Assembly: GCF_002135415.1 (NCBI RefSeq)
Contig: NZ_NEGJ01000005.1
Location: 124,001-188,000 of the forward strand
Direction of reading: 5' to 3'
DNA: 64,000 bases
From: Acinetobacter sp. ANC 3832
Lineage (GTDB): Bacteria > Pseudomonadota > Gammaproteobacteria > Pseudomonadales > Moraxellaceae
Part shown: positions 1 to 64,000 of the stretch, piece by piece
How positions within the stretch are numbered: the stretch's first letter is position 1
How the letters are laid out: each line of letters starts with the position of its first letter
Made by a program: the position numbers and the translations under genes
The notes under the pieces: generated by a model
What the model saw: the letters and a program-made list of their open reading frames with translations, nothing else
What the model was told of the DNA's origin: nothing
Databases searched by the model: none

Positions 1-268
1 ACTTTTAAATGAAATATTTGAGAATTTAACTCTATAATTAACTCTAAAACCTAAATAAAAAATCAAGATTACTTCAATTTGATAAAGTACATTCTCTTTA
101 ACACTTTCAATAGATTAGCTTTCATTTAAAGCTAAATTTTTTAAATTTCAATATTCGTTATGTTTCTGTGAATATTCGTTGAAATAAATCTCAAATGCAT
201 TGAAATTTCGTGTAAAAACCCTCATAAATAGAGTTCACAAATTTATTCTATTGATGTAGGAAAAAGTA

Positions 269-1261
269 ATGGAAGTTCGACAGCGTAGTTTGATGGCAGG
301 TATTTTAATGGCTGCTTTGGCGGTTGCACCTTTGGCTGAAGCTAAACGTGCAGGTGGCGGTAAAAGCCATGGTATGAGCCGTTCTTCTTCTTCAAGTCAA
401 TCATATTCTCAACCACGTCAAGCTACGCCTACACAACAACCTGCTCCTGCTACAGCACCACAACGTTCTGGTCCAGGTGTCGGTGGTATGGTTGCTGCTG
501 GTGTAGCTGGTGCCGCTCTTGGTGCAGTGGCTGCAAATGCAATGGCAGACGATCATAACCCTCAAGCTCAAAACACTGATGCAGAACTTGCGAAACAACA
601 AGCTGCAAAAGAAGAAGAGAAAAAAGGTGGAATTCCGAGCTGGATTTGGTTAATCCTGATCGCGGGTGCTGCATTCTTCTTGTTCCGTAAATTCGGTGCA
701 AAAAAAAAATTAGCCTCGGCTAACCCTTATTCGCCAAATAACTCAGGTTCTCCTGCACCATTTGGTCAACAAAATGCAACGCCACGTGCTTCGAATGACA
801 GTAGCAATATTTTTGGTCAATCGGTAGGTGGTTCAACAGGTGCGCCAACTCAAGCTCCTTTTGGTAGCGCATCTACAAGTAATGGTAATCAATTACCAGA
901 TGGTACTGAACCTGCTGCTTTCTTACGTGTTGCTCGTCAACGTTTCAACCATATTCAGTCCATGAATACAGCAAGCAACATCACTGAAATTCAGCGTTAT
1001 TTAACACCAGACCTTTATCAGTCTATGTATAACGATATTATGGCAAACCAAGATCAAGATGTTGCTGAATTCTCTAACCTCAATGCGATGGTGACAGATT
1101 CTGCAAATGAAAATGGTCAATATGTAGTGAGCGTGCGTTTCACAGGTACAGTAAGCGAAGCTTTAAACAGCTTACCGCAACCTTTTGCAGAAGTATGGCA
1201 TTTCACTAAACCCGCTGGTTCAACACAAGATTGGTTGGTTGCGGGTATTCAACAAGCTTAA
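269..1261 (+). CDS. Tim44-like domain protein, secreted or membrane-anchored
   Basis: 330 aa. It has an N-terminal signal sequence (residues about 8-25, ending AEA), then a Ser/Gln/Pro-rich stretch (35-65), a Gly/Ala-rich segment (68-92), a charged region and one clear membrane helix (about 124-140, WIWLILIAGAAFFLF). The C-terminal part (about 215-328) resembles the Tim44-like fold found in many bacterial membrane proteins of unknown role. The start is preceded by an AGGAAA stretch at about 258-263. Codons for residues 144-147 contain a run of ten A (700-709). The gene is alone on its strand and ends at a strong terminator. The precise function is unknown. Confidence 0.85.
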   Translation: MEVRQRSLMAGILMAALAVAPLAEAKRAGGGKSHGMSRSSSSSQSYSQPRQATPTQQPAPATAPQRSGPGVGGMVAAGVAGAALGAVAANAMADDHNPQAQNTDAELAKQQAAKEEEKKGGIPSWIWLILIAGAAFFLFRKFGAKKKLASANPYSPNNSGSPAPFGQQNATPRASNDSSNIFGQSVGGSTGAPTQAPFGSASTSNGNQLPDGTEPAAFLRVARQRFNHIQSMNTASNITEIQRYLTPDLYQSMYNDIMANQDQDVAEFSNLNAMVTDSANENGQYVVSVRFTGTVSEALNSLPQPFAEVWHFTKPAGSTQDWLVAGIQQA

Positions 1262-1280
1262 TACCTTAAATTGTGAACTT

Positions 1281-1309
1281 AAAAACCAGTGATTCGTCAC
1301 TGGTTTTTT
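1281..1309 (+). terminator. Rho-independent terminator after the Tim44-like gene
   Basis: An 11-bp perfect stem (1282-1292 with 1297-1307) closes a TTCG tetraloop. Its distal arm runs directly into a T tract. Confidence 0.9.
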
Positions 1310-1644
1310 GTTGTCTGATCTAATGATTTATCTCAAGAGAGGAATAATCGAATGAGGATGAGTTTCAGGAATCACTCAATAACTTTACTCATGTTCTCAT
1401 TATGATTACTTTAATTCAATTTCATGCTTTTAAATTTAATGCCGCTCATCATGTAATAAAGATACTGCCAATAATAAAATGTGGATAAATCTCATCATAC
1501 AATGACTTTCAAACTGCTCTTAAATAAGAAAAATAAAGAGGACTTGAATATTGATGCAAGACATTACATCAACCACCTATTCTAGCTATAGATCTTAGAA
1601 TTTTAGTGATCTATTCAACTAGATTCTCTACTTAAAATTGAGAA

Positions 1645-1670
1645 TAAAAAAGCCTCAATAATGAGGCTTG
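1645..1670 (-). terminator. Terminator of the serine protease gene
   Basis: An AAGCCTCA/TGAGGCTT stem (1650-1657, 1662-1669) is followed on the minus strand by five T. It lies about 25 bp past the protease stop codon. Confidence 0.8.
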
Positions 1671-1694
1671 ATGAGTAAAACTAAAGAATAAAAA

Positions 1695-2870
1695 TTAGCG
1701 TTTTGGCAAAGGAATAAACTGTGAATCTGCAGTTTGAATCTTACGCTCGCCGACTTTCACATTCAAAATAATGTTTTGACCACCACGAACAACTTCTATT
1801 TGAATAGTTGAATTTGGAGCTTGTAAAGCCACATAATTAATTAAGTGTGAAGCTGAGTTAATCACTTCATCATTCACTTTAATAATTCGATCGCCTACTT
1901 TAATTCCAGCTGCGACTGCGGGTCCATTTTTCAAGACATCCGCAACGATTACGCCTGCTTCACGCGGTTGTAATACATCATCCTGTCTTGGTTGAACAAG
2001 ACTAATGCCTAACCAACCTCGAATGACGCGACCATCTTTCAGAATAGAATTCATCACCTGTTGGCAAATTTTTGCAGGAATGGCAAAACCTATCCCTAAA
2101 GAACCACCTGATTGAGAGAAGATTGCAGTATTTACACCAATCAAATTACCTGCAACATCAATCAAAGCACCACCCGAATTACCTGGATTAATAGCAGCAT
2201 CGGTTTGAATAAAGTCTTCGTAAGTATTAATACCTAAATCTGAACGACCTGTTGCAGAAATAATTCCTTGTGTGACTGTTTGTCCAACACCGAAAGGATT
2301 ACCAATCGCAAGAACAACATCACCGACTTCATTACCACTCAATTTAAAGGGCAACACAGGTAATTTATCCAGTTCTATTTTAATTACCGCTAAATCTGTA
2401 TCAGGATCTGTTCCAATCACTGTAGCTTCGGCACGACGTCCATCTTGCAATGCAACAACAATTTGATCAGCCTGAGCAATCACATGATTATTGGTTAAAA
2501 TGTAACCATCTGGGCGAACAATCACCCCTGAACCTAAACTATTTTCATCCTGCCCTTGAGATTGATCTGGCACTTGATTGCCAAAAAACTCTCTAAATGC
2601 TGGATCATTAAGAAGTGGATGTGTTTTTTTCACTTTCTGTGTGGTAAAGATATTTACCACTGCGGGTGCTGCAACTTTGACTGCAGCACTATAAGAAACT
2701 ACCCCACCCGTACGAGATGTATTGACTAAAGGCTCTACTTTTTCAGCAGGCATTTTTACCCCATCAGCAGCAATCGGTGCTTTAGGCTGATTCATTTTCT
2801 GCCAAGTGATAAAACTAATAATCACTAATACGAGTAACACCCATGGTAACCATGTAAAGGACCGGCGCAC
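1695..2870 (-). CDS. DegS/AlgW-type periplasmic serine protease (trypsin-like plus PDZ)
   Basis: 391 aa, S1C family. An N-terminal membrane anchor (residues about 7-23) is followed by a trypsin-like domain with the triad visible as His129 (NNHVI), Asp159 (DTDLAVIKI) and Ser232 (NPGNSGGAL). One PDZ domain (about 285-375) follows. A single PDZ plus a membrane anchor fits DegS/AlgW, the regulatory site-1 proteases of envelope stress, better than DegP, which has two PDZ domains and a cleaved signal. No rseA/mucA-like anti-sigma gene is adjacent, so the substrate is unknown. Monocistronic, with its own terminator. Confidence 0.93.
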   Translation of the reverse strand: MRRSFTWLPWVLLVLVIISFITWQKMNQPKAPIAADGVKMPAEKVEPLVNTSRTGGVVSYSAAVKVAAPAVVNIFTTQKVKKTHPLLNDPAFREFFGNQVPDQSQGQDENSLGSGVIVRPDGYILTNNHVIAQADQIVVALQDGRRAEATVIGTDPDTDLAVIKIELDKLPVLPFKLSGNEVGDVVLAIGNPFGVGQTVTQGIISATGRSDLGINTYEDFIQTDAAINPGNSGGALIDVAGNLIGVNTAIFSQSGGSLGIGFAIPAKICQQVMNSILKDGRVIRGWLGISLVQPRQDDVLQPREAGVIVADVLKNGPAVAAGIKVGDRIIKVNDEVINSASHLINYVALQAPNSTIQIEVVRGGQNIILNVKVGERKIQTADSQFIPLPKR

Positions 2871-3033
2871 TTTATATACCCCTAAGAATTATTTAATTTG
2901 TTGATGCCAAAGCATTTTCTATATTGTAATCAAAATTAAGTAAGATGCATAAAATTCACAATAGAGATTTGTTCAGCTTTAGTTACAAGTCATAATATGT
3001 TTTGATGATCTTATTTATTCAAGCAGGTGACCT

Positions 3034-3792
3034 ATGGCTACACTCAATGACATTATTAAATGGTGTGATCAAACGCTTAAAACACATGAATTTAAAGATT
3101 ATGCACCCAACGGTTTACAAATTGAAGGCAAATCTGAAGTCAAAAAAATTCTATGTGCTGTCACCGCTTCACAAGATGCGATTGAGGCTGCAATTGCCCA
3201 AAATGCAGATTTACTTTTGGTTCATCATGGTTATTTCTGGAAAGGTGAACCCTATCCAATCACAGGTATGCGTGGAAAACGCATCAAAAGTTTAATCCAA
3301 AATAATGTTTCACTTGTCGCTTATCATCTGCCTTTAGATTCACACCCAATTTTAGGAAATAATGCAGCCATTGCAGACATTCTTGAATTAGAAAATATTG
3401 AAAACTTAGATGTGAGTGAACCTCATCCAATTGGGAATATTGGCTATTTAGAGAATGCCATGTCACCAGAAATATTTAAAAATTATGTTTCCGAACGTTT
3501 AGGTTTCAATGCGATTCATCTCCCTGCAGATAAAACTACGATTCAAAAAGTCGGTTTTTGTACAGGTGGCGCACAAGATTATATTGGCAAAGCAGCGGAT
3601 CAAGACTGTGATGCGTATATCTCAGGTGAAGTCAGTGAACGAACTTTCTATGAAGCCAAAGAGTTAGATGTTCATTATTATGCATGTGGACACCATGCAA
3701 CTGAGCGATATGGCGTCCAACGACTTGGAAAAGCTATTTCAGAACAGTTCAATATTGAGTATAGTTATTACGAATTAAACAATCCGATTTAA
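3034..3792 (+). CDS. Nif3-like dinuclear metal centre protein (YbgI family)
   Basis: 252 aa, the usual length of the short Nif3/YbgI type without the inserted domain. Metal-site motifs are visible: the HHGYFWKGE segment (residues about 69-77), SLVAYHLPLDSHP (about 93-105) and, near the C-terminus, SGEVSERTFYEA and ACGHHATERYG. Members form hexamers with two metals per subunit. Some are proposed GTP cyclohydrolase-like or regulatory proteins, but the cellular role is unsettled. The start is at GCAGGTGACCTATG. It is divergent from the protease gene. Confidence 0.93.
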   Translation: MATLNDIIKWCDQTLKTHEFKDYAPNGLQIEGKSEVKKILCAVTASQDAIEAAIAQNADLLLVHHGYFWKGEPYPITGMRGKRIKSLIQNNVSLVAYHLPLDSHPILGNNAAIADILELENIENLDVSEPHPIGNIGYLENAMSPEIFKNYVSERLGFNAIHLPADKTTIQKVGFCTGGAQDYIGKAADQDCDAYISGEVSERTFYEAKELDVHYYACGHHATERYGVQRLGKAISEQFNIEYSYYELNNPI

Positions 3793-3945
3793 TTTCAATA
3801 GGCTGTTTTTGACATTTTCTTTATGCGTATAAATTCGACGTATATTATGTATTGATATTTAAATCCGATGCACAATTGCGCGAATAATCCATTACAATAA
3901 AGCCACTTAATGTTAAAACCCAGCAAAATGCAAGGAATTTAAAAC

Positions 3946-4572
3946 ATGACAACGATTACTTTACCCGCGTTACCATACGGTTACGAAGATCTTGCTCCAC
4001 ACATCAGCAAAGAAACTTTAGAATTTCACCATGATAAACACCACAACACTTATGTTGTAAATTTAAATAACCTAATCAAAGACACAGACCTTGAAGGTAA
4101 AACTTTAGAAGAAATCATTACTGCTGTTGCTGGTGATGCATCTAAAGCAGGTGTTTTCAACAATGCTGCTCAAGTTTGGAACCACACTTTCTATTGGAAC
4201 TGTATGGCTAAAAATGGTGGCGGTAAAGCAACAGGTGCTTTGGCTGCTAAAATTGACGAAGCTTTCGGTTCTTACGAAAAATTTGCTGAAGAATTTGCTG
4301 CTGCTGCAACAACTCAATTCGGTTCAGGTTGGGCTTGGTTAGTTGCTGATAAAGCAAATGGTGCTCTTTCTATCCTTAAAACTGCAAATGCGGATACTCC
4401 ACTTGCTCATGGCAAAGTTGCGGTATTAACAATTGACGTTTGGGAACATGCTTATTACATCGATTTCCGTAATGCACGTCCTGTTTACATCAAAACTTTC
4501 TTAGAAAGCTTAGTAAACTGGGATTATGCAAATGCTAAATATGCTGGTCAAGCTGCTGGCGTTGAAAAATAA
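3946..4572 (+). CDS. sodB: Superoxide dismutase, iron type
   Basis: 208 aa. It converts superoxide to peroxide and oxygen in the cytoplasm. The metal ligands are His28, His80 (VWNH), Asp164 and His168 (DVWEHAYY). Gln76 within AAQVWNH and the QFGSGWAWLV segment point to the Fe-type (SodB) rather than the Mn-type enzyme. An AAGGAATTTAAAACATG start context gives a good ribosome binding site. The gene stands alone and has a strong terminator. No Fur box was confidently recognised upstream. Confidence 0.97.
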   Translation: MTTITLPALPYGYEDLAPHISKETLEFHHDKHHNTYVVNLNNLIKDTDLEGKTLEEIITAVAGDASKAGVFNNAAQVWNHTFYWNCMAKNGGGKATGALAAKIDEAFGSYEKFAEEFAAAATTQFGSGWAWLVADKANGALSILKTANADTPLAHGKVAVLTIDVWEHAYYIDFRNARPVYIKTFLESLVNWDYANAKYAGQAAGVEK

Positions 4573-4593
4573 TTTTATTATTAAATTATTTTA

Positions 4594-4622
4594 AAAAATC
4601 ACCCTTTATGGGTGATTTTTTA
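4594..4622 (+). terminator. Terminator of sodB
   Basis: An 11-bp stem (4594-4604 with 4610-4620) with loop TTTAT; the distal arm ends in a T tract. Confidence 0.88.
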
Positions 4623-4691
4623 TGATTATTCTGTTTCATTTTTCATTGATATTTTTTAGAATCTGAAGACGTTAAAAATACTAAAATAAAT

Positions 4692-5324
4692 ATGCCTATA
4701 TATAAAATAAAAGCGTCAGTATTTCGCATTGCTTATACCCTTATGTGTTGCTTTGCCATTCAATTGGGTTGTTTCAAATATATTGAGTATGAGGACTATC
4801 TTACTTTCATTTTTTGTATTGCTGTACTGGTCATGATAGGAACCTTTATTTATTCAATTCTAATCATCTTTTTTCTGATCAAAAAAGGACGACCTAGCAT
4901 CACCTTAGATGCGACAGGTTGTGAGTTCAAATTATTATTTATTGAATGTAAATTTAACTATAGCCAAATGCAAAGTTTCTCACTAAGTAAGCAGGAACGT
5001 TCTAGTCGAATATACACAATTTATGAGCGCCATTTAACGCTCGATTTTGATAAAAAAATAGACGTGCATTACCTACTTCGAAGGAAGACGCAGACAGAAT
5101 CTACTTTTTCATTGCAACAGCTTAATTTTATTTCAAGCAAACAAGTCATGCAGATCGCAATGCTACTCATGATTATTCGCAATACAAAGCCTCAACAAAG
5201 AGTAAATCTGATACAAAAGCTAAATCAAAAACCTTTTGATTTTAGTCAATTTATTAGCCAAAAGAACATTGCTCATTTCAAAAACGACCAATATCTATCC
5301 AAAAATTTCAAAGTTGAGCAATAA
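4692..5324 (+). CDS. Hypothetical membrane protein with two N-terminal helices
   Basis: 210 aa, not recognised with certainty. Two hydrophobic helices (residues about 8-28 and 34-64) form a hairpin. After them comes a cytosolic domain beginning KKGRPSITLDATGCEF, which has the look of small bacterial PH-like membrane proteins such as the STM3941-type family; that likeness is only an impression. Codon use is AT-rich like its neighbours. No strong ribosome binding site is seen before the ATG. It sits alone between sodB and the tRNA-Asn pair. Confidence 0.7.
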   Translation: MPIYKIKASVFRIAYTLMCCFAIQLGCFKYIEYEDYLTFIFCIAVLVMIGTFIYSILIIFFLIKKGRPSITLDATGCEFKLLFIECKFNYSQMQSFSLSKQERSSRIYTIYERHLTLDFDKKIDVHYLLRRKTQTESTFSLQQLNFISSKQVMQIAMLLMIIRNTKPQQRVNLIQKLNQKPFDFSQFISQKNIAHFKNDQYLSKNFKVEQ

Positions 5325-5358
5325 AAATTCAAATAGTTATAAAATCTGACATTTCCTC

Positions 5359-5387
5359 TTGACCCCTTCCTGTTTCATCCCTAAAAT
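5359..5387 (+). promoter_or_regulatory. Sigma-70 promoter of the first tRNA-Asn pair
   Basis: TTGACC (5359-5364), a 17-bp spacer and TAAAAT (5382-5387), followed by a GC-rich GCGC just after the -10 box, the discriminator type typical of stringently controlled stable-RNA promoters. The same architecture precedes the third tRNA-Asn. Confidence 0.8.
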
Positions 5388-5398
5388 GCGCAACAGAT

Positions 5399-5474
5399 TC
5401 TCCAATAGCTCAGTCGGTAGAGCGACGGACTGTTAATCCGCAGGTCCCTGGTTCGAGCCCAGGTTGGAGAGCCA
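5399..5474 (+). tRNA. tRNA-Asn (GTT), copy 1
   Basis: 76 nt including encoded CCA. The acceptor stem pairs TCTCCAA with TTGGAGA, the anticodon is GTT in CTGTTAA, and GGTTCGAGCCC forms the T arm. It is identical to the copy at 6356-6431. Confidence 0.97.
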
Positions 5475-5479
5475 TCTAT

Positions 5480-5555
5480 TCTTCCATAGCTCAGTTGGTA
5501 GAGCGACGGACTGTTAATCCGCAGGTCCCTGGTTCGAGCCCAGGTGGAAGAGCCA
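5480..5555 (+). tRNA. tRNA-Asn (GTT), copy 2 with a variant acceptor stem
   Basis: 76 nt including CCA. It has the same body and GTT anticodon as the neighbours, but the acceptor stem is TCTTCCA/TGGAAGA instead of TCTCCAA/TTGGAGA, with both strands changed so pairing is kept. One D-loop base also differs. It follows copy 1 by 5 bp and must share its transcript. Confidence 0.97.
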
Positions 5556-5562
5556 AGATTCT

Positions 5563-5597
5563 AAAAAGCCCACTCATTATGCAGTGGGCTTTTTTTA
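5563..5597 (+). terminator. Terminator of the tRNA-Asn pair
   Basis: GCCCACT (5568-5574) pairs with AGTGGGC (5583-5589), followed by seven T. Confidence 0.9.
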
Positions 5598-5652
5598 TCA
5601 CTTTTTTATATCATCAGAAATAATGACGATACAAATCCTGAATCTTTCGTAT

Positions 5653-6228
5653 TTATAAAACACCCTGATCTTTCAAATCATATAAATATTCAGTGGATGC
5701 ACTCTTAAATAAAATGAATTGTGCAATCTTGATAATATCAGGATCCGAAGTACTACATAATTCTGCAAAATCTGCATCTGGATCTTCTCTGAATTTTAAT
5801 GTTGTATTGAGATTAAAATCTTGAGGTAATCTAAAACTCAAATTGTCTTCTTTAAGGTCAATCAAATAGTCTGTGCCATCTTTTTTCACAGACATCGTAT
5901 CTGAATCTAGATCTAAATCACCGACATCATCCAACGGAATTCCAACAGCTCCTGAAGCATAATCTGAATGATCTTCAAATACCTTTTTCGTCAATTCAAC
6001 AATATCTGAAATTTTAAGCTGATCTTTGGCTTCTAGCTCATTGTCTTTATACAAATCTTGCCAGTCAGAATTATCAATTAATTTGATAAATGCAATCGGT
6101 TGGCAAACTTTCTGAACAGTCGGCTCACTTGCAGTCGTTTGCTCAGTTTTTTTATCTGCAGTTTTCTGTTGCGGAGAACATGCAAATAGTCCAACAGAAA
6201 CACACACTACCATCAGTTTAAATTTCAT
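5653..6228 (-). CDS. Hypothetical lipoprotein
   Basis: 191 aa. A lipoprotein signal peptide ends in a LFAC lipobox, placing the acylated Cys at residue 17. A Gln/Lys/Thr-rich linker follows (to about 38), then a mostly acidic domain with DLDLDSD-type stretches near residues 104-110. I recognise no family. It lies on the opposite strand between two tRNA-Asn units that form about 97-bp direct repeats, so it is flanked by recombinogenic sequence. Confidence 0.75.
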   Translation of the reverse strand: MKFKLMVVCVSVGLFACSPQQKTADKKTEQTTASEPTVQKVCQPIAFIKLIDNSDWQDLYKDNELEAKDQLKISDIVELTKKVFEDHSDYASGAVGIPLDDVGDLDLDSDTMSVKKDGTDYLIDLKEDNLSFRLPQDFNLNTTLKFREDPDADFAELCSTSDPDIIKIAQFILFKSASTEYLYDLKDQGVL

Positions 6229-6315
6229 TTTTACCTAAATTTCGCCAACTTTTATGACGACTGCTCAATTATTTAACAAATGATACTGATTTACGCTGAA
6301 TCAATCAATTTCTAC

Positions 6316-6344
6316 TTGACCTTATTGCAGGGTATCCCTAAAAT
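6316..6344 (+). promoter_or_regulatory. Sigma-70 promoter of tRNA-Asn copy 3
   Basis: TTGACC (6316-6321), a 17-bp spacer and TAAAAT (6339-6344), then GCG. The -10 region and downstream bases match the promoter at 5359-5387; the spacer does not, so the elements look conserved by selection or recent duplication. Confidence 0.8.
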
Positions 6345-6355
6345 GCGATCCAGAT

Positions 6356-6431
6356 TCTCCAATAGCTCAGTCGGTAGAGCGACGGACTGTTAATCCGCAG
6401 GTCCCTGGTTCGAGCCCAGGTTGGAGAGCCA
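6356..6431 (+). tRNA. tRNA-Asn (GTT), copy 3
   Basis: 76 nt including CCA, identical in sequence to copy 1 at 5399-5474. It has its own promoter and terminator. Confidence 0.97.
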
Positions 6432-6437
6432 AATTCT

Positions 6438-6474
6438 AAAAACCCACTCTATTTTTTATTGAGTGGGTTTTTTC
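6438..6474 (+). terminator. Terminator of tRNA-Asn copy 3
   Basis: An AAACCCACTC/GAGTGGGTTT stem (6440-6449 with 6461-6470) followed by T residues. Confidence 0.88.
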
Positions 6475-6500
6475 TTATCCGCATTTTATAATTTTCTTAG

Positions 6501-6953
6501 ATGGTTATTGTGTTTGATTCCAGCCAGTCTACTTTCTTTTTTATTGGGTGCATTGCATCACTTTTTTTAATTATTATCATATTACAAAAATTTGTAAATC
6601 GTGACCAACAATATTATGCCAAACGCCCTATTACAGCCTTTGAACAAAAAATGTTTACTCGTTTAAAAACCACCTTTCCGCAATATCATGTTTTAGCTCA
6701 AGTTGCTTTTAGCGCACTCATTACAAGCAATAACTTTAAAGTACGCAACAAATTCAATCGTAAAGTCACAGATTTTGTAATTTTGAATCAAGAATTAGAT
6801 GTGATTGCGATTGTTGAACTTGATGATCCAAGCCATATTGGTAAAGAACAAGAAGATGCTTTGCGAGATGAAATGTTCCATCAAGCAGGCTATAAAGTTC
6901 TAAGATATACCCATATCCCAAGCAACCGACAATTACAAAAAGATATTCATTAG
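6501..6953 (+). CDS. Membrane-anchored DUF2726 protein, nuclease-like
   Basis: 150 aa. One membrane helix (residues about 10-30) precedes a soluble domain of the DUF2726 type. Asp91 (VTDFVIL), Glu106 and Asp108 (IVELDDPSH) and the tail RDEMFHQAGYKVLRY resemble the Vsr/DUF559-like restriction-endonuclease fold, in which acidic residues bind metal. The family has no established function. The start has no good ribosome binding site. It begins about 27 bp after the tRNA-Asn terminator. Confidence 0.8.
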   Translation: MVIVFDSSQSTFFFIGCIASLFLIIIILQKFVNRDQQYYAKRPITAFEQKMFTRLKTTFPQYHVLAQVAFSALITSNNFKVRNKFNRKVTDFVILNQELDVIAIVELDDPSHIGKEQEDALRDEMFHQAGYKVLRYTHIPSNRQLQKDIH

Positions 6954-7414
6954 ACATCTTACATAAGTCAGCTTTTAATCAGCATATGTTCATAATGGAT
7001 GTCTCCTCTCCTTAAAAAGGAGAGAGTTAGTGAGAAAATTATTTTCACTTATAAAATTTTATTCATTTCTCTACTTTCGCAAGAGGTTTATTGAACAAAT
7101 ATAGGAGTTTTCAGCGGAAACAGTACAAGCTCCTCCTATCCGCTTATTTATAGATTTTTATACTTTCAAAAGCCACCTTCTTACCTCAATCCTTTTTAAT
7201 TTTTTTCTCAAGTAGAAGAATAAAGAATCTTAAAAAAGCAATCCAAAAATGCTCATAGCAAAGTGAAAAAGCCTTAGCCTTCACTAATTATTAGCTAGTT
7301 TTTCTCAAGCTTTCGCATTTACAAAAAAATAAGTCAAATTGGCATATCCACGCCATATTAAAATGTGACTATAATGATTAAAATTTAATCTAAAATATAA
7401 AAAAGGAAGATCAA
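6954..7414. other. Gene-free stretch with a REP-like hairpin
   Basis: 461 bp without a supported gene. It contains a hairpin (CTCTCCTT 7006-7013, AAGGAGAG 7017-7024) followed by AGTTAGTGAG, which resembles a worn copy of a common bacterial REP-type palindrome. The rest is AT-rich with nothing recognisable. Confidence 0.5.
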
Positions 7415-7792
7415 ATGGCAAATCCAATCTGCTGGTTTGAAATTTATGTTGATGATATGCAGCGCGCAAAACAATTTTATCAAACACTCATGAATGTTGA
7501 ACTCAGCTTACTCAGTGACCCAAAAGATACTTCTATGGAAATGTGGGCTTTTCCATCAGATATGGGACAGTATGGTGCTTCAGGTACATTGGTTAAAGTG
7601 CAAGACATTTCCGCAGGTGGTAATAGCACGATTATCTACTTTTCGAGTTCAGATTGTGCCATTGAAGCAACACGTATTGAACAGGCAGGTGGTCAAATTC
7701 ATCAAGCAAAAATGTCTATTGGTCCACATGGATTTATTGTTCTAGGCATTGATACTGAAGGTAATATGTTTGGTATCCATTCCATGCAATAA
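7415..7792 (+). CDS. VOC (glyoxalase/bleomycin-resistance fold) family protein
   Basis: 125 aa, a single vicinal-oxygen-chelate domain. The opening PICWFEIYVDDMQRAKQFY and the closing GFIVLGIDTEGNMFGIHSMQ are the two beta-alpha-beta modules typical of the small stand-alone YdeM/lactoylglutathione-lyase-like group. A strong AAAAAGGAAGA ribosome binding site precedes the ATG. The substrate is unknown; similar proteins are annotated as putative glyoxalases without proof. Confidence 0.9.
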   Translation: MANPICWFEIYVDDMQRAKQFYQTLMNVELSLLSDPKDTSMEMWAFPSDMGQYGASGTLVKVQDISAGGNSTIIYFSSSDCAIEATRIEQAGGQIHQAKMSIGPHGFIVLGIDTEGNMFGIHSMQ

Positions 7793-7877
7793 ATATCAAT
7801 CATAGGATTGATTTTAGCTAAACGATAAAAACTTAATATCAACCAAGTCGCTTTGCTTTTTTGCAAAAGTAAAACAC

Positions 7878-7907
7878 TTGAAAAATGCTTCAAATGCACC
7901 ATATATA
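7878..7907 (+). promoter_or_regulatory. Predicted promoter of a small RNA
   Basis: TTGAAA (7878-7883), an 18-bp spacer and TATATA (7902-7907). No open reading frame follows before the terminator at 7998-8033. Confidence 0.5.
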
Positions 7908-7913
7908 GAGTAC

Positions 7914-8033
7914 AAAGATGATGAGTTGAGTGATTTAACTAATCTCGTTCAAGTTTGGTAACGTTGATTTAAATCTCCAGATAAATCAACGTTAAATCGC
8001 AGTTCTATGCGTCTTTTAGAACTGCGTTTTTTT
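7914..8033 (+). ncRNA. Candidate small RNA, about 120 nt
   Basis: A sigma-70-like promoter, a first hairpin of 12 perfect base pairs (7960-7971 with 7982-7993, loop of 10) and an intrinsic terminator (7998-8033) lie in order in a stretch with no gene. The expected transcript begins near 7914 and ends at the T tract. This is inference from the sequence only. I do not recognise the RNA as a known family. It could instead be the 3' end of the VOC gene transcript. Confidence 0.45.
7998..8033 (+). terminator. Strong intrinsic terminator
   Basis: CGCAGTTCTA (7998-8007) pairs perfectly with TAGAACTGCG (8017-8026), followed by seven T. Confidence 0.9.
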
Positions 8034-8081
8034 ATTGAGTATCTTCATCAACAATAAGGTTGAACATTATTTCTCTTAAAT

Positions 8082-9044
8082 TTATTTTTCTAGAATCGTA
8101 TACACCACGCCATTAATTACATCTGTCATTTTATCTAAATTGAGTTTTTCAACAGTATCATGCTCTGTGTGATAATTTTTATTCCTAAAAAAAGCAGTAT
8201 CCGTAATCATAATCGCAGGAATATCCTGATTCCAATAATTCATATGATCCGAAAAATCCACGCCTGAAATAAATGACGGCGAAATCAATTTTTGGCAATC
8301 CAATCGCTTTAATGATTGCATCGATTCACAATATTTTGTGGCATAGCCTCTTGAGCCAAAATTACTCACAGCACCAATAAAGTTTCCATGACTTGGATAG
8401 AACAGCCCTAATCCTTTAGGATATTCTTGTATGCTTTGATGACTAAAAAAACCAATCATTTCTAAGATAAATACAGCTTGAATCTGATCTTTTTGACTCA
8501 AAATTGATTTTGCATGTACAAAACTCCCCATGTTTTCTGTACGAAAATATGGAGGTTCTTCCAATGTATAAAAAACAAAATCCACATTGGTTTTAAGACG
8601 TGATTTATTACTTGCTAAAATTCGTGCAGTTTCAATCACACCAATCACACCCGAAGCATTGTCATCTGCACCCACAAAATTACCGTACACATCATAATGT
8701 GCTCCAACAATTACTTTCTTTGAATTTCCCGTATTCAAATGACAAATAACATTGCGATAATTTTTTTGTTCTACTAGATAATTTTGATATTCACAAGGTA
8801 AACCAAATTGTTCTAACTGCTTTTTCAAATACGCAGAAACACGATTCAACTCATCAATATTCTGATAATTACGATATGCATAAGGTTGAATAACATTCTG
8901 TAAATATGCTTTCAAACGATAAGTATCTGCTTGACGATGGATACTATTATCAGCCATCGCAGACACAGAATTTAGTGCAATGACGAGTACAACAAATATA
9001 AAGAGTACGTGACTAAAAAATTGACGATACAACTGAATAAACAT
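8082..9044 (-). CDS. M28-family zinc metallopeptidase, exported
   Basis: 320 aa from the ATG chosen here; a TTG six codons upstream is possible but less likely. A signal peptide occupies residues 1 to about 32 (FIFVVLVIALNSVSAMA). The M28 aminopeptidase fold is shown by VVGAHYDVYG (zinc His), GADDNASGVIG (bridging Asp), YTLEEPPYF (Glu pair) and DFSDHMNYW (last His). The likely role is periplasmic or secreted release of N-terminal amino acids; the substrate is unknown. The gene is alone and weakly initiated. Confidence 0.88.
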   Translation of the reverse strand: MFIQLYRQFFSHVLFIFVVLVIALNSVSAMADNSIHRQADTYRLKAYLQNVIQPYAYRNYQNIDELNRVSAYLKKQLEQFGLPCEYQNYLVEQKNYRNVICHLNTGNSKKVIVGAHYDVYGNFVGADDNASGVIGVIETARILASNKSRLKTNVDFVFYTLEEPPYFRTENMGSFVHAKSILSQKDQIQAVFILEMIGFFSHQSIQEYPKGLGLFYPSHGNFIGAVSNFGSRGYATKYCESMQSLKRLDCQKLISPSFISGVDFSDHMNYWNQDIPAIMITDTAFFRNKNYHTEHDTVEKLNLDKMTDVINGVVYTILEK

Positions 9045-9256
9045 AATTTTTAAAATTTCCAATCACTTTTAAATTTTCTTACTGAAAGATTTTTCACTTT
9101 TCTTCAAAAATCTTGGCTTTAATCATCATTCAATAAATCTATTTTTTATAAAAAACATCCACTAAATACATCTAATGAACAAAGTTAAGCCTTCTCATCC
9201 TGAGAAAGGTCAATATAGCGTTATAATAGCGAGAAAGCCACGACAGTATTTGTTTT

Positions 9257-9739
9257 ATGAAAATTCGTATTCTGACCATTGGTCAAAAAATGCCTGCATG
9301 GGTGCTGACGGGTTTTGAAGATTATTTCAAACGCATACAACCTTTTGTACAAACTCAAATCATTGAATTGCCGATGGCGAAACGTGGCAAAAATGACTCA
9401 GAAGCTGATATTTTAAAATACTGTCAAATTGAAGGTGAAAGCATTTTAAATGCCGTAAAAAGCAATGAAGTTTTAATTGCTTTAGAAGTTGGAGGCAAAG
9501 AATTCAGCACTGAAAAATTAGCGGATACGATGAAAGGATGGATGTTGGAAGGCAATGATGTGGTACTTGCCATCGGCGGTCCAGATGGGCACTCAGAAGC
9601 TGTACGTAAAGCTGCAGCGTGGCATTGGTCCCTTTCCAAACTTACACTCCCACATCCTCTTGTACGCGTTATGTTGATTGAGCAACTTTATCGTGCAATG
9701 AGTATTAATCATAACCACCCTTATCATCGCGCAGGATAG
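9257..9739 (+). CDS. rlmH: 23S rRNA pseudouridine-1915 N3-methyltransferase
   Basis: 160 aa, the usual size of this SPOUT-class enzyme, which methylates pseudouridine 1915 in helix 69 of 23S rRNA using S-adenosylmethionine. The SAM-binding trefoil knot is seen as LAIGGPDGHS (residues about 99-108) and the C-terminal LPHPLVRVMLIEQLYRAMSI. The start ATG gives the standard MKIRILTIGQK opening. It is not next to rsfS here, unlike in Escherichia coli. Confidence 0.97.
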   Translation: MKIRILTIGQKMPAWVLTGFEDYFKRIQPFVQTQIIELPMAKRGKNDSEADILKYCQIEGESILNAVKSNEVLIALEVGGKEFSTEKLADTMKGWMLEGNDVVLAIGGPDGHSEAVRKAAAWHWSLSKLTLPHPLVRVMLIEQLYRAMSINHNHPYHRAG

Positions 9740-9853
9740 AAATAAACGCATTAGCATTGCATTTATAAAACAATGTATTGAACTATAAATGCTTTATTTT
9801 AATGATATTTCTCTGCATGATCACTTTCTGCATTATAGATTAGGCGTATAGAC

Positions 9854-10630
9854 GTGAATTTACAGACACTCCCAGGTTTATTTATTTCTCATGGTTCACC
9901 CATGCTTGCGCTTAATCCTGAACAAGTGGGTCCTGCTCTTCAACGTTTGGGTTTCAATCTGCCTAAACCTCAAGCCATTGTAGTGATGTCTGCGCACTGG
10001 GAAAGTCAATCACTTGAGGTGAGTACTGCAACTCGCCCTGAGACTTGGCATGATTTCCGTGGTTTCCCCCAAGAACTCTATGAAATGCGCTATCCAGCAG
10101 CAGGTAATCCTCAATTTGCAGAAGAAATTCTACATTTATTCGCAGAAGCTCATATTCCTGCACATGCCAATAGTACACGCCCACGAGATCATGGCGTTTG
10201 GATGCCTTTATTGCATATGTACCCTGATGCAGATATTCCTGTGGTTGAAATTTCATTACCGATGAATATGGCTGCAGATGAAATTTATAAAATAGGTCAA
10301 ATCCTTGCGCCACTCCGTGAAAAGCAAATCTTACTGATTGGTTCAGGCAGTATTACCCATAATCTGCGTGAGCTTTCTTGGGATGGTGAAAACAAAGCAG
10401 TACCTGAATGGGCATCGGCATTTCGTAACTATGTGGTGAGCAAACTGAATCATGCCAATTTTGATGCTGTACTGGAATGGGACAGCATTCCGCATATGCA
10501 ACGTAACCATCCGACTTTGGAACATTTTGCTCCGCTATTTTTTGCAATGGGCACTGGTCATCGCTTTAGTATTGTGCACAGTAGTTTTTCGATGGGTGCT
10601 TTAGGCATGGACATTTATCGCTTCGATTAA
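9854..10630 (+). CDS. ygiD: DODA-type extradiol ring-cleavage dioxygenase (YgiD family)
   Basis: 258 aa from a GTG start. Class III extradiol dioxygenase; E. coli YgiD acts on 4,5-DOPA. Metal-binding and catalytic His lie in LFISHGSPML (about 10-19), VMSAHWES (about 45-52), STRPRDHGVW (about 107-116) and IGSGSITHNL (about 163-172). The physiological substrate is not known for this genus. The gene is monocistronic. A later in-frame ATG would cut into the first motif, so the GTG is accepted. Confidence 0.92.
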   Translation: MNLQTLPGLFISHGSPMLALNPEQVGPALQRLGFNLPKPQAIVVMSAHWESQSLEVSTATRPETWHDFRGFPQELYEMRYPAAGNPQFAEEILHLFAEAHIPAHANSTRPRDHGVWMPLLHMYPDADIPVVEISLPMNMAADEIYKIGQILAPLREKQILLIGSGSITHNLRELSWDGENKAVPEWASAFRNYVVSKLNHANFDAVLEWDSIPHMQRNHPTLEHFAPLFFAMGTGHRFSIVHSSFSMGALGMDIYRFD

Positions 10631-10765
10631 TCACTTTATGTAAAATAATGTACAAAAATTTGTTATATAGATACATATTGAAACTCAAAACTTAAAATCT
10701 ATTCATATCTTTTCAAGGTTTATGCTTTAAGCTAAGCTTAAGTTTTGTAATAAGTTATTTTAAAG

Positions 10766-11530
10766 ATGAAATTCAAATATTTAGCAATCGCATTATTTCC
10801 TTTAGCATTGGCTGCATGTCAATCAAGCAATATTAATACTGTTCGAGATACGCCTGTGAACGTAGTACAACAAGAAAATGCTGACAAAACATTAACTGCA
10901 TACCAGTGGTCTTATCAGCCACAAGGTTCTGATCGACCAATCGTTCTACACTTTGCAGAGAATCGTTTAAGTATTGAAACGGGTTGTAATAACCAAGGAA
11001 CTTCATGGAAAATTGAAGGCGGTAAACTGGTTACTTCAAACCTCATGTCAACCAATATGATGTGCCCACCTGCTTTAATGAAACAAGAAGCACTTTCAGG
11101 TAGTATTTTCCAAAATCAAGCCATTCCTTTTAGCATTGATGCTTCAAATCCTGATCAACCAACGTTAACTGTGACTGATGCCAAAGGTCAAAAATATGTC
11201 TTTACAGGTAAAATGACACCTGAAACTCAATACCAATCTCAAGGTGAAATTATCTTCCTTGAAATCTCACCAGAAACCAAACAATGTACTGGTGTTGCTA
11301 AACAAACGTGTTTACAAGTTCGTGAAATTAAATATGCTGACAATGGCGTTAAAACACAAGTAGATAAAGATTGGACTTTATTCTATGACCAAATTCAAGG
11401 CTATACGCATAACCCTGATCAACGCGTTATCTTACGTGTAAAACGCTATGAAATTAAAAATCCTGCAGCAGATCAGTCTAAATATGCTTATGTACATGAT
11501 TTGACTGTAGAACAAGCTTCAGTTAAATAA
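10766..11530 (+). CDS. META and DUF4377 domain lipoprotein
   Basis: 254 aa. The lipoprotein signal ends LAAC, with Cys18 as acylation site. An HslJ-like META domain (about 45-150; ETGCNNQGTSWKIEGG, STNMMCPPALMKQE) is followed by a DUF4377 domain (about 155-250; KQCTGVAKQTCLQVREIKYA, then GYTHNPDQRVILRVKRYEI). The fusion is common in this genus. META proteins are linked with outer-membrane stress and antibiotic tolerance in enterics, but the role here is inferred only. Confidence 0.9.
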   Translation: MKFKYLAIALFPLALAACQSSNINTVRDTPVNVVQQENADKTLTAYQWSYQPQGSDRPIVLHFAENRLSIETGCNNQGTSWKIEGGKLVTSNLMSTNMMCPPALMKQEALSGSIFQNQAIPFSIDASNPDQPTLTVTDAKGQKYVFTGKMTPETQYQSQGEIIFLEISPETKQCTGVAKQTCLQVREIKYADNGVKTQVDKDWTLFYDQIQGYTHNPDQRVILRVKRYEIKNPAADQSKYAYVHDLTVEQASVK

Positions 11531-11625
11531 TCTTGATTCAATTAGGCATACTGCATAAGTATTTATTTTTCTTTAAAGAGGAAATGCTAAGACTTTTATT
11601 CAAAATGTTTGATTGAGGATAAATA

Positions 11626-11655
11626 AAAAAACCGATGCAAATGCATCGGTTTTTT
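11626..11655. terminator. Bidirectional terminator
   Basis: A 14-bp perfect stem (11626-11639 with 11642-11655) with A and T tracts in both arms lies between the convergent META lipoprotein gene and gdhA and can serve both. Confidence 0.92.
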
Positions 11656-11677
11656 AACTTATTCTAAATTTTAAAAC

Positions 11678-13021
11678 TTAGAACACGCCTTGCGCTAACA
11701 TTGCATCAGCAACTTTTACGAAACCAGCAATATTTGCACCATCAACATAGTTCACAGAACCATCTTCTTTAGTACCGTATTTTACGCAGTTGCGATGAAT
11801 TTCTTTCATAATCGCATGTAAACGCTCATCAACTTCTTCAAATGTCCAACCCAAACGAAGTGAGTTTTGTGACATTTCAAGACCTGAAGTTGCTACACCA
11901 CCTGCGTTTGAAGCTTTACCTGGTGCATACAGAATTTTTGCTTCAACGAATTTTTCAACAGCTTCTAAAGTTGAAGGCATATTTGCACCTTCAGCCACAC
12001 AGAATGCGCCATTTGCAATCAGAGTCACTGCATCTTCTTCTGTTAACTCATTTTGAGTTGCACATGGAAGCGCGATATCACACTTAATTGCCCAAGGACG
12101 TTGACCTTCAAGATATTCAAAACCATGCTTAGAAGCAAATTCTGAAATACGGCCACGTTTTACATTTTTAAGTTCCATCACTTCGAGTAGAAGCTCATTG
12201 GTGAAACCATCTTTAAGATAAACCGTACCATTAGAGTCAGAAAGTGAAACCACTTTTGCACCTAAATACATTGCTTTTTCAGCTGCAAATTGAGCTACAT
12301 TGCCTGAACCAGAAACAGTAACAATTTTGCCTTGGAAGCTTTCGCCACGCGTTTTTAGCATTTCTTCAGCAAAATAAACTGTACCAAAACCTGTCGCTTC
12401 AGGACGTGCTAAAGAACCACCGAAAGATAGACCTTTACCAGTAAATACACATGAAGTGTCATTGCTGAGCTTCTTCATCATACCAGCCATATAGCCCACT
12501 TCACGGCCACCAACACCAATATCACCCGCAGGGATATCTGTGTTTGAACCAAGGTGACGATATAACTCTACGATTAAAGCTTGGCAAAAACGCATTACTT
12601 CGCCTTCAGACTTACCTTTAGGGTCAAAGTCCGAACCACCTTTACCACCACCCATAGGGAGTGTTGTTAATGCATTTTTAAATGTTTGTTCAAAACCTAA
12701 AAACTTAAGAATTGAAAGGTTCACAGATGGGTGAAAACGCATTCCACCTTTGAATGGACCAATTGCAGAATTGTATTGAACACGGAAAGCACGGTTCACT
12801 TGAGTTTGACCTTTATCGTCAATCCAAGAAACACGGAACTGAATAGCACGCTCTGGCTCTACTAAACGTTCAAGCAAACCGTAATCTGCATATTGTGGGT
12901 TCTTTTCAATGAATGGCCACAAACTGGTCATTACTTCCTCAACCGCTTGTAAAAATTCTGGTTGATTTGGATCACGTGCTTTGACGTAATTTAAGAAGTC
13001 ATTCAGGTTAGTATATTTCAA
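11678..13021 (-). CDS. gdhA: NADP-dependent glutamate dehydrogenase
   Basis: 447 aa, the length of the hexameric small-subunit class. It aminates 2-oxoglutarate to glutamate with NADPH. The PMGGGKGGSDFDPKGKSEGE segment holds the catalytic Lys region and glutamate site; the dinucleotide fold is at VTVSGSGNVAQFAAEK. The class and length match NADP-specific GdhA. It draws on 2-oxoglutarate, the substrate of the sucAB complex encoded later in the window. It is convergent with the META lipoprotein gene and has its own 5' region of about 350 bp facing rsxB. Confidence 0.96.
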   Translation of the reverse strand: MKYTNLNDFLNYVKARDPNQPEFLQAVEEVMTSLWPFIEKNPQYADYGLLERLVEPERAIQFRVSWIDDKGQTQVNRAFRVQYNSAIGPFKGGMRFHPSVNLSILKFLGFEQTFKNALTTLPMGGGKGGSDFDPKGKSEGEVMRFCQALIVELYRHLGSNTDIPAGDIGVGGREVGYMAGMMKKLSNDTSCVFTGKGLSFGGSLARPEATGFGTVYFAEEMLKTRGESFQGKIVTVSGSGNVAQFAAEKAMYLGAKVVSLSDSNGTVYLKDGFTNELLLEVMELKNVKRGRISEFASKHGFEYLEGQRPWAIKCDIALPCATQNELTEEDAVTLIANGAFCVAEGANMPSTLEAVEKFVEAKILYAPGKASNAGGVATSGLEMSQNSLRLGWTFEEVDERLHAIMKEIHRNCVKYGTKEDGSVNYVDGANIAGFVKVADAMLAQGVF

Positions 13022-13372
13022 CGCTCAATCCTCAGCAGAAGGGTGAATCAAAATTGGTCAAATAATTCAAAAGAATGATATATTTTGGCGCAAAGTATTT
13101 AATATCTTTTGTAAACAATCTACAACACTTTTTAAAAAGTATTTTTCAATAATCTTTTATTTCAATAACTTATTTTTCAATCCCAAGCGTCATTTCTGTC
13201 AATTTGATCTCATTTTGTTAACAATTACATTGGTATTTTTGCTCATAAATAGCGCATTTTTAGCCCAAAATTAGCGCACACAAAAGCACGTGAAATCGTG
13301 CTAAAATTTACTGCATTTTTTGAAATTCATATTTCAAAAACCTCTTGGTTTCTTATAAGTTTTTTTCCTCAC
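13022..13372. other. Divergent intergenic region gdhA / rsxB
   Basis: 351 bp, AT-rich. A small hairpin AGCACG-TGAAAT-CGTGCT lies at 13285-13302, and two TAGCGCA direct repeats lie near 13249 and 13272. No promoter can be called with confidence. An in-frame GTG at 13298 could extend rsxB into this region. Confidence 0.4.
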
Positions 13373-14185
13373 ATGAATCTCCAAATTTCTCTCATTCAAC
13401 AAATTGATGCTCTACTTCCACAAACACAATGTGGATTATGTGGACATAGAGACGGTTGCCTACCTTATGCAAAATCGATTGTTGAAGGTGAAGAAGCAAA
13501 CAAATGCATCCCAGGTGGGCAACCTGTCGCAGATGCCTTGGCACAATTGCTCAACCGCCCTATTTTAGTGGCTGAAGAAAGTGTATGGCCAATTCAATTG
13601 GATGGTCGTCCACAACGTATGAAAGCCGTGATTCGTGAAGAAGAATGTATTGGTTGTACCAAATGCATTAGTGCCTGCCCTGTAGATGCTATTATTGGCA
13701 GTGGCAAACTCATGCACAGCATCCTCACCGACTTATGTACAGGCTGTGAATTGTGTATTCCACCTTGTCCTGTAGATTGCATTGATTTAGTTGAAGACCT
13801 ACAACCTGTACCAACTGAAAGCATACAAATTGCTGAACAAAATGATTTACGCAATCGTTATTACTCACATATTCAACGTGAAGAAAATCGACGAGTTACT
13901 CGTAAAGGTCCAGTCGTCCGTGCTGAAATTGACACAGAATTATTTGCCCAATTCTCTCAACAAAATCATGCTGTCCCTGCAATCGAAATGGTTGAAAAAG
14001 TTGATTTGTCATTTAAAGTCGACGCTAAAACTACGATTGAATTGGCTAAATTTAGAACCCAAATTAAGAAATTAGAAAAGCAGTTGAGTGTGCGTGCTGA
14101 TGCAAAAAAACAGCAACAACTCAACGAGCTACAACAACAATTGTTTGCTTTGCAAGGTGAATTTTCACGAGGAGAGTTATCGTGA
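13373..14185 (+). CDS. rsxB: Orphan RsxB/RnfB-type iron-sulfur protein with C-terminal coiled coil
   Basis: 270 aa from ATG 13373. A four-Cys cluster ([10 protein letters not shown], then CIPGG) of the RnfB N-terminal type is followed by two ferredoxin motifs ([14 protein letters not shown] and [14 protein letters not shown]). A Gln/Lys-rich coiled coil ends the protein (about 215-268). Other RnfB proteins carry an N-terminal membrane helix, which this start lacks. An upstream GTG (13298) would add 25 hydrophobic-leaning residues, but has no ribosome binding site. No rsxA, C, D, G or E is adjacent. It overlaps nth by 4 bp. Confidence 0.9.
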
Positions 14186-14871
14186 CTGTAAAAAATATGA
14201 CGAAGAAACAAATTCAAATTTTCTTTGAACGATTAAGAGCACAACGTCCACATCCTGAAACTGAATTAAACTATTCAAACCCATTTGAATTATTGGTTGC
14301 AGTGACGCTATCAGCACAAGCAACCGATGTCAGTGTGAATAAAGCCACAGATAAGCTTTTCCCTATCGCAAATACACCTGAAGCCATTTATGCTCTAGAT
14401 GTCGATGGTTTAAAGGAATATATCAAAACCATCGGTTTATATAATTCCAAAGCTGAAAATGTAATCAAAACATGTAAAATATTGATTGATAAACACAATA
14501 GCCAAGTTCCAGATAATCGTGCTGATTTAGAAGCATTACCTGGAGTGGGACGAAAAACTGCCAATGTTGTTTTAAATACTGCTTTTGGTCAACCAACGAT
14601 GGCGGTTGATACTCATATTTTCCGTGTTGGGAACCGTACGGGACTGGCTGTAGGTAAAAATGTACTTGAAGTTGAAGAGCGACTCATTAAAGTCATTCCT
14701 AAAGAATTTATTCTTGATTCACATCATTGGCTGATTTTACACGGACGTTATTGTTGTATTGCACGCAAGCCAAAATGTGCTGAATGCATTGTATCTGATG
14801 TCTGTAACTGGCCAGAACGTTATGAATTTGGTGCGCCACGCCCCATTAAAATCAAAGAAGTTGATGCCTAG
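14182..14871 (+). CDS. nth: Endonuclease III (DNA glycosylase/AP lyase)
   Basis: 229 aa, GTG start overlapping the rsxB stop (GTGA) with AGGAG seven bases upstream. It removes oxidised pyrimidines and nicks the strand. The helix-hairpin-helix is [12 protein letters not shown] with the catalytic Lys, the catalytic Asp is in [14 protein letters not shown], and the 4Fe-4S loop has the C-x6-C-x2-C-x5-C spacing beginning [12 protein letters not shown]. Co-transcription with rsxB, as in enterics where nth follows the rsx operon, may couple electron supply to the cluster enzyme; that is inference. Confidence 0.97.
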
Positions 14872-14932
14872 ACTTAAATATTCTTTTTGAGACAGCTTTA
14901 TTTTAAAACTGCCTCTTGATGCAAAATATTGA

Positions 14933-15166
14933 TTACCGCTTCTTATTTTCCTGCTCTTTTTGAGCCATTTTCTTTTTCATTTCTTCAAGCTTTTCCCATT
15001 CTTTCGCCAATTCAGGATGAACTTTATAATTTCCTGAATTTCTCATTTCACGACGTTGCTGAGCTTCATCTTTTTGTGCTTTACGCAATAATTTAAAACT
15101 CATGAAAATTAGACCAAGTAAAACGACAACACTTAAAATGACCATAGCCACTAATGCGATTTTCAT
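14933..15166 (-). CDS. Small hypothetical membrane protein
   Basis: 77 aa. One N-terminal membrane helix (residues about 4-27) is followed by a strongly charged Lys/Glu/Arg-rich cytosolic tail that can form a coiled coil (about 50-77, ending with repeated Lys and Glu). I recognise no family. It lies downstream of adk on the same strand beyond the adk terminator, convergent with nth. Confidence 0.7.
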   Translation of the reverse strand: MKIALVAMVILSVVVLLGLIFMSFKLLRKAQKDEAQQRREMRNSGNYKVHPELAKEWEKLEEMKKKMAQKEQENKKR

Positions 15167-15182
15167 TGACCTAATATCCTAG

Positions 15183-15218
15183 CAAAAAAAAGAGACCTAA
15201 TATGAATCAGGTCTCTTT
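15183..15218 (-). terminator. Terminator of adk
   Basis: AAAGAGACCT (15189-15198) pairs with AGGTCTCTTT (15209-15218); on the minus strand it is followed by eight T. Confidence 0.9.
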
Positions 15219-15268
15219 CAAAGTCAAAACTTCAAAGCAAAGTTTTAACCTTTTTATTAGATCAGAAA

Positions 15269-15934
<666 letters not shown>

Positions 15935-15999
15935 TCATTTAAAACAATATGTACGACACCTTGCACTATGCCAATTGATTGACATAGCATGGCATCTAA

Positions 16000-17316
16000 T
16001 TATATGAAAACCAAAAATAAATGTATTAAACCAGCAAAAAATCCAGTGACGCCACCCAGCACGATTAAAATCCATTCGTCTTCCTGAAAAGCAGGACGTA
16101 ATAAATTTTGAAACTCTTTAGGTGTCAACTCACTAATTCGATCGCGGAACATTTGAAAGATTTTCTGCGCGCGGCTCGCGTTAAAGGCTGGGTCGCTTAC
16201 AGGCACCATGGTAATTTCAATAGAACGATCAATCAAGTCTGTTTTTAGTTTAGCATATTCACTTGGACCTATTGACAGCTGTAATGCAGTTCGAATGAGT
16301 GGTGATTCCATAATGACATTGACGTGTCTTTTCACAATACGACGTGTTTTGTCTTTTTTAGTTCCATACATCATTTCAGTCATGATGGATTTTAGCGTAA
16401 TTAGGTCTTCCGTGACTACACTTGCGAACACATCAGAAACCTCTTCCTGACGCTTCATAAATGCACCTTGTACATTATATGTCCCAATACGTGGAACAAC
16501 TGGCTTAATCCATGGAAATTTATGATCTTTTGTACGCTCAAAAAACTGTGGATAGCGAATATAATGGGGTTCTACTGGGTTAAATACCATCCAAATAGCA
16601 ATCCAGTTGGTTAAGAAACCCCAGATCGCAGCAAAGAATGGAACAGTCCAATGTTGTGGTACGAAAACGTATACAAACATTTGAATAAAACCAAAACCCA
16701 CACCAATTAATGCACTAATATGCCAAATAAAATTGATCTCTTTTTGACCAACCTTTAAGAACATTCGCACCATTAATTTACGATCGCCTTCCATTTGACG
16801 GACGATCATTTCCTTCATATCAACAAGTGACTCAACGTTCATGGTCAGTTCGGTCACTAATCCACGTAGAATTGCAGGCATCTGATTATGTGCTTGCGAA
16901 TAAATTCTACGTTTAATTGAATAAGGCAAATTTTCCCAAAGCACTGCATTCCGATCGAGCATGACTTCGTCAATCAAATGTTCAAGTTCAAAACCGACCT
17001 GTTCGCCAATAATACGTGCCATGTCTTCAGGTTCCATGGCATTCAAAAATTCGTTTAACGAACCTAGTTTGGACAACGTATTATCTGTAATAATCCCCGA
17101 AATACGCCCCGCTTTTCGCGGAACAATGCCTTGCCAACCCACAGGTAGTGGACCAATATGGAATCCCCAAAATTTAATTGGGTAAAACACCATTTTCAAA
17201 GCCATCCACACATGTGCCCAAGTCACAAATGCAGTTACTGGGATAATACTTAATATTGCAAGATGATCTGGTCGATTCAAAAAAGCTTGCCACAAATCAC
17301 TAACATATTCGAACAT
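16000..17316 (-). CDS. DUF445 family membrane protein
   Basis: 438 aa. There is a membrane segment near the N-terminus (about 20-45), two in the middle (about 198-245, IGVGFGFIQMFVYVF and FFAAIWGFLTNWIAIWMVF) and one at the C-terminus (about 418-437). The soluble parts are helical with the repeated NEFLNAM / VFASVVTEDL type seen in DUF445 (YjiN/YheB-like) proteins. The function of the family is unknown. It lies upstream of adk on the same strand with a gap of 77 bp. Confidence 0.88.
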   Translation of the reverse strand: MFEYVSDLWQAFLNRPDHLAILSIIPVTAFVTWAHVWMALKMVFYPIKFWGFHIGPLPVGWQGIVPRKAGRISGIITDNTLSKLGSLNEFLNAMEPEDMARIIGEQVGFELEHLIDEVMLDRNAVLWENLPYSIKRRIYSQAHNQMPAILRGLVTELTMNVESLVDMKEMIVRQMEGDRKLMVRMFLKVGQKEINFIWHISALIGVGFGFIQMFVYVFVPQHWTVPFFAAIWGFLTNWIAIWMVFNPVEPHYIRYPQFFERTKDHKFPWIKPVVPRIGTYNVQGAFMKRQEEVSDVFASVVTEDLITLKSIMTEMMYGTKKDKTRRIVKRHVNVIMESPLIRTALQLSIGPSEYAKLKTDLIDRSIEITMVPVSDPAFNASRAQKIFQMFRDRISELTPKEFQNLLRPAFQEDEWILIVLGGVTGFFAGLIHLFLVFI

Positions 17317-17378
17317 GCATGACTCTCATATTTATTTCTATTTGCGGTCGTATGTACGGTATAAAATCATCATTAAAT

Positions 17379-17897
17379 CTAAAAACCCACACTCAAGGTG
17401 TAAGTAAATTGGATTTGTGGACGGGTTTCTAAAATCATATTACCACGGCTGTCATGCAGTTCACTTCCTGCCCCCATCCCCACACTAAAAGTACTGAGTC
17501 TATCTTTATTCAATAAAACATAAGACAAGTCTACACCTGCACCATATTGTACTTCATCACTATTATCGACTTTTTTACTTTTTAATGAACCACCATATAC
17601 CCCAAGGTAGTAACCATTTTTATCTGTGCCCGTCAAAATAACTGGATAGCGAAAACCAACTTGACCACCAAATTCATGATCCCCATTGATAAAAGCACCG
17701 ACTTTGGCGTAAGCAATTCCATATGGATTAACCCATTCAGCATTCACATGAGCCAGTTTCATGGTCATCCCAGCACCGACATTCCATGTTGAAGCATCGC
17801 TAGATTTTAATTTAGCTTCTGGTAAATATTCTGCGAAATCTGCGTGAGCAAAACTCCCTACTGCAGCAAGTAACATAAAGGGAAAGATTTTTCTCAT
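17379..17897 (-). CDS. Hypothetical outer-membrane beta-barrel protein
   Basis: 172 aa from the ATG preceded by GGAG six bases upstream; an ATG four codons earlier lies before that ribosome binding site. A signal peptide ends AHA (about residue 19). The mature part alternates polar and hydrophobic residues with Gly/Tyr-rich turns and ends in FTYTLSVGF, a terminal Phe of the kind recognised by the BAM complex. No named family is recognised, though its general design is like YfaZ-type small barrels. Confidence 0.72.
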   Translation of the reverse strand: MRKIFPFMLLAAVGSFAHADFAEYLPEAKLKSSDASTWNVGAGMTMKLAHVNAEWVNPYGIAYAKVGAFINGDHEFGGQVGFRYPVILTGTDKNGYYLGVYGGSLKSKKVDNSDEVQYGAGVDLSYVLLNKDRLSTFSVGMGAGSELHDSRGNMILETRPQIQFTYTLSVGF

Positions 17898-18204
17898 TAT
17901 TTTCTCCATTGTCCCTAACTTTTTTGGGTCAAATTTAATTATCCTTAATTTTTGACTTTAACAGAATTATTCCTCTACTCATATACAAAAGCATGGAAAT
18001 TTACTGTCTACAAAGTCAAAGTATGTTCAAGTTTAGTGGTAAATATTTAATATTTTTACTCTCATTTTGGGTAAGTATTTCATCATTGAACCATCACATT
18101 GTACCAACAAACTATTTTATTTAATTTTCAAATCTTTCTCACAATTCTAAGGTAAAATAGCCCGCCCTGCATAATCCCCTTAGAGTTTAATAAGCCGACG
18201 ACGT

Positions 18205-20235
18205 ATGAAGCAGCAGTTTCCTTTAAAAAATGTTCAACAAGAAAAGCGCATCTTTCGTGGTCGAGTCTACTTTGCCACTGGCTTAGTGACGTTTTTTTTA
18301 CTCCTTCTCGTCGCACGTTATGCTTACTTACAAATTTTTCATTTTGAAGAGTTTAGTGATGCTGCTGATAAGAACCGTATTCGTTTACAACCGATTGCAC
18401 CTGCACGTGGCTATATTTATGACCGTAATGGTATTTTACTTGCAGACAATTACCCCGTCTTTACAGCCACATTAAGCCGAGCAGATGTTGTCGATATTGA
18501 TGATACGTTAAAACGTCTTGTTCCTATTATTAGTCTGTCTCAAGAAGATATTGATCGTTTCCAAAGTCGAATCAAAACTGCAAAGAAAACTGAACGTGTT
18601 ACGCTCAAACTCAATCTCACAGAAACCGATATTGCACGTTTTAGTGAAGTTAAATTCCAGTTCCCTGGGGTTGATATTGAAACGCAAATGACGCGTTATT
18701 ATCCTCATGGTGAATTATTTGCGCATGTCGTGGGTTATGTCGGTCGAATTAATGACAAAGAATTAAAAATCATTGATAAAGATGCTTATGCAGGCACCAA
18801 CCTGATTGGTAAAATTGGTGTAGAAAAATCGTATGAAGATTTATTGCATGGCACACCAGGCTATGAATCCATTGAAGCAGATGCTCATGGCAATGTGTTA
18901 CGCCATTTAGGTCGTAAAGAATCTACGCGCGGTAATGATTTATATCTATCCCTTGATTATGGTTTACAAAGTGTTGCTGCTGAACAATTAGCGGGTCGTC
19001 GTGGTGCAGTTGTTGCTATGGACCCTCGTACAGGTGAAATCCTTGCTTTGGTTTCGAGTCCAAGTTTTAACCCCAATTTATTTGTAACGGGTATCGGACA
19101 TGACGATTATAGTGCCCTACGTGACAATCTCGATCAGCCGCTTTATAACCGTGCCTTACAAGGAACTTATCCTCCTGGATCAACCATTAAACCGATGGAA
19201 GGTTTAGGTGGTATTCACTTCAAAACTGTCGATTGGGGCACCACGATTTCAGATCCTGGGTATTTCCATTTACCAGGTGATTCACATAAATTCCGTGACT
19301 GGAAAAAAACAGGTCATGGCGCTGTAAATCTACATAAATCGATCGTGATTTCATGCGACACCTATTTCTATATCCTATCTTATCAACTTGGTATTGATCG
19401 GATGAATGAGTGGATGCGTCAGTTTGGTTTTGGTGAAAAAACTGGGGTAGATTTACCAAGTGAAAGTTCTGGCTTATATCCAAGCCAAGAATGGAAAATG
19501 CGTACGCGTAAGAGCAAATGGCTGAAAGGTGAAACCATTTCAGTCAGTATTGGGCAAGGTGCATTTACTGCAACCCCATTACAGTTGGCGATGGCAACCG
19601 CCATTACCGCCAATCATGGAGCGCATGTAACCCCACACGTTTTAAGAGAATCTAAAGGCGCAAAAAGCCACCCAGTACATAACGCGCCAAATGGTAAAAT
19701 CAACTTTAGCGGCACAGATGAAGACTGGATTAAAATGCGCGATGCTATGGTTGATGTGATTCAAACGGGTACAGGTCGTGGTATTCGTACTCCGATGTAT
19801 CAAATCGCAGGGAAAACAGGTACAGCTCAGGTCAAAAGTATTGCACAGGGTAAACGCTATAACGAAGCATCATTAACCAGCCGCCAGCTTGACCATGGTT
19901 TATTTGTTGGATTTGCGCCCGCAGAAAATCCCGAAATTGCCATTGCTGTGATCTGGGAAAATGGCAAACATGGTGGTTCGGCTGCTCAAATCGCTCGTCC
20001 TGTATTTGACTATTGGATGCTAACACGTAAGAAAAAACCCATTATTCCGCTGAGTCACCAAATGAGTGGTGGTTTAATGACAGCTGGTATTAAACCAGGT
20101 GAATTACCAAGTGGTGAAACACCACTCACGACCAATCCAAATGCTACACCAAAACCAAATACTGGACAGACCACAACAGCCCAACCAGTGACTCAGGCTC
20201 AGCCTGCAACAACCACAACGGAAATTAGTGAATAA
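18205..20235 (+). CDS. mrdA: Penicillin-binding protein 2, elongasome transpeptidase
   Basis: 676 aa. It cross-links peptidoglycan during rod elongation. An N-terminal membrane anchor (about 27-50) is followed by the PBP dimerisation domain (ARGYIYDRNG) and the transpeptidase with SxxK in PPGSTIKPM, the SxN-equivalent SCD in VISCDTYFY, and KTG in IAGKTGTAQV. The last 60 residues are Pro/Thr/Gln-rich. rodA is not adjacent. The gene overlaps rsmD by 8 bp. Confidence 0.97.
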   Translation: MKQQFPLKNVQQEKRIFRGRVYFATGLVTFFLLLLVARYAYLQIFHFEEFSDAADKNRIRLQPIAPARGYIYDRNGILLADNYPVFTATLSRADVVDIDDTLKRLVPIISLSQEDIDRFQSRIKTAKKTERVTLKLNLTETDIARFSEVKFQFPGVDIETQMTRYYPHGELFAHVVGYVGRINDKELKIIDKDAYAGTNLIGKIGVEKSYEDLLHGTPGYESIEADAHGNVLRHLGRKESTRGNDLYLSLDYGLQSVAAEQLAGRRGAVVAMDPRTGEILALVSSPSFNPNLFVTGIGHDDYSALRDNLDQPLYNRALQGTYPPGSTIKPMEGLGGIHFKTVDWGTTISDPGYFHLPGDSHKFRDWKKTGHGAVNLHKSIVISCDTYFYILSYQLGIDRMNEWMRQFGFGEKTGVDLPSESSGLYPSQEWKMRTRKSKWLKGETISVSIGQGAFTATPLQLAMATAITANHGAHVTPHVLRESKGAKSHPVHNAPNGKINFSGTDEDWIKMRDAMVDVIQTGTGRGIRTPMYQIAGKTGTAQVKSIAQGKRYNEASLTSRQLDHGLFVGFAPAENPEIAIAVIWENGKHGGSAAQIARPVFDYWMLTRKKKPIIPLSHQMSGGLMTAGIKPGELPSGETPLTTNPNATPKPNTGQTTTAQPVTQAQPATTTTEISE

Positions 20236-20788
20236 CGTGAAGAATCAGTTACGTATAATTGGTGGAGAGTGGAAGCGTCGTGTACTTCCCTTTGCAAGCA
20301 TTGAAGGATTACGTCCTACACCTGATCGTGTCCGTGAAACACTATTTAACTGGCTTATGTGGGATGTTCAAAATACTCAGGTATTGGATTTATGTGCAGG
20401 TTCGGGCGCTTTAAGCTTTGAGGCTCTCTCTCGTGGTGCAACACATGTCATGATGATTGAACCCAATGCCACACAAGCAAAATTCCTCAAAGACAATCTG
20501 CAATTACTTAAAGCTGAAAATTGTGAAATCAAAATCATGACAGCTCAAAAAGCCTTGGCCACGTTAAAAACAGAATTTGATTTGGTTTTTTTAGATCCAC
20601 CCTATGCCCTAGATTTATGGCAAGAACTTGCACTAAAAGTTAACCCGCTGATTAAAAATCAAGGTTATATTTATGTAGAAGCGGATCGAGATTTAAATCT
20701 TCTTAATCTACCGCATACTTGGCATTTAGAAAAACAGACTAAAGCAGGTGTTGTCCGCGCAGGTCTATATAAAAAACAAGCATCATAA
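20228..20788 (+). CDS. rsmD: 16S rRNA (guanine-966 N2) methyltransferase
   Basis: 186 aa from a GTG inside the end of mrdA; a second GTG at 20237 is an equally possible start. SAM-binding motif I is VLDLCAGSGALSFEALSRGA and the catalytic motif is FLDPPY, with the Arg-rich N-terminus (RIIGGEWKRR, LRPTPDRVRE) that marks RsmD. It modifies G966 of 16S rRNA in assembled 30S subunits. It is translationally coupled with mrdA. Confidence 0.95.
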   Translation: MNNVKNQLRIIGGEWKRRVLPFASIEGLRPTPDRVRETLFNWLMWDVQNTQVLDLCAGSGALSFEALSRGATHVMMIEPNATQAKFLKDNLQLLKAENCEIKIMTAQKALATLKTEFDLVFLDPPYALDLWQELALKVNPLIKNQGYIYVEADRDLNLLNLPHTWHLEKQTKAGVVRAGLYKKQAS

Positions 20789-20800
20789 AAGATTATTAAT

Positions 20801-20829
20801 AAAAAGTGCGCATTCAATGCGCACTTTTT
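20801..20829. terminator. Bidirectional terminator between rsmD and a convergent lipoprotein gene
   Basis: A 13-bp perfect stem (20801-20813 with 20817-20829), A/T tracts in both arms, and a 3-base loop. Confidence 0.92.
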
Positions 20830-20857
20830 ATTAGATATGACATGACTCATTCAGCGA

Positions 20858-21079
20858 TTAATATCGTGGATCATTCCAATCGGGGCGATTCGGTCTACCA
20901 TTGTCCCAGTTTGGTCTATTATCATTATTCCAATTTGGACGGCTTGGTCGATTACCATTATCCCAGTTCGGACGATCACGGTCATGCCCATGTCGGTTAG
21001 GATGCTCATCATAAGGCGCAACAATACAGCCTGTTAATGACACAACAATCAAGCCTAATGCTAAAACTTGCTTAATCAT
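20858..21079 (-). CDS. Short lipoprotein with Asn/Asp/Pro/Trp repeats
   Basis: 73 aa. The lipoprotein signal ends SLTGC (Cys18). The mature part is a string of imperfect repeats of the form RPNWDNGN / RPNWNNDN / RPNWDNGR, low in other residues. It looks like a surface-exposed or wall-spanning flexible lipoprotein. No family is recognised. The ATG is preceded by GGGAG. Confidence 0.72.
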   Translation of the reverse strand: MIKQVLALGLIVVSLTGCIVAPYDEHPNRHGHDRDRPNWDNGNRPSRPNWNNDNRPNWDNGRPNRPDWNDPRY

Positions 21080-21236
21080 ACTTATACTCCCTCAAGTACT
21101 TTGAATAATTTTAGAATAACCTTGAGATATGTAGAGCTACTGTATGTTGTGTTTTTTCTTGTATGAGGATGTTCTTTATTGGTTCACAAGTAATATAGGC
21201 AATTGTTTTCAATCATTTAAATTCATAATTTTTAAT

Positions 21237-21830
21237 TCAATATTTCAAACTTCTTAACCAAAATATTCGAATCAGTTGACCACGATCATAAGGAAAGCTC
21301 GATAAATATTCGTAACCGATTCTATTTCTATCGTTTATTTTAAATTCCATTCCGTAACCAAAAGAAATCGTCAGTTCCTGCAAACCCTCAAGACTAAACT
21401 CACCCGAGCCCAATCTACTTTTAAGATCACTTGAATTAAATGCAGTGTAATTAAAAATACGTATTCGTTCATTCTTATAAAATTGATTTTGCAAAATATT
21501 ATAATTTTGTACATCATGATCATGTTCTTGCGCTAATTTTTGTTGTTCTAAATTAAGTCCTAAATCAATCACATCTTGTTGAGGTTGTATTTTAGTCAGA
21601 TTTTCATGAGCCGGCTCGACAAAAAATAACGCATCGTGAGAATCACTCAATGCACATATATCATTCATACATTTTTTAAAACCATCTATTGTCAAAGTAT
21701 CGATTTTAAAATTTTCAGCAATAGTATTTCCACAGATACAACACAGTGTAATAAACAGAGCGGGAACATGAAATAAATGATGTCCGAAAATGAGTAATAC
21801 TCCATCAATAAAATAAGAGAAATGTATCAC
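21237..21830 (-). CDS. Hypothetical protein, possibly exported
   Basis: 197 aa, unrecognised. Residues 1-38 contain two hydrophobic stretches separated by HHLFH, with CCICG at 31-35. The rest is polar, and its C-terminal third (LTISFGYGMEFKINDRNR, GYEYLSSFPYDRGQLIRIFW) alternates like beta strands of an outer-membrane protein. The true start is uncertain: initiation further in could give a cleaner signal peptide. It faces away from the following SDR gene. Confidence 0.5.
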   Translation of the reverse strand: MIHFSYFIDGVLLIFGHHLFHVPALFITLCCICGNTIAENFKIDTLTIDGFKKCMNDICALSDSHDALFFVEPAHENLTKIQPQQDVIDLGLNLEQQKLAQEHDHDVQNYNILQNQFYKNERIRIFNYTAFNSSDLKSRLGSGEFSLEGLQELTISFGYGMEFKINDRNRIGYEYLSSFPYDRGQLIRIFWLRSLKY

Positions 21831-21970
21831 ATTTTATAAAATATTCAGACTCATAAGACAACTCTAAATTGATGATAAAGTCATTTAACATTTTGCTCTT
21901 TTACTTCACTTGTTAAAATTTTAACAACAGATCAATGCTAAAATTAAAAGAATATTAAATAGATAAATGG

Positions 21971-22741
21971 ATGAAAACAATGGAAATCCGTAACCAAATT
22001 ATCCTTGTGACAGGTGGTGCAAGAGGATTAGGGCTTGCCATTACACATGCACTGATTCGTGAAGGCGCAAGAGTTGTTGTGAATTATCATAATAGTGAAC
22101 AATCTGCTCAAGAACTGTTAAAAAAATATGCTGAACAAGTCTTTATTTACCAAGCTGATGTCACCAATGCAGAACAAGTAAAGACAATGTTTATCAAAGC
22201 AAAAAATCATTTTGGCCATGCAATTACATCTGTCATTAATAATGCACTACTGGCCTTTAAATTCGATGGCGATCAACGTCCAAAAGTTGAAGATTTAACT
22301 TGGCAGGCCATGCAACAACAATTTGATAGTGCTGTTTTAGCCTCATTAAATACCACGCAAGCTGCCTTAGAAGACATGAAGAAAGATCATTTTGGTCGCA
22401 TTATAAATATTGGAACCAATTTAGTACAAAATCCTGTTGTTCCTTATCATGACTATACAGCGGCAAAAGCTGCATTACTGGCATTTACTCGAACTACTGC
22501 CCATGATTTAGGTCAATATGGGATTAATGTCAATATGTTGTCAGGTGGGTTACTCAGAAAAACAGATGCCAGTCGTGCCACACCAGATCAAGTTTTTGAC
22601 TTTATTGCCTCTTCAACACCTTTGCGAGAAGTAACGACTCCTGAACAATTTGCAGATGCTGTTTTATTATTTTTATCACCGTGGTCACGTGCTGTAACAG
22701 GTCAAAATTTAATTGTTGATGGTGGTTTAGTCAAAGGCTAA
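21971..22741 (+). CDS. Short-chain dehydrogenase/reductase, FabG-like
   Basis: 256 aa. The cofactor motif is TGGARGLG (residues 14-21), and VVNYHNSEQ suggests NADP(H) preference. Tyr162 and Lys166 (YTAAK) are the catalytic pair. The residue 13 positions before Tyr162, where SDRs normally have the catalytic Ser, is Thr149 (INIGTNLVQ). The family is usually annotated as 3-oxoacyl-ACP reductase; with this change and no fab neighbours the substrate is unclear. A second ATG three codons in is a possible start. Confidence 0.88.
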   Translation: MKTMEIRNQIILVTGGARGLGLAITHALIREGARVVVNYHNSEQSAQELLKKYAEQVFIYQADVTNAEQVKTMFIKAKNHFGHAITSVINNALLAFKFDGDQRPKVEDLTWQAMQQQFDSAVLASLNTTQAALEDMKKDHFGRIINIGTNLVQNPVVPYHDYTAAKAALLAFTRTTAHDLGQYGINVNMLSGGLLRKTDASRATPDQVFDFIASSTPLREVTTPEQFADAVLLFLSPWSRAVTGQNLIVDGGLVKG

Positions 22742-22759
22742 ATCCATCATTTACATATA

Positions 22760-22790
22760 AAAAATGGGAACCTTTAAGGCTCCCATTTTT
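22760..22790. terminator. Terminator between the SDR gene and sucD, likely bidirectional
   Basis: AAAAATGGGA (22760-22769) pairs with TCCCATTTTT (22781-22790). It sits between convergent genes with A/T tracts in both arms. Confidence 0.85.
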
Positions 22791-22825
22791 TATTGCTGAT
22801 TTAATTTAAAAGTTTAATTTAATGA

Positions 22826-23716
22826 TTAAATTAAACCCTTATTTTTCAACACTTGGAACATAGTTGAACCCAGTTCAGCAGGACTACGTGTGTACGCCAT
22901 TCCTGCACGTTCAAATGCAGCAAATTTCTCTTCCGCCGTTCCTTGACCACCAGAAATGATCGCACCTGCGTGACCCATACGCTTGCCTTTCGGTGCTGTT
23001 ACACCTGCGATATAACCTACAACGGGTTTAGTCACATTCGATTTGATGTATTCAGCAGCTTCTTCTTCAGCAGTACCACCAATTTCACCAATCATAATGA
23101 TTGCTTCTGTTTGTGGATCTTCTTGGAACAGTTTCAAACAATCAATCTGGTTCATCCCCGGAATTGGATCACCACCAATACCAATACATGTGGATTGACC
23201 TAAACCAAGCTTCGTTGTTTGAGCAACGGCTTCATAAGTCAATGTACCAGAACGTGAGATAATTCCGATTTTGCCCGGTTGATGAATATGACCTGGCATA
23301 ATGCCGATCTTACATTCACCTGGGGTGATAATACCTGGGCAGTTTGGTCCAATAAGACGTGCATTATTGCCATAAGTTTCCAAATAGCGTTTTGCTTTTA
23401 ACATATCTAATGTTGGAACACCTTCAGTAATCACCACGATTAACTCAAGACCTGCATCAATCGCTTCAATCACAGAATCCAGTACAAATGGTGCAGGTAC
23501 ATAGATAGAGGTCGCTGTCGCGCCTGTTTCTTTGACCGCTTCACGCATAGTGTTAAATACAGGCAAACCAATATGCGTTTGACCACCTTTACCTGGTGTT
23601 ACACCACCAACTACTTTTGTACCGTATGCAATAGATTGCTCAGAATGGAATGTACCATTCTTACCTGTAAAGCCTTGTACCAATACTTTTGTGTCTTTAT
23701 TTACTAATACGCTCAT
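22826..23716 (-). CDS. sucD: Succinyl-CoA synthetase alpha subunit
   Basis: 296 aa. With SucC it makes succinate and ATP/GTP from succinyl-CoA. The CoA-binding Rossmann fold opens [14 protein letters not shown]; the phosphohistidine loop is [10 protein letters not shown] near residue 250. It follows sucC by 12 bp on the same strand and ends at a shared terminator with the convergent SDR gene. Confidence 0.98.
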
Positions 23717-23728
23717 GATTGATACTCC

Positions 23729-24895
23729 TTAAGCTTTCACTGCAGCAACAACTTTTTCTGCGGCATCAGCAAGCCCATTCGCAGAAATTAATTTAAGACC
23801 CGATTCATCTAGTAATTTTGCACCAAGCTCTGCATTATTCCCTTCCAAGCGAACAACAACAGGTACAGTTACATTTACTTCTTGAACCGCTGCAATAATT
23901 GCTTCTGCAATCATGTCACAACGTACAATTCCACCAAAAATATTAATCAGAATTGCTTCAACTGTTGAATCAGACAAAATAATTTTGAATGCTTCAATCA
24001 CGCGATCTTTGGTTGCACCACCACCAACATCAAGGAAGTTTGCTGGCTGACCACCATAAAGTTTAATGATGTCCATGGTTGCCATAGCAAGCCCCGCACC
24101 ATTCACCATACAACCAATGTTACCTTCAAGTGCAACATAGTTTAAGTCAAACTCAGATGCTTTTAGCTCACGCTCATTTTCTTGAGATTTATCACGCATC
24201 GCTAAAATTTCAGGCAAACGATATAACGCATTTGAATCAATACCAATTTTGGCATCAACACATAAAATATCGCCATTTTCACGAACTGAAAGCGGATTAA
24301 TTTCAAACAACGCAAAATCATTTTCGATGAAAGCTTGATATGCACCCACCATCAATTTTACAAATTGATTGATCTGACCATCTTTCAAGCCCAATTGGAA
24401 TGCAACTTCACGTGCTTGAAAAGGCATAAGACCCACAAGTGGATCAACTTCTACTTTAATAATTTTTTCTGGAGTTTCTTCAGCAACTTTTTCAATTTCA
24501 ACACCACCTTCAGTCGATGCCATAAAGGTCACACGACGAGAAGAACGGTCTACCACTGCACCTAAGTAAAGCTCACGCTCAACGGGATAAACATCTTCAC
24601 AGACTAAAAGACTGTTTACAGGCTGACCATGTGCATCGGTCTGATAAGTCACTAAACGTGTACCTAAAAGACTTTTAGCATACTCAGCAGCTTCTTCACG
24701 AGATTTAACAACTTTTACACCGCCTGCTTTACCACGACCACCCGCATGTACTTGGGCTTTCATGACTGCAAATTTTCCATCAATTTTATCAAAGGCAGCA
24801 GAGGCTTCTTCTGGAGTGGTTATTAGGATGCCTTCTTGGACTGGCATACCATATTTTTTTAACAGCGTTTTCGCTTGATACTCGTGTAGATTCAT
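23729..24895 (-). CDS. sucC: Succinyl-CoA synthetase beta subunit
   Basis: 388 aa, the standard length. An ATP-grasp domain begins [16 protein letters not shown], followed by the [15 protein letters not shown] loop; the C-terminal CoA-ligase-like domain contains [16 protein letters not shown]. It is the first gene of a sucCD pair. It is separated from lpd by about 170 bp that hold a terminator (25035-25062), so it may have its own promoter, although none is clear. Confidence 0.98.
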
Positions 24896-25034
24896 TAGTT
24901 TACCTTTTACTACTTTTCACGTTGTTATTAACCACCAATACTTAGACTTTCATCGCAATAACTATTGGCATTTATTAAAATTTGTTCTTTTAGTTTTAGA
25001 TGATTATTCAATTAAAAACAACCATCAAAATAGA

Positions 25035-25062
25035 AAAGAGCGGTCGAAACCGCTCTTTTTTT
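25035..25062 (-). terminator. Intrinsic terminator between lpd and sucC
   Basis: AAAGAGCGGT (25035-25044) pairs with ACCGCTCTTT (25049-25058) around a 4-base loop. The minus-strand distal arm ends in T residues, which suggests lpd and sucCD are at least partly separate transcripts. Confidence 0.8.
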
Positions 25063-25065
25063 GTT

Positions 25066-26544
<1,479 letters not shown>

Positions 26545-26565
26545 ATATTATTTTAATGGTCAGTA

Positions 26566-27771
26566 TTAAAGATCAAGAATAAGTCTAGCTGGTTCTTCTA
26601 ACAATTCTTTGATTGCTACAAGAAAACCTACAGCTTCTTTACCATCGATTAAACGGTGGTCATAAGAAAGCGCTAAATACATCATTGGCAAGATTTCTAC
26701 TTGACCATTTACAGCCATAGGACGTTCTTGGATTTTATGCATACCCAAGATAGCCGTTTGTGGCGTATTCAAAATTGGTGTAGATAACAATGAACCGAAA
26801 GTACCACCATTAGTAATAGTGAACGTACCACCAGTCATATCTTCTATACCTAATTTACCATCACGCGCTTTACCAGCGTATGCACGAATACCATTTTCAA
26901 CTTCAGCATAGTTCATACGATCTGTATCACGAAGAATAGGAACCACTAAACCACGTTCAGAAGAAACTGCTACGCCGATGTCATAGTAACCGTGGTAAAC
27001 GATGTCTTCGCCATCAATTGAAGCATTTACCGCTGGGTAGCGTTTAAGCGCTTCAGTTGCAGCTTTAACAAAGAAAGACATAAAGCCTAGACGAGCACCA
27101 TGACGTTTTTCAAACGCATCTTTAAATTGTGCACGCATGTCCATGATTGGCTTCATGTTCACTTCGTTAAACGTCGTTAACATTGCAGTATTTTGAGTCG
27201 CAGCAAGAAGACGTTCAGCAACACGCTTACGAAGACGAGTCATTGGAACGCGTTTTTCAACACGCTCACCAACAGCAACACTTAAAGGTGCAACAGCTGG
27301 TTTAGTTTGATGATTTGCAACATCTTCTTTCGTGATACGACCACCACGGCCAGTACCAGAAACGTCTGATGCAGGAATACCTGTTTCAGATAATGCTTTA
27401 CGCACTGCTGGAGCTTGGTCTTGAACTTGGGCACGTTCAACAACAGGTGCAGCACCTGCTTCAGTTTGTGCAGCAGCTTGTTCAACTTTCTCTTCAGATT
27501 GAACCGCTTGAGTTTGAGCAGCGCCAGATACAGCACCCTCTTCAAACTGAGCAATCACTTCAGAAGAAAGTACAGTGTCGCCTTCATTTTTAATGATTAC
27601 AGAAATCGTACCATCAGCAGGAGCAACTACTTCTAAAACAACTTTATCAGTTTCAATGTCACAAATAACTTCATCACGTGAAACAGCTTCACCTGGTTGT
27701 TTGTGCCAAGTTGCAATTGTTCCGTCAGCAACTGATTCTGGGAATACCGGTGCTTTAATTTCGGTTGCCAT
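26566..27771 (-). CDS. sucB: Dihydrolipoyllysine succinyltransferase (E2)
   Basis: 401 aa. A single lipoyl domain (1-75, lipoyl-Lys in [12 protein letters not shown]), an Ala/Gln/Glu-rich hinge (about 80-118), the peripheral subunit-binding domain (about 120-155, [20 protein letters not shown]) and the catalytic core with [14 protein letters not shown] near the C-terminus. It transfers the succinyl group to CoA within the 2-oxoglutarate dehydrogenase complex. Its ATG overlaps the sucA stop by one base (TAATG), implying translational coupling. Confidence 0.98.
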
Positions 27772-30620
27772 TATTTAGTCTCTCCTGATTGATCAGCTAC
27801 GATCGCAAGTGCGTCATTAACGAGCTGAGCTTGTTGTTTTGCATGTAAGTATGGTGAACCACAAGCCGGTGCCGCAGAAGCATCACGACCTGCATAGCTA
27901 ATACGAACTTGTTTACCAGATTTCATTACGCCTTCATATAAACGAGGTGCAATGAACAACCAAGCGCCTTGGTTTTTCGGTTCTTCTTGACACCAAACGA
28001 TTTCTTGAACGTTTGGATAAGTCGCAAGAACTTCTGCAATGCGTTGTTCTGGGAATGGATACAATTGTTCAACACGTACAATTGCAATGTTCAAGTTCTG
28101 TTCACGACGTTTTTCAAGTAAGTCGTAATAAACTTTACCACCACAAAGTACTAAACGTGTTACATCCGCTTTGTTGATTTGATCGACTTCATCAATCACA
28201 GTTTGGAATGTACCCGTTGCAAGTTCTTCTAAAGTAGACGTTGCAAGTTTGTGACGAAGCAATGACTTAGGTGAAGTCACGATCATTGGTTTACGAATTG
28301 GACGAATCGCTTGACGACGCATTGCATGGAAAATCTGTGCAGGCGTAGTCGGTGTGATCACTTGCATGTTGTCTTCTGCACAAAGCTGTAAGAAACGCTC
28401 TAAACGTGCTGAAGAATGCTCAGGACCTTGACCTTCAAAACCATGTGGAAGAAGCATGGTTAAACCACACACACGTTCCCATTTAGTTTCACCCGAGGCG
28501 ATAAATTGGTCAATTACAACCTGTGCACAGTTAGCGAAGTCACCGAACTGGGCTTCCCAAATTACTAAGCTTTTCGGTAAAGTCGTTGCATAACCATATT
28601 CAAATGCAAGCACAGCCATTTCTGACAACAATGAGTCATAAATTGCAGTACGTGGTTGATTTTCTTTAATATGGCAAAGCGGAATATAGACAGAACCATC
28701 TACTTGGTTATGTAATTTTGCATGACGATGTGAAAATGTACCACGACCAACATCTTCGCCTGTCAAACGAACCAAATAACCATCATCAAGGATTGTTGCA
28801 TAAGCTAAAACTTCTGCTGCACCCCAGTTCAACGGCATTTCGCCTGTTTGCATTTTCAAGCGATCATCAATCACTTTAGATACTTGACGTTGCATCACGA
28901 AGCCTTCTGGAAGCTCACGCATTTTTGTGCCAAGTTCTTTTAAACGTTCGATTGGGAAAGTAGTATCCCAAACGTCTGTATAATCGTGACCTAAGTAAGG
29001 TTTCCAATCTACAAACATCTTGTCATTTGGTTCAAGAACCAAGGCATTCGCAACGTGCTTACCCGCTTCAAGGTCAGAACGATAGTCTTCTACCATTTGA
29101 TCTGCAGCTGCACGGTCTACTATGTTTTGTTGAACCAATTGATCTGCATAAAGCGTACGTGTGGTCGCTTTTTTGCTAATCACTTGATACATCATTGGTT
29201 GAGTTGCTGCTGGTTCATCCGCTTCGTTATGACCACGGCGACGGTAGCAGAACATGTCAATCACAACATCTTTGCGGAATGTATGACGGAAATCATGTGC
29301 CAATTGCGTAACAAATAATACAGACTCAGGATCATCACCATTGACATGGAAGATCGGTGCCTGAATCATTTTTGCGATATCTGTACAGTATTCTGTAGAA
29401 CGCGCATCACGTGGATCAGATGTTGTAAAACCAACTTGGTTATTCACAACAATATGAACCGTACCACCTACTGTATAACCACGGGTTTGTGACATTTGGA
29501 AAGTTTCTTGGTTTACACCCTGACCAGCAAATGCAGCATCACCGTGAACAATGATTGGTAATACGTCATCACCACCAATGTCTTTACGACGTACTTGGCG
29601 TGCACGTACAGAACCTTCAACGACAGGTCCAACAATTTCTAAGTGTGATGGGTTAAATGCCAATGCCAAGTGAACTTCGCCACCTGGTGTCATCACATTC
29701 GATGAGAAACCTTGGTGATACTTAACGTCACCAGAGCCTTTTTTATGAATTGATTTACCTTCAAACTCACCAAACAAATCAGCTGGATTTTTACCCATGA
29801 TGTTTACAAGTAAGTTTAAACGACCACGGTGTGGCATCCCAATCACAACTTCTTTACAACCTACAGCACCTGCACGTTGAATCAGTTCGTTTACCATTGG
29901 AATGAAAGACTCACCGCCCTCTACACCAAAACGCTTCGCACCAACATATTTATTGCCGAGGAATTTCTCTAAACCTTCAGCAGCTGTTAGACGCTCTAAA
30001 ACGCTTTTCTTTTGTTCAGCAGAATAACCAAACTGACCACGTGTGCTTTCTAGGCGTTGTTGAATCCAACGTTTTTCTTTAGTGTCAACAATGTGCATAT
30101 ACTCAACACCAACCGAAGCACAATAAGTTGCTTCCATTGCATTGACCATTTCACCCAAAGTCGCTTCAGTTTTACCAATCGCAAGATTCCCTGCATTGAA
30201 AACCGTGTCTAAATCTGATTTCGTTAAACCGTGTGTAGAAAGGTCAAGATCAGGTACGTCTTCACGCTTTGCTAAACCAAGTGGATCTAATTTTGCTTTT
30301 TGATGACCACGGTTACGATAAGCAGCAATCAGTTGTAATACACCGATTTGACGACGTTCGTGTTCAGTACTAACTTCGCTTTGAACAACGGGCTGAACAC
30401 GACTTGAATTGCGACCCAACAAAAGGAATTGTTCACGGATGTTGCCGTGTGGTTGGTCACCTTTCGGAAATTTATCAAAGTACGCTCTCCAATCATCACC
30501 AACAGAAGTTGGAGAAGATAGGTATTGCTCGTAAAGCTCTTCAATATACGCTGCACTATCAGCGGAAAGTTCAGTGTCAAGACGCATTGCGTCAGCAACT
30601 TCTTGCATTTGTGGACCCAT
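27771..30620 (-). CDS. sucA: 2-oxoglutarate dehydrogenase E1
   Basis: 949 aa. The thiamine-diphosphate enzyme that decarboxylates 2-oxoglutarate. The N-terminal SucB-docking region, the [13 protein letters not shown] segment, the ThDP/Mg motif [17 protein letters not shown] and the transketolase-like [17 protein letters not shown] to [14 protein letters not shown] region are all present and full length. The first ATG lies only a base or two after an AGGA, so the ATG four codons on ([10 protein letters not shown]) may be the true start. A structured leader lies about 105 bases upstream. Confidence 0.97.
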
Positions 30621-30724
30621 TTCCTATTGCAAAAACATTACAGGATGCTTTTTAAGCACACCCATGATTGATAATGCCAAATTGGTAAAATGACATTCAC
30701 CCTTCATAGCTCTAATGACCACGG

Positions 30725-30775
30725 GGCGTTATTACACATCGGTTTTTTCCAACGTGTTCAATGAATCATAACGCC
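30725..30775 (-). promoter_or_regulatory. Candidate structured RNA element in the sucA leader
   Basis: Read on the minus strand, an outer 8-bp helix (30768-30775 with 30725-30732, GGCGTTAT/ATAACGCC) encloses an inner 8-bp helix (30749-30756 with 30735-30742, CACGTTGG/CCGATGTG, two G-T pairs) capped by six A. It lies about 105 nt before the sucA start. Position and form suggest a cis-regulatory leader; a sucA leader motif is known in related bacteria (Rfam sucA-II), but identity is not shown here. Confidence 0.5.
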
Positions 30776-31355
30776 TCCATTGGCATCATCACTCATTCAT
30801 ATACTCGGTCGAAACCGAGCAATTTTTTGCAAATCGTCTTAGAAAAAATAAATTCACGATTTAACTTTTCTAAAACGGTTTCAATCTCTATTTTATAAAC
30901 TTAAGTTGCGCATTCTTATGTTGAAAAAATGTACATTAAACAGCGACTTTTTCACATATAGATATTTGTTAAATCCTAACATGAAGTCTCGTATCAATTG
31001 ATTTTTTTGACACATACCATCCATAAATTAGCTAAATACAACTACAACTTTTTCATTTATGATGTCGCGCTGCATCTAAATTTTAGATCTACTTAATATA
31101 AAAAACATATCGATGCTTATTTCAAATAGCAAAAAAGAGCGCATTTTTCCAAACTGCCCTCTCCTCTGTGTTACATCATAACATTTTTATTCATGCTTAT
31201 GCAGACTATTCCGCAATACCAGAATATAGCTTGAACTCATATTAAACGATTCAAGCCATGTTTCATTACATAAGTAACACAACAAGAACGAATCAAACCA
31301 ATGTATAAAAGACTGATATTCAAACTAAATACATAAATACTTTTTAAGAATCCAT

Positions 31356-31391
31356 AAAAAAGAGCACATATCAAATGACATGTGCTCTTTT
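31356..31391 (-). terminator. Terminator of the sdhCDAB operon
   Basis: AAAAGAGCACAT (31358-31369) pairs with ATGTGCTCTTTT (31380-31391); a T tract follows on the minus strand, 10 bp beyond the sdhB stop. Confidence 0.9.
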
Positions 31392-31401
31392 GCGTACAGT
31401 A

Positions 31402-32112
31402 TTAACCTGCTTGGTCAAACAACATGCTACGGATGTGACCGATCGCTTTTGTTGGATTCAAACCTTTAGGACAAACTGATACACAGTTCATAATACCTTT
31501 ACAACGGAACAACGAGAACGGGTCATCAAGACGAGATAAACGATCTTGAGTTGCTGTATCACGTGAATCGATGATGAAACGGTATGCATTTAACAATGCA
31601 GATGGACCCAAGAATTTATCAGGGTTCCACCAGAACGATGGGCAAGCTGTTGAACAACATGCGCAAAGAATACATTCATACAGACCATTCAAATGATCAC
31701 GTTCTTCAGGTGACTGTAAACGTTCTTTTGGAGGAGCTGGCTGATTGTTAATCAGGAAGGGTTGGATTTTGTCATATTGATCATAGAATTGGTTCATATC
31801 AACAACCAAATCTTTAACCACTGGCAAACCAGGAAGTGGACGAATCACGATTTTTTCAGGTAAATCGTTCAAATTCCACAAACAAGCCAAACCATTTTTA
31901 CCATTAATGTTCACACCATCCGAACCACAAATACCTTCACGGCATGAACGACGGAATGTTAATGTTTCATCCTGTACTTTTAACGCAAGAAGAGCATCAA
32001 GCAACATACGGTGCTTATCAGTCAATTCAAGTTTAAAAGTTTGCATGTACGGTGCTTTATCCTTATCAGGATCATAGCGGTAGATTTCGAAAGTACGAGT
32101 GCCTCTACTCAT
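31402..32112 (-). CDS. sdhB: Succinate dehydrogenase iron-sulfur subunit
   Basis: 236 aa. The 2Fe-2S plant-type ferredoxin domain has CREGICGSDGVNINGK with the later Cys in LACLWN. The 4Fe-4S and 3Fe-4S clusters are held by CILCACCSTACPSFWW and CKGIMNCVSVCPKGLNP. It passes electrons from SdhA to the membrane quinone site. Last gene of sdhCDAB, 14 bp after sdhA. Confidence 0.98.
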   Translation of the reverse strand: MSRGTRTFEIYRYDPDKDKAPYMQTFKLELTDKHRMLLDALLALKVQDETLTFRRSCREGICGSDGVNINGKNGLACLWNLNDLPEKIVIRPLPGLPVVKDLVVDMNQFYDQYDKIQPFLINNQPAPPKERLQSPEERDHLNGLYECILCACCSTACPSFWWNPDKFLGPSALLNAYRFIIDSRDTATQDRLSRLDDPFSLFRCKGIMNCVSVCPKGLNPTKAIGHIRSMLFDQAG

Positions 32113-32126
32113 CTTTATTCTCCTAA

Positions 32127-34025
32127 TTAGAATGTGCGTGGTTTAGGTTCAATAGCATCAACAGTTAATGGTCTGTAACGTACTGGTTTGTATTCAAGAC
32201 GGTTGTCTGATGAATACCACAAAGTATGTTTCATCCATTCATCATCACGACGACCATAAGAGTATGTCGGATGATCTGCAGGCAATTCATAATCAACAAC
32301 GGTATGTGCACCACGACATTCTTTACGAGCAGCAGCAGAAATTAATGTTGCTTTTGCGACTTCGTATAAGTTTTCAACTTCCAAAGCTTCAACACGCGCT
32401 GTGTTAAACACTTTAGATTTGTCTTTTAAGTGGATATTACGTACACGTGGTTCAATTGCAAGAATTTGCTTAACACCCTCATCAAGCAAAGCTTGAGTAC
32501 GGAATACACCCGCATGATCTTGAACGATGTCACGAATGGCATCTGCAACTTCTTGAGCATTTTCACCTGAAGTTGACTCATCAAGAAGACGCATACGTTT
32601 CATGGTGTTCACTAAAGCAGTTGTAGGCACTGGCGTATAGTCATCACCGTGATGTTTAGTCACGTAATCAATGATGTGTTCACCCGCAGCTTTACCAAAT
32701 ACCACAAGGTCAAGCAGTGAGTTTGTACCTAAACGGTTTGCACCGTGTACAGACACACAAGAACATTCGCCAATCGCATAGAAACCTTTAACAGGTTTTA
32801 CATAGTTGCGATCAGGATTATTCGTTGTATAAACATCAGTTGTTTTATCATAGCCAGCTTCCAAAGCTACAGTTTCTGCAGTTTCTGGAATAACAACTTG
32901 ACCATGAATATTTGTCGGAATACCACCCATTTGATAATGGATTGTAGGTACGACAGGAATAGATTCTTTAGTGATATCTACGTTTGCGAATTTCTTACCA
33001 ATTTCAAATACTGATGGTAAGCGCTTCATAATCGTATCAGCACCCAAATGTGTCATATCAAGAAGGATATAATCACCTTTAGGGCCACAACCGCGACCTT
33101 CTTTGATTTCTTGGTCCATAGAGCGTGATACGAAATCACGTGGTGCCAAATCTTTCAAAGTTGGTGCATAACGTTCCATGAACGGTTCGCCGTCTTTGTT
33201 ACGAAGGATTGCACCTTCACCGCGACAACCTTCCGTCAACAACACGCCCGCGCCCGCAACACCCGTTGGGTGGAACTGCCAGAATTCCATATCTTGTAAT
33301 GGAATACCTGCACGCGCCGCCATACCAAGACCGTCACCAGTATTAATATAAGCATTGGTTGATGCACGATAAACACGACCAGCACCACCCGTAGCAAATA
33401 ATGTTGCTTTTGCTTGGAATACTGCAATATTACCCGTTTCTTGGTCAATTGCAGTCACACCAATCACAGTACCATCATCTTCACGAATAAGATCAAGTGC
33501 GATCCATTCAACAAAGAATTGAGTACCCATTTTTACGTTGCTTTGATACAAAGTATGCAATAAAGCATGACCTGTACGATCGGCAGCAGCACATGCACGT
33601 GGAACTGGTTTTTCACCATAGTTCGCAGAGTGACCACCAAATGGACGCTGGTAGATTGTACCGTCAGCATTACGGTCAAATGGCATACCCATGTGCTCTA
33701 ATTCATAGACCACTTTAGGCGCTTCACGACACATAAATTCGATTGCATCTTGGTCACCTAACCAGTCAGAACCTTTTACCGTGTCATAGAAGTGATAGTG
33801 CCAGTTATCATCTTGCATATTACCAAGAGATGCACCAATACCACCTTGTGCCGCAACAGTGTGTGAACGTGTTGGGAATACTTTAGTCAGAACTGCTACT
33901 TTCAAACCAGCTTGAGCAAGTTGATATGAAGCACGCATACCTGAACCACCACCACCGACGATAACTGCGTCGAAAGCTTGGCTTGGAATATTTGAATAAT
34001 CTTCTTTAGGGGTTATAGCGCCCAT
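32127..34025 (-). CDS. sdhA: Succinate dehydrogenase flavoprotein subunit
   Basis: 632 aa. It oxidises succinate to fumarate on covalent FAD. The Rossmann motif is VGGGGSGMRAS (residues 23-33); FAD is attached to His55 in PTRSHTVAAQGG. The capping domain and the HPTGVAGAGVLLTEGCRGEGA active-site segment are present. The N-terminus is about 15 residues longer than in enterics. Third gene of the operon, 12 bp after sdhD. Confidence 0.98.
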   Translation of the reverse strand: MGAITPKEDYSNIPSQAFDAVIVGGGGSGMRASYQLAQAGLKVAVLTKVFPTRSHTVAAQGGIGASLGNMQDDNWHYHFYDTVKGSDWLGDQDAIEFMCREAPKVVYELEHMGMPFDRNADGTIYQRPFGGHSANYGEKPVPRACAAADRTGHALLHTLYQSNVKMGTQFFVEWIALDLIREDDGTVIGVTAIDQETGNIAVFQAKATLFATGGAGRVYRASTNAYINTGDGLGMAARAGIPLQDMEFWQFHPTGVAGAGVLLTEGCRGEGAILRNKDGEPFMERYAPTLKDLAPRDFVSRSMDQEIKEGRGCGPKGDYILLDMTHLGADTIMKRLPSVFEIGKKFANVDITKESIPVVPTIHYQMGGIPTNIHGQVVIPETAETVALEAGYDKTTDVYTTNNPDRNYVKPVKGFYAIGECSCVSVHGANRLGTNSLLDLVVFGKAAGEHIIDYVTKHHGDDYTPVPTTALVNTMKRMRLLDESTSGENAQEVADAIRDIVQDHAGVFRTQALLDEGVKQILAIEPRVRNIHLKDKSKVFNTARVEALEVENLYEVAKATLISAAARKECRGAHTVVDYELPADHPTYSYGRRDDEWMKHTLWYSSDNRLEYKPVRYRPLTVDAIEPKPRTF

Positions 34026-34037
34026 GACATTTTCCTA

Positions 34038-34418
34038 TCAATTTGCCCAAAAAATCTGGATCGCCCAGATTGCATATGCAATGACAGCAATAATTACTGC
34101 TGAAGTCAGCACAAGGCGTACACCTGGAGCTGAAGGACCCATTTGACGCGTAGTCACATAGTCAGTGAATACTTGCCACATGCCGATCCACGCATGCGCA
34201 ACAAGAGATAAGACTGCCAATAAAGAAAGAATCTTCATTGGTAATGTCATCATAAAGCCGTACCACTGCTCAAAGTTAAAACCGCTATTGCAAAGGATCC
34301 AACCAAAAACGATAACAGTATAAACAGCCAGTACAACAGCACTTACGCGCTGGACAAACCAGTCACGAGAACCTGAACCCGAAAAACCAGTAGCACTTTT
34401 CATTAGAGTACGATCCAT
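34038..34418 (-). CDS. sdhD: Succinate dehydrogenase membrane anchor subunit D
   Basis: 126 aa with three membrane helices (about 26-47, 58-79 and 97-122). The heme-ligand His lies in VAHAWIGMWQVFTDYV. It pairs with SdhC to bind heme b and ubiquinone. It overlaps the end of sdhC by 16 bp, so the two anchor subunits are translationally coupled. Confidence 0.96.
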   Translation of the reverse strand: MDRTLMKSATGFSGSGSRDWFVQRVSAVVLAVYTVIVFGWILCNSGFNFEQWYGFMMTLPMKILSLLAVLSLVAHAWIGMWQVFTDYVTTRQMGPSAPGVRLVLTSAVIIAVIAYAIWAIQIFWAN

Positions 34419-34801
34419 ACAAATGCTGCAACAATACCAATTGCAGACAAGATTAATGCGATAGTAGATGCAACACGGCCACTTTGCAGCTCTTCCGCAA
34501 TACCTTGGTCAGCAAGCAAATGCTTAACACCCGCAATAAAATGGAAAATTAAGCCGGCTACGAATACCCATACGACAAAACGTACAATGAAGCCACCAAG
34601 AATTGCCTGAACTTGAGCAAAACCTTCTGGTGAAGACAATGATTTGTCTAAAAGCCACAAAAGTACCGGTACGAGTAAAAATACGATGACACCAGAAAGA
34701 CGGTGTAGAATTGATGCAATAGCCACAGGGGATTTTAAGTTTACTTCTAAAACTTGACCCATGGACAAATTGACAGGTCTGTTGCTTTTCACAGCGGGCA
34801 T
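34403..34801 (-). CDS. sdhC: Succinate dehydrogenase cytochrome b556 subunit C
   Basis: 132 aa with three membrane helices. SPVAIASILHRLSG is the conserved quinone-site signature and HFIAGVKHLLAD carries the heme-ligand His. First gene of sdhCDAB. The AGG before the ATG is almost in contact with it, while a better-placed GGAG lies inside a hairpin (34813-34830); initiation may therefore be controlled. Confidence 0.96.
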   Translation of the reverse strand: MPAVKSNRPVNLSMGQVLEVNLKSPVAIASILHRLSGVIVFLLVPVLLWLLDKSLSSPEGFAQVQAILGGFIVRFVVWVFVAGLIFHFIAGVKHLLADQGIAEELQSGRVASTIALILSAIGIVAAFVWIVL

Positions 34802-34810
34802 CCTGTAAGT

Positions 34811-34830
34811 AAAAACTCCGTCCGGAGTTT
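34811..34830 (-). promoter_or_regulatory. Hairpin in the sdhC 5' leader, attenuator-like
   Basis: AAACTCCG (34813-34820) and CGGAGTTT (34823-34830) form an 8-bp perfect stem. On the minus strand it ends in five T and stops about 12 bases before the sdhC ATG. It could act as a weak terminator or hide the GGAG it contains. Confidence 0.5.
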
Positions 34831-35751
34831 GTTGGAATTAATTCGAAGGAAAGCTGGCATTATTAGACTTCTACAATATTTATGCAGCGTCTAATTTTAA
34901 AACGACAGGGAATTATAAAACGTGAGCTGTCAAAATACAAACGATGTAAGGTGGCTTTTTCTTTAAAAAAGTCTCAAATAAGAATCATTTACAATGATTT
35001 CATCTGTATTTTGTATTAAAAGCCTACAGCTAAAAACCCTATCTTATTATTTTTTATAACTTTAGTTAGAAACACTTTGACTCTCCTATTTATTATCAAT
35101 TGTTTTTTTAATTTTAGACTAAAGAACAACATTACGGACAATTTTGTCCACCACGGTATAAATGCGTTTTATCAGTGCATATTTATTATAAAAAAGTACC
35201 ATTTCCTCTGGTGATACCTCCTGCTATTTTATTTTCAAATACTCATTATTCATTTTAAATTATTTGACTTACATGTTTATAAAAGAAAAGAATGACTTAG
35301 TTTATAAATACACATCTTTTATAAAGCTTCTTTTTTTAATATTTGAATATTTTTAGTACGCTCAAATCATGCCTTTTTAGTTTATTTGACTATTTTTCAT
35401 ACTTAAATTTACTATACAAGAATCATTTTTTAATCAAACAAACACTAAAATGAAAAAAAATATTTCAAAGTTTTAGCTGAATAATTTCCACCCAAATATA
35501 ACAGCAAGTCAAATGTAAGTTATGAGTTTTATATGCTTTTAGCATAATCAACGTAATTAAAGGATCTATACAAAAATCATCAATTCTGAACAAAAATGCC
35601 CTTCCCGCTTTACCAAATATGATTATTTTTCTGCACCTCTCTCTGAATTTGCCTTATTATACTGTCCCGATGCTGTAATTTAACATTCTCTACATATGAG
35701 TTTGTTAGACTAACCTACTGTGGAAACATAATTTTTTATCCATAAGTATAA

Positions 35752-35779
35752 TTGACAAAATTTCAGTACTCACTAAGCT
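35752..35779 (+). promoter_or_regulatory. Possible gltA promoter
   Basis: A perfect TTGACA -35 (35752-35757), a 16-bp spacer and TAAGCT (35774-35779), a weak match to the -10 consensus, about 90 bp before the gltA start. The -35 is good and the -10 is poor, hence low confidence. Confidence 0.35.
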
Positions 35780-35867
35780 TAAAGCAATTTTGATCCGTCT
35801 AATTCCTGCATTAAAAAATGAAACTGCGAGTTAGATAAAATATTCACCAGGACAGGAGATCGATTAA

Positions 35868-37142
35868 ATGTCTGAAGCAACTGGCAAAAAAGCCGTATTA
35901 CAGCTCGATGGCAAAGAAATTGTATTACCAATTTACAGCGGCACATTGGGGCCAGATGTAATCGACGTTAAAGATGTGTTGGCCTCAGGTCACTTTACTT
36001 TTGATCCTGGTTTTATGGCTACAGCTGCATGCGAGTCTAAAATCACTTTCATCGATGGTGATAAAGGTGTTCTTTTACACCGTGGTTATCCAATTGCACA
36101 ACTTGCAACTCAAGCTTCTTACCTTGAAACTTGCTACCTTTTGTTAAGCGGTGAACTTCCAACTACTGAACAAAAAACAGACTTCGAAAACAAAGTACGC
36201 AACCACACAATGGTTCACGACCAAGTCAGCCGTTTCTTTAATGGTTTCCGTCGTGATGCTCACCCTATGGCGGTGATGTGCGGTGTTGTTGGTGCGTTAT
36301 CTGCGTTCTATCACAATGGTTTTGACGTTGAAAATGTTGACCATCGTGAAATCACTGCTGTTCGTTTAGTTGCTAAAATTCCAACTTTAGCGGCTTGGAC
36401 GTACAAATATACAGTGGGTCAACCGTTCGTTTACCCACGTAACGATTTAAGCTATGCAGAAAACTTCTTATATATGATGTTCTCTACACCAGCAGATCGT
36501 GATTACAAAGTTAATCCAATCCTTGCGAAAGCAATGGATCGTATTTTCACACTTCATGCTGACCATGAACAAAATGCTTCTACGTCTACAGTACGTTTAG
36601 CTGGTTCTACTGGCGCTAACCCATATGCATGTATCGCTGCGGGTATTGCTGCACTTTGGGGACCTGCTCACGGTGGCGCAAACGAAGCTGTACTGAAAAT
36701 GCTTGATGAAATTGGTAGCGTTGAAAACGTTGCTGGCTTCATGGAAAAAGTTAAAACGAAAGAAGTTAAACTTATGGGCTTCGGTCACCGAGTTTATAAA
36801 AACTTCGATCCACGCGCTAAAGTAATGAAAGAAACGTGTGATGAAGTTCTTAGCGCGCTTGGTATTAACGATCCACAACTTGCACTTGCAATGGAATTAG
36901 AACGTATCGCATTAAGCGATCCGTACTTCATTGAACGCAAACTTTACCCTAACGTAGATTTCTACTCAGGTATCATCCTTAAAGCGATTGGTATTCCAAC
37001 AGAAATGTTTACGGTAATCTTTGCACTTGCACGTACTGTTGGCTGGATCAGCCATTGGTTAGAAATGCACAGCGGTCCTTACAAAATCGGTCGTCCTCGT
37101 CAACTTTATACTGGTGAAGTTCAACGCGACATCAAACGTTAA
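35868..37142 (+). CDS. gltA: Citrate synthase, type II
   Basis: 424 aa, the length of the hexameric, NADH-sensitive Gram-negative form. It condenses oxaloacetate and acetyl-CoA. Catalytic His lie in [12 protein letters not shown] and [15 protein letters not shown]; the catalytic Asp is in [10 protein letters not shown]. An AGGAGAT ribosome binding site precedes the ATG. It is divergent from sdhCDAB, as in many gammaproteobacteria, and has its own terminator. Confidence 0.98.
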
Positions 37143-37172
37143 TTCGTTTCGCGTTCTGACTGAACAAAAGAG

Positions 37173-37195
37173 CCACCCTTCGGGGTGGTTTTTTA
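37173..37195 (+). terminator. Terminator of gltA
   Basis: CCACCC-TTCG-GGGTGG (37173-37188) followed by six T. Confidence 0.92.
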
Positions 37196-37410
37196 TACCT
37201 AAAAACTTCAGAGAGATAGCTTTAACATTATCTTTCGTCCTATTCACTTAAAAACTAAATAAGCTCACCTTATTCTCAAAACATAATCAATCATCTACAT
37301 TTAAACCCTAAACCATTCCAAATAACTTACGTCAACATTAGTCTCACTAAAGCAAAGGATTTGATATACGAAGCCCAATGAACTCCTTAATCTAGTTTTA
37401 GCATAAAATA

Positions 37411-37438
37411 ATAAAAACCCTGAAAAATCAGGGCTTTT
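37411..37438 (-). terminator. Terminator of the monooxygenase operon
   Basis: CCCTGA (37418-37423) pairs with TCAGGG (37428-37433); a TTTTTA tract follows on the minus strand. Confidence 0.8.
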
Positions 37439-37454
37439 GTATCAAATTAAATAA

Positions 37455-39194
37455 TTAAGATTTAACATTATAATTATTTAAATCCAACTCTTTCAGTTGT
37501 TTTCTTAACTCATTCAATGACCAAGGCCATGCTGCAAAGTTACGACCATTTTCATCAAGATAATAAGACTTACAGCCACCTGCATTAAATACTGTCGTTT
37601 TCAAATGCTTCTGTAATTTCACATTATGATAATCAACAACATCTTTCTTAATTTCAAAACGCGGGAATTTTTGATCACGCATTTTCAAAAGACCATTCAC
37701 AATATAGCCAATTTGCGCTTCCGCAATCCCAATGAATGAATCATAAACCAAGATGTTTGGCCCCAAGACCAAGAATGCATTCGGTACATTTTCAATACTG
37801 GTACCTAAATAAGCTTCAGGCGAACTATCTTTCCAGCGTTCAGCAAGGATTTTACCATTTGCATCACTTACACGCTTTCCAATTGGAGGATGAGACACTT
37901 CAAAACCTGTTCCCCAAATAATAACATCGACTTCATGACGCTCACCATTTGCAGAAATAACCGTATTACCATCAATTTCAACCAAACCATGCGGAATCAA
38001 ACTTACATTGTCTTGTTGTAATGCAGGATAATAGTTGTTTGCGAACAATAGACGCTTACAACCAATATCAAAATTTGGCGTTACATTTTTACGTAACTGA
38101 TCATCACTAATTTGTAAACGTAACAACTGACGGCTAATCACATTAATCGGTTTTAAAATTTTAGGATTACGTAAACCAAAATTAATACCATTTAAAATCT
38201 GTGCAATGCTGTTACGCCAAGTTTTCTGGATGATTGGGAAACGACCAATAATACTTTTAGCAGTATCATTTAAATCCATATCCGCTTTTGGCAATACCCA
38301 CGGCGCAGTACGTTGGAATACAAATAATTCCCTCACTAAAGGTTGTACTTGTGGAACAAACTGAATTGCAGATGCACCTGTACCAATCACAGCAACACGC
38401 TTATCTGTTAAATCATAATCATGATTCCAACGTGCTGAATGGAACATCTCACCTTTAAAGGTTTCAAGACCTTTTAATTTCGGTAATGATGGTTCTGTAA
38501 TTGGACCTGTAGTGAAAATCACTGTTTTAGCTTGATAAGAACCTTTAGATGTTTCTAAATTCCAAATACCTTTTGTCTCATCCCACTTTGCACTGATCAA
38601 CTCATTATTGAACTCAATCTTTCCACCTAGATTATATTTCTCAACAACTTCTTCCAAATAGGTCAGAATTTCAGGTTGTTTCGCGAATAAGTGGCTCCAT
38701 TTATGGCTTGGCGAAAATGAGAAGGAATATAAAGCTGAAGGAACATCACAACCGCAACCTGGATAATTATTATCACGCCACGTACCACCGACTCGGCTGG
38801 CTTTTTCAAGTACGATATAATTGTCATAACCGACTTGATTCATTTTATGTGCTGCAGCAATCCCTGAAACACCTGCACCCACCACAATCGTGTCATACAC
38901 ATGTACAGGTACTGGTTGTTTCTGAACAAGTGCTTTTTGCTGTGCAGTTTCATCTTTTTGCACAGTACCAGCTTTTTCACTTTCTGTTGCTTTTACTTCA
39001 GGTTTTTCAGTCGTTTTCGGCTCAACTTTCACTTCTGCTTTTGGCTCAACTGGTTTTTTTACAATTTCAGGTTTTACTACATCACCAACTATTTTAACTG
39101 ATGATGTTGTTTGTTCTGTTTCAACTTTTTCAGCCGCTGTTTTTTTCTCGATCTTTTCTTCTGGTGCAAGATCCAATGTTGTTTCAGTTGTCAT
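37455..39194 (-). CDS. Baeyer-Villiger/FMO-like flavin monooxygenase with a low-complexity N-terminal tail
   Basis: 579 aa. Residues 1 to about 97 are Lys/Glu/Val/Thr/Pro-rich without hydrophobic segments. The catalytic part then starts with FAD motif VVGAGVSG (104-111), the variant fingerprint F246-x-G248-xxx-H252-xxx-W256-N257 and NADPH motif IGTGASA (270-276). Such enzymes insert oxygen into ketones or oxidise N/S atoms with NADPH. It is the last gene of a three-gene operon, 17 bp after an SDR. The tail's role is unknown and the substrate cannot be told. Confidence 0.9.
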   Translation of the reverse strand: MTTETTLDLAPEEKIEKKTAAEKVETEQTTSSVKIVGDVVKPEIVKKPVEPKAEVKVEPKTTEKPEVKATESEKAGTVQKDETAQQKALVQKQPVPVHVYDTIVVGAGVSGIAAAHKMNQVGYDNYIVLEKASRVGGTWRDNNYPGCGCDVPSALYSFSFSPSHKWSHLFAKQPEILTYLEEVVEKYNLGGKIEFNNELISAKWDETKGIWNLETSKGSYQAKTVIFTTGPITEPSLPKLKGLETFKGEMFHSARWNHDYDLTDKRVAVIGTGASAIQFVPQVQPLVRELFVFQRTAPWVLPKADMDLNDTAKSIIGRFPIIQKTWRNSIAQILNGINFGLRNPKILKPINVISRQLLRLQISDDQLRKNVTPNFDIGCKRLLFANNYYPALQQDNVSLIPHGLVEIDGNTVISANGERHEVDVIIWGTGFEVSHPPIGKRVSDANGKILAERWKDSSPEAYLGTSIENVPNAFLVLGPNILVYDSFIGIAEAQIGYIVNGLLKMRDQKFPRFEIKKDVVDYHNVKLQKHLKTTVFNAGGCKSYYLDENGRNFAAWPWSLNELRKQLKELDLNNYNVKS

Positions 39195-39211
39195 CTCTAT
39201 GTTCTCAATTC

Positions 39212-40060
39212 TTATTTCTTAAGGTATTTATTAAATATTGGATAACCAATGCCCAGCATTTTTGCATATAGGCTTGGTGAAGCACGCTTCATTAACCAGA
39301 ACAGTTTTGCATCGGGCTGTGGAATGGTATACAACTTACCTGCATCCAAATTATTCAAGGTTTTAATGGCAACTTTGTCACTGGTAGTAAATGCATGATC
39401 CATCAGTAACTTATCTGCAAGCCCTGAATAATGACTTGGCAAACGACCATTTTTCATAATATTGGTCGGTACAAGTGTTGGGCAAAGCACATTCACACTG
39501 ATTTTATCTTTACGCAACTCTGCTGAAAGTGTTTCAGAGAGTGCCAAAACACTCGATTTAGTCACATTATAGGCTGTCATTTCAGGTGCTGCGGTATACC
39601 CTGCTGCCGAAGCAACGTTAATAATTGCGCCATAGCCCTGTTTTTTAAACTTCGGTACAAAATAGTGACAACCATGAATCACGCCCCAAAGATTCACATG
39701 CATACACCATTGCCAATCATCTAATGACACTTCATCAAACTTACCGCCTAAGCCTACACCTGCATTGTTAATTACCAATGTTACAGGATGACCGAGTAAT
39801 ACTTCTGCTTCATCTGCAAGTGCTTTGACTTGATCTTTATTCCCCACATCACACTTCACAGCAAAAGCTTTGCCTGAAGTTTGTGACTGAATCAATTTCA
39901 CTGTTTCATTTGCTGCATCTAAATTAATATCTGCACAAACAATTGCCCCACCACGCTTTGCAAGTTCCATTGCAAAGCTACGTCCAATTCCACTACCTGC
40001 ACCAGTAACTACAGCATAAGCATTCTGAGTTGGCTTGTGTTTTTTTGAAAAAATTCCCAT
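39212..40060 (-). CDS. Short-chain dehydrogenase/reductase
   Basis: 282 aa, classical SDR with a Lys-rich N-terminus. The cofactor motif is TGAGSGIG (about 19-26), with Asp in VCADIN suggesting NAD preference; NNAGVG and the catalytic Ser (NVASAAG), Tyr and Lys (YNVTK) are intact. The C-terminal part resembles SDRs encoded next to Baeyer-Villiger monooxygenases. A natural partnership would be alcohol-to-ketone oxidation before oxygen insertion; that is inference. Middle gene of the operon. Confidence 0.92.
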   Translation of the reverse strand: MGIFSKKHKPTQNAYAVVTGAGSGIGRSFAMELAKRGGAIVCADINLDAANETVKLIQSQTSGKAFAVKCDVGNKDQVKALADEAEVLLGHPVTLVINNAGVGLGGKFDEVSLDDWQWCMHVNLWGVIHGCHYFVPKFKKQGYGAIINVASAAGYTAAPEMTAYNVTKSSVLALSETLSAELRKDKISVNVLCPTLVPTNIMKNGRLPSHYSGLADKLLMDHAFTTSDKVAIKTLNNLDAGKLYTIPQPDAKLFWLMKRASPSLYAKMLGIGYPIFNKYLKK

Positions 40061-40099
40061 TCATTTATTCCATTTATTTTTTTAATAACTTAATTAACT

Positions 40100-41059
40100 T
40101 TACACTTTAAGCTTAGGTGTAAATTCCTTAGTAATATAAGGCGTTAAAATACCATCTACTGGATTTAACAATCTTTCTTTGTAATATGCTAAAAATGCTG
40201 AAGTATCATGATCATTTGGATGAAAATCAGGGCGTAAATAGTCAAAAATATGTTTCCAACTACTACCATACACGCCATCTTCTAAACCAAACATTAAACC
40301 TGCACTTCTACGCACATCTTTCCAATGCGCCAAACTGAACAACTTTTTCGGTTCACGGTAAATAGGTACAATTAGAGAAGCTGCTGAAATTAACCCTAGG
40401 ATTGTAATTAATGCTGGGAAAAATCCTGCAATACGCAATGCATAATTATTAGATAAGTGCTGATAAACATCATAAGCAATATCCTTATGCTCAGATTCTT
40501 CTAACATGTGCCACATCCAAATCGCACGTTGTTTTTCATCTTGAGACTTAAAGAACATATCTTCATGATTCATCATGTATTCAGCAAGTACCGCCGTAAA
40601 ATGCTCAATTCCTGCCATCAATGACAATTTCATCGGTTGTGGTAAACGATTTAAGCCATATTCAAATACTAGACCCGCCAAGAAACGGAACAGTTTTACA
40701 GGCAAACCGCGTGCCAAATATGCATCATTTAAATCTTCATGTACTTTAGAATGCAATGCTTCCTGACCAATCAATGAAGTTACACGTTGTTTAAGTAGTG
40801 GATCTTTAATTAAATCACGATGATAACGTGCAGTATCGATCACCAAATCTTCACCAAATGTAAGGAAGATCGAAAGAGACGCAAAATAAGCACTTGCCTG
40901 TTCTGCATTCAGATAGAACCTATCATCCAATGTTTTAGAATCAAAGTCTAAATGTAAATGACGAATCGGAATAATTGCAGCTTGGTTTTCCAGACTGAAT
41001 GGCGCAGCAGCAAAAATCTTAGCAACTGACTTTTTAAAAGGTTTGGTTATCATCATCAT
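40100..41059 (-). CDS. Predicted metal-dependent hydrolase, ferritin-like di-metal fold (PF10118 type)
   Basis: 319 aa from the ATG preceded by AAAGAG nine bases upstream; an ATG eleven codons earlier lacks a ribosome binding site. A ferritin-like four-helix core carries acidic/His pairs, in the numbering of the longer form Glu81, E111ALH114, Glu163 and E199SEH202, a pattern that could bind two metals. A hydrophobic segment lies near residues 214-240 (FFPALITILGLISAASLIVP). First gene of the operon with the SDR and monooxygenase. The biochemical activity of this family is not firmly established. Confidence 0.85.
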   Translation of the reverse strand: MMMITKPFKKSVAKIFAAAPFSLENQAAIIPIRHLHLDFDSKTLDDRFYLNAEQASAYFASLSIFLTFGEDLVIDTARYHRDLIKDPLLKQRVTSLIGQEALHSKVHEDLNDAYLARGLPVKLFRFLAGLVFEYGLNRLPQPMKLSLMAGIEHFTAVLAEYMMNHEDMFFKSQDEKQRAIWMWHMLEESEHKDIAYDVYQHLSNNYALRIAGFFPALITILGLISAASLIVPIYREPKKLFSLAHWKDVRRSAGLMFGLEDGVYGSSWKHIFDYLRPDFHPNDHDTSAFLAYYKERLLNPVDGILTPYITKEFTPKLKV

Positions 41060-41092
41060 AACGGTATACTCTTTATTCAATTTATTGATCAT

Positions 41093-41486
41093 TCGAATTC
41101 AGTCCTGAATATACGAACGCTCTTTTGAGTAAAAACTCTATTTCAATATATAAAAATTACGCTATTTTTTTAAACTTGTTATAGCATTTCAGATCAAACA
41201 ATTAGCATTTTATGACTATTTGATAAAACTGTCTGACAATCCAATGAAAACGATTCACAAGTCACACTTTTATAATACATTTGAAGAGTTTTTGCATTTT
41301 TAATTTATATAATGTTAAGCCAAAGATCTAAAATAATGATTCAATAAGCTTTTATGATCAAAAATAAGTTCATGATCACTGTACAAAATTTTATTATTTC
41401 TTTGAAAAACAACCTTTACCGATATGCATCGTTAACATAAGCAACGTAATGTATAATTCATTCACATCAATAAGTGGTTTTACTCC
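41093..41486. other. Gene-free divergent region
   Basis: 394 bp between the operon above and the HExxH protein gene. Very AT-rich. No regulator gene, clear promoter or palindrome can be named. Confidence 0.5.
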
Positions 41487-41987
41487 ATGCTCGGTGTTCA
41501 TTTTTTTCTTTATAAGCTACTCAAATTAGATCGATTCAAATATCGTCCGCTTACAGAAGGCGAAATTCATATTGCAAAACAGGTGTTTGCAGATTTAATT
41601 GATTATGATCAAGTGAAAGTGATGAATCATCCTTTTTTACCTTGGCAACCTGTAGGCGTATTGATGGCACCCACGGGTTATATCCACTTAAAAAATGCTG
41701 ATTATATTGACGACTTTTCGAAAGAAAATTTATCTTATCAATCTATTTTTGTTCATGAAATGGCGCATATTTATCAATATCAACAGCATATTAATGTCTT
41801 TCTCAAAGGCGCATTTTTACAAACTGCTTTATATCTTAGCTTAGGAAAATACAATCCTTATCACTACACACTTCAAGCGAATAAAGCTTATTTTGATTAT
41901 AATATTGAACAACAAGGTGATATTGCGAAAGATATTTTTTTAAAGCGGATTGATAATATCATCTTAATAAACACAACTAAGTTATGA
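41487..41987 (+). CDS. Small HExxH protein, possible metalloprotease
   Basis: 166 aa. The zinc-binding motif H90-E-M-A-H94 (VHEMAHIYQYQQ) is followed by an Glu (141) in a NIEQQGDIAKD segment that could be the third ligand, the arrangement of gluzincin-like folds. There is no signal peptide. Similar sequences in this genus are annotated as Vgr-related or Rhs proteins, without functional support. It is monocistronic and AT-rich. Whether it is an active peptidase is unknown. Confidence 0.7.
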   Translation: MLGVHFFLYKLLKLDRFKYRPLTEGEIHIAKQVFADLIDYDQVKVMNHPFLPWQPVGVLMAPTGYIHLKNADYIDDFSKENLSYQSIFVHEMAHIYQYQQHINVFLKGAFLQTALYLSLGKYNPYHYTLQANKAYFDYNIEQQGDIAKDIFLKRIDNIILINTTKL

Positions 41988-42345
41988 AATAAATATGAAC
42001 TGATGAAATATTCATCAAATGATATTTATACAATTTTTACATGCAATAAGCCTACAAAACTCACTAGTTTTTATCAAAAAAATACTCTAAATTCGTTATT
42101 ACAACAGGATACTGTTTAATAATATTTTTTATCTCTAGCATCTGAAATTTTTTTATATAAAATACTCAATGTCTGTAGTTTTTGCCTTGCAAAAAATAAA
42201 GATTTTTCAATCATTCATTGAATATTTTATGTTCCGCCCTTTGGGCAGTATTTGAAGTGTCGATTTACACACGACTGAATAACTATACATATACAAATCA
42301 GTATGTTGTGTACATATTACCCTATAGGAATAGGATTTAGTTTAA
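41988..42345. other. Gene-free stretch upstream of nadE
   Basis: 358 bp. A near-perfect palindrome TGATGAA-ATA-TTCATCA lies at 42001-42017, right after the preceding gene, and a weak hairpin AAAACT/AGTTTT with a T tract at 42056-42072 may end that transcript. Nothing further is recognised. Confidence 0.45.
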
Positions 42346-43971
42346 ATGAAAAGTTATAAAATTGCCTTATCGCAATTCTCTCCATATGTTGGCAATATTG
42401 AATTAAATGTTCAACGTATGATTGAACAAGCTAACCAAGCCAAAAAGCAAAATGCGGATATTATTGTTTTCCCAGAACTTTCAACGATTGGCTATCCTGC
42501 TGAAGATTTATTATTACGCCCAAGCTTAACCAAACGTACTGCACAAGCTTTTGAACAACTGGCTTCTGTGAAAGATATCGTGATGGTTTTTGGCTTTGTG
42601 AATAATGCTGAAGATGGTCAACGCTATAATTCTGCTGCAGTGATGAAAGACGGACAAGTTTTAGGCGTTTATAACAAACAAAACTTACCCAACTATAGTG
42701 TATTTGATGAAAAACGTTATTTTAACGAAGGTCATCAACATCTTGTATTTGAATATTTAGGTCATAAATTTGGCGTTTTAATTTGTGAAGATGTTTGGTC
42801 ACTTCAGACTGTTCAGCAACTTGCACAATTAAATGTTGAAACTGTATTGGTTCTGAATGCTTCACCTTATGAAGTCGGTAAACCACAGCATCGTATCCTC
42901 ACATTAAAAGAACTTGCAAAGCAATTAAACCTACATTTGGTTTATAGCAACCAAGTCGGTGGGCAAGATGATTTAGTCTTTGATGGTACAAGTTTCATCA
43001 TCAATAACAATGGTGAAGTGGCTTTCCAAGCACCTAGCTTTAAAGAAGACCTTTATATCATTGATTATGAAATTGAGAATAAAGCCTATAAAGCGGTTGC
43101 TCCTGCACCTGCTTTAGATACGATGGCTGAAATCTACCAAAGCTTAGTCATGGCAACACGTGACTATGTGCAACGTTCAGGTTTCCCTGGTGTCATTCTT
43201 GGTTTATCAGGCGGAATTGATTCTGCTTTGACTTTGGCCATTGCTGTTGATGCTATTGGCGCTGATAAAGTGCAAGCTGTTATGATGCCTTATACCTACA
43301 CATCACAAATTAGTGTAGAAGATGCAACTGAGCAAGCGAAACGTATGGGCGTGACTTTTGGTATTGCCGAAATCCACCCAATCGTAAATAGCTTTATGCA
43401 GACTTTGTTCCCATTCTTTGGAAACTCACCTGCTGATGCGACTGAAGAAAACCTTCAAGCGCGTGCACGTGGCACATTATTGATGGGTTTATCGAATAAA
43501 TTCGGTAACTTAGTGCTTTCTACAGGTAATAAATCTGAACTTGCTGTTGGCTATTGCACACTTTATGGTGACATGGTTGGTGGCTTTGCTGTATTGAAAG
43601 ACGTTTATAAGACGATTGTTTTTGAATTGGCAAAATATCGTAACAGCATCAGTGAAACGCCTGTGATTCCTGAACGTGTGATTACACGTCCACCTTCAGC
43701 AGAATTGCGTCCTGACCAAAAAGACCAAGACTCTTTACCTGCTTATGATGTACTTGATGCGATTCTTTATGCTTATATTGAAGAAGATATGAGTCAAGAT
43801 GACATTATCTCAAAAGGCTTTGACAAAGAAGTGGTTGAGAAAGTGATTCATTTGGTTGATCGCAATGAATACAAACGCCGTCAAGGCTCAATTGGTCCGC
43901 GTATTAGCTCACGTGCTTTTAGCCGTGAACGTCGCTATCCCATTGTAAATGGCTGGAAACCAGGTGTTTAA
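42346..43971 (+). CDS. nadE: Glutamine-dependent NAD+ synthetase
   Basis: 541 aa: an N-terminal nitrilase-like glutaminase (1 to about 250) and a C-terminal synthetase. The glutaminase triad is Glu in FPELSTIGYP, Lys in NKQNLPNYSVF and Cys in GVLICEDVW. The ATP pyrophosphatase P-loop is LSGGIDSALT. It amidates nicotinic acid adenine dinucleotide using ammonia from glutamine. The start is the first Met of MKSYKIALSQ. The following helical gene begins 5 bp later. Confidence 0.97.
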   Translation: MKSYKIALSQFSPYVGNIELNVQRMIEQANQAKKQNADIIVFPELSTIGYPAEDLLLRPSLTKRTAQAFEQLASVKDIVMVFGFVNNAEDGQRYNSAAVMKDGQVLGVYNKQNLPNYSVFDEKRYFNEGHQHLVFEYLGHKFGVLICEDVWSLQTVQQLAQLNVETVLVLNASPYEVGKPQHRILTLKELAKQLNLHLVYSNQVGGQDDLVFDGTSFIINNNGEVAFQAPSFKEDLYIIDYEIENKAYKAVAPAPALDTMAEIYQSLVMATRDYVQRSGFPGVILGLSGGIDSALTLAIAVDAIGADKVQAVMMPYTYTSQISVEDATEQAKRMGVTFGIAEIHPIVNSFMQTLFPFFGNSPADATEENLQARARGTLLMGLSNKFGNLVLSTGNKSELAVGYCTLYGDMVGGFAVLKDVYKTIVFELAKYRNSISETPVIPERVITRPPSAELRPDQKDQDSLPAYDVLDAILYAYIEEDMSQDDIISKGFDKEVVEKVIHLVDRNEYKRRQGSIGPRISSRAFSRERRYPIVNGWKPGV

Positions 43972-43976
43972 TCCTT

Positions 43977-45014
43977 ATGGATAAAGCATCTGCTCAATCG
44001 AGCTTTGCCCAAGAATTTGCTCAAGCACTTTTGCTTGAGCAGGTTCGTTTCACTAAGGCTCAATTATTAAATTCTAAAAATAACAATTATCTGCAACAGT
44101 TTATTCACCAAGTTTATCATCAAGCAGATAAAATCTTACTCAAAGACATTATCCAACTTGAGCAACTGCAAGCTGTAGTACAAAAATATGCCTTTGAACT
44201 TAATTTAGGCGCAGATATTTTAGAATTTATTGGTGTTATTGCACAAAAAATTCATCATTTTGCTGTACATAGTCAAACTCAATTTAATGATTTACTTTCA
44301 GATGAATCCTTTGAATTATGGCTGAATAAAATTCTTGAACTCGAACAAGTTCGACACTACATTAAAGAAAATTTACAAGATAATCCGCATGTTAAACACG
44401 TGAGCTTACAACTCGCCAATCAGATTTTAGAAAATAATACGCCTTGGTTAGATCATTTACGAAAAGTGAATGTAAAAGCACAAGGAATTGGTTCAAAAGT
44501 GATTGGTTTTCTACAAGATCAGCAACACAATATCGAGCTCAAGCTTGAACAGCAACTTGCTCACGCATTGTTAAAACAAATTGGTCATATTATTTTATTA
44601 CCTAATGAAGAACTTGCAGAAATTAGCCTACATTTATGGTCTGATATTAAGCAAAGAACTTTAAAAGAAACCTTTTCTCAACTCCAATCGATAGACTTTG
44701 AAGAGTTTTTTATTCTGGTTTATGAAACATGGAAAGAACTGCGCCAAACAAAATACATGCAACAGATTATCCTGAATGTTGTAGAGGCTTTTTATAGTTA
44801 TTTTGGTGAATATACGCTTCAAGAGCTGCTTCATTCTGTTGGTCTGAATGAAAATGACTTATATATAGAAGCAATGCGATTTGCGCCATACAGCCTAAAT
44901 GCTTTAGAACAACACGGTTTATTGGATGATATTATTCAATCACTGATTGCGCCCTTCTATCTGGATGAGCTGACTCATCAATTTATTGAAAATTATTTAG
45001 CAGAGAAAGCTTAG
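43977..45014 (+). CDS. Hypothetical alpha-helical protein downstream of nadE
   Basis: 345 aa, unrecognised. It has no signal peptide or membrane helix. It is predicted almost wholly helical, rich in Leu, Gln, Glu and His, with many hydrophobic heptad-like stretches. The ATG follows the nadE stop by 5 bp, so it is very likely co-translated with it; whether it is linked to NAD metabolism is unknown. Confidence 0.75.
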   Translation: MDKASAQSSFAQEFAQALLLEQVRFTKAQLLNSKNNNYLQQFIHQVYHQADKILLKDIIQLEQLQAVVQKYAFELNLGADILEFIGVIAQKIHHFAVHSQTQFNDLLSDESFELWLNKILELEQVRHYIKENLQDNPHVKHVSLQLANQILENNTPWLDHLRKVNVKAQGIGSKVIGFLQDQQHNIELKLEQQLAHALLKQIGHIILLPNEELAEISLHLWSDIKQRTLKETFSQLQSIDFEEFFILVYETWKELRQTKYMQQIILNVVEAFYSYFGEYTLQELLHSVGLNENDLYIEAMRFAPYSLNALEQHGLLDDIIQSLIAPFYLDELTHQFIENYLAEKA

Positions 45015-45162
45015 ATAAACTGAACAGAGCAATAAAATATATGACTTACTAAGTGATCTAAATCAATGGGTCATTTTTTACTGCCAATAGAATATTATTC
45101 ACATTTCACAAACAGTCAAAACCTACGGGATATATTGTTAGAGTCTGTATTTTTATTTTGCA

Positions 45163-45194
45163 CAAAAAAAGAGACCATGCAGTGAGCATGGTCT
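45163..45194 (-). terminator. Terminator of tRNA-Met copy 1
   Basis: AGACCATGC (45172-45180) pairs with GCATGGTCT (45186-45194); seven T follow on the minus strand. Confidence 0.9.
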
Positions 45195-45201
45195 ATAAAA
45201 A

Positions 45202-45278
45202 TGGTGGCTATGACGGGATTTGAACCTGTGACCCCAGCATTATGAGTGCTGTGCTCTAACCAGCTGAGCTACATAGCC
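45202..45278 (-). tRNA. tRNA-Met (CAT), elongator, copy 1
   Basis: 77 nt including encoded CCA. The acceptor is GGCTATG/CATAGCC with discriminator A, anticodon CAT in CTCATAA. It closely resembles the enteric elongator tRNA-Met (metT type) and lacks the initiator features. Identical to 47196-47272. Confidence 0.97.
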
Positions 45279-45293
45279 TTAAACTATGCGGGC

Positions 45294-45322
45294 ATTATCT
45301 AAATTTCTTGTAGGTGCGTCAA
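45294..45322 (-). promoter_or_regulatory. Promoter of tRNA-Met copy 1
   Basis: On the minus strand TTGACG (45317-45322), a 17-bp spacer and GATAAT (45294-45299), then GCCCGC, a GC-rich discriminator. Confidence 0.85.
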
Positions 45323-45438
45323 GTCTCGTTACGCTCTAACGCTCATGCTTTAATCAATTAATGCATAGATGTTTAAAATTAATACATATTTCTTTAATTT
45401 TATTCGGCACAATAGAAAAATATAAATAATTATTCAAG

Positions 45439-45846
45439 ATGATGATGAAATCAAAACTTATCTTAACTTTAGCATGTGCCACGACATTAACGGCATGCCA
45501 ACTCATTAGCCCGATCTTCGTTGACTATAATGGTGTTCGTCGTGATGTTGCAGAATGGATTAATCAGCAACCAATGCTGAGTATGCAACAAAAACGCAGC
45601 CTTGCTCAACTAAGTAAAGCGCAGCAAAAATTAGTCCATATTGATCAAATTCCTGAGAATGAAAAATTTGAGATTGCAAAAGAAAATTCAATAGCAATGC
45701 ATTGTGCATACGCTCATGTGAGCGAGAAAAAAATTACAGCATTACAAAAACAAATTTTTGGTGATGAACAAAGTAAAATTTTAACTCGATACAATCAGCA
45801 ATTCCCCAAAATAAAATTAGATACTCAATTAATTCACTGTGAATAA
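45439..45846 (+). CDS. Small hypothetical lipoprotein
   Basis: 135 aa. The lipoprotein signal ends LTAC (Cys20). The mature part is helical and basic, with KRSLAQLSKAQQKL (about residues 53-66). No family is recognised. It lies between the two tRNA-Met genes on the opposite strand, as does the RDD gene. Confidence 0.75.
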   Translation: MMMKSKLILTLACATTLTACQLISPIFVDYNGVRRDVAEWINQQPMLSMQQKRSLAQLSKAQQKLVHIDQIPENEKFEIAKENSIAMHCAYAHVSEKKITALQKQIFGDEQSKILTRYNQQFPKIKLDTQLIHCE

Positions 45847-46016
45847 TTACCAAAAATAAGTTTAAATCTTTGTTGATTATGATTTAATCATTAAAATGTA
45901 TTGTATGAATGGCGCATTCATTTTTAAATTTTACACCAATAAAAATTTAGAGCCATGATGCAATGATTTCAGCGTATAAATAATTTAAATATGAATAACA
46001 ACTTTTAACTTAGGTC

Positions 46017-46907
46017 GTGAAAATGCATCTTAAACATGATATTGCAGGGTTTGATCGTCGCTTTTTCTCATTTTTTATTGATGCCATTCTACTGTGCCTT
46101 TTAAGTACGCTCATCTTCTTGTTTATTGATGACTATTATTATCACAAGCCTATTTTATTTACCTTATTGGGATTTGGCTTTGTCTCGCTCTATTTCGGGT
46201 TTTTAGACAGCACCATGACCAAAGGGCGTTCCATCGGGAAAAGCCTATTAGGTATTCGCGTCGTTAAAACCAATAATGCCTATCTCCCTGTTATTCAATC
46301 GTTAATACGCGCACTTATTTTTTTGTTTCCGATTTGCCTATCCTCTTTATTTTATTGGGTGGGCTCTTTCCCTATGAAAGTGGCTTTAATTTCTGTTTTA
46401 ACGGTGATTGGAGCAAGCCTTTTCTATCTTTTTATTTTTAACCGAAATACCAAGCAAAGCTTACATGACCTTCTCGTCAATAGCATCGTTATAGACTCAC
46501 GCAAAGCACCTGCGGAACGTGAAACCATTTGGAAATATCATTTTCTTTTTCTTATTGTATTTATTGCTGTTATTTTATTTTTAAGACTCAATCCGCTTTT
46601 TCAGCAAAATAATGACCCTATGCTTCATGCCTTGGTCGACAATATTCAATCAGATGAACAAATCGTACATGTACGTGCAAAAAATGAAATAGACAATACT
46701 GAAAAAAATATCGCGATGAATATCTATGTGAATGATCCATCACTTGTAAATAACGTCAATTTCCAACAAAAACTTGAAAACTCAGTTCAGCAACAAAATT
46801 TACCCAACGTGAGTAAAATCAATGCTCACATTTATTCTGTGGGTCAATTTGGTTTATATGTCGTATTGCATCAGAAAGACTTGGTATTATCTCATCTGAA
46901 GAAATGA
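46017..46907 (+). CDS. RDD family membrane protein
   Basis: 296 aa from a GTG; an ATG two codons later is an equal candidate. The RDD signature is at residues about 10-24 (AGFDRRFFSFFIDAI), with four to five membrane helices to about residue 195 and a periplasmic or cytosolic tail of about 100 residues beyond. LGIRVVKTNN is typical of the family. RDD proteins are proposed transporters in some bacteria; the role here is unknown. Confidence 0.85.
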   Translation: MKMHLKHDIAGFDRRFFSFFIDAILLCLLSTLIFLFIDDYYYHKPILFTLLGFGFVSLYFGFLDSTMTKGRSIGKSLLGIRVVKTNNAYLPVIQSLIRALIFLFPICLSSLFYWVGSFPMKVALISVLTVIGASLFYLFIFNRNTKQSLHDLLVNSIVIDSRKAPAERETIWKYHFLFLIVFIAVILFLRLNPLFQQNNDPMLHALVDNIQSDEQIVHVRAKNEIDNTEKNIAMNIYVNDPSLVNNVNFQQKLENSVQQQNLPNVSKINAHIYSVGQFGLYVVLHQKDLVLSHLKK

Positions 46908-47156
46908 TGAAAGCTCACGAACACATAGAATAAGCTTCTTGTATCAATATTTTTATCTTTTGCTTATAAAAAGGATAAATAAGAGCTTGGTGCAAGAAGT
47001 CCCATCATTGGAACATCTTATACGCAGCACTAAGTTTAATATCTAAAATAAAGCTATTTAAAGAGTAAAAAAGAACAATCGCTTAATAAAAATTTTTATA
47101 TCTCATTATTCAATATAAAAACTTGAATGTTTTTCATTCTTTATTAAATTTAAGAT

Positions 47157-47188
47157 AAAAAAAGACCACGTTTTTGGAAACGTGGTCT
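47157..47188 (-). terminator. Terminator of tRNA-Met copy 2
   Basis: AGACCACGTTT (47163-47173) pairs with AAACGTGGTCT (47178-47188); seven A on the plus strand give the T tract. Confidence 0.9.
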
Positions 47189-47195
47189 ATAAAAA

Positions 47196-47272
47196 TGGTG
47201 GCTATGACGGGATTTGAACCTGTGACCCCAGCATTATGAGTGCTGTGCTCTAACCAGCTGAGCTACATAGCC
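47196..47272 (-). tRNA. tRNA-Met (CAT), elongator, copy 2
   Basis: 77 nt including CCA, identical to copy 1 at 45202-45278. Confidence 0.97.
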
Positions 47273-47287
47273 TAAAACAGTGCGCGC

Positions 47288-47316
47288 ATTATCTACTGTA
47301 AACAATACAACGTCAA
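47288..47316 (-). promoter_or_regulatory. Promoter of tRNA-Met copy 2
   Basis: TTGACG (47311-47316), a 17-bp spacer and GATAAT (47288-47293), then GCGCGC on the minus strand. It has the same -35 and -10 boxes as copy 1 but a different spacer. Confidence 0.85.
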
Positions 47317-47341
47317 GCGCTATTTAAAATAAAATTCAAAT

Positions 47342-47714
<373 letters not shown>

Positions 47715-47742
47715 AAGGGGCGCATATTAGCAAACTTTTAGC

Positions 47743-48006
47743 TCAATTGCTTGTGCTTTTTTGAGCAATCAGTTTTTTATATTTATCCATAAGCACATCC
47801 TCACTTTCCACATGATTTGGATCAAGCGGAATACAATCGACAGGACAAAATAACTGACATTGTGGAACATCATGATGCCCCACACATTCTGTACATAAAT
47901 TGGGGTGAATCTCATAAATCACCTCCCCCATGAAAATAGCTTCATTGGGGCATACAGGCTCACACACATCACAATTGATGCATTCATCTGTTATATATAA
48001 AGACAC
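47743..48006 (-). CDS. YfhL-type ferredoxin, two 4Fe-4S clusters
   Basis: 87 aa. The first cluster motif is CINCDVCEPVCPNEA, the second is CTECVGHHDVPQCQLFCPVDC, with the insert between the first two Cys and the third that marks the Alvin ferredoxin/YfhL group. It is a low-potential electron carrier of uncertain partner. It begins 3 bp after the coaD stop, so the two share a transcript. Confidence 0.93.
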   Translation of the reverse strand: MSLYITDECINCDVCEPVCPNEAIFMGEVIYEIHPNLCTECVGHHDVPQCQLFCPVDCIPLDPNHVESEDVLMDKYKKLIAQKSTSN

Positions 48007-48009
48007 ACA

Positions 48010-48537
<528 letters not shown>

Positions 48538-48643
48538 TTAGCAAAAACTTGATTAAGAGCGAAGATGCTCCTTAATTTTGAAATTACTTCACCTTATGCC
48601 CAGTTTGGGGCACAATAGGCTTGATATTGGAATTTTTTAAATT

Positions 48644-49120
48644 ATGGCAAACGCGACTGTTGTAAAAAAACATAATGGCGGCACTATTGCGCAAAACAAA
48701 CGCGCACGCCACGACTTTTTTATTGAAGAAAAATTTGAAGCTGGGCTTTCTCTTCAAGGCTGGGAAGTAAAGTCTTTACGTGCAGGTCGTATGACGATTA
48801 CTGAAAGTTATATTTTATTTAAAAATAATGAAGCTTTCTTATTTGGTGCACAAATTCAGCCCTTATTATCTGCATCTACACATGTGGTTCCTGAGGCAAC
48901 ACGTACCCGCAAATTACTGCTTTCTCGTCGTGAACTGGAAAAACTTTTAGGTGCAGTCAACCAAAAAGGTTATTCGTGTGTACCTTTGGCTTGCTACTGG
49001 AAAGGACGTTTGGTCAAAATTGAAATTGCCTTAGTTAAAGGTAAGCAATTGCATGATAAACGCGCTACAGAAAAAGATCGTGATTGGCAACGTGATAAAG
49101 CACGGATTTTCCATAAATAA
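48644..49120 (+). CDS. smpB: tmRNA-binding protein
   Basis: 158 aa. It delivers tmRNA (not in this window) to stalled ribosomes. The conserved [23 protein letters not shown] and [26 protein letters not shown] regions are seen in part, and a basic C-terminal tail ([13 protein letters not shown]) ends the protein. The start at ATG follows an AT-rich stretch without a strong ribosome binding site. Confidence 0.98.
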
Positions 49121-49139
49121 GTTTAAATGTTTAAGAAAT

Positions 49140-49165
49140 AAAAAACCTCCAATTGGAGGTTTTTT
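49140..49165. terminator. Bidirectional terminator smpB / secreted protein
   Basis: An 11-bp perfect stem AAAAAACCTCC/GGAGGTTTTTT around AATT, with tracts in both directions between convergent genes. Confidence 0.9.
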
Positions 49166-49178
49166 ATTTCAAGCTAGC

Positions 49179-50759
49179 CTAACAAAATTTTAAACCACCG
49201 TAACAATTTGACTTTACTGCTTGATTTGTCAATTGTTGATTTTGCAATTTCAAATAAACAGGATTATTTAATGTAGATGAATTTAAATCCGCGACTATTT
49301 TTGATGATAAAGGCTGATCAGCTAAAAGACTAATTAGCTCACCCAAACCATTAGCTTCAGCCTTAGGAGTATTCGGACCAAGCGTTAACAATGTTTCTGT
49401 TACCCGTTGTGCAACTTGTTTTAAAGTACCATTATCTAAAACAATTGGTTGAGTTACATTAAGCTTACCCAATTGTACAGGGTCATTGAAAGACATCCAC
49501 CAGCCTGGTTGTGCAACATCTGTTTTTTCTGACATTGAACTTAAATTTGTCAATAATGAATCTGCACTATCAACTTTAGCTCCAGGCCAAATTAAAGCCA
49601 TACGTTGCATAGATAAATATCCCCCAGTTCCTGTTAAAGGAATATTGTGGAACATACTCAAAGATTGAACAAAATCAATTTTCAAATTCAAATTTTGAAT
49701 AGCTGAGCCTTCTGCCATTTTAAATTTTGCATTAGGTTTTAGAGCTGTAACTAAACCACACCCATAACTTTTTCCGGGTGCATCACAGAATAAATCAACT
49801 CGAAGTTGGTCATTTGCAAACATAGAGCTTGGGTATGCTGCAGCACCATTAGCAGCAATAGGTATTGAATCTAACCGTGTTTTAATATTATAGATTTCCG
49901 CATCCGTTTTACGTACGCCATTCACAACAAAAGGATCTAAATTAAAATTTGCTGATACTGAAGGAACCGTAATACCTGTACTATCTGAACCTGTTCTACT
50001 CACAAATCGAATATTAGTATCTGCTATGGGAAGAATACAAAATAATGCGCATACATGTAGATCAGCATATCCCTGTAATTGCTGATCATTAACTCCTGCA
50101 CCAGGCTCTTTACTCGCTAAACCAAATTTAGTTTCTTGAGTTTTAGCTGTACCTGAAGTTCCTGCAATTTGCATAAAACCGCTAAGCCTTTGAATTCCGT
50201 CTGTTGTAGATGCCACAGGATTATTATCCAAGCCTGCTGAGAGCAATGCCTGAATTTTTTCTGCACTAAAACGTAAGCCTTTAACCTCTCTTAAAGAAGC
50301 AGAGTTAGGATTACTAATAGCAAACTCCATAAATGGATTGGTTATTTTTCCACTTGTTGATGCGCGACCATTATTAAATACAGGTGCTCCATTTGCATCA
50401 TATGAATCAGGTAAACCACTTAATGATAAATTTTTGATATCAATATCACATGCACCTACACCATTTGCACCACCACAACCTAATTGAAGGTTTCTAATAT
50501 TTGCATTAAGTTCTAACTCGCCTTCCAAACCTAACTTATAGAAACCAATATTATTTGCACCTTGAATATTTTTCATTGGATTGTTTGTATCTTGAGGCGC
50601 CAAATAGCTTAAGCTCATTAATGCTTGACCATTAATCTCCGAAAGCTCACTATCGCTCATTTTTATTAATTGTGGCTCAACCGCTTGCACTATACTTGAA
50701 CAAAATAGAGATATACCCAATAGTCCAAGAATTGAATTATAATTTTGCTTCAGTCGCAT
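49179..50759 (-). CDS. Large secreted hypothetical protein
   Basis: 526 aa. A signal peptide ends SIVQA (about residue 26) and is followed by MSDSELSEINGQALMSL (34-50), a motif seen near the N-terminus of secreted proteins of this genus associated with the Fil-type pilus genes (DUF6160-like). The rest is rich in Asn/Gly/Ser/Leu with many beta-forming LNLKIDF-type segments and Cys pairs (GCGGANGVGACDID; CDAPGKSYGCG; final CYGGLKFC). No enzyme motif. It is probably exported to the surface or periplasm. The start has an upstream GGAG. Confidence 0.7.
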   Translation of the reverse strand: MRLKQNYNSILGLLGISLFCSSIVQAVEPQLIKMSDSELSEINGQALMSLSYLAPQDTNNPMKNIQGANNIGFYKLGLEGELELNANIRNLQLGCGGANGVGACDIDIKNLSLSGLPDSYDANGAPVFNNGRASTSGKITNPFMEFAISNPNSASLREVKGLRFSAEKIQALLSAGLDNNPVASTTDGIQRLSGFMQIAGTSGTAKTQETKFGLASKEPGAGVNDQQLQGYADLHVCALFCILPIADTNIRFVSRTGSDSTGITVPSVSANFNLDPFVVNGVRKTDAEIYNIKTRLDSIPIAANGAAAYPSSMFANDQLRVDLFCDAPGKSYGCGLVTALKPNAKFKMAEGSAIQNLNLKIDFVQSLSMFHNIPLTGTGGYLSMQRMALIWPGAKVDSADSLLTNLSSMSEKTDVAQPGWWMSFNDPVQLGKLNVTQPIVLDNGTLKQVAQRVTETLLTLGPNTPKAEANGLGELISLLADQPLSSKIVADLNSSTLNNPVYLKLQNQQLTNQAVKSNCYGGLKFC

Positions 50760-51063
50760 TCTTTTGCTCCATTTTATTATTTATCTATGTTTTATAAATT
50801 TATAGTTATTATTTAAGAAAAATTTAAGGAATTATTGGCAAATTATGACAATCAGATGAAATACATCACAATATTCTCATTTAAAAAAAGTGCTACGTTA
50901 TAACTCACTCATTAACAAAATTATTTGTAATAAAAGTATTTAACAAAAAAATACATTGTAATTTTAAAATATAGAGGAAATGATCAATTAAAGATGTCAA
51001 TTCTATTAAGATTTAGCATCTTCTATGACAACTCATCTAAAAATGATAATAAAAAATTTAAAT
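50760..51063. other. Gene-free AT-rich stretch
   Basis: 304 bp with no recognisable gene, promoter or hairpin. A 74-codon plus-strand frame starting at 50994 is read through the end of the flavodoxin gene and is rejected. Confidence 0.55.
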
Positions 51064-51615
51064 TTATTTTAATCGATGTAAAACACCCACCACATATTCA
51101 CCAAACCACACTGCTGTTGCTAAATCACCACTTGGTGGTGTTATTTCTACAGGTGCGTTATCTGACTGCGTCATTAAGCCTAAATAACCAGCCATACGGT
51201 TTAAATCTGTTGGTTTAATTCCTGTAGGCATTAAAGGCAGACCTGACCACAGCATGCCATGTTGCATGGCAAAAATATTAATTTGTTGTAAAACCGCAAG
51301 TTTATCACCGCTTAAGCCACCTGAATTTGTAAAAGCAGCACCAAGTTTTCCTCTCCATTGCTGGTCTTTCCAACGTCTTGAGGTTGAATCCATAAACATT
51401 TTGAATGGACCGGTCACACTACCCATATAGGTCGGTGTACCAAAAATAATGGCATCTACCTGATCAAGCACATCCCAATCAATATGCTCAATATCCATTT
51501 TATGAACTCGAACACCCATTGTTTCAGCACCTTGAGCAATAAAGCTTGCAACTTTTGCAGTGTGACCATATGGACTGTGATAAACGATCGCGAGAGATTT
51601 AGCAGACAAAGACAT
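51064..51615 (-). CDS. WrbA-like flavodoxin-fold NAD(P)H oxidoreductase
   Basis: 183 aa. A flavodoxin-like fold with the FMN phosphate loop at VYHSPYGHTAKVA (11-23), GTPTYMGSVTGPFK and the aromatic-loop region TNSGGLSGDK. It belongs to the WrbA/quinone-reductase group, which reduces quinones with NAD(P)H through FMN. Residues in the C-terminal part differ from E. coli WrbA, so substrate preference is open. Monocistronic. Confidence 0.88.
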   Translation of the reverse strand: MSLSAKSLAIVYHSPYGHTAKVASFIAQGAETMGVRVHKMDIEHIDWDVLDQVDAIIFGTPTYMGSVTGPFKMFMDSTSRRWKDQQWRGKLGAAFTNSGGLSGDKLAVLQQINIFAMQHGMLWSGLPLMPTGIKPTDLNRMAGYLGLMTQSDNAPVEITPPSGDLATAVWFGEYVVGVLHRLK

Positions 51616-51756
51616 ATCAATTAAAAATAAACAAATTCGCCCAAGTTTAACATTATTTAAGAGAGTTCATTCATTACTTCATTGAAGCCCTTTAAACTTA
51701 TTTAAAAACAGTATCTTAAAATTGATTTACGATTGCGTTTTCAAATCACAATCTAA

Positions 51757-52503
51757 TTAAATATTTTGCATAAAAACAAAGGTTGCCATGCGCCCTGTTT
51801 CCGCATTACGGCGATATGAATAAAAATCTTGAGCTTGTGTATATGAACACTGATCCCCCCCCAATACGGCTTCAATCCCTTGCTTGTTTAAAATAAATCG
51901 AGCGATTGCATACAAATCTGCATAAAATTTTCCTGCTTGCTCACCTCCTTTAAAGGCAGTTTCAAGCCCAGAGTATTTTAAACAAAATGCATCTTTTACT
52001 TCTTGCCCAATTTCAAAACAAGGCTGACTAATTGCTGCCCCTAACCAAGCCCAAGTCGGCTGAGTCGTCATTTCATCAATGGTATTTTCAATAATTCCAC
52101 CTGCTAAACCACGCCAACCTGCATGCAAATTTGCAATTTCAGTACCATGAGCATTGCCTAAGACCACAGGTAAACAATCTGCTGTCATCATCATCAAAGC
52201 ATGTGCTGTACGCTGAGTGACGAGACCATCGCCAATTAAAGCTTCAAAGGTAATCTCATCATTAATTGTGTGGCAAATCGTACTATGCGTTTGGGTCATC
52301 CAAGTCATTTTATTAACACCGAATTTAGAAAATTCATTCAATAAAATCATACGATGTTGTTGCACACGCTGAGGATCATCTTGCACATGCAAAGCCAGAT
52401 TAAATCCTGCTAATTCAGGTTGTCTCGATGCTAAAGCTTTAGGGTGATGAATATGAGTCTGTCCAACATATACGCCCTGAGGTAATCCCTGAACAAATTG
52501 CAT
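51757..52503 (-). CDS. pgeF: Peptidoglycan editing factor (YfiH, multicopper/laccase-like fold)
   Basis: 248 aa. The conserved metal/active site is formed by His in TQTHS, Cys in MMTADCLPVVLG and His in NLHAGWRGLAGG. PgeF hydrolyses incorrectly incorporated Ser in the peptidoglycan precursor in E. coli. An 8-G tract (51855-51862, minus strand) encodes Gly-Gly in VLGGDQC near residue 215; the frame is intact here. It is downstream of rluD, with a terminator and a second inverted repeat between. Confidence 0.95.
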   Translation of the reverse strand: MQFVQGLPQGVYVGQTHIHHPKALASRQPELAGFNLALHVQDDPQRVQQHRMILLNEFSKFGVNKMTWMTQTHSTICHTINDEITFEALIGDGLVTQRTAHALMMMTADCLPVVLGNAHGTEIANLHAGWRGLAGGIIENTIDEMTTQPTWAWLGAAISQPCFEIGQEVKDAFCLKYSGLETAFKGGEQAGKFYADLYAIARFILNKQGIEAVLGGDQCSYTQAQDFYSYRRNAETGRMATFVFMQNI

Positions 52504-52558
52504 ATATTCTCACTCAACTCAAAAGATAAATTTAGATCTCGTGCATAAGCATTAATAA

Positions 52559-52596
52559 CCTCTTTATTTTTTTCCTAGTAAGGCAAAATAAAGAGG
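52559..52596. repeat. 12-bp perfect inverted repeat between rluD and pgeF
   Basis: CCTCTTTATTTT (52559-52570) and AAAATAAAGAGG (52585-52596) with a 14-base loop. GCAT and ATGC flank it further out. There is no T tract, so it is not an ordinary terminator. Confidence 0.65.
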
Positions 52597-52631
52597 CGTT
52601 ATGCAAGAAATTTAATCATTTATTTTAATCT

Positions 52632-52689
52632 AAAAAGGACTCTCTCAAAAAAACCACCATTAAAATAGTTTCGTAGAGAGAACCCTTTT
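52632..52689 (-). terminator. Long-stem terminator of rluD
   Basis: Minus strand: a 14-bp stem (52676-52689 with 52633-52646, two G-T pairs) and a long loop, followed by TTTTTAG. Confidence 0.65.
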
Positions 52690-52716
52690 CAAAGATTAAG
52701 ATTTTTTAACATCTGG

Positions 52717-53769
52717 TTAATAGGCTTTATTTTCAGTGCGTAAAACTTCTAACAACTCAATAAAATCATCAGACCATGGCGCTTCAAACATCATTTCTTC
52801 GCCTGTTTTCGGATGAACTAGACCCAATTTAGTTGCATGTAATGCTTGACGCTTAAAACTACGCAATTTCGTCGTCAGCGTTTCAGAAGCACCCGCAGGA
52901 ACTTTTACACGACTGACATAAACAGGATCACCAACCAATGGGAAACCAATGTATGTAAAATGTACACGAATCTGGTGAGTACGGCCTGTTTCAAGCTGTG
53001 CTTGTACGCGGGTAAAGTTTTGGAAACGCTCTTTCACATTATAATGTGTTACCGCATCACGACCGCCCGGTAAAATCGCCATTTTCACACGATCCACTGG
53101 ATGACGCTTAATTGGCTCATCAATGGTACCGCCAGCGATCATCGTGCCATAACAAATTAAGTCATAAATACGATAAACCGATTTTTTGGCAAGTTGTTTG
53201 CTCAGTGAGAATTGCGCTTCTAAGTTTTTTGCAACCACCAATAAACCACTGGTATCTTTATCAATACGATGCACTAAGCCTGCACGCGTCAATTCCACAG
53301 ATTTAGGGTAGTGATAAAGCAATGCATTGACTAATGTACCATTTGGATTACCTGCACCTGGATGTACAATCATGCCGACAGGCTTATTAATGACGATAAT
53401 GTCATCATCTTCATAAATAATATTTAAAGGAATATTTTCAGGTTGTGCTGTAGTTTGAGCTTCCAACTCTACGTCAAGCGCCAGTGTTTCATTACCTTCG
53501 CATTTGTATTTTGGTTTGACGATGTTACCATTTACCAACAAATGGCCATCCTTCATCCACTGCTTAAGTTTCTCACGTGAAAAGTCATTCCAGACGGTCG
53601 CAGCAACTTGGTCAATACGTTGACCTAAATAGCTTTCATCCAGTTGAAATTGCAACGATAAACGTGTTGCAGTTGGAGCCGAAGTATGATTATCTGCATC
53701 CTCAGAATCTTCAAGTAAATTGAAATCATTTTCTGGGGAATTAGAATTAGAAGATTGTGCTGAAGTCAT
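52717..53769 (-). CDS. rluD: 23S rRNA pseudouridine synthase (positions 1911/1915/1917)
   Basis: 350 aa. An N-terminal S4-like domain (about 45-115, LGQRIDQVAATVWNDFSREKLKQWM) precedes the RluA-type catalytic domain with the catalytic Asp in LVHRIDKDTSGLLVVAK. It is about 24 residues longer than E. coli RluD because of a Ser/Asp/Asn-rich N-terminus. It makes the pseudouridine later methylated by RlmH, also in this window. Divergent from bamD, with only about 70 bp between. Confidence 0.95.
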   Translation of the reverse strand: MTSAQSSNSNSPENDFNLLEDSEDADNHTSAPTATRLSLQFQLDESYLGQRIDQVAATVWNDFSREKLKQWMKDGHLLVNGNIVKPKYKCEGNETLALDVELEAQTTAQPENIPLNIIYEDDDIIVINKPVGMIVHPGAGNPNGTLVNALLYHYPKSVELTRAGLVHRIDKDTSGLLVVAKNLEAQFSLSKQLAKKSVYRIYDLICYGTMIAGGTIDEPIKRHPVDRVKMAILPGGRDAVTHYNVKERFQNFTRVQAQLETGRTHQIRVHFTYIGFPLVGDPVYVSRVKVPAGASETLTTKLRSFKRQALHATKLGLVHPKTGEEMMFEAPWSDDFIELLEVLRTENKAY

Positions 53770-53840
53770 TTGCTCATTCGGACAAAAGTGGTTTAATAGC
53801 GCAATTGTAGCCTATTGCCCGTATAAACAGAGGAATTTTT

Positions 53841-54866
53841 ATGTCGCTACCACATTTTAAAGTTACGATGCTTGCATTATCTTTAAGTTTAGCAACGGCT
53901 TTAGTGGGCTGTAGCAGCAATCCTAAGAAGGAAGTTGTTGATACTGGTCCACAATCTAGCGAAAAAATTTATTTTGATAAAGCTCAGAAAGCATTGGATC
54001 GTGGACAATATGGCGATGCTGCAAAATCACTAGAAGCAATTGACACCTACTATCCAACAGGCAACCTTTCTCAACAAGCTCAGCTTGACTTGCTTTACAC
54101 TAAATTTAAACAAAAAGATTATGAAGGTACGATTGCACTTGCCGATCGCTTTATTCGTTTGAATCCGCAACATCCAAATGTGGACTATGCATACTATATT
54201 CGTGGTGTAGCCAATATGGAGCAAAACTATGACAGTTTGCTTCGTTATACATCACTTAAACAAGCACACCGTGATGTCAGTTATCTTAAAGTTTCATATC
54301 AAAATTTTGTTGACTTTATCCGTCGCTACCCAAGTAGCCAATATGCGGTTGATGCGGCTCAACGTATGAAGTTTATCAGTCAAGAATTGGCTGAAAGTGA
54401 AATGAATGCAGCGCGCTTTAACATTAAACGTAAAGCATGGTTAGCTGCTGTAGAGCGTGCGCAATGGGTTGTTGAACATTACCCACAATCTCCACAAGTT
54501 CCTGAAGCATTGGCAACCATGGCCTATAGCTATGAAAAACTAGGCGATACAGCAACTGCTCAGCAGTATACCAATGTACTTAAATTGAATTATCCAAACC
54601 TTGTTAAATCAAATGGTGAAGTTAATTTACGTGCTGCTCGTAAAGACGGTAGCTGGTGGAATAAAGCGACTTTAGGTGTTCTTGGTCGTAGTGATAAAGC
54701 TCAAGCTGAAGAAAAAACAGCAAGCAAAGAATCTTCATCTCAAGCTGAACACAGTTGGTTAAATCGTATGACCCTTGGTTTATTAGATCGTCCTGATCGT
54801 CAAACCAATTCAGGTGACTATGCGCCAGCGAATGAAAGCTTACATGATGCTCAACGTAATCAATAA
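53841..54866 (+). CDS. bamD: Outer-membrane assembly lipoprotein BamD
   Basis: 341 aa. Lipobox LVGC, acylated Cys24. Five TPR-like repeats follow (about 40-255: DKAQKALDRGQYGDAAKSLE; TKFKQKDYEGTIALADRFI; KVSYQNFVDFIRRYP and others). It works in the BAM complex that inserts outer-membrane beta-barrels. The C-terminal tail (about 268-341) is longer than in E. coli BamD (245 aa) and contains a tandem motif: SWWNKATLGVLGRSDK (271-286) and SWLNRMTLGLLDRPDR (305-320). Confidence 0.95.
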   Translation: MSLPHFKVTMLALSLSLATALVGCSSNPKKEVVDTGPQSSEKIYFDKAQKALDRGQYGDAAKSLEAIDTYYPTGNLSQQAQLDLLYTKFKQKDYEGTIALADRFIRLNPQHPNVDYAYYIRGVANMEQNYDSLLRYTSLKQAHRDVSYLKVSYQNFVDFIRRYPSSQYAVDAAQRMKFISQELAESEMNAARFNIKRKAWLAAVERAQWVVEHYPQSPQVPEALATMAYSYEKLGDTATAQQYTNVLKLNYPNLVKSNGEVNLRAARKDGSWWNKATLGVLGRSDKAQAEEKTASKESSSQAEHSWLNRMTLGLLDRPDRQTNSGDYAPANESLHDAQRNQ

Positions 54867-54887
54867 ACCATATACAGTAAAAAATTA

Positions 54888-54912
54888 GACGGGTTTTTAC
54901 CCGTCTTTTTTT
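54888..54912 (+). terminator. Terminator of bamD
   Basis: AGACGGGT (54888-54895) pairs with ACCCGTCT (54899-54906), loop TTT, then a T tract. Confidence 0.9.
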
Positions 54913-54988
54913 GCATAGATATTTTTAAAGCCGAAACTACGTTAAACTTACTGATCGTTTATCTCAAATTCTAGTTTGGCTTTTCTCT

Positions 54989-56899
54989 ATGGCAATTCCA
55001 CAGCATACGATAGATCAAATTTTAGATCGCACAGACATTGTCGATTTAATTGGTCAACGCGTGAAATTGAAAAAAACAGGTCGTACCTATTCAGGTTGCT
55101 GTCCGTTCCATCAAGAAAAATCGCCTTCTTTTCACGTCTATCGCGATAAACAGTATTATCACTGCTTTGGCTGCCAAGCCAATGGTAATGCTATTCGTTT
55201 TTTAATGGATATTGAAAGTCGCAACTTTATTGATGTGATGAAAGACCTTGCGAACCAAACGGGCATAGAGTTACCCAAAGATAATCAAGACAATTCAAAA
55301 CTGTCCTATAAACGAGAAACACCCAAAGCTTTACCTAAAAAAGATAATCCACCCACTCATGTTGCTCAAGATCCTACGACGACGAGTGCTAAAAATACAG
55401 GTGTTCATTTCGAAGCTGATCCTTTTGAAGCTTTTCAGCAATACCCAGATTTTGATCCAGTTCAATTTGATGATAATCACAGCATCAATATTCATGAGCC
55501 GATGCAACAAGAGGGCAACTTATATGACTTATTGGAAAATGTCGCACAATTTTATGAGCGCCAATTACCCAATAGTCAAGTTGCTCAGCAGTATTTTAAA
55601 AAACGGGGTCTAAGTGCTGAAACATTACAATACTGGCGTTTAGGCTATGCACCTGAAGACTGGCAGCATCTAGAAAAAGCATTTCCTCAAGATATTGAAG
55701 GTTTAAAACTCATCGGTCTGATTCGCTCTAGTGATAGTGGTCGAGATTTTGACTTACTCCGTGATCGTGTCATTTTTCCCATTCGTGATGCAAAGGGTCG
55801 CGTTGTTGGCTTTGGTGGTCGTGCACTTAATGATGAAATTAAACCAAAATATATCAACTCTCCAGACTCCGAAGTGTTTCATAAGAACCAATTGCTTTAT
55901 GGTTTATATGAAGGTCGCAAGCAGAAAGCGCATGATTGGCTCATGGTTGAAGGATATATGGATGTCATCGCTTTACAGCAATATGGCATTTTCGGTGCAG
56001 TTGCTACGCTTGGAACAGCCAGTAATACCGAACACTTAAATATTTTATTTAAACAGAACAATCAAATCACCATTGCTTTTGATGGTGATGCGGCTGGACA
56101 AAAAGCAGCACGTAGAACATTAGAAATAGCCCTTCCATTGCTCAATGATGGTCGTGAACTCAAGTTTTTTGTGATGCCAAAAGAGCATGACCCAGATTCT
56201 TTAATTCGTAAGGAAGGCATCGAAGTTTTTCAAAAAGAGTGGCAACAAGCCCCGCTCCTTTCTGACTTTGTCTTTGCGCTACTCAGCCAGCAATATGAAA
56301 TCACCACACCTGAAGGTAAAAGTCAGGTGATGGCGGAACTGAATCAACTGACAGAACTACTACCTAAACAGGGTTCTTATCGCTATTTATTACGCCAGTT
56401 CTTTAGAGAAAAACTGGGCTTTAATAAAAAATGGCAACCTCAAATCAGTTTAGATGCCTCTTTATCTTTTAATATTCGCACTAAAGATGAAGATTTTGCT
56501 GTCGCAATCTTAATGCAACATCCCTTTTTATATATCCATTTTGAAGTTCTACGCGCATTTATTCATCCTGATGAGCTTTTGGCACAGATTTTAACGACTT
56601 TTGATAAAATCTTTGATAATTTGCCTGATGATCAAGAATTAGCGACCTATTATATTTTAGGAGCTTGTAGTGCTTATCATCTTGAACTTTCTGAAATCAT
56701 GCACCGAACCAATATTCAGAACCTCACTCAAGCACCTGAAATGGCGGATAAACTTGCTTCAGAATACTCTCTCGCACTACAAGAACGCTATTTGAGACAG
56801 AAGCTTAAAGCACCTATTTCACTGAGTGAATCTCGAAATTTACGCCAACAGTTGAATGAGCTCACCAAAAAAATTGGTTTAAAATTGGTGCATAGTTAG
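54989..56899 (+). CDS. dnaG: DNA primase with an extended interdomain linker
   Basis: 636 aa, longer than E. coli DnaG (581). Zinc-binding domain with Cys38, His41, Cys59, Cys62; RNA polymerase core from about residue 178 with GFGGRAL and KYINSPDS; TOPRIM motifs VEGYMDVIAL and FDGDAAGQKAA; helical C-terminal DnaB-binding domain. A 75-residue low-complexity insert (about 98-172, Asn/Asp/Thr/Pro/Phe-rich) separates the zinc and core domains. It makes RNA primers for the replisome. It has its own 5' region after the bamD terminator. Confidence 0.97.
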   Translation: MAIPQHTIDQILDRTDIVDLIGQRVKLKKTGRTYSGCCPFHQEKSPSFHVYRDKQYYHCFGCQANGNAIRFLMDIESRNFIDVMKDLANQTGIELPKDNQDNSKLSYKRETPKALPKKDNPPTHVAQDPTTTSAKNTGVHFEADPFEAFQQYPDFDPVQFDDNHSINIHEPMQQEGNLYDLLENVAQFYERQLPNSQVAQQYFKKRGLSAETLQYWRLGYAPEDWQHLEKAFPQDIEGLKLIGLIRSSDSGRDFDLLRDRVIFPIRDAKGRVVGFGGRALNDEIKPKYINSPDSEVFHKNQLLYGLYEGRKQKAHDWLMVEGYMDVIALQQYGIFGAVATLGTASNTEHLNILFKQNNQITIAFDGDAAGQKAARRTLEIALPLLNDGRELKFFVMPKEHDPDSLIRKEGIEVFQKEWQQAPLLSDFVFALLSQQYEITTPEGKSQVMAELNQLTELLPKQGSYRYLLRQFFREKLGFNKKWQPQISLDASLSFNIRTKDEDFAVAILMQHPFLYIHFEVLRAFIHPDELLAQILTTFDKIFDNLPDDQELATYYILGACSAYHLELSEIMHRTNIQNLTQAPEMADKLASEYSLALQERYLRQKLKAPISLSESRNLRQQLNELTKKIGLKLVHS

Positions 56900-56911
56900 A
56901 TTTAAGTATTT

Positions 56912-58198
56912 TTATTTTATTTTCGGCTGACGTTGTTTTTTAAAAATATCATCTAAATTTTCTTGTAACCATTCAAAATGTGAAACTTCATCCGACTCTG
57001 CTGCATTACGTAGCAACATTGACGTCGGGTGAAGTAGTTTTTGTGTTAAACGATGTGCGAAATCTTGCAAAACTTTTTCAGCATCCTCTCCAGCTTGAAT
57101 ACGCGCTAAAGATTGTGCAAGTTCAAGCTGACTCTGTTGCTCACCATGTTCGCGAAAACGATGAATAGTACTACCTGCGTCATTAATTCGTTGTTTGGTA
57201 ATAAGCTGTGTCACCAGTTGATTGACCATGACTTCAGCTTCAACCGCAGCTTGTCTACGTTGTGCCAAATTATCATCAATCACGCTTTGTAGGTCATCTA
57301 CACCGTACAAATAAACACCATCCAAACTTTCTACTTTAGAATCAATATCTCTAGGTACAGCTAAATCGACCATCAGCATTTGTTGATAACGACGTTTTTT
57401 GAGTGCTGTTTTCACATCTGCAAATGAAATAACTTGATGTAAACTTCCTGTGCAACTTGAAATGACATCGGCACGATGTAAGTTATTTGCCAGCTCTGTA
57501 AATGGAATGACTTCAACTTCAACACGATGTGCAATTTCCTGCGCCAAATGTTCGGCACGCTCTTGCCCACGGTTACAAATTAAAATTTTACCAACACCCA
57601 TTTCAGCCAAATGTTTAGCAACGAGGCTATTCATTTCGCCTGCTGCAACCACCATCACGGTGAGCTTTTCAGGTTTGCTAAACACTTGTAAGGCAAGCTG
57701 AGCAACCGCATAGCCCATAGAAACAGCATGGCTACCGACGGCTGTTTCTGAACGAACACGCTTTGCAGCGTAAAATGCATATTCAAAAATATGATTTAGA
57801 CTACCCGAAACAACGTCTGCATCTTTTGCTAAAGACAATGCCGTTTTCACCTGACCTAAAATTTGAGGCTCACCTAACATGAGCGAATCTAGACCACTAG
57901 AAACACGCATCAGATGGGTGACAGCATCAGCATTTTCATAACGATATACATGATTTAATAATTGCTTTACATCAAGACCATTTGTACGTGCGAGCCAATC
58001 TAGTACCATGTCAGCATTATCTGCCATAGCATAGACTTCTGTGCGATTACACGTAGAGACCACCACCATATCATTTAAATTTTGGTGATGGTTTTGCTCA
58101 GCAAGTAATTCTTTTAACCTTTCGGGATTAAATGCAATTTGCTCGCGAAGCGCGACAGAGGCAGTTTGATGATTGACACCTAATGCAAAGAAAGACAT
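56912..58198 (-). CDS. hemA: Glutamyl-tRNA reductase
   Basis: 428 aa. It reduces Glu-tRNA(Glu) to glutamate-1-semialdehyde, the first step of tetrapyrrole synthesis. The catalytic Cys is in [12 protein letters not shown] (about residue 50); the NADPH domain includes [15 protein letters not shown]. The dimerisation domain is complete. It is convergent with dnaG (12 bp between) and divergent from the TPR gene (33 bp). Confidence 0.97.
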
Positions 58199-58231
58199 AT
58201 CAGATCATCATTTCGCTAAATTTATGCTATT

Positions 58232-59989
58232 GTGCAATATCGGTGTCATAAAAAGCATTACTTGGATAAAGAAAAATTGCGTCAAACGAATGGGCGAATC
58301 AACGGTACGACAATTAGGCAGTATTCTACCACATTCTTACTTGTCGGTAGCATGGCTTCGAGTGCTCATATTAGAGCATCTGGAGAAATATATCATGCTA
58401 ATTCTAATACAGATGCAATAAAACAAAGCATGATTGCCGAATTCGCTTTGGCATATCGTGACACCGCTACCGCACTACATAACTACACTGTGCTTGCTAT
58501 TCGTAGTAGTTCAACGGCAGTCAAACAACGTGCTTTAAATGTGGCTATTGAGCAAAATGACTTACGTTCAGCACTGGATATTGCGACACATTGGGTGGTT
58601 CAAGAACCTGAAGATGTCCCTGCAAAATTTTATTTGGCACATATTGCACTCAAATCACATGAATATGAACTTGCTGCGGAAACACTCGATAGTATCCTCA
58701 CGATTGATCCCAATGCCGATTTAGAGAAAATTTTGGCAGGTATTTCCCCAGATTCAGAAGAAGATCGTCAAAACTTATTAAATACTTTACGGACCAGTAA
58801 AGAAAAAGATAATCCTTCCGTTCTAATTCTCATTGCAGGCTTAGAAGCTCAAAATGATGAAATTGAACAAGCTTTAAAAACAGTGAATAAAGCGCTACGC
58901 AAGCGCCCTAAAGTAACGGGATTTATTCTCATGAAAGCCAACTTGCTCACTGCATTGGGTGATCAAGAAGCGACATTAAAATGGTACGAACAAAGTAGTA
59001 AAAAGCACAAATATAATTTAGATGTTCGCTTGGCTGAGGTTCGTTATTTAATCAAAATCAATCAGTCAGAACTTGCGCTGACTAAATTAGAAAAGATCAT
59101 TAAGAATTGGCCTGATGCTGAAGAAGCCCTGTTTATCGCAGGCTTAACTTCTATTGATTTGAAACATTATGATCAAGCAGAACAATATTTAGTTGAATTA
59201 CGCTATTCAGCCCAATATCAAAATGATGCTTATTTTTATTTAGCGGTCAATGCTGAACGTAAACAACATTACGAAACAGCGAAAGCCTATTATCGCTTGG
59301 TCGATGGTAATTTATATACCGTTTCACGTCGTAACTTAATTTCAATTTATGACAAACAAGGTCAATTGAATGATGCGCTTCGTTTCTTAACTCAAGAACG
59401 CGTGAATTATCCACAACATGCCAGTTTTCTTTATCAAGCCCAAGCTGAAATTCTCAGAAAAATGGGCAATAAGAAAGCCGCGTTAAGACTATTGACTGAA
59501 GCTGTTAAAAATCTACCTGATGATCCTGAAATTCTCTATTCAGAAGTATTATTGCTTGATCCTTTCCAAGACCGTGATCAACTTGATAAAGCATTAAAAC
59601 AGCTTTTACTATTAGAACCGAATAGCCCTGCTTATCTCAATGCATACGCATACACATTGGCATTGCAAAATCGCCGATTAGACGAAGCACGCACCTATGC
59701 GGAACATGCACTAGAATATGCACCTGAACAAGCCTCTATTTTAGATACTTTGGGATATATCACATTCTTACAGAATGATTTTGAAACATCATCTCAAGTA
59801 CTGGCGAAAGCCTACACATTAAGTCACAGCATCAATATTGGGGTACGTTATGCCAAATCTTTGTATATGCAAGGCGCATTGACGCAATTTAATGATGTGT
59901 TACAACAACTCAAACAAAATCATCCGAAAGATCCTCAATTAGATCAATTAGATTCGCTATTGTTACCTCAGCACTTAAAAAAGAGTTAA
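58232..59989 (+). CDS. TPR repeat protein upstream of lolB
   Basis: 585 aa from a GTG; a TTG at 58262 or later may be the true start, as no ATG or ribosome binding site fits better. A hydrophobic stretch (about 31-46, STTFLLVGSMASSA) could be a signal or anchor. About nine to eleven TPR-type helical repeats cover 70-570 (for example DALRFLTQERVNYPQHASFLYQ, DEARTYAEHALEYAPEQASIL). It is followed by lolB after 9 bp, so it belongs to the lolB-ispE transcript. Likely an envelope scaffolding protein; role unknown. Confidence 0.82.
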   Translation: MQYRCHKKHYLDKEKLRQTNGRINGTTIRQYSTTFLLVGSMASSAHIRASGEIYHANSNTDAIKQSMIAEFALAYRDTATALHNYTVLAIRSSSTAVKQRALNVAIEQNDLRSALDIATHWVVQEPEDVPAKFYLAHIALKSHEYELAAETLDSILTIDPNADLEKILAGISPDSEEDRQNLLNTLRTSKEKDNPSVLILIAGLEAQNDEIEQALKTVNKALRKRPKVTGFILMKANLLTALGDQEATLKWYEQSSKKHKYNLDVRLAEVRYLIKINQSELALTKLEKIIKNWPDAEEALFIAGLTSIDLKHYDQAEQYLVELRYSAQYQNDAYFYLAVNAERKQHYETAKAYYRLVDGNLYTVSRRNLISIYDKQGQLNDALRFLTQERVNYPQHASFLYQAQAEILRKMGNKKAALRLLTEAVKNLPDDPEILYSEVLLLDPFQDRDQLDKALKQLLLLEPNSPAYLNAYAYTLALQNRRLDEARTYAEHALEYAPEQASILDTLGYITFLQNDFETSSQVLAKAYTLSHSINIGVRYAKSLYMQGALTQFNDVLQQLKQNHPKDPQLDQLDSLLLPQHLKKS

Positions 59990-59998
59990 GCACCTTTC

Positions 59999-60604
59999 AT
60001 GCAAATTTTGAATAAATTTATTTTCGCACTCACTGCAACAGCAAGTTTAGCGTTTACTGGTTGTCAACAAGTGGTTAAACCTGTCAATACCACACCAATT
60101 CTTGAATCATCTACAGACCAAACTGCGACTCAAACGCCTAAAAATCAATTTAATTTGCAAGGGAAAATTGGGGTTAAAACACCGCAACAATCAGGCAGCG
60201 CATTCTATACATGGGCACAGGATCAAGACAATTTTGATATTCAATTGTCTGGTATTTTAGGGATGGGTAAAACGATTATTGAGGGTCGCCCTGGGCAAGT
60301 CACGTTGAATAGCTCAAAAACAGGTGAAATTACTGCGGAAACACCAGAAGAGTTATTAGAGCAAGCAACAGGTTGGGTTGCACCAATTACCCATATTATT
60401 GATTGGGTTCAAGCAAGACCTGCCAGCAAAGAAGCCAAAATACAGAAAGATACAGCACAACGTATTTCTCAAATAGATGAAGATGGTTGGATTGTAGACT
60501 TAACTTACAATGAATCTGCTACGCTGCCGAATAAGCTCATTTTGAAACAACAGCTTGAGTCTGGTAAAGAAAACCGTATTACAATGGTCATTCAAAATCG
60601 TTAA
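59999..60604 (+). CDS. lolB: Outer-membrane lipoprotein receptor LolB
   Basis: 201 aa. Lipobox FTGC (Cys22). The LolB fold is seen in FNLQGKIGVKTPQQSGSAFYTWAQDQDNFDI and GWVAPITHIIDWVQ. It takes lipoproteins from LolA and inserts them in the outer membrane. Neighbours are the TPR gene and ispE, the same lolB-ispE-prs order as in many gammaproteobacteria. Confidence 0.95.
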   Translation: MQILNKFIFALTATASLAFTGCQQVVKPVNTTPILESSTDQTATQTPKNQFNLQGKIGVKTPQQSGSAFYTWAQDQDNFDIQLSGILGMGKTIIEGRPGQVTLNSSKTGEITAETPEELLEQATGWVAPITHIIDWVQARPASKEAKIQKDTAQRISQIDEDGWIVDLTYNESATLPNKLILKQQLESGKENRITMVIQNR

Positions 60605-60625
60605 TCCATTTAAGTCTTAAAGTCT

Positions 60626-61456
60626 ATGATTCGTGTTCCCTCTCCAGCAAAACTAAATTTGTTTTTACATATTACTGGGCGTCGTGAAAATGGTTATCAC
60701 GAACTACAAAGTATTTTTCAGCTGATTGATTTATTCGATTGGTTGGAATTCACTCAAACAGATGACGCTGATATTTCGATTGATGGTTTAAGCAACGTCG
60801 AGCTAGAACAAAATCTCATTTATAAAGCCACAAAAATCTTAAAACCTTATGCAAAACAGCCAACAGGTTTAAAAATCAGCATAGAAAAAAATATTCCGAT
60901 GGGTGCAGGTTTGGGTGGCGGCTCATCGAATGCTGCAACAACATTGATTGTGGTCAATCAGATTTGGCAATGTGGGCTAAATAAAACTCAACTTGCTGAA
61001 TTGGGTGTGCGGTTAGGTGCAGATGTTCCTATTTTTGTACATGGAAAAAATGCATGGGCGGAAGGCATTGGTGAACACTTAACATTCATAGACTTAGATC
61101 AAAAACAATACATAGTGCTCAAACCTGATTGTTTTATCAGCACTCAACTGCTTTTTTCACAAAAAACATTGACAAGAAACACGAAGCCTACTAAATTTTG
61201 CGCCTATCAGATAAAGCCATCTGATTTCAGAAATGACTTTGAGCCATTGGCAAGAAGTTTATATCCAGAAGTCGATGAAGCAATGCAATATTTAGATCAG
61301 TTCGGTATTGCAAAACTTACAGGTACAGGTGCTTGTGTTTTTACTGAAGTAACGGTAAATATGAATATTGATGAGATTTTAAATCACTCACCTTGTAAAG
61401 TTTACTTGGTCAATAGTTTAAATGAATCACCTTTAAATCACTTTAACGTTATATGA
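60626..61456 (+). CDS. ispE: 4-diphosphocytidyl-2-C-methyl-D-erythritol kinase
   Basis: 276 aa. GHMP kinase of the non-mevalonate isoprenoid pathway. The ATP loop is PMGAGLGGGSSNAATTL (about 92-108), with PSPAKLNLFLHITGRRENGYHEL at the N-terminus and LTGTGACVF near the C-terminus. The stop is just before a tRNA-Gln gene (2 bp). Confidence 0.97.
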   Translation: MIRVPSPAKLNLFLHITGRRENGYHELQSIFQLIDLFDWLEFTQTDDADISIDGLSNVELEQNLIYKATKILKPYAKQPTGLKISIEKNIPMGAGLGGGSSNAATTLIVVNQIWQCGLNKTQLAELGVRLGADVPIFVHGKNAWAEGIGEHLTFIDLDQKQYIVLKPDCFISTQLLFSQKTLTRNTKPTKFCAYQIKPSDFRNDFEPLARSLYPEVDEAMQYLDQFGIAKLTGTGACVFTEVTVNMNIDEILNHSPCKVYLVNSLNESPLNHFNVI

Positions 61457-61457
61457 T

Positions 61458-61532
61458 AGGGGCGTCGCCAAGTGGTAAGGCACCGGGTTTTGATCTCGGC
61501 ATCCGTTGGTTCGAATCCAGCCGCCCCTGCCA
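61458..61532 (+). tRNA. tRNA-Gln (TTG), copy 1
   Basis: 75 nt including CCA. Acceptor AGGGGCG/CGCCCCT, anticodon TTG in TTTTGAT. It begins 2 bp after the ispE stop, so it is transcribed with ispE. Confidence 0.97.
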
Positions 61533-61572
61533 TTATTTTCATCTGTAGATGTTTGTTTTAAAGTAAAGTATT

Positions 61573-61647
61573 AGGGGCGTCGCCAAGTGGTAAGGCACCG
61601 GGTTTTGATCTCGGCATCCGTTGGTTCGAATCCAGCCGCCCCTGCCA
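61573..61647 (+). tRNA. tRNA-Gln (TTG), copy 2
   Basis: 75 nt including CCA, identical to copy 1. Separated from it by 40 bp with no clear promoter. Confidence 0.97.
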
Positions 61648-61677
61648 TTACTTTCATCAAAATAACACATCGAATTT

Positions 61678-61752
61678 AGGGGCGTCGCCAAGTGGTAAGG
61701 CACCGGGTTTTGATCTCGGCATCCGTTGGTTCGAATCCAGCCGCCCCTGCCA
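61678..61752 (+). tRNA. tRNA-Gln (TTG), copy 3
   Basis: 75 nt including CCA, identical to copies 1 and 2; 30 bp after copy 2. Confidence 0.97.
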
Positions 61753-61803
61753 GTTTATTTCAAAAAGACAGAACATAATCTTACGCCTTTCATGTTAAAC
61801 TCC

Positions 61804-61832
61804 TTGACATAGAGCTGTAAAAATATTAAAGT
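61804..61832 (+). promoter_or_regulatory. Promoter before tRNA-Gln copy 4
   Basis: A perfect TTGACA (61804-61809), a 17-bp spacer and TAAAGT (61827-61832), a weak -10, just before the last tRNA-Gln copy. Confidence 0.55.
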
Positions 61833-61843
61833 TCTGCCGCATT

Positions 61844-61918
61844 AGGGGCGTCGCCAAGTGGTAAGGCACCGGGTTTTGATCTCGGCATCCGTTGGTTCGA
61901 ATCCAGCCGCCCCTGCCA
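61844..61918 (+). tRNA. tRNA-Gln (TTG), copy 4
   Basis: 75 nt including CCA, identical to the other three. Its end is 36 bp before the prs start. Confidence 0.97.
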
Positions 61919-61954
61919 TCTATTTTCAAACATTCCAACCGCCAAGGGTGCTTC

Positions 61955-62908
61955 ATGCCCAATCTTGTCGTTTTTAGTGGATCAGCTCATCCACAATTCG
62001 CTCAAAAAGTCGTTAGCCACTTGCACATCCCGTTGGGAGCTGCTGCTGTAGGTAAATTTTCTGATGGTGAAATCACTGTCGAAATTACTGAAAATGTGCG
62101 TGGTAAAGACGTCTTTATCGTACAGCCAACTTGTGCCCCAACGAATGATAACCTTATGGAAATCCTCGTTATGGCTGATGCTTTGCGTCGCGCAAGCGCT
62201 GGTCGTATTACTGCCGTTATTCCTTACTTTGGTTACGCGCGCCAAGACCGTCGACCTCGTTCAACTCGTGTTCCAATTACCGCGAAAGTTGTTGCAGATA
62301 TGCTAACAACCGTGGGAATTGACCGTGTTGTGATGATTGACTTGCATGCCGACCAAATCCAAGGCTTCTTCGATATTCCTGTAGATAACATCTACGGAAC
62401 ACCTGTTTTGCTTGCTGACCTTCGTCAACAACAACATCACAACCTGATGGTGGTTTCACCTGACGTTGGCGGTGTAGTTCGTGCACGTGCTGTTGCAAAA
62501 CAAATGGGTGATATCGATCTTGCAATTATTGACAAACGTCGTCAAAAAGCAAATGAATCACAAGTGATGCATTTGATTGGTGATGTGAAAGATCGTGACT
62601 GCGTTATCGTCGACGATATGGTTGATACTGCAGGTACCTTATGTAAAGCAGCTGATGCATTGAAAACTTTTGGTGCTCGTAAAGTGATTGCTTATGCAAC
62701 TCACCCTGTTTTATCTGGTAAAGCTTTAGAAAACTTACGTAATTCTGTGATTGATGAACTCGTTGTTACTGACACGATTCCACTTTCACAAGAAGCTTTA
62801 GAGCTTGGTAAAATTCGCCAAGTTTCTGTAGCAAGCATGGTTGCTGAAACAATTCGTCGTATTAACAACGAAGAATCTATTAGCGCGATGTTCGATAGTT
62901 ATTTATAA
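61955..62908 (+). CDS. prs: Ribose-phosphate pyrophosphokinase
   Basis: 317 aa from ATG 61955 ([15 protein letters not shown]), the standard start; a longer upstream frame runs into the tRNA and is rejected. It makes PRPP from ribose 5-phosphate and ATP. The Arg/Asp regulatory region ([19 protein letters not shown]), the divalent-metal site ([14 protein letters not shown]) and the PRPP loop ([13 protein letters not shown]) are present. It lies directly behind tRNA-Gln copy 4 and ends at a terminator. Confidence 0.97.
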
Positions 62909-62927
62909 TTATCAATAATTTTTTATG

Positions 62928-62953
62928 ACCCTATCAATACTGGTAGGGTTTTT
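62928..62953 (+). terminator. Terminator of prs
   Basis: ACCCTATCA (62928-62936) pairs with TGGTAGGGT (62941-62949; one G-T pair), followed by T residues. Confidence 0.8.
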
Positions 62954-63009
62954 CATCGTTAGACTGGTCGAAAGTTTAACGTAAACTTTACTCATACTGA
63001 GGATATCTC

Positions 63010-63306
63010 ATGAGCAATTTCGTATTTAATGCAGAAGCACGTGATGTAAAATTACAAGGGAAAGGTTCGAGCCGCCGCCTTCGTTTTGCATCAAAAGTTC
63101 CAGCAATCATCTATGGTGGTGCTGCTGAACCTGTAGCGATTACTTTAGAACTTCGTCAACTTGTTAAAGCATTAGAAAACAATGCTTTCTTTGAAGAAGT
63201 AATTGAAATCACTATCGACGGTAAAGTTGAAAGCGTTAAAATCCAAGCTTTACAACGTCATCCAGCTAAAAACACACCTATGCACGCTGACTTTAAACGC
63301 GCATAA
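63010..63306 (+). CDS. rplY: Ribosomal protein L25, short form
   Basis: 98 aa. It binds 5S rRNA. It is the short form as in E. coli (94 aa) without the C-terminal CTC domain. The GSSRRLRFASKVPAIIYGG segment is the RNA-binding core. It follows prs after its terminator, as in many gammaproteobacteria, and precedes pth by 19 bp. Confidence 0.95.
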   Translation: MSNFVFNAEARDVKLQGKGSSRRLRFASKVPAIIYGGAAEPVAITLELRQLVKALENNAFFEEVIEITIDGKVESVKIQALQRHPAKNTPMHADFKRA

Positions 63307-63325
63307 GTGTTAATGGTGTAAATGA

Positions 63326-63904
63326 GTGACTAAACTTTCACTGATTGTCGGTTTGGGTAACCCCGGTAAGGAGTATGCCCAAACCCGCCATAATGCAGGC
63401 TTCTGGTTCGTAGAACGCCTCGCAGAACAATATGGCATTAGTCTTAAAGCTGACCCTAAATATAAAGGAGTCAGTGGTCGTGGTAATATTGAAGGTCAAG
63501 ACGTTCGACTATTATTACCAACAACCTTTATGAACCTTTCAGGTCAAAGTGTTGTACCCTTCGCAAAATTCTATCAAGTTGCCCCAGAAGCAATGCTAAT
63601 CGCTCACGATGAATTAGATATGGATCCGGGTGTTATTCGCTTGAAAACAGGCGGTGGACATGGCGGTCATAATGGTCTAAAAGACATCGTACCGCATATT
63701 GGTCCAAATTTTCATCGCTTACGTATTGGCATCGGACATCCGGGTTCTAAAGAACGTGTGTCTGGTCATGTTTTAGGCAAAGCGCCCTCAAGTGAACAAT
63801 CACTTATGGACGATGCAATTCACTATGCTTTAGGCCGTATAAAATTACTGGTTAATGGTGAAATCCAACAGGCAATGAATCAAATAAATGCCTATAAACC
63901 TTAG
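63326..63904 (+). CDS. pth: Peptidyl-tRNA hydrolase
   Basis: 192 aa from a GTG. It recycles peptidyl-tRNAs released from ribosomes. The catalytic His lies in TRHNAGFWFVE, with Asn in PTTFMNLSGQ and Asp in HDELDMDPG. GGGHGGHNGLKDI is the characteristic loop. It is downstream of rplY by 19 bp and probably co-transcribed. The remaining 96 bases of the window contain no gene I can name. Confidence 0.97.
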   Translation: MTKLSLIVGLGNPGKEYAQTRHNAGFWFVERLAEQYGISLKADPKYKGVSGRGNIEGQDVRLLLPTTFMNLSGQSVVPFAKFYQVAPEAMLIAHDELDMDPGVIRLKTGGGHGGHNGLKDIVPHIGPNFHRLRIGIGHPGSKERVSGHVLGKAPSSEQSLMDDAIHYALGRIKLLVNGEIQQAMNQINAYKP

Positions 63905-64000
63905 TACATAAAATTAATCTTTGTTAAACAATTTTTCTTGCCATATGGGGCTTTTGAGAGCAAAATGCGCTTTCAAACGCATCCACCCAAATAGAAGTTG

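Follow-up and report, generated by a model that had tools for sequence, protein, structure and literature searches.

A candidate structured leader RNA upstream of sucA in Acinetobacter

Structured leaders at sucA

2-Oxoglutarate dehydrogenase stands at a branch point of carbon and nitrogen metabolism. The gene-linked structured leaders of TCA-cycle operons include the sucA motif, which exists in Burkholderiales, the sucC motif (RF01759) and, closest to the locus considered here, sucA-II (RF01758, gathering score 70 bits). The sucA-II model covers 217 positions and begins with a long 5′ hairpin, which is followed by another hairpin and then by a branched domain with GGGGC/UCCCC as its closing stem. 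It shares with the leader described below its place directly upstream of sucA, a similar length, its occurrence in the order Pseudomonadales and the general combination of a 5′ hairpin with a branched domain whose closing stem lies near the ribosome site. A table of PMC2864571 pairs sucC with RF01759. Post-transcriptional control of sucA is also described in Enterobacteriaceae, where a small RNA derived from the glutamine synthetase transcript is reported to control the gene (PMC9731577); that regulator is, however, a small RNA acting in trans, whereas the Acinetobacter candidate is a large structure in cis. A literature search found no description of a structured sucA leader in Acinetobacter.

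The window analysed is a stretch of 64,000 nt from Acinetobacter sp. ANC 3832 (GCF_002135415.1, contig NZ_NEGJ01000005.1, 124,001–188,000), and all coordinates given below are window positions. The putative sucA reading frame occupies 30620–27771 on the minus strand and is followed directly downstream by what appear to be sucB and lpd, the gene names being assigned from the sequence. A first-pass annotation of this DNA had proposed a compact two-helix RNA element in the sucA leader, and had suggested sucA-II as one possible identity and a sensor of the TCA cycle as a candidate function. Both helices are found on the minus strand where it had placed them (Table 1), the inner one closing an A6 loop, and the distance from 30725 to the ATG at 30620 is the 105 nt that it gave, or 117 nt if the true start is the ATG at 30608.

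The suggested identity with sucA-II did not hold. No Rfam family attained its gathering score around this locus. With the cutoff relaxed to E 10, 30300–31100 yielded just four non-significant matches, all to unrelated families, with neither sucA-II nor the sucA and sucC motifs among them. The sucA-II model has no match in the source genome, and it matches seven of 194 Pseudomonadales genomes, all in one other family, which indicates that the model works. Conversely, R1, a covariance model built from the Acinetobacter leaders aligned below (alignment A1), has no match at any E up to 10 among the seven loci that carry sucA-II (L098–L104). Location directly upstream of sucA is shared with sucA-II and is insufficient for membership, which was rejected because the score is not reached, the order of the stems and the closing stem differ, and there is no cross-match in either direction. 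Instead of the sucA-II build, the Acinetobacter leader has a junction closed by helix P1 and carrying hairpins P2–P7. The lack of cross-matches together with the different build therefore indicates another structured leader, separate from sucA-II, in front of the same gene, a new candidate, as judged from sequence comparison, outside the Rfam library searched. Since sucA-II is present in another family of Pseudomonadales, structured leaders that are unrelated or have diverged strongly seem to occur at this one gene.

The predicted fold and its covariation

The candidate is modelled as a domain of about 206 nt (30832–30627, minus strand) upstream of sucA, a junction closed by P1 that contains P2–P7 and is preceded by the hairpin P0 (Table 1). 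The boundary first drawn around two helices was thus too small, as they are a fragment of this larger RNA. When the leader is folded over 221 nt, its energy is −77.4 kcal/mol (z −5.9, none of 200 shuffles as good).

Table 1. Predicted features of the sucA leader and its surroundings (window positions; percentages are alignment cells paired)
Feature	Position	Strand	Remarks
Terminator-like hairpin and U-run	31391–31358	−	Between sdhB and sucA; 15-bp stem, −21 kcal/mol, z −6.6
Predicted extended −10 promoter element	30982–30973	−	ATGTTAGGAT; pattern ATGNTANNAT; predicted start near 30966
P0 hairpin	30877–30835	−	Directly 5′ of the junction; MFE hairpin z −3.1, 1 of 200 shuffles as good
P1, 5′ arm	30832–30824	−	UUGCAAAAA; pairs with 30635–30627 in the 221-nt fold
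P2 hairpin	30821–30802	−	99.7%; 4/8 pairs with two-sided changes (44 leaders)
P3 hairpin	30797–30760	−	AAUGAGUGAUGAUGCC / GGCGUUAUGAUUCAUU; 97.7%; 9/15 pairs with two-sided changes (44 leaders)
Outer helix of the first-pass annotation	30775–30768 / 30732–30725	−	GGCGUUAU / AUAACGCC; may pair as an alternative, in competition with P3 and P5
P4 hairpin	30757–30734	−	Inner helix of the first-pass annotation, CACGUUGG (30756–30749) / CCGAUGUG (30742–30735); 89.7%; 8/8 pairs with two-sided changes (44 leaders)
P5 hairpin	30728–30698	−	GCCCC...GGG, length variable; overlaps the 3′ arm of the outer helix
P6 hairpin	30697–30673	−	AAUGUCA / UGGCAUU, loop around UUUUACCAAUU; 99.5%; 3/5 counted pairs with two-sided changes
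P7 hairpin	30663–30642	−	GGGUGUGCUU / AAGCAUCCU; outer pairs 99.2%, inner pairs 96.6%
P1, 3′ arm	30635–30627	−	UUUUUGCAA; one base from the Shine-Dalgarno
Shine-Dalgarno-like AGGA	30625–30622	−	Read from the sequence; invariant in 44 leaders
Probable sucA start codon	30608–30606	−	MQEVADAM...; inferred from relatives

All 99 Acinetobacter genomes sampled were matched at E ≤ 1 in a similarity search with 301 nt that covered the leader and the first part of sucA; two of the matches (G025, G032) were too weak to use, and sucA was located in the 97 loci retained. Alignment A1 comprises 44 leaders, for which L090–L097 were omitted as too divergent, near-identical sequences were thinned from 88 to 55 to 43, and L040 was added. 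Its common structure consists of P1, closing the whole domain, and the hairpins P2, P3, P4, P6 and P7. Over the 51 pairs counted (P5 excluded), 97.3% of 2243 cells are standard pairs and 26 pairs show two-sided changes. None of 500 shuffles reached any of the five measures used, and shifting one partner by 1–3 columns lowered the pairing to 36–50%. Because the counted structure was derived from the same alignment, all column pairs were also scanned without a given structure, and the largest numbers of two-sided pairs fell in P4, P3, P2 and P6, followed by the outer helix and lower P3.

Compensatory changes were also counted on a tree made from the 372 nt of sucA coding sequence after the leader. 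The double events number 18 in P2 (slid controls 0–3), 13 in P3 (0–4), 19 in P4 (1–4) and 6 in P6 (0–2), while the 2 in P7 (0–3) give that hairpin weak support. P1 shows none; it is paired in all 44 leaders with seven of its eight counted pairs invariant, and since it hardly varies, covariation speaks neither for nor against it. Folded alone, the P5 segment yields one or more hairpins in each of the 44 leaders, in a register that is not constant. A three-pair GGA/UCC hairpin is predicted over the Shine-Dalgarno; it is invariant and was omitted from the counted structure.

P0 was assessed in a separate alignment, A3, made of 36 of the 44 A1 leaders together with L090, L120 and L122. In these 39 leaders 91.5% of the cells are paired, eight of 17 pairs show two-sided changes and 0 or 1 of 500 shuffles does as well on the five measures, one pair being miscounted in these values owing to a bracket set one column off (25–55 instead of 25–56). 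Hairpins of different sequence occupy the position of P0 in the A. populi-like and Alkanindiges leaders.

Wobble cells in the counted pairing comprise 392 G-U against 22 A-C, and the pairing is therefore maintained as RNA of the minus strand. This ratio makes it highly improbable that the inverted repeats act in the DNA, as an operator or an antisense terminator, rather than as RNA structure, although P2 read on the plus strand together with a T-run (30804–30819) resembles an intrinsic terminator for antisense transcripts and the near-invariant P1 could be a DNA site.

The two helices recognised at first do form in an isolated 60-nt piece, which folds with −23.7 kcal/mol (z −5.3, none of 200 shuffles as good), and with about 88% of its cells paired the outer helix comes close to the inner one. 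In the 221-nt fold, however, the inner helix stays while the outer is lost, its GGCGUUAU arm pairing upstream with AUGAUGCC (30797–30782 / 30775–30760) to give P3, the 3′ arm of which contains the outer 5′ arm. What stands of the first reading is a structured sucA leader with an inner helix that covaries across Acinetobacter at every pair; the outer helix, with two-sided changes in two of eight pairs among the 44 leaders, is not the best-supported pairing, and the A6 loop is not conserved in the alignment. The genus-wide comparison favours P3, with 13 double events against a single one in the outer helix (slid controls 0–3), and the outer helix was rejected as the main pairing on this ground and on that of the cells paired. 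Breaks on the tree number 11 in P3 (15 pairs), 14 in P4 (eight pairs) and 15 in the outer helix (eight pairs), the latter with four restorations.

All eight pairs of the outer helix are possible in 28 of the 44 leaders and at least seven in 33, whereas at least 14 of the 15 P3 pairs are present in 40. The 11 leaders with fewer than seven outer pairs are L027, L041, L075 and L085 and a group (L045, L054, L055, L057, L072, L078, L084) that contains records named A. junii (L072) and A. higginsii (L055). The same 11 leaders retain 12–15 of the 15 pairs of P3. P3 is thus the general pairing, and the outer helix could serve as an alternative only in some Acinetobacter. The 3′ arm of the outer helix also overlaps P5, and it is very unlikely that the outer and inner helices by themselves form the functional unit.

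Distribution in Moraxellaceae

At E ≤ 0.01, R1 recognises 170 of the 175 Acinetobacter genomes searched. In a sample of the family it matches 95 of 249 genomes at E ≤ 0.1, comprising 90 Acinetobacter, three of the Alkanindiges lineage (two Alkanindiges species and one Moraxellaceae metagenome assembly) and one weak match in each of two other genera. In a sample of 244 genomes from the whole order, the only matches were that of the source genome and two regarded as chance (E 2.8e-4 and 4.8e-4), one beside an rpoD-like gene and the other within a coding region; the E-values of R1 are therefore rough. The fold is conserved, on the minus strand and placed before sucA, as it is in every strong-match locus where sucA was sought, and each genome has a single significant copy in the R1 searches.

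Several further matches were set aside. The second matches in G078 and G543 are pieces of 43–45 nt (E 0.002 and 0.007) and are weaker than the chance matches of the order-wide sample. Second matches in G082, G422, G324 and G047 (E 0.035–0.095) were taken as chance, the two examined (L125, L126) being without sucA. The match in G301 (L119, E 0.029) is not near sucA, and that in G303 (L118, E 0.023), which is upstream of sucA, is too weak to count.

Fourteen remote leaders were folded singly, without an alignment. Seven of them (L091, L094, L095, L121 and L115–L117) show P1 closing P2–P7; in L090, L092 and L122 P1 is present and the interior is changed, L096, L120 and L123 have P1 in part only, and L118 has no P1 in its best fold. 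The fold z-score is −7.6 for L115 and −4.7 for L121. A near-complete Acinetobacter genome of 2.4 Mb (G076; L097, L216) has sucA without the element, behind an AT-rich leader (20% GC) that folds weakly.

Other sucA leaders of Moraxellaceae were compared by their fold z-scores, with 60 shuffles each. Six (L211, L212, L214, L221, L223 and L226) have values of −3.4 to −5.3 and no R1 match, others are intermediate (L220 −3.4, L213 −2.7, L217–L219 about −2), and seven AT-rich leaders (L227–L233) show no strong fold (0.6 to −1.9); two sucA-II leaders gave −2.3 and −5.8 for comparison. By eye, several of the six seem to carry a P7-like GCxUUA...GGC hairpin. Among the records of the genus, one named Acinetobacter baumannii ACIN00150 (L004/L155, G047) has a leader 89% identical to that of the window, and its species name may be wrong; the leader of a record named A. 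guillouiae (L003/L152) is likewise 89% identical, and two A. pittii leaders are 83% identical.

Possible modes of control and the transcription unit

The best explanation of these observations, which on balance we consider probable, is that the leader is a cis-acting post-transcriptional control element of sucA, and through it of sucA-sucB-lpd, that would operate through P1-based ribosome loading. It most likely acts in cis on the translation of sucA, and the leader RNA probably helps control the amount of the enzyme. Transcription would start upstream of P0, at the promoter predicted below, and the leader would fold into P0 and the junction of P2–P7 closed by P1. The forming, opening or stabilising of P1 could then set the loading of the 30S subunit on sucA, a role proposed for P1 because its 3′ strand ends one base before the AGGA.

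Forbidding P1 costs about 15 kcal/mol on average over the 44 leaders. For one central pair of P1 the probability averages 0.81 in the same set, and it falls below 0.5 in five leaders, including that of the window (0.46). In the calculation, removing P1 leaves the accessibility of the Shine-Dalgarno practically unchanged (mean 0.30 with it and 0.31 without), so no built-in sequestering switch was found. The search for an anti-Shine-Dalgarno switch gave no result: pairing of the P1 U-tract with GGAAAUG is possible in 99% of cells, but it shows no two-sided change, and the accessibility stays constant. A contact of the P6 loop (ACC/AUC) with GGGU near the start codon, considered by eye, fails in several remote leaders, e.g. 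L092, and is not claimed. Among mutually exclusive structure pairs, none was found to be clearly kept by evolution, the best candidate being a change of partner by GGCGUUAU, which could pair either in P3 or in the outer helix.

One form of such control would be a metabolite riboswitch, in which the junction would bind 2-oxoglutarate, succinyl-CoA/CoA or another TCA acid and so stabilise P1 or switch GGCGUUAU; this form is well short of probable. A conserved, covarying structure of the kind expected in the mRNA leader of a riboswitch is present in what is presumably transcribed as the sucA leader. The large multi-branch fold with its closing helix adjoining the ribosome site, the fixed link to sucA, the alternative pairing of the P3 arm, complete in 28 of the 44 leaders, and the P6 loop, which by eye shows partial similarity between Acinetobacter, A. 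populi-like and Alkanindiges leaders, are all consistent with it. The restriction to one gene in a single copy and the poor record of the outer helix, with its single double event, its 15 breaks and its 11 leaders below seven pairs, argue against it. Several junction letters are conserved within Acinetobacter (A1), but in the remote relatives the invariant letters lie mostly in P1, the base of P2 and the ribosome site and not in a junction pocket, as judged from an alignment (A2) that was fitted to R1 for viewing only and is poor for the remote rows. More doubtful still is the fuller proposal of a riboswitch class, so far confined to Acinetobacter and Alkanindiges, that would sense a metabolite related to 2-oxoglutarate dehydrogenase and set the translation of SucA through P1 and perhaps through the GGCGUUAU exchange.

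Autoregulatory leaders typically combine a one-gene, single-copy distribution with helices that are better kept than loops. Both traits are seen here, the latter in the remote relatives, and they would suit a protein-binding leader through which a 2-oxoglutarate dehydrogenase subunit, Hfq or another RNA-binding protein represses or activates sucA. This form, too, is well short of probable, as no binding motif or partner was identified and, in Acinetobacter studies of Hfq and the RNA interactome (PMC12802169, PMC11472050, PMC11617691), the word sucA is absent from the main texts. The riboswitch and the protein-binding leader are about equally likely forms of the control element, and the main alternative to both is a static structural leader that senses nothing and protects the message or keeps the ribosome site clear of other pairing. 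The prediction of P1 in most leaders, the lack of a clear switch and the strongly folding sucA leaders of several other Moraxellaceae genera that R1 does not recognise are in line with a static role. So many conserved hairpins are, however, unexpected for a purely mechanical leader, and this alternative appears rather unlikely. A regulatory leader of unspecified signal is ranked first because no clear switch was found and few pocket letters are invariant in the remote relatives.

Acinetobacter includes a major hospital pathogen. If the regulatory reading is true, the leader would add a post-transcriptional layer to the control of the TCA cycle across nearly the whole genus, and the signal sensed at sucA would become a question that a laboratory strain could answer.

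The translation start is probably the ATG at 30608, because the counterpart of the ATG at 30620 is out of frame in L095, where the stretch is 2 nt shorter, and is absent in L097 and L118; in most leaders this upstream ATG is in frame. The AGGA, one base from P1, is 13 bases from the ATG at 30608, which is a long spacing.

As for the transcription unit, the terminator-like hairpin after sdhB suggests that sucA probably has its own promoter. A terminator pattern scan of the minus strand over 30600–31420 found none, and it also missed that hairpin. The promoter pattern, which was chosen after viewing the sequences, occurs in 81 of the 97 leaders at 138–162 nt before P1, most often at 147. A generic sigma-70 scan returned no promoter at 30973–30982, which is the sole conserved promoter-like site found and precedes the element as transcription would run. 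Adjoining the predicted −10 element on its upstream side, the stretch GGTATGTGTCAAAAAAATCAAT (30997–31018, minus strand) looks strongly conserved in the leaders compared and may represent a −35 region or the site of an activator.
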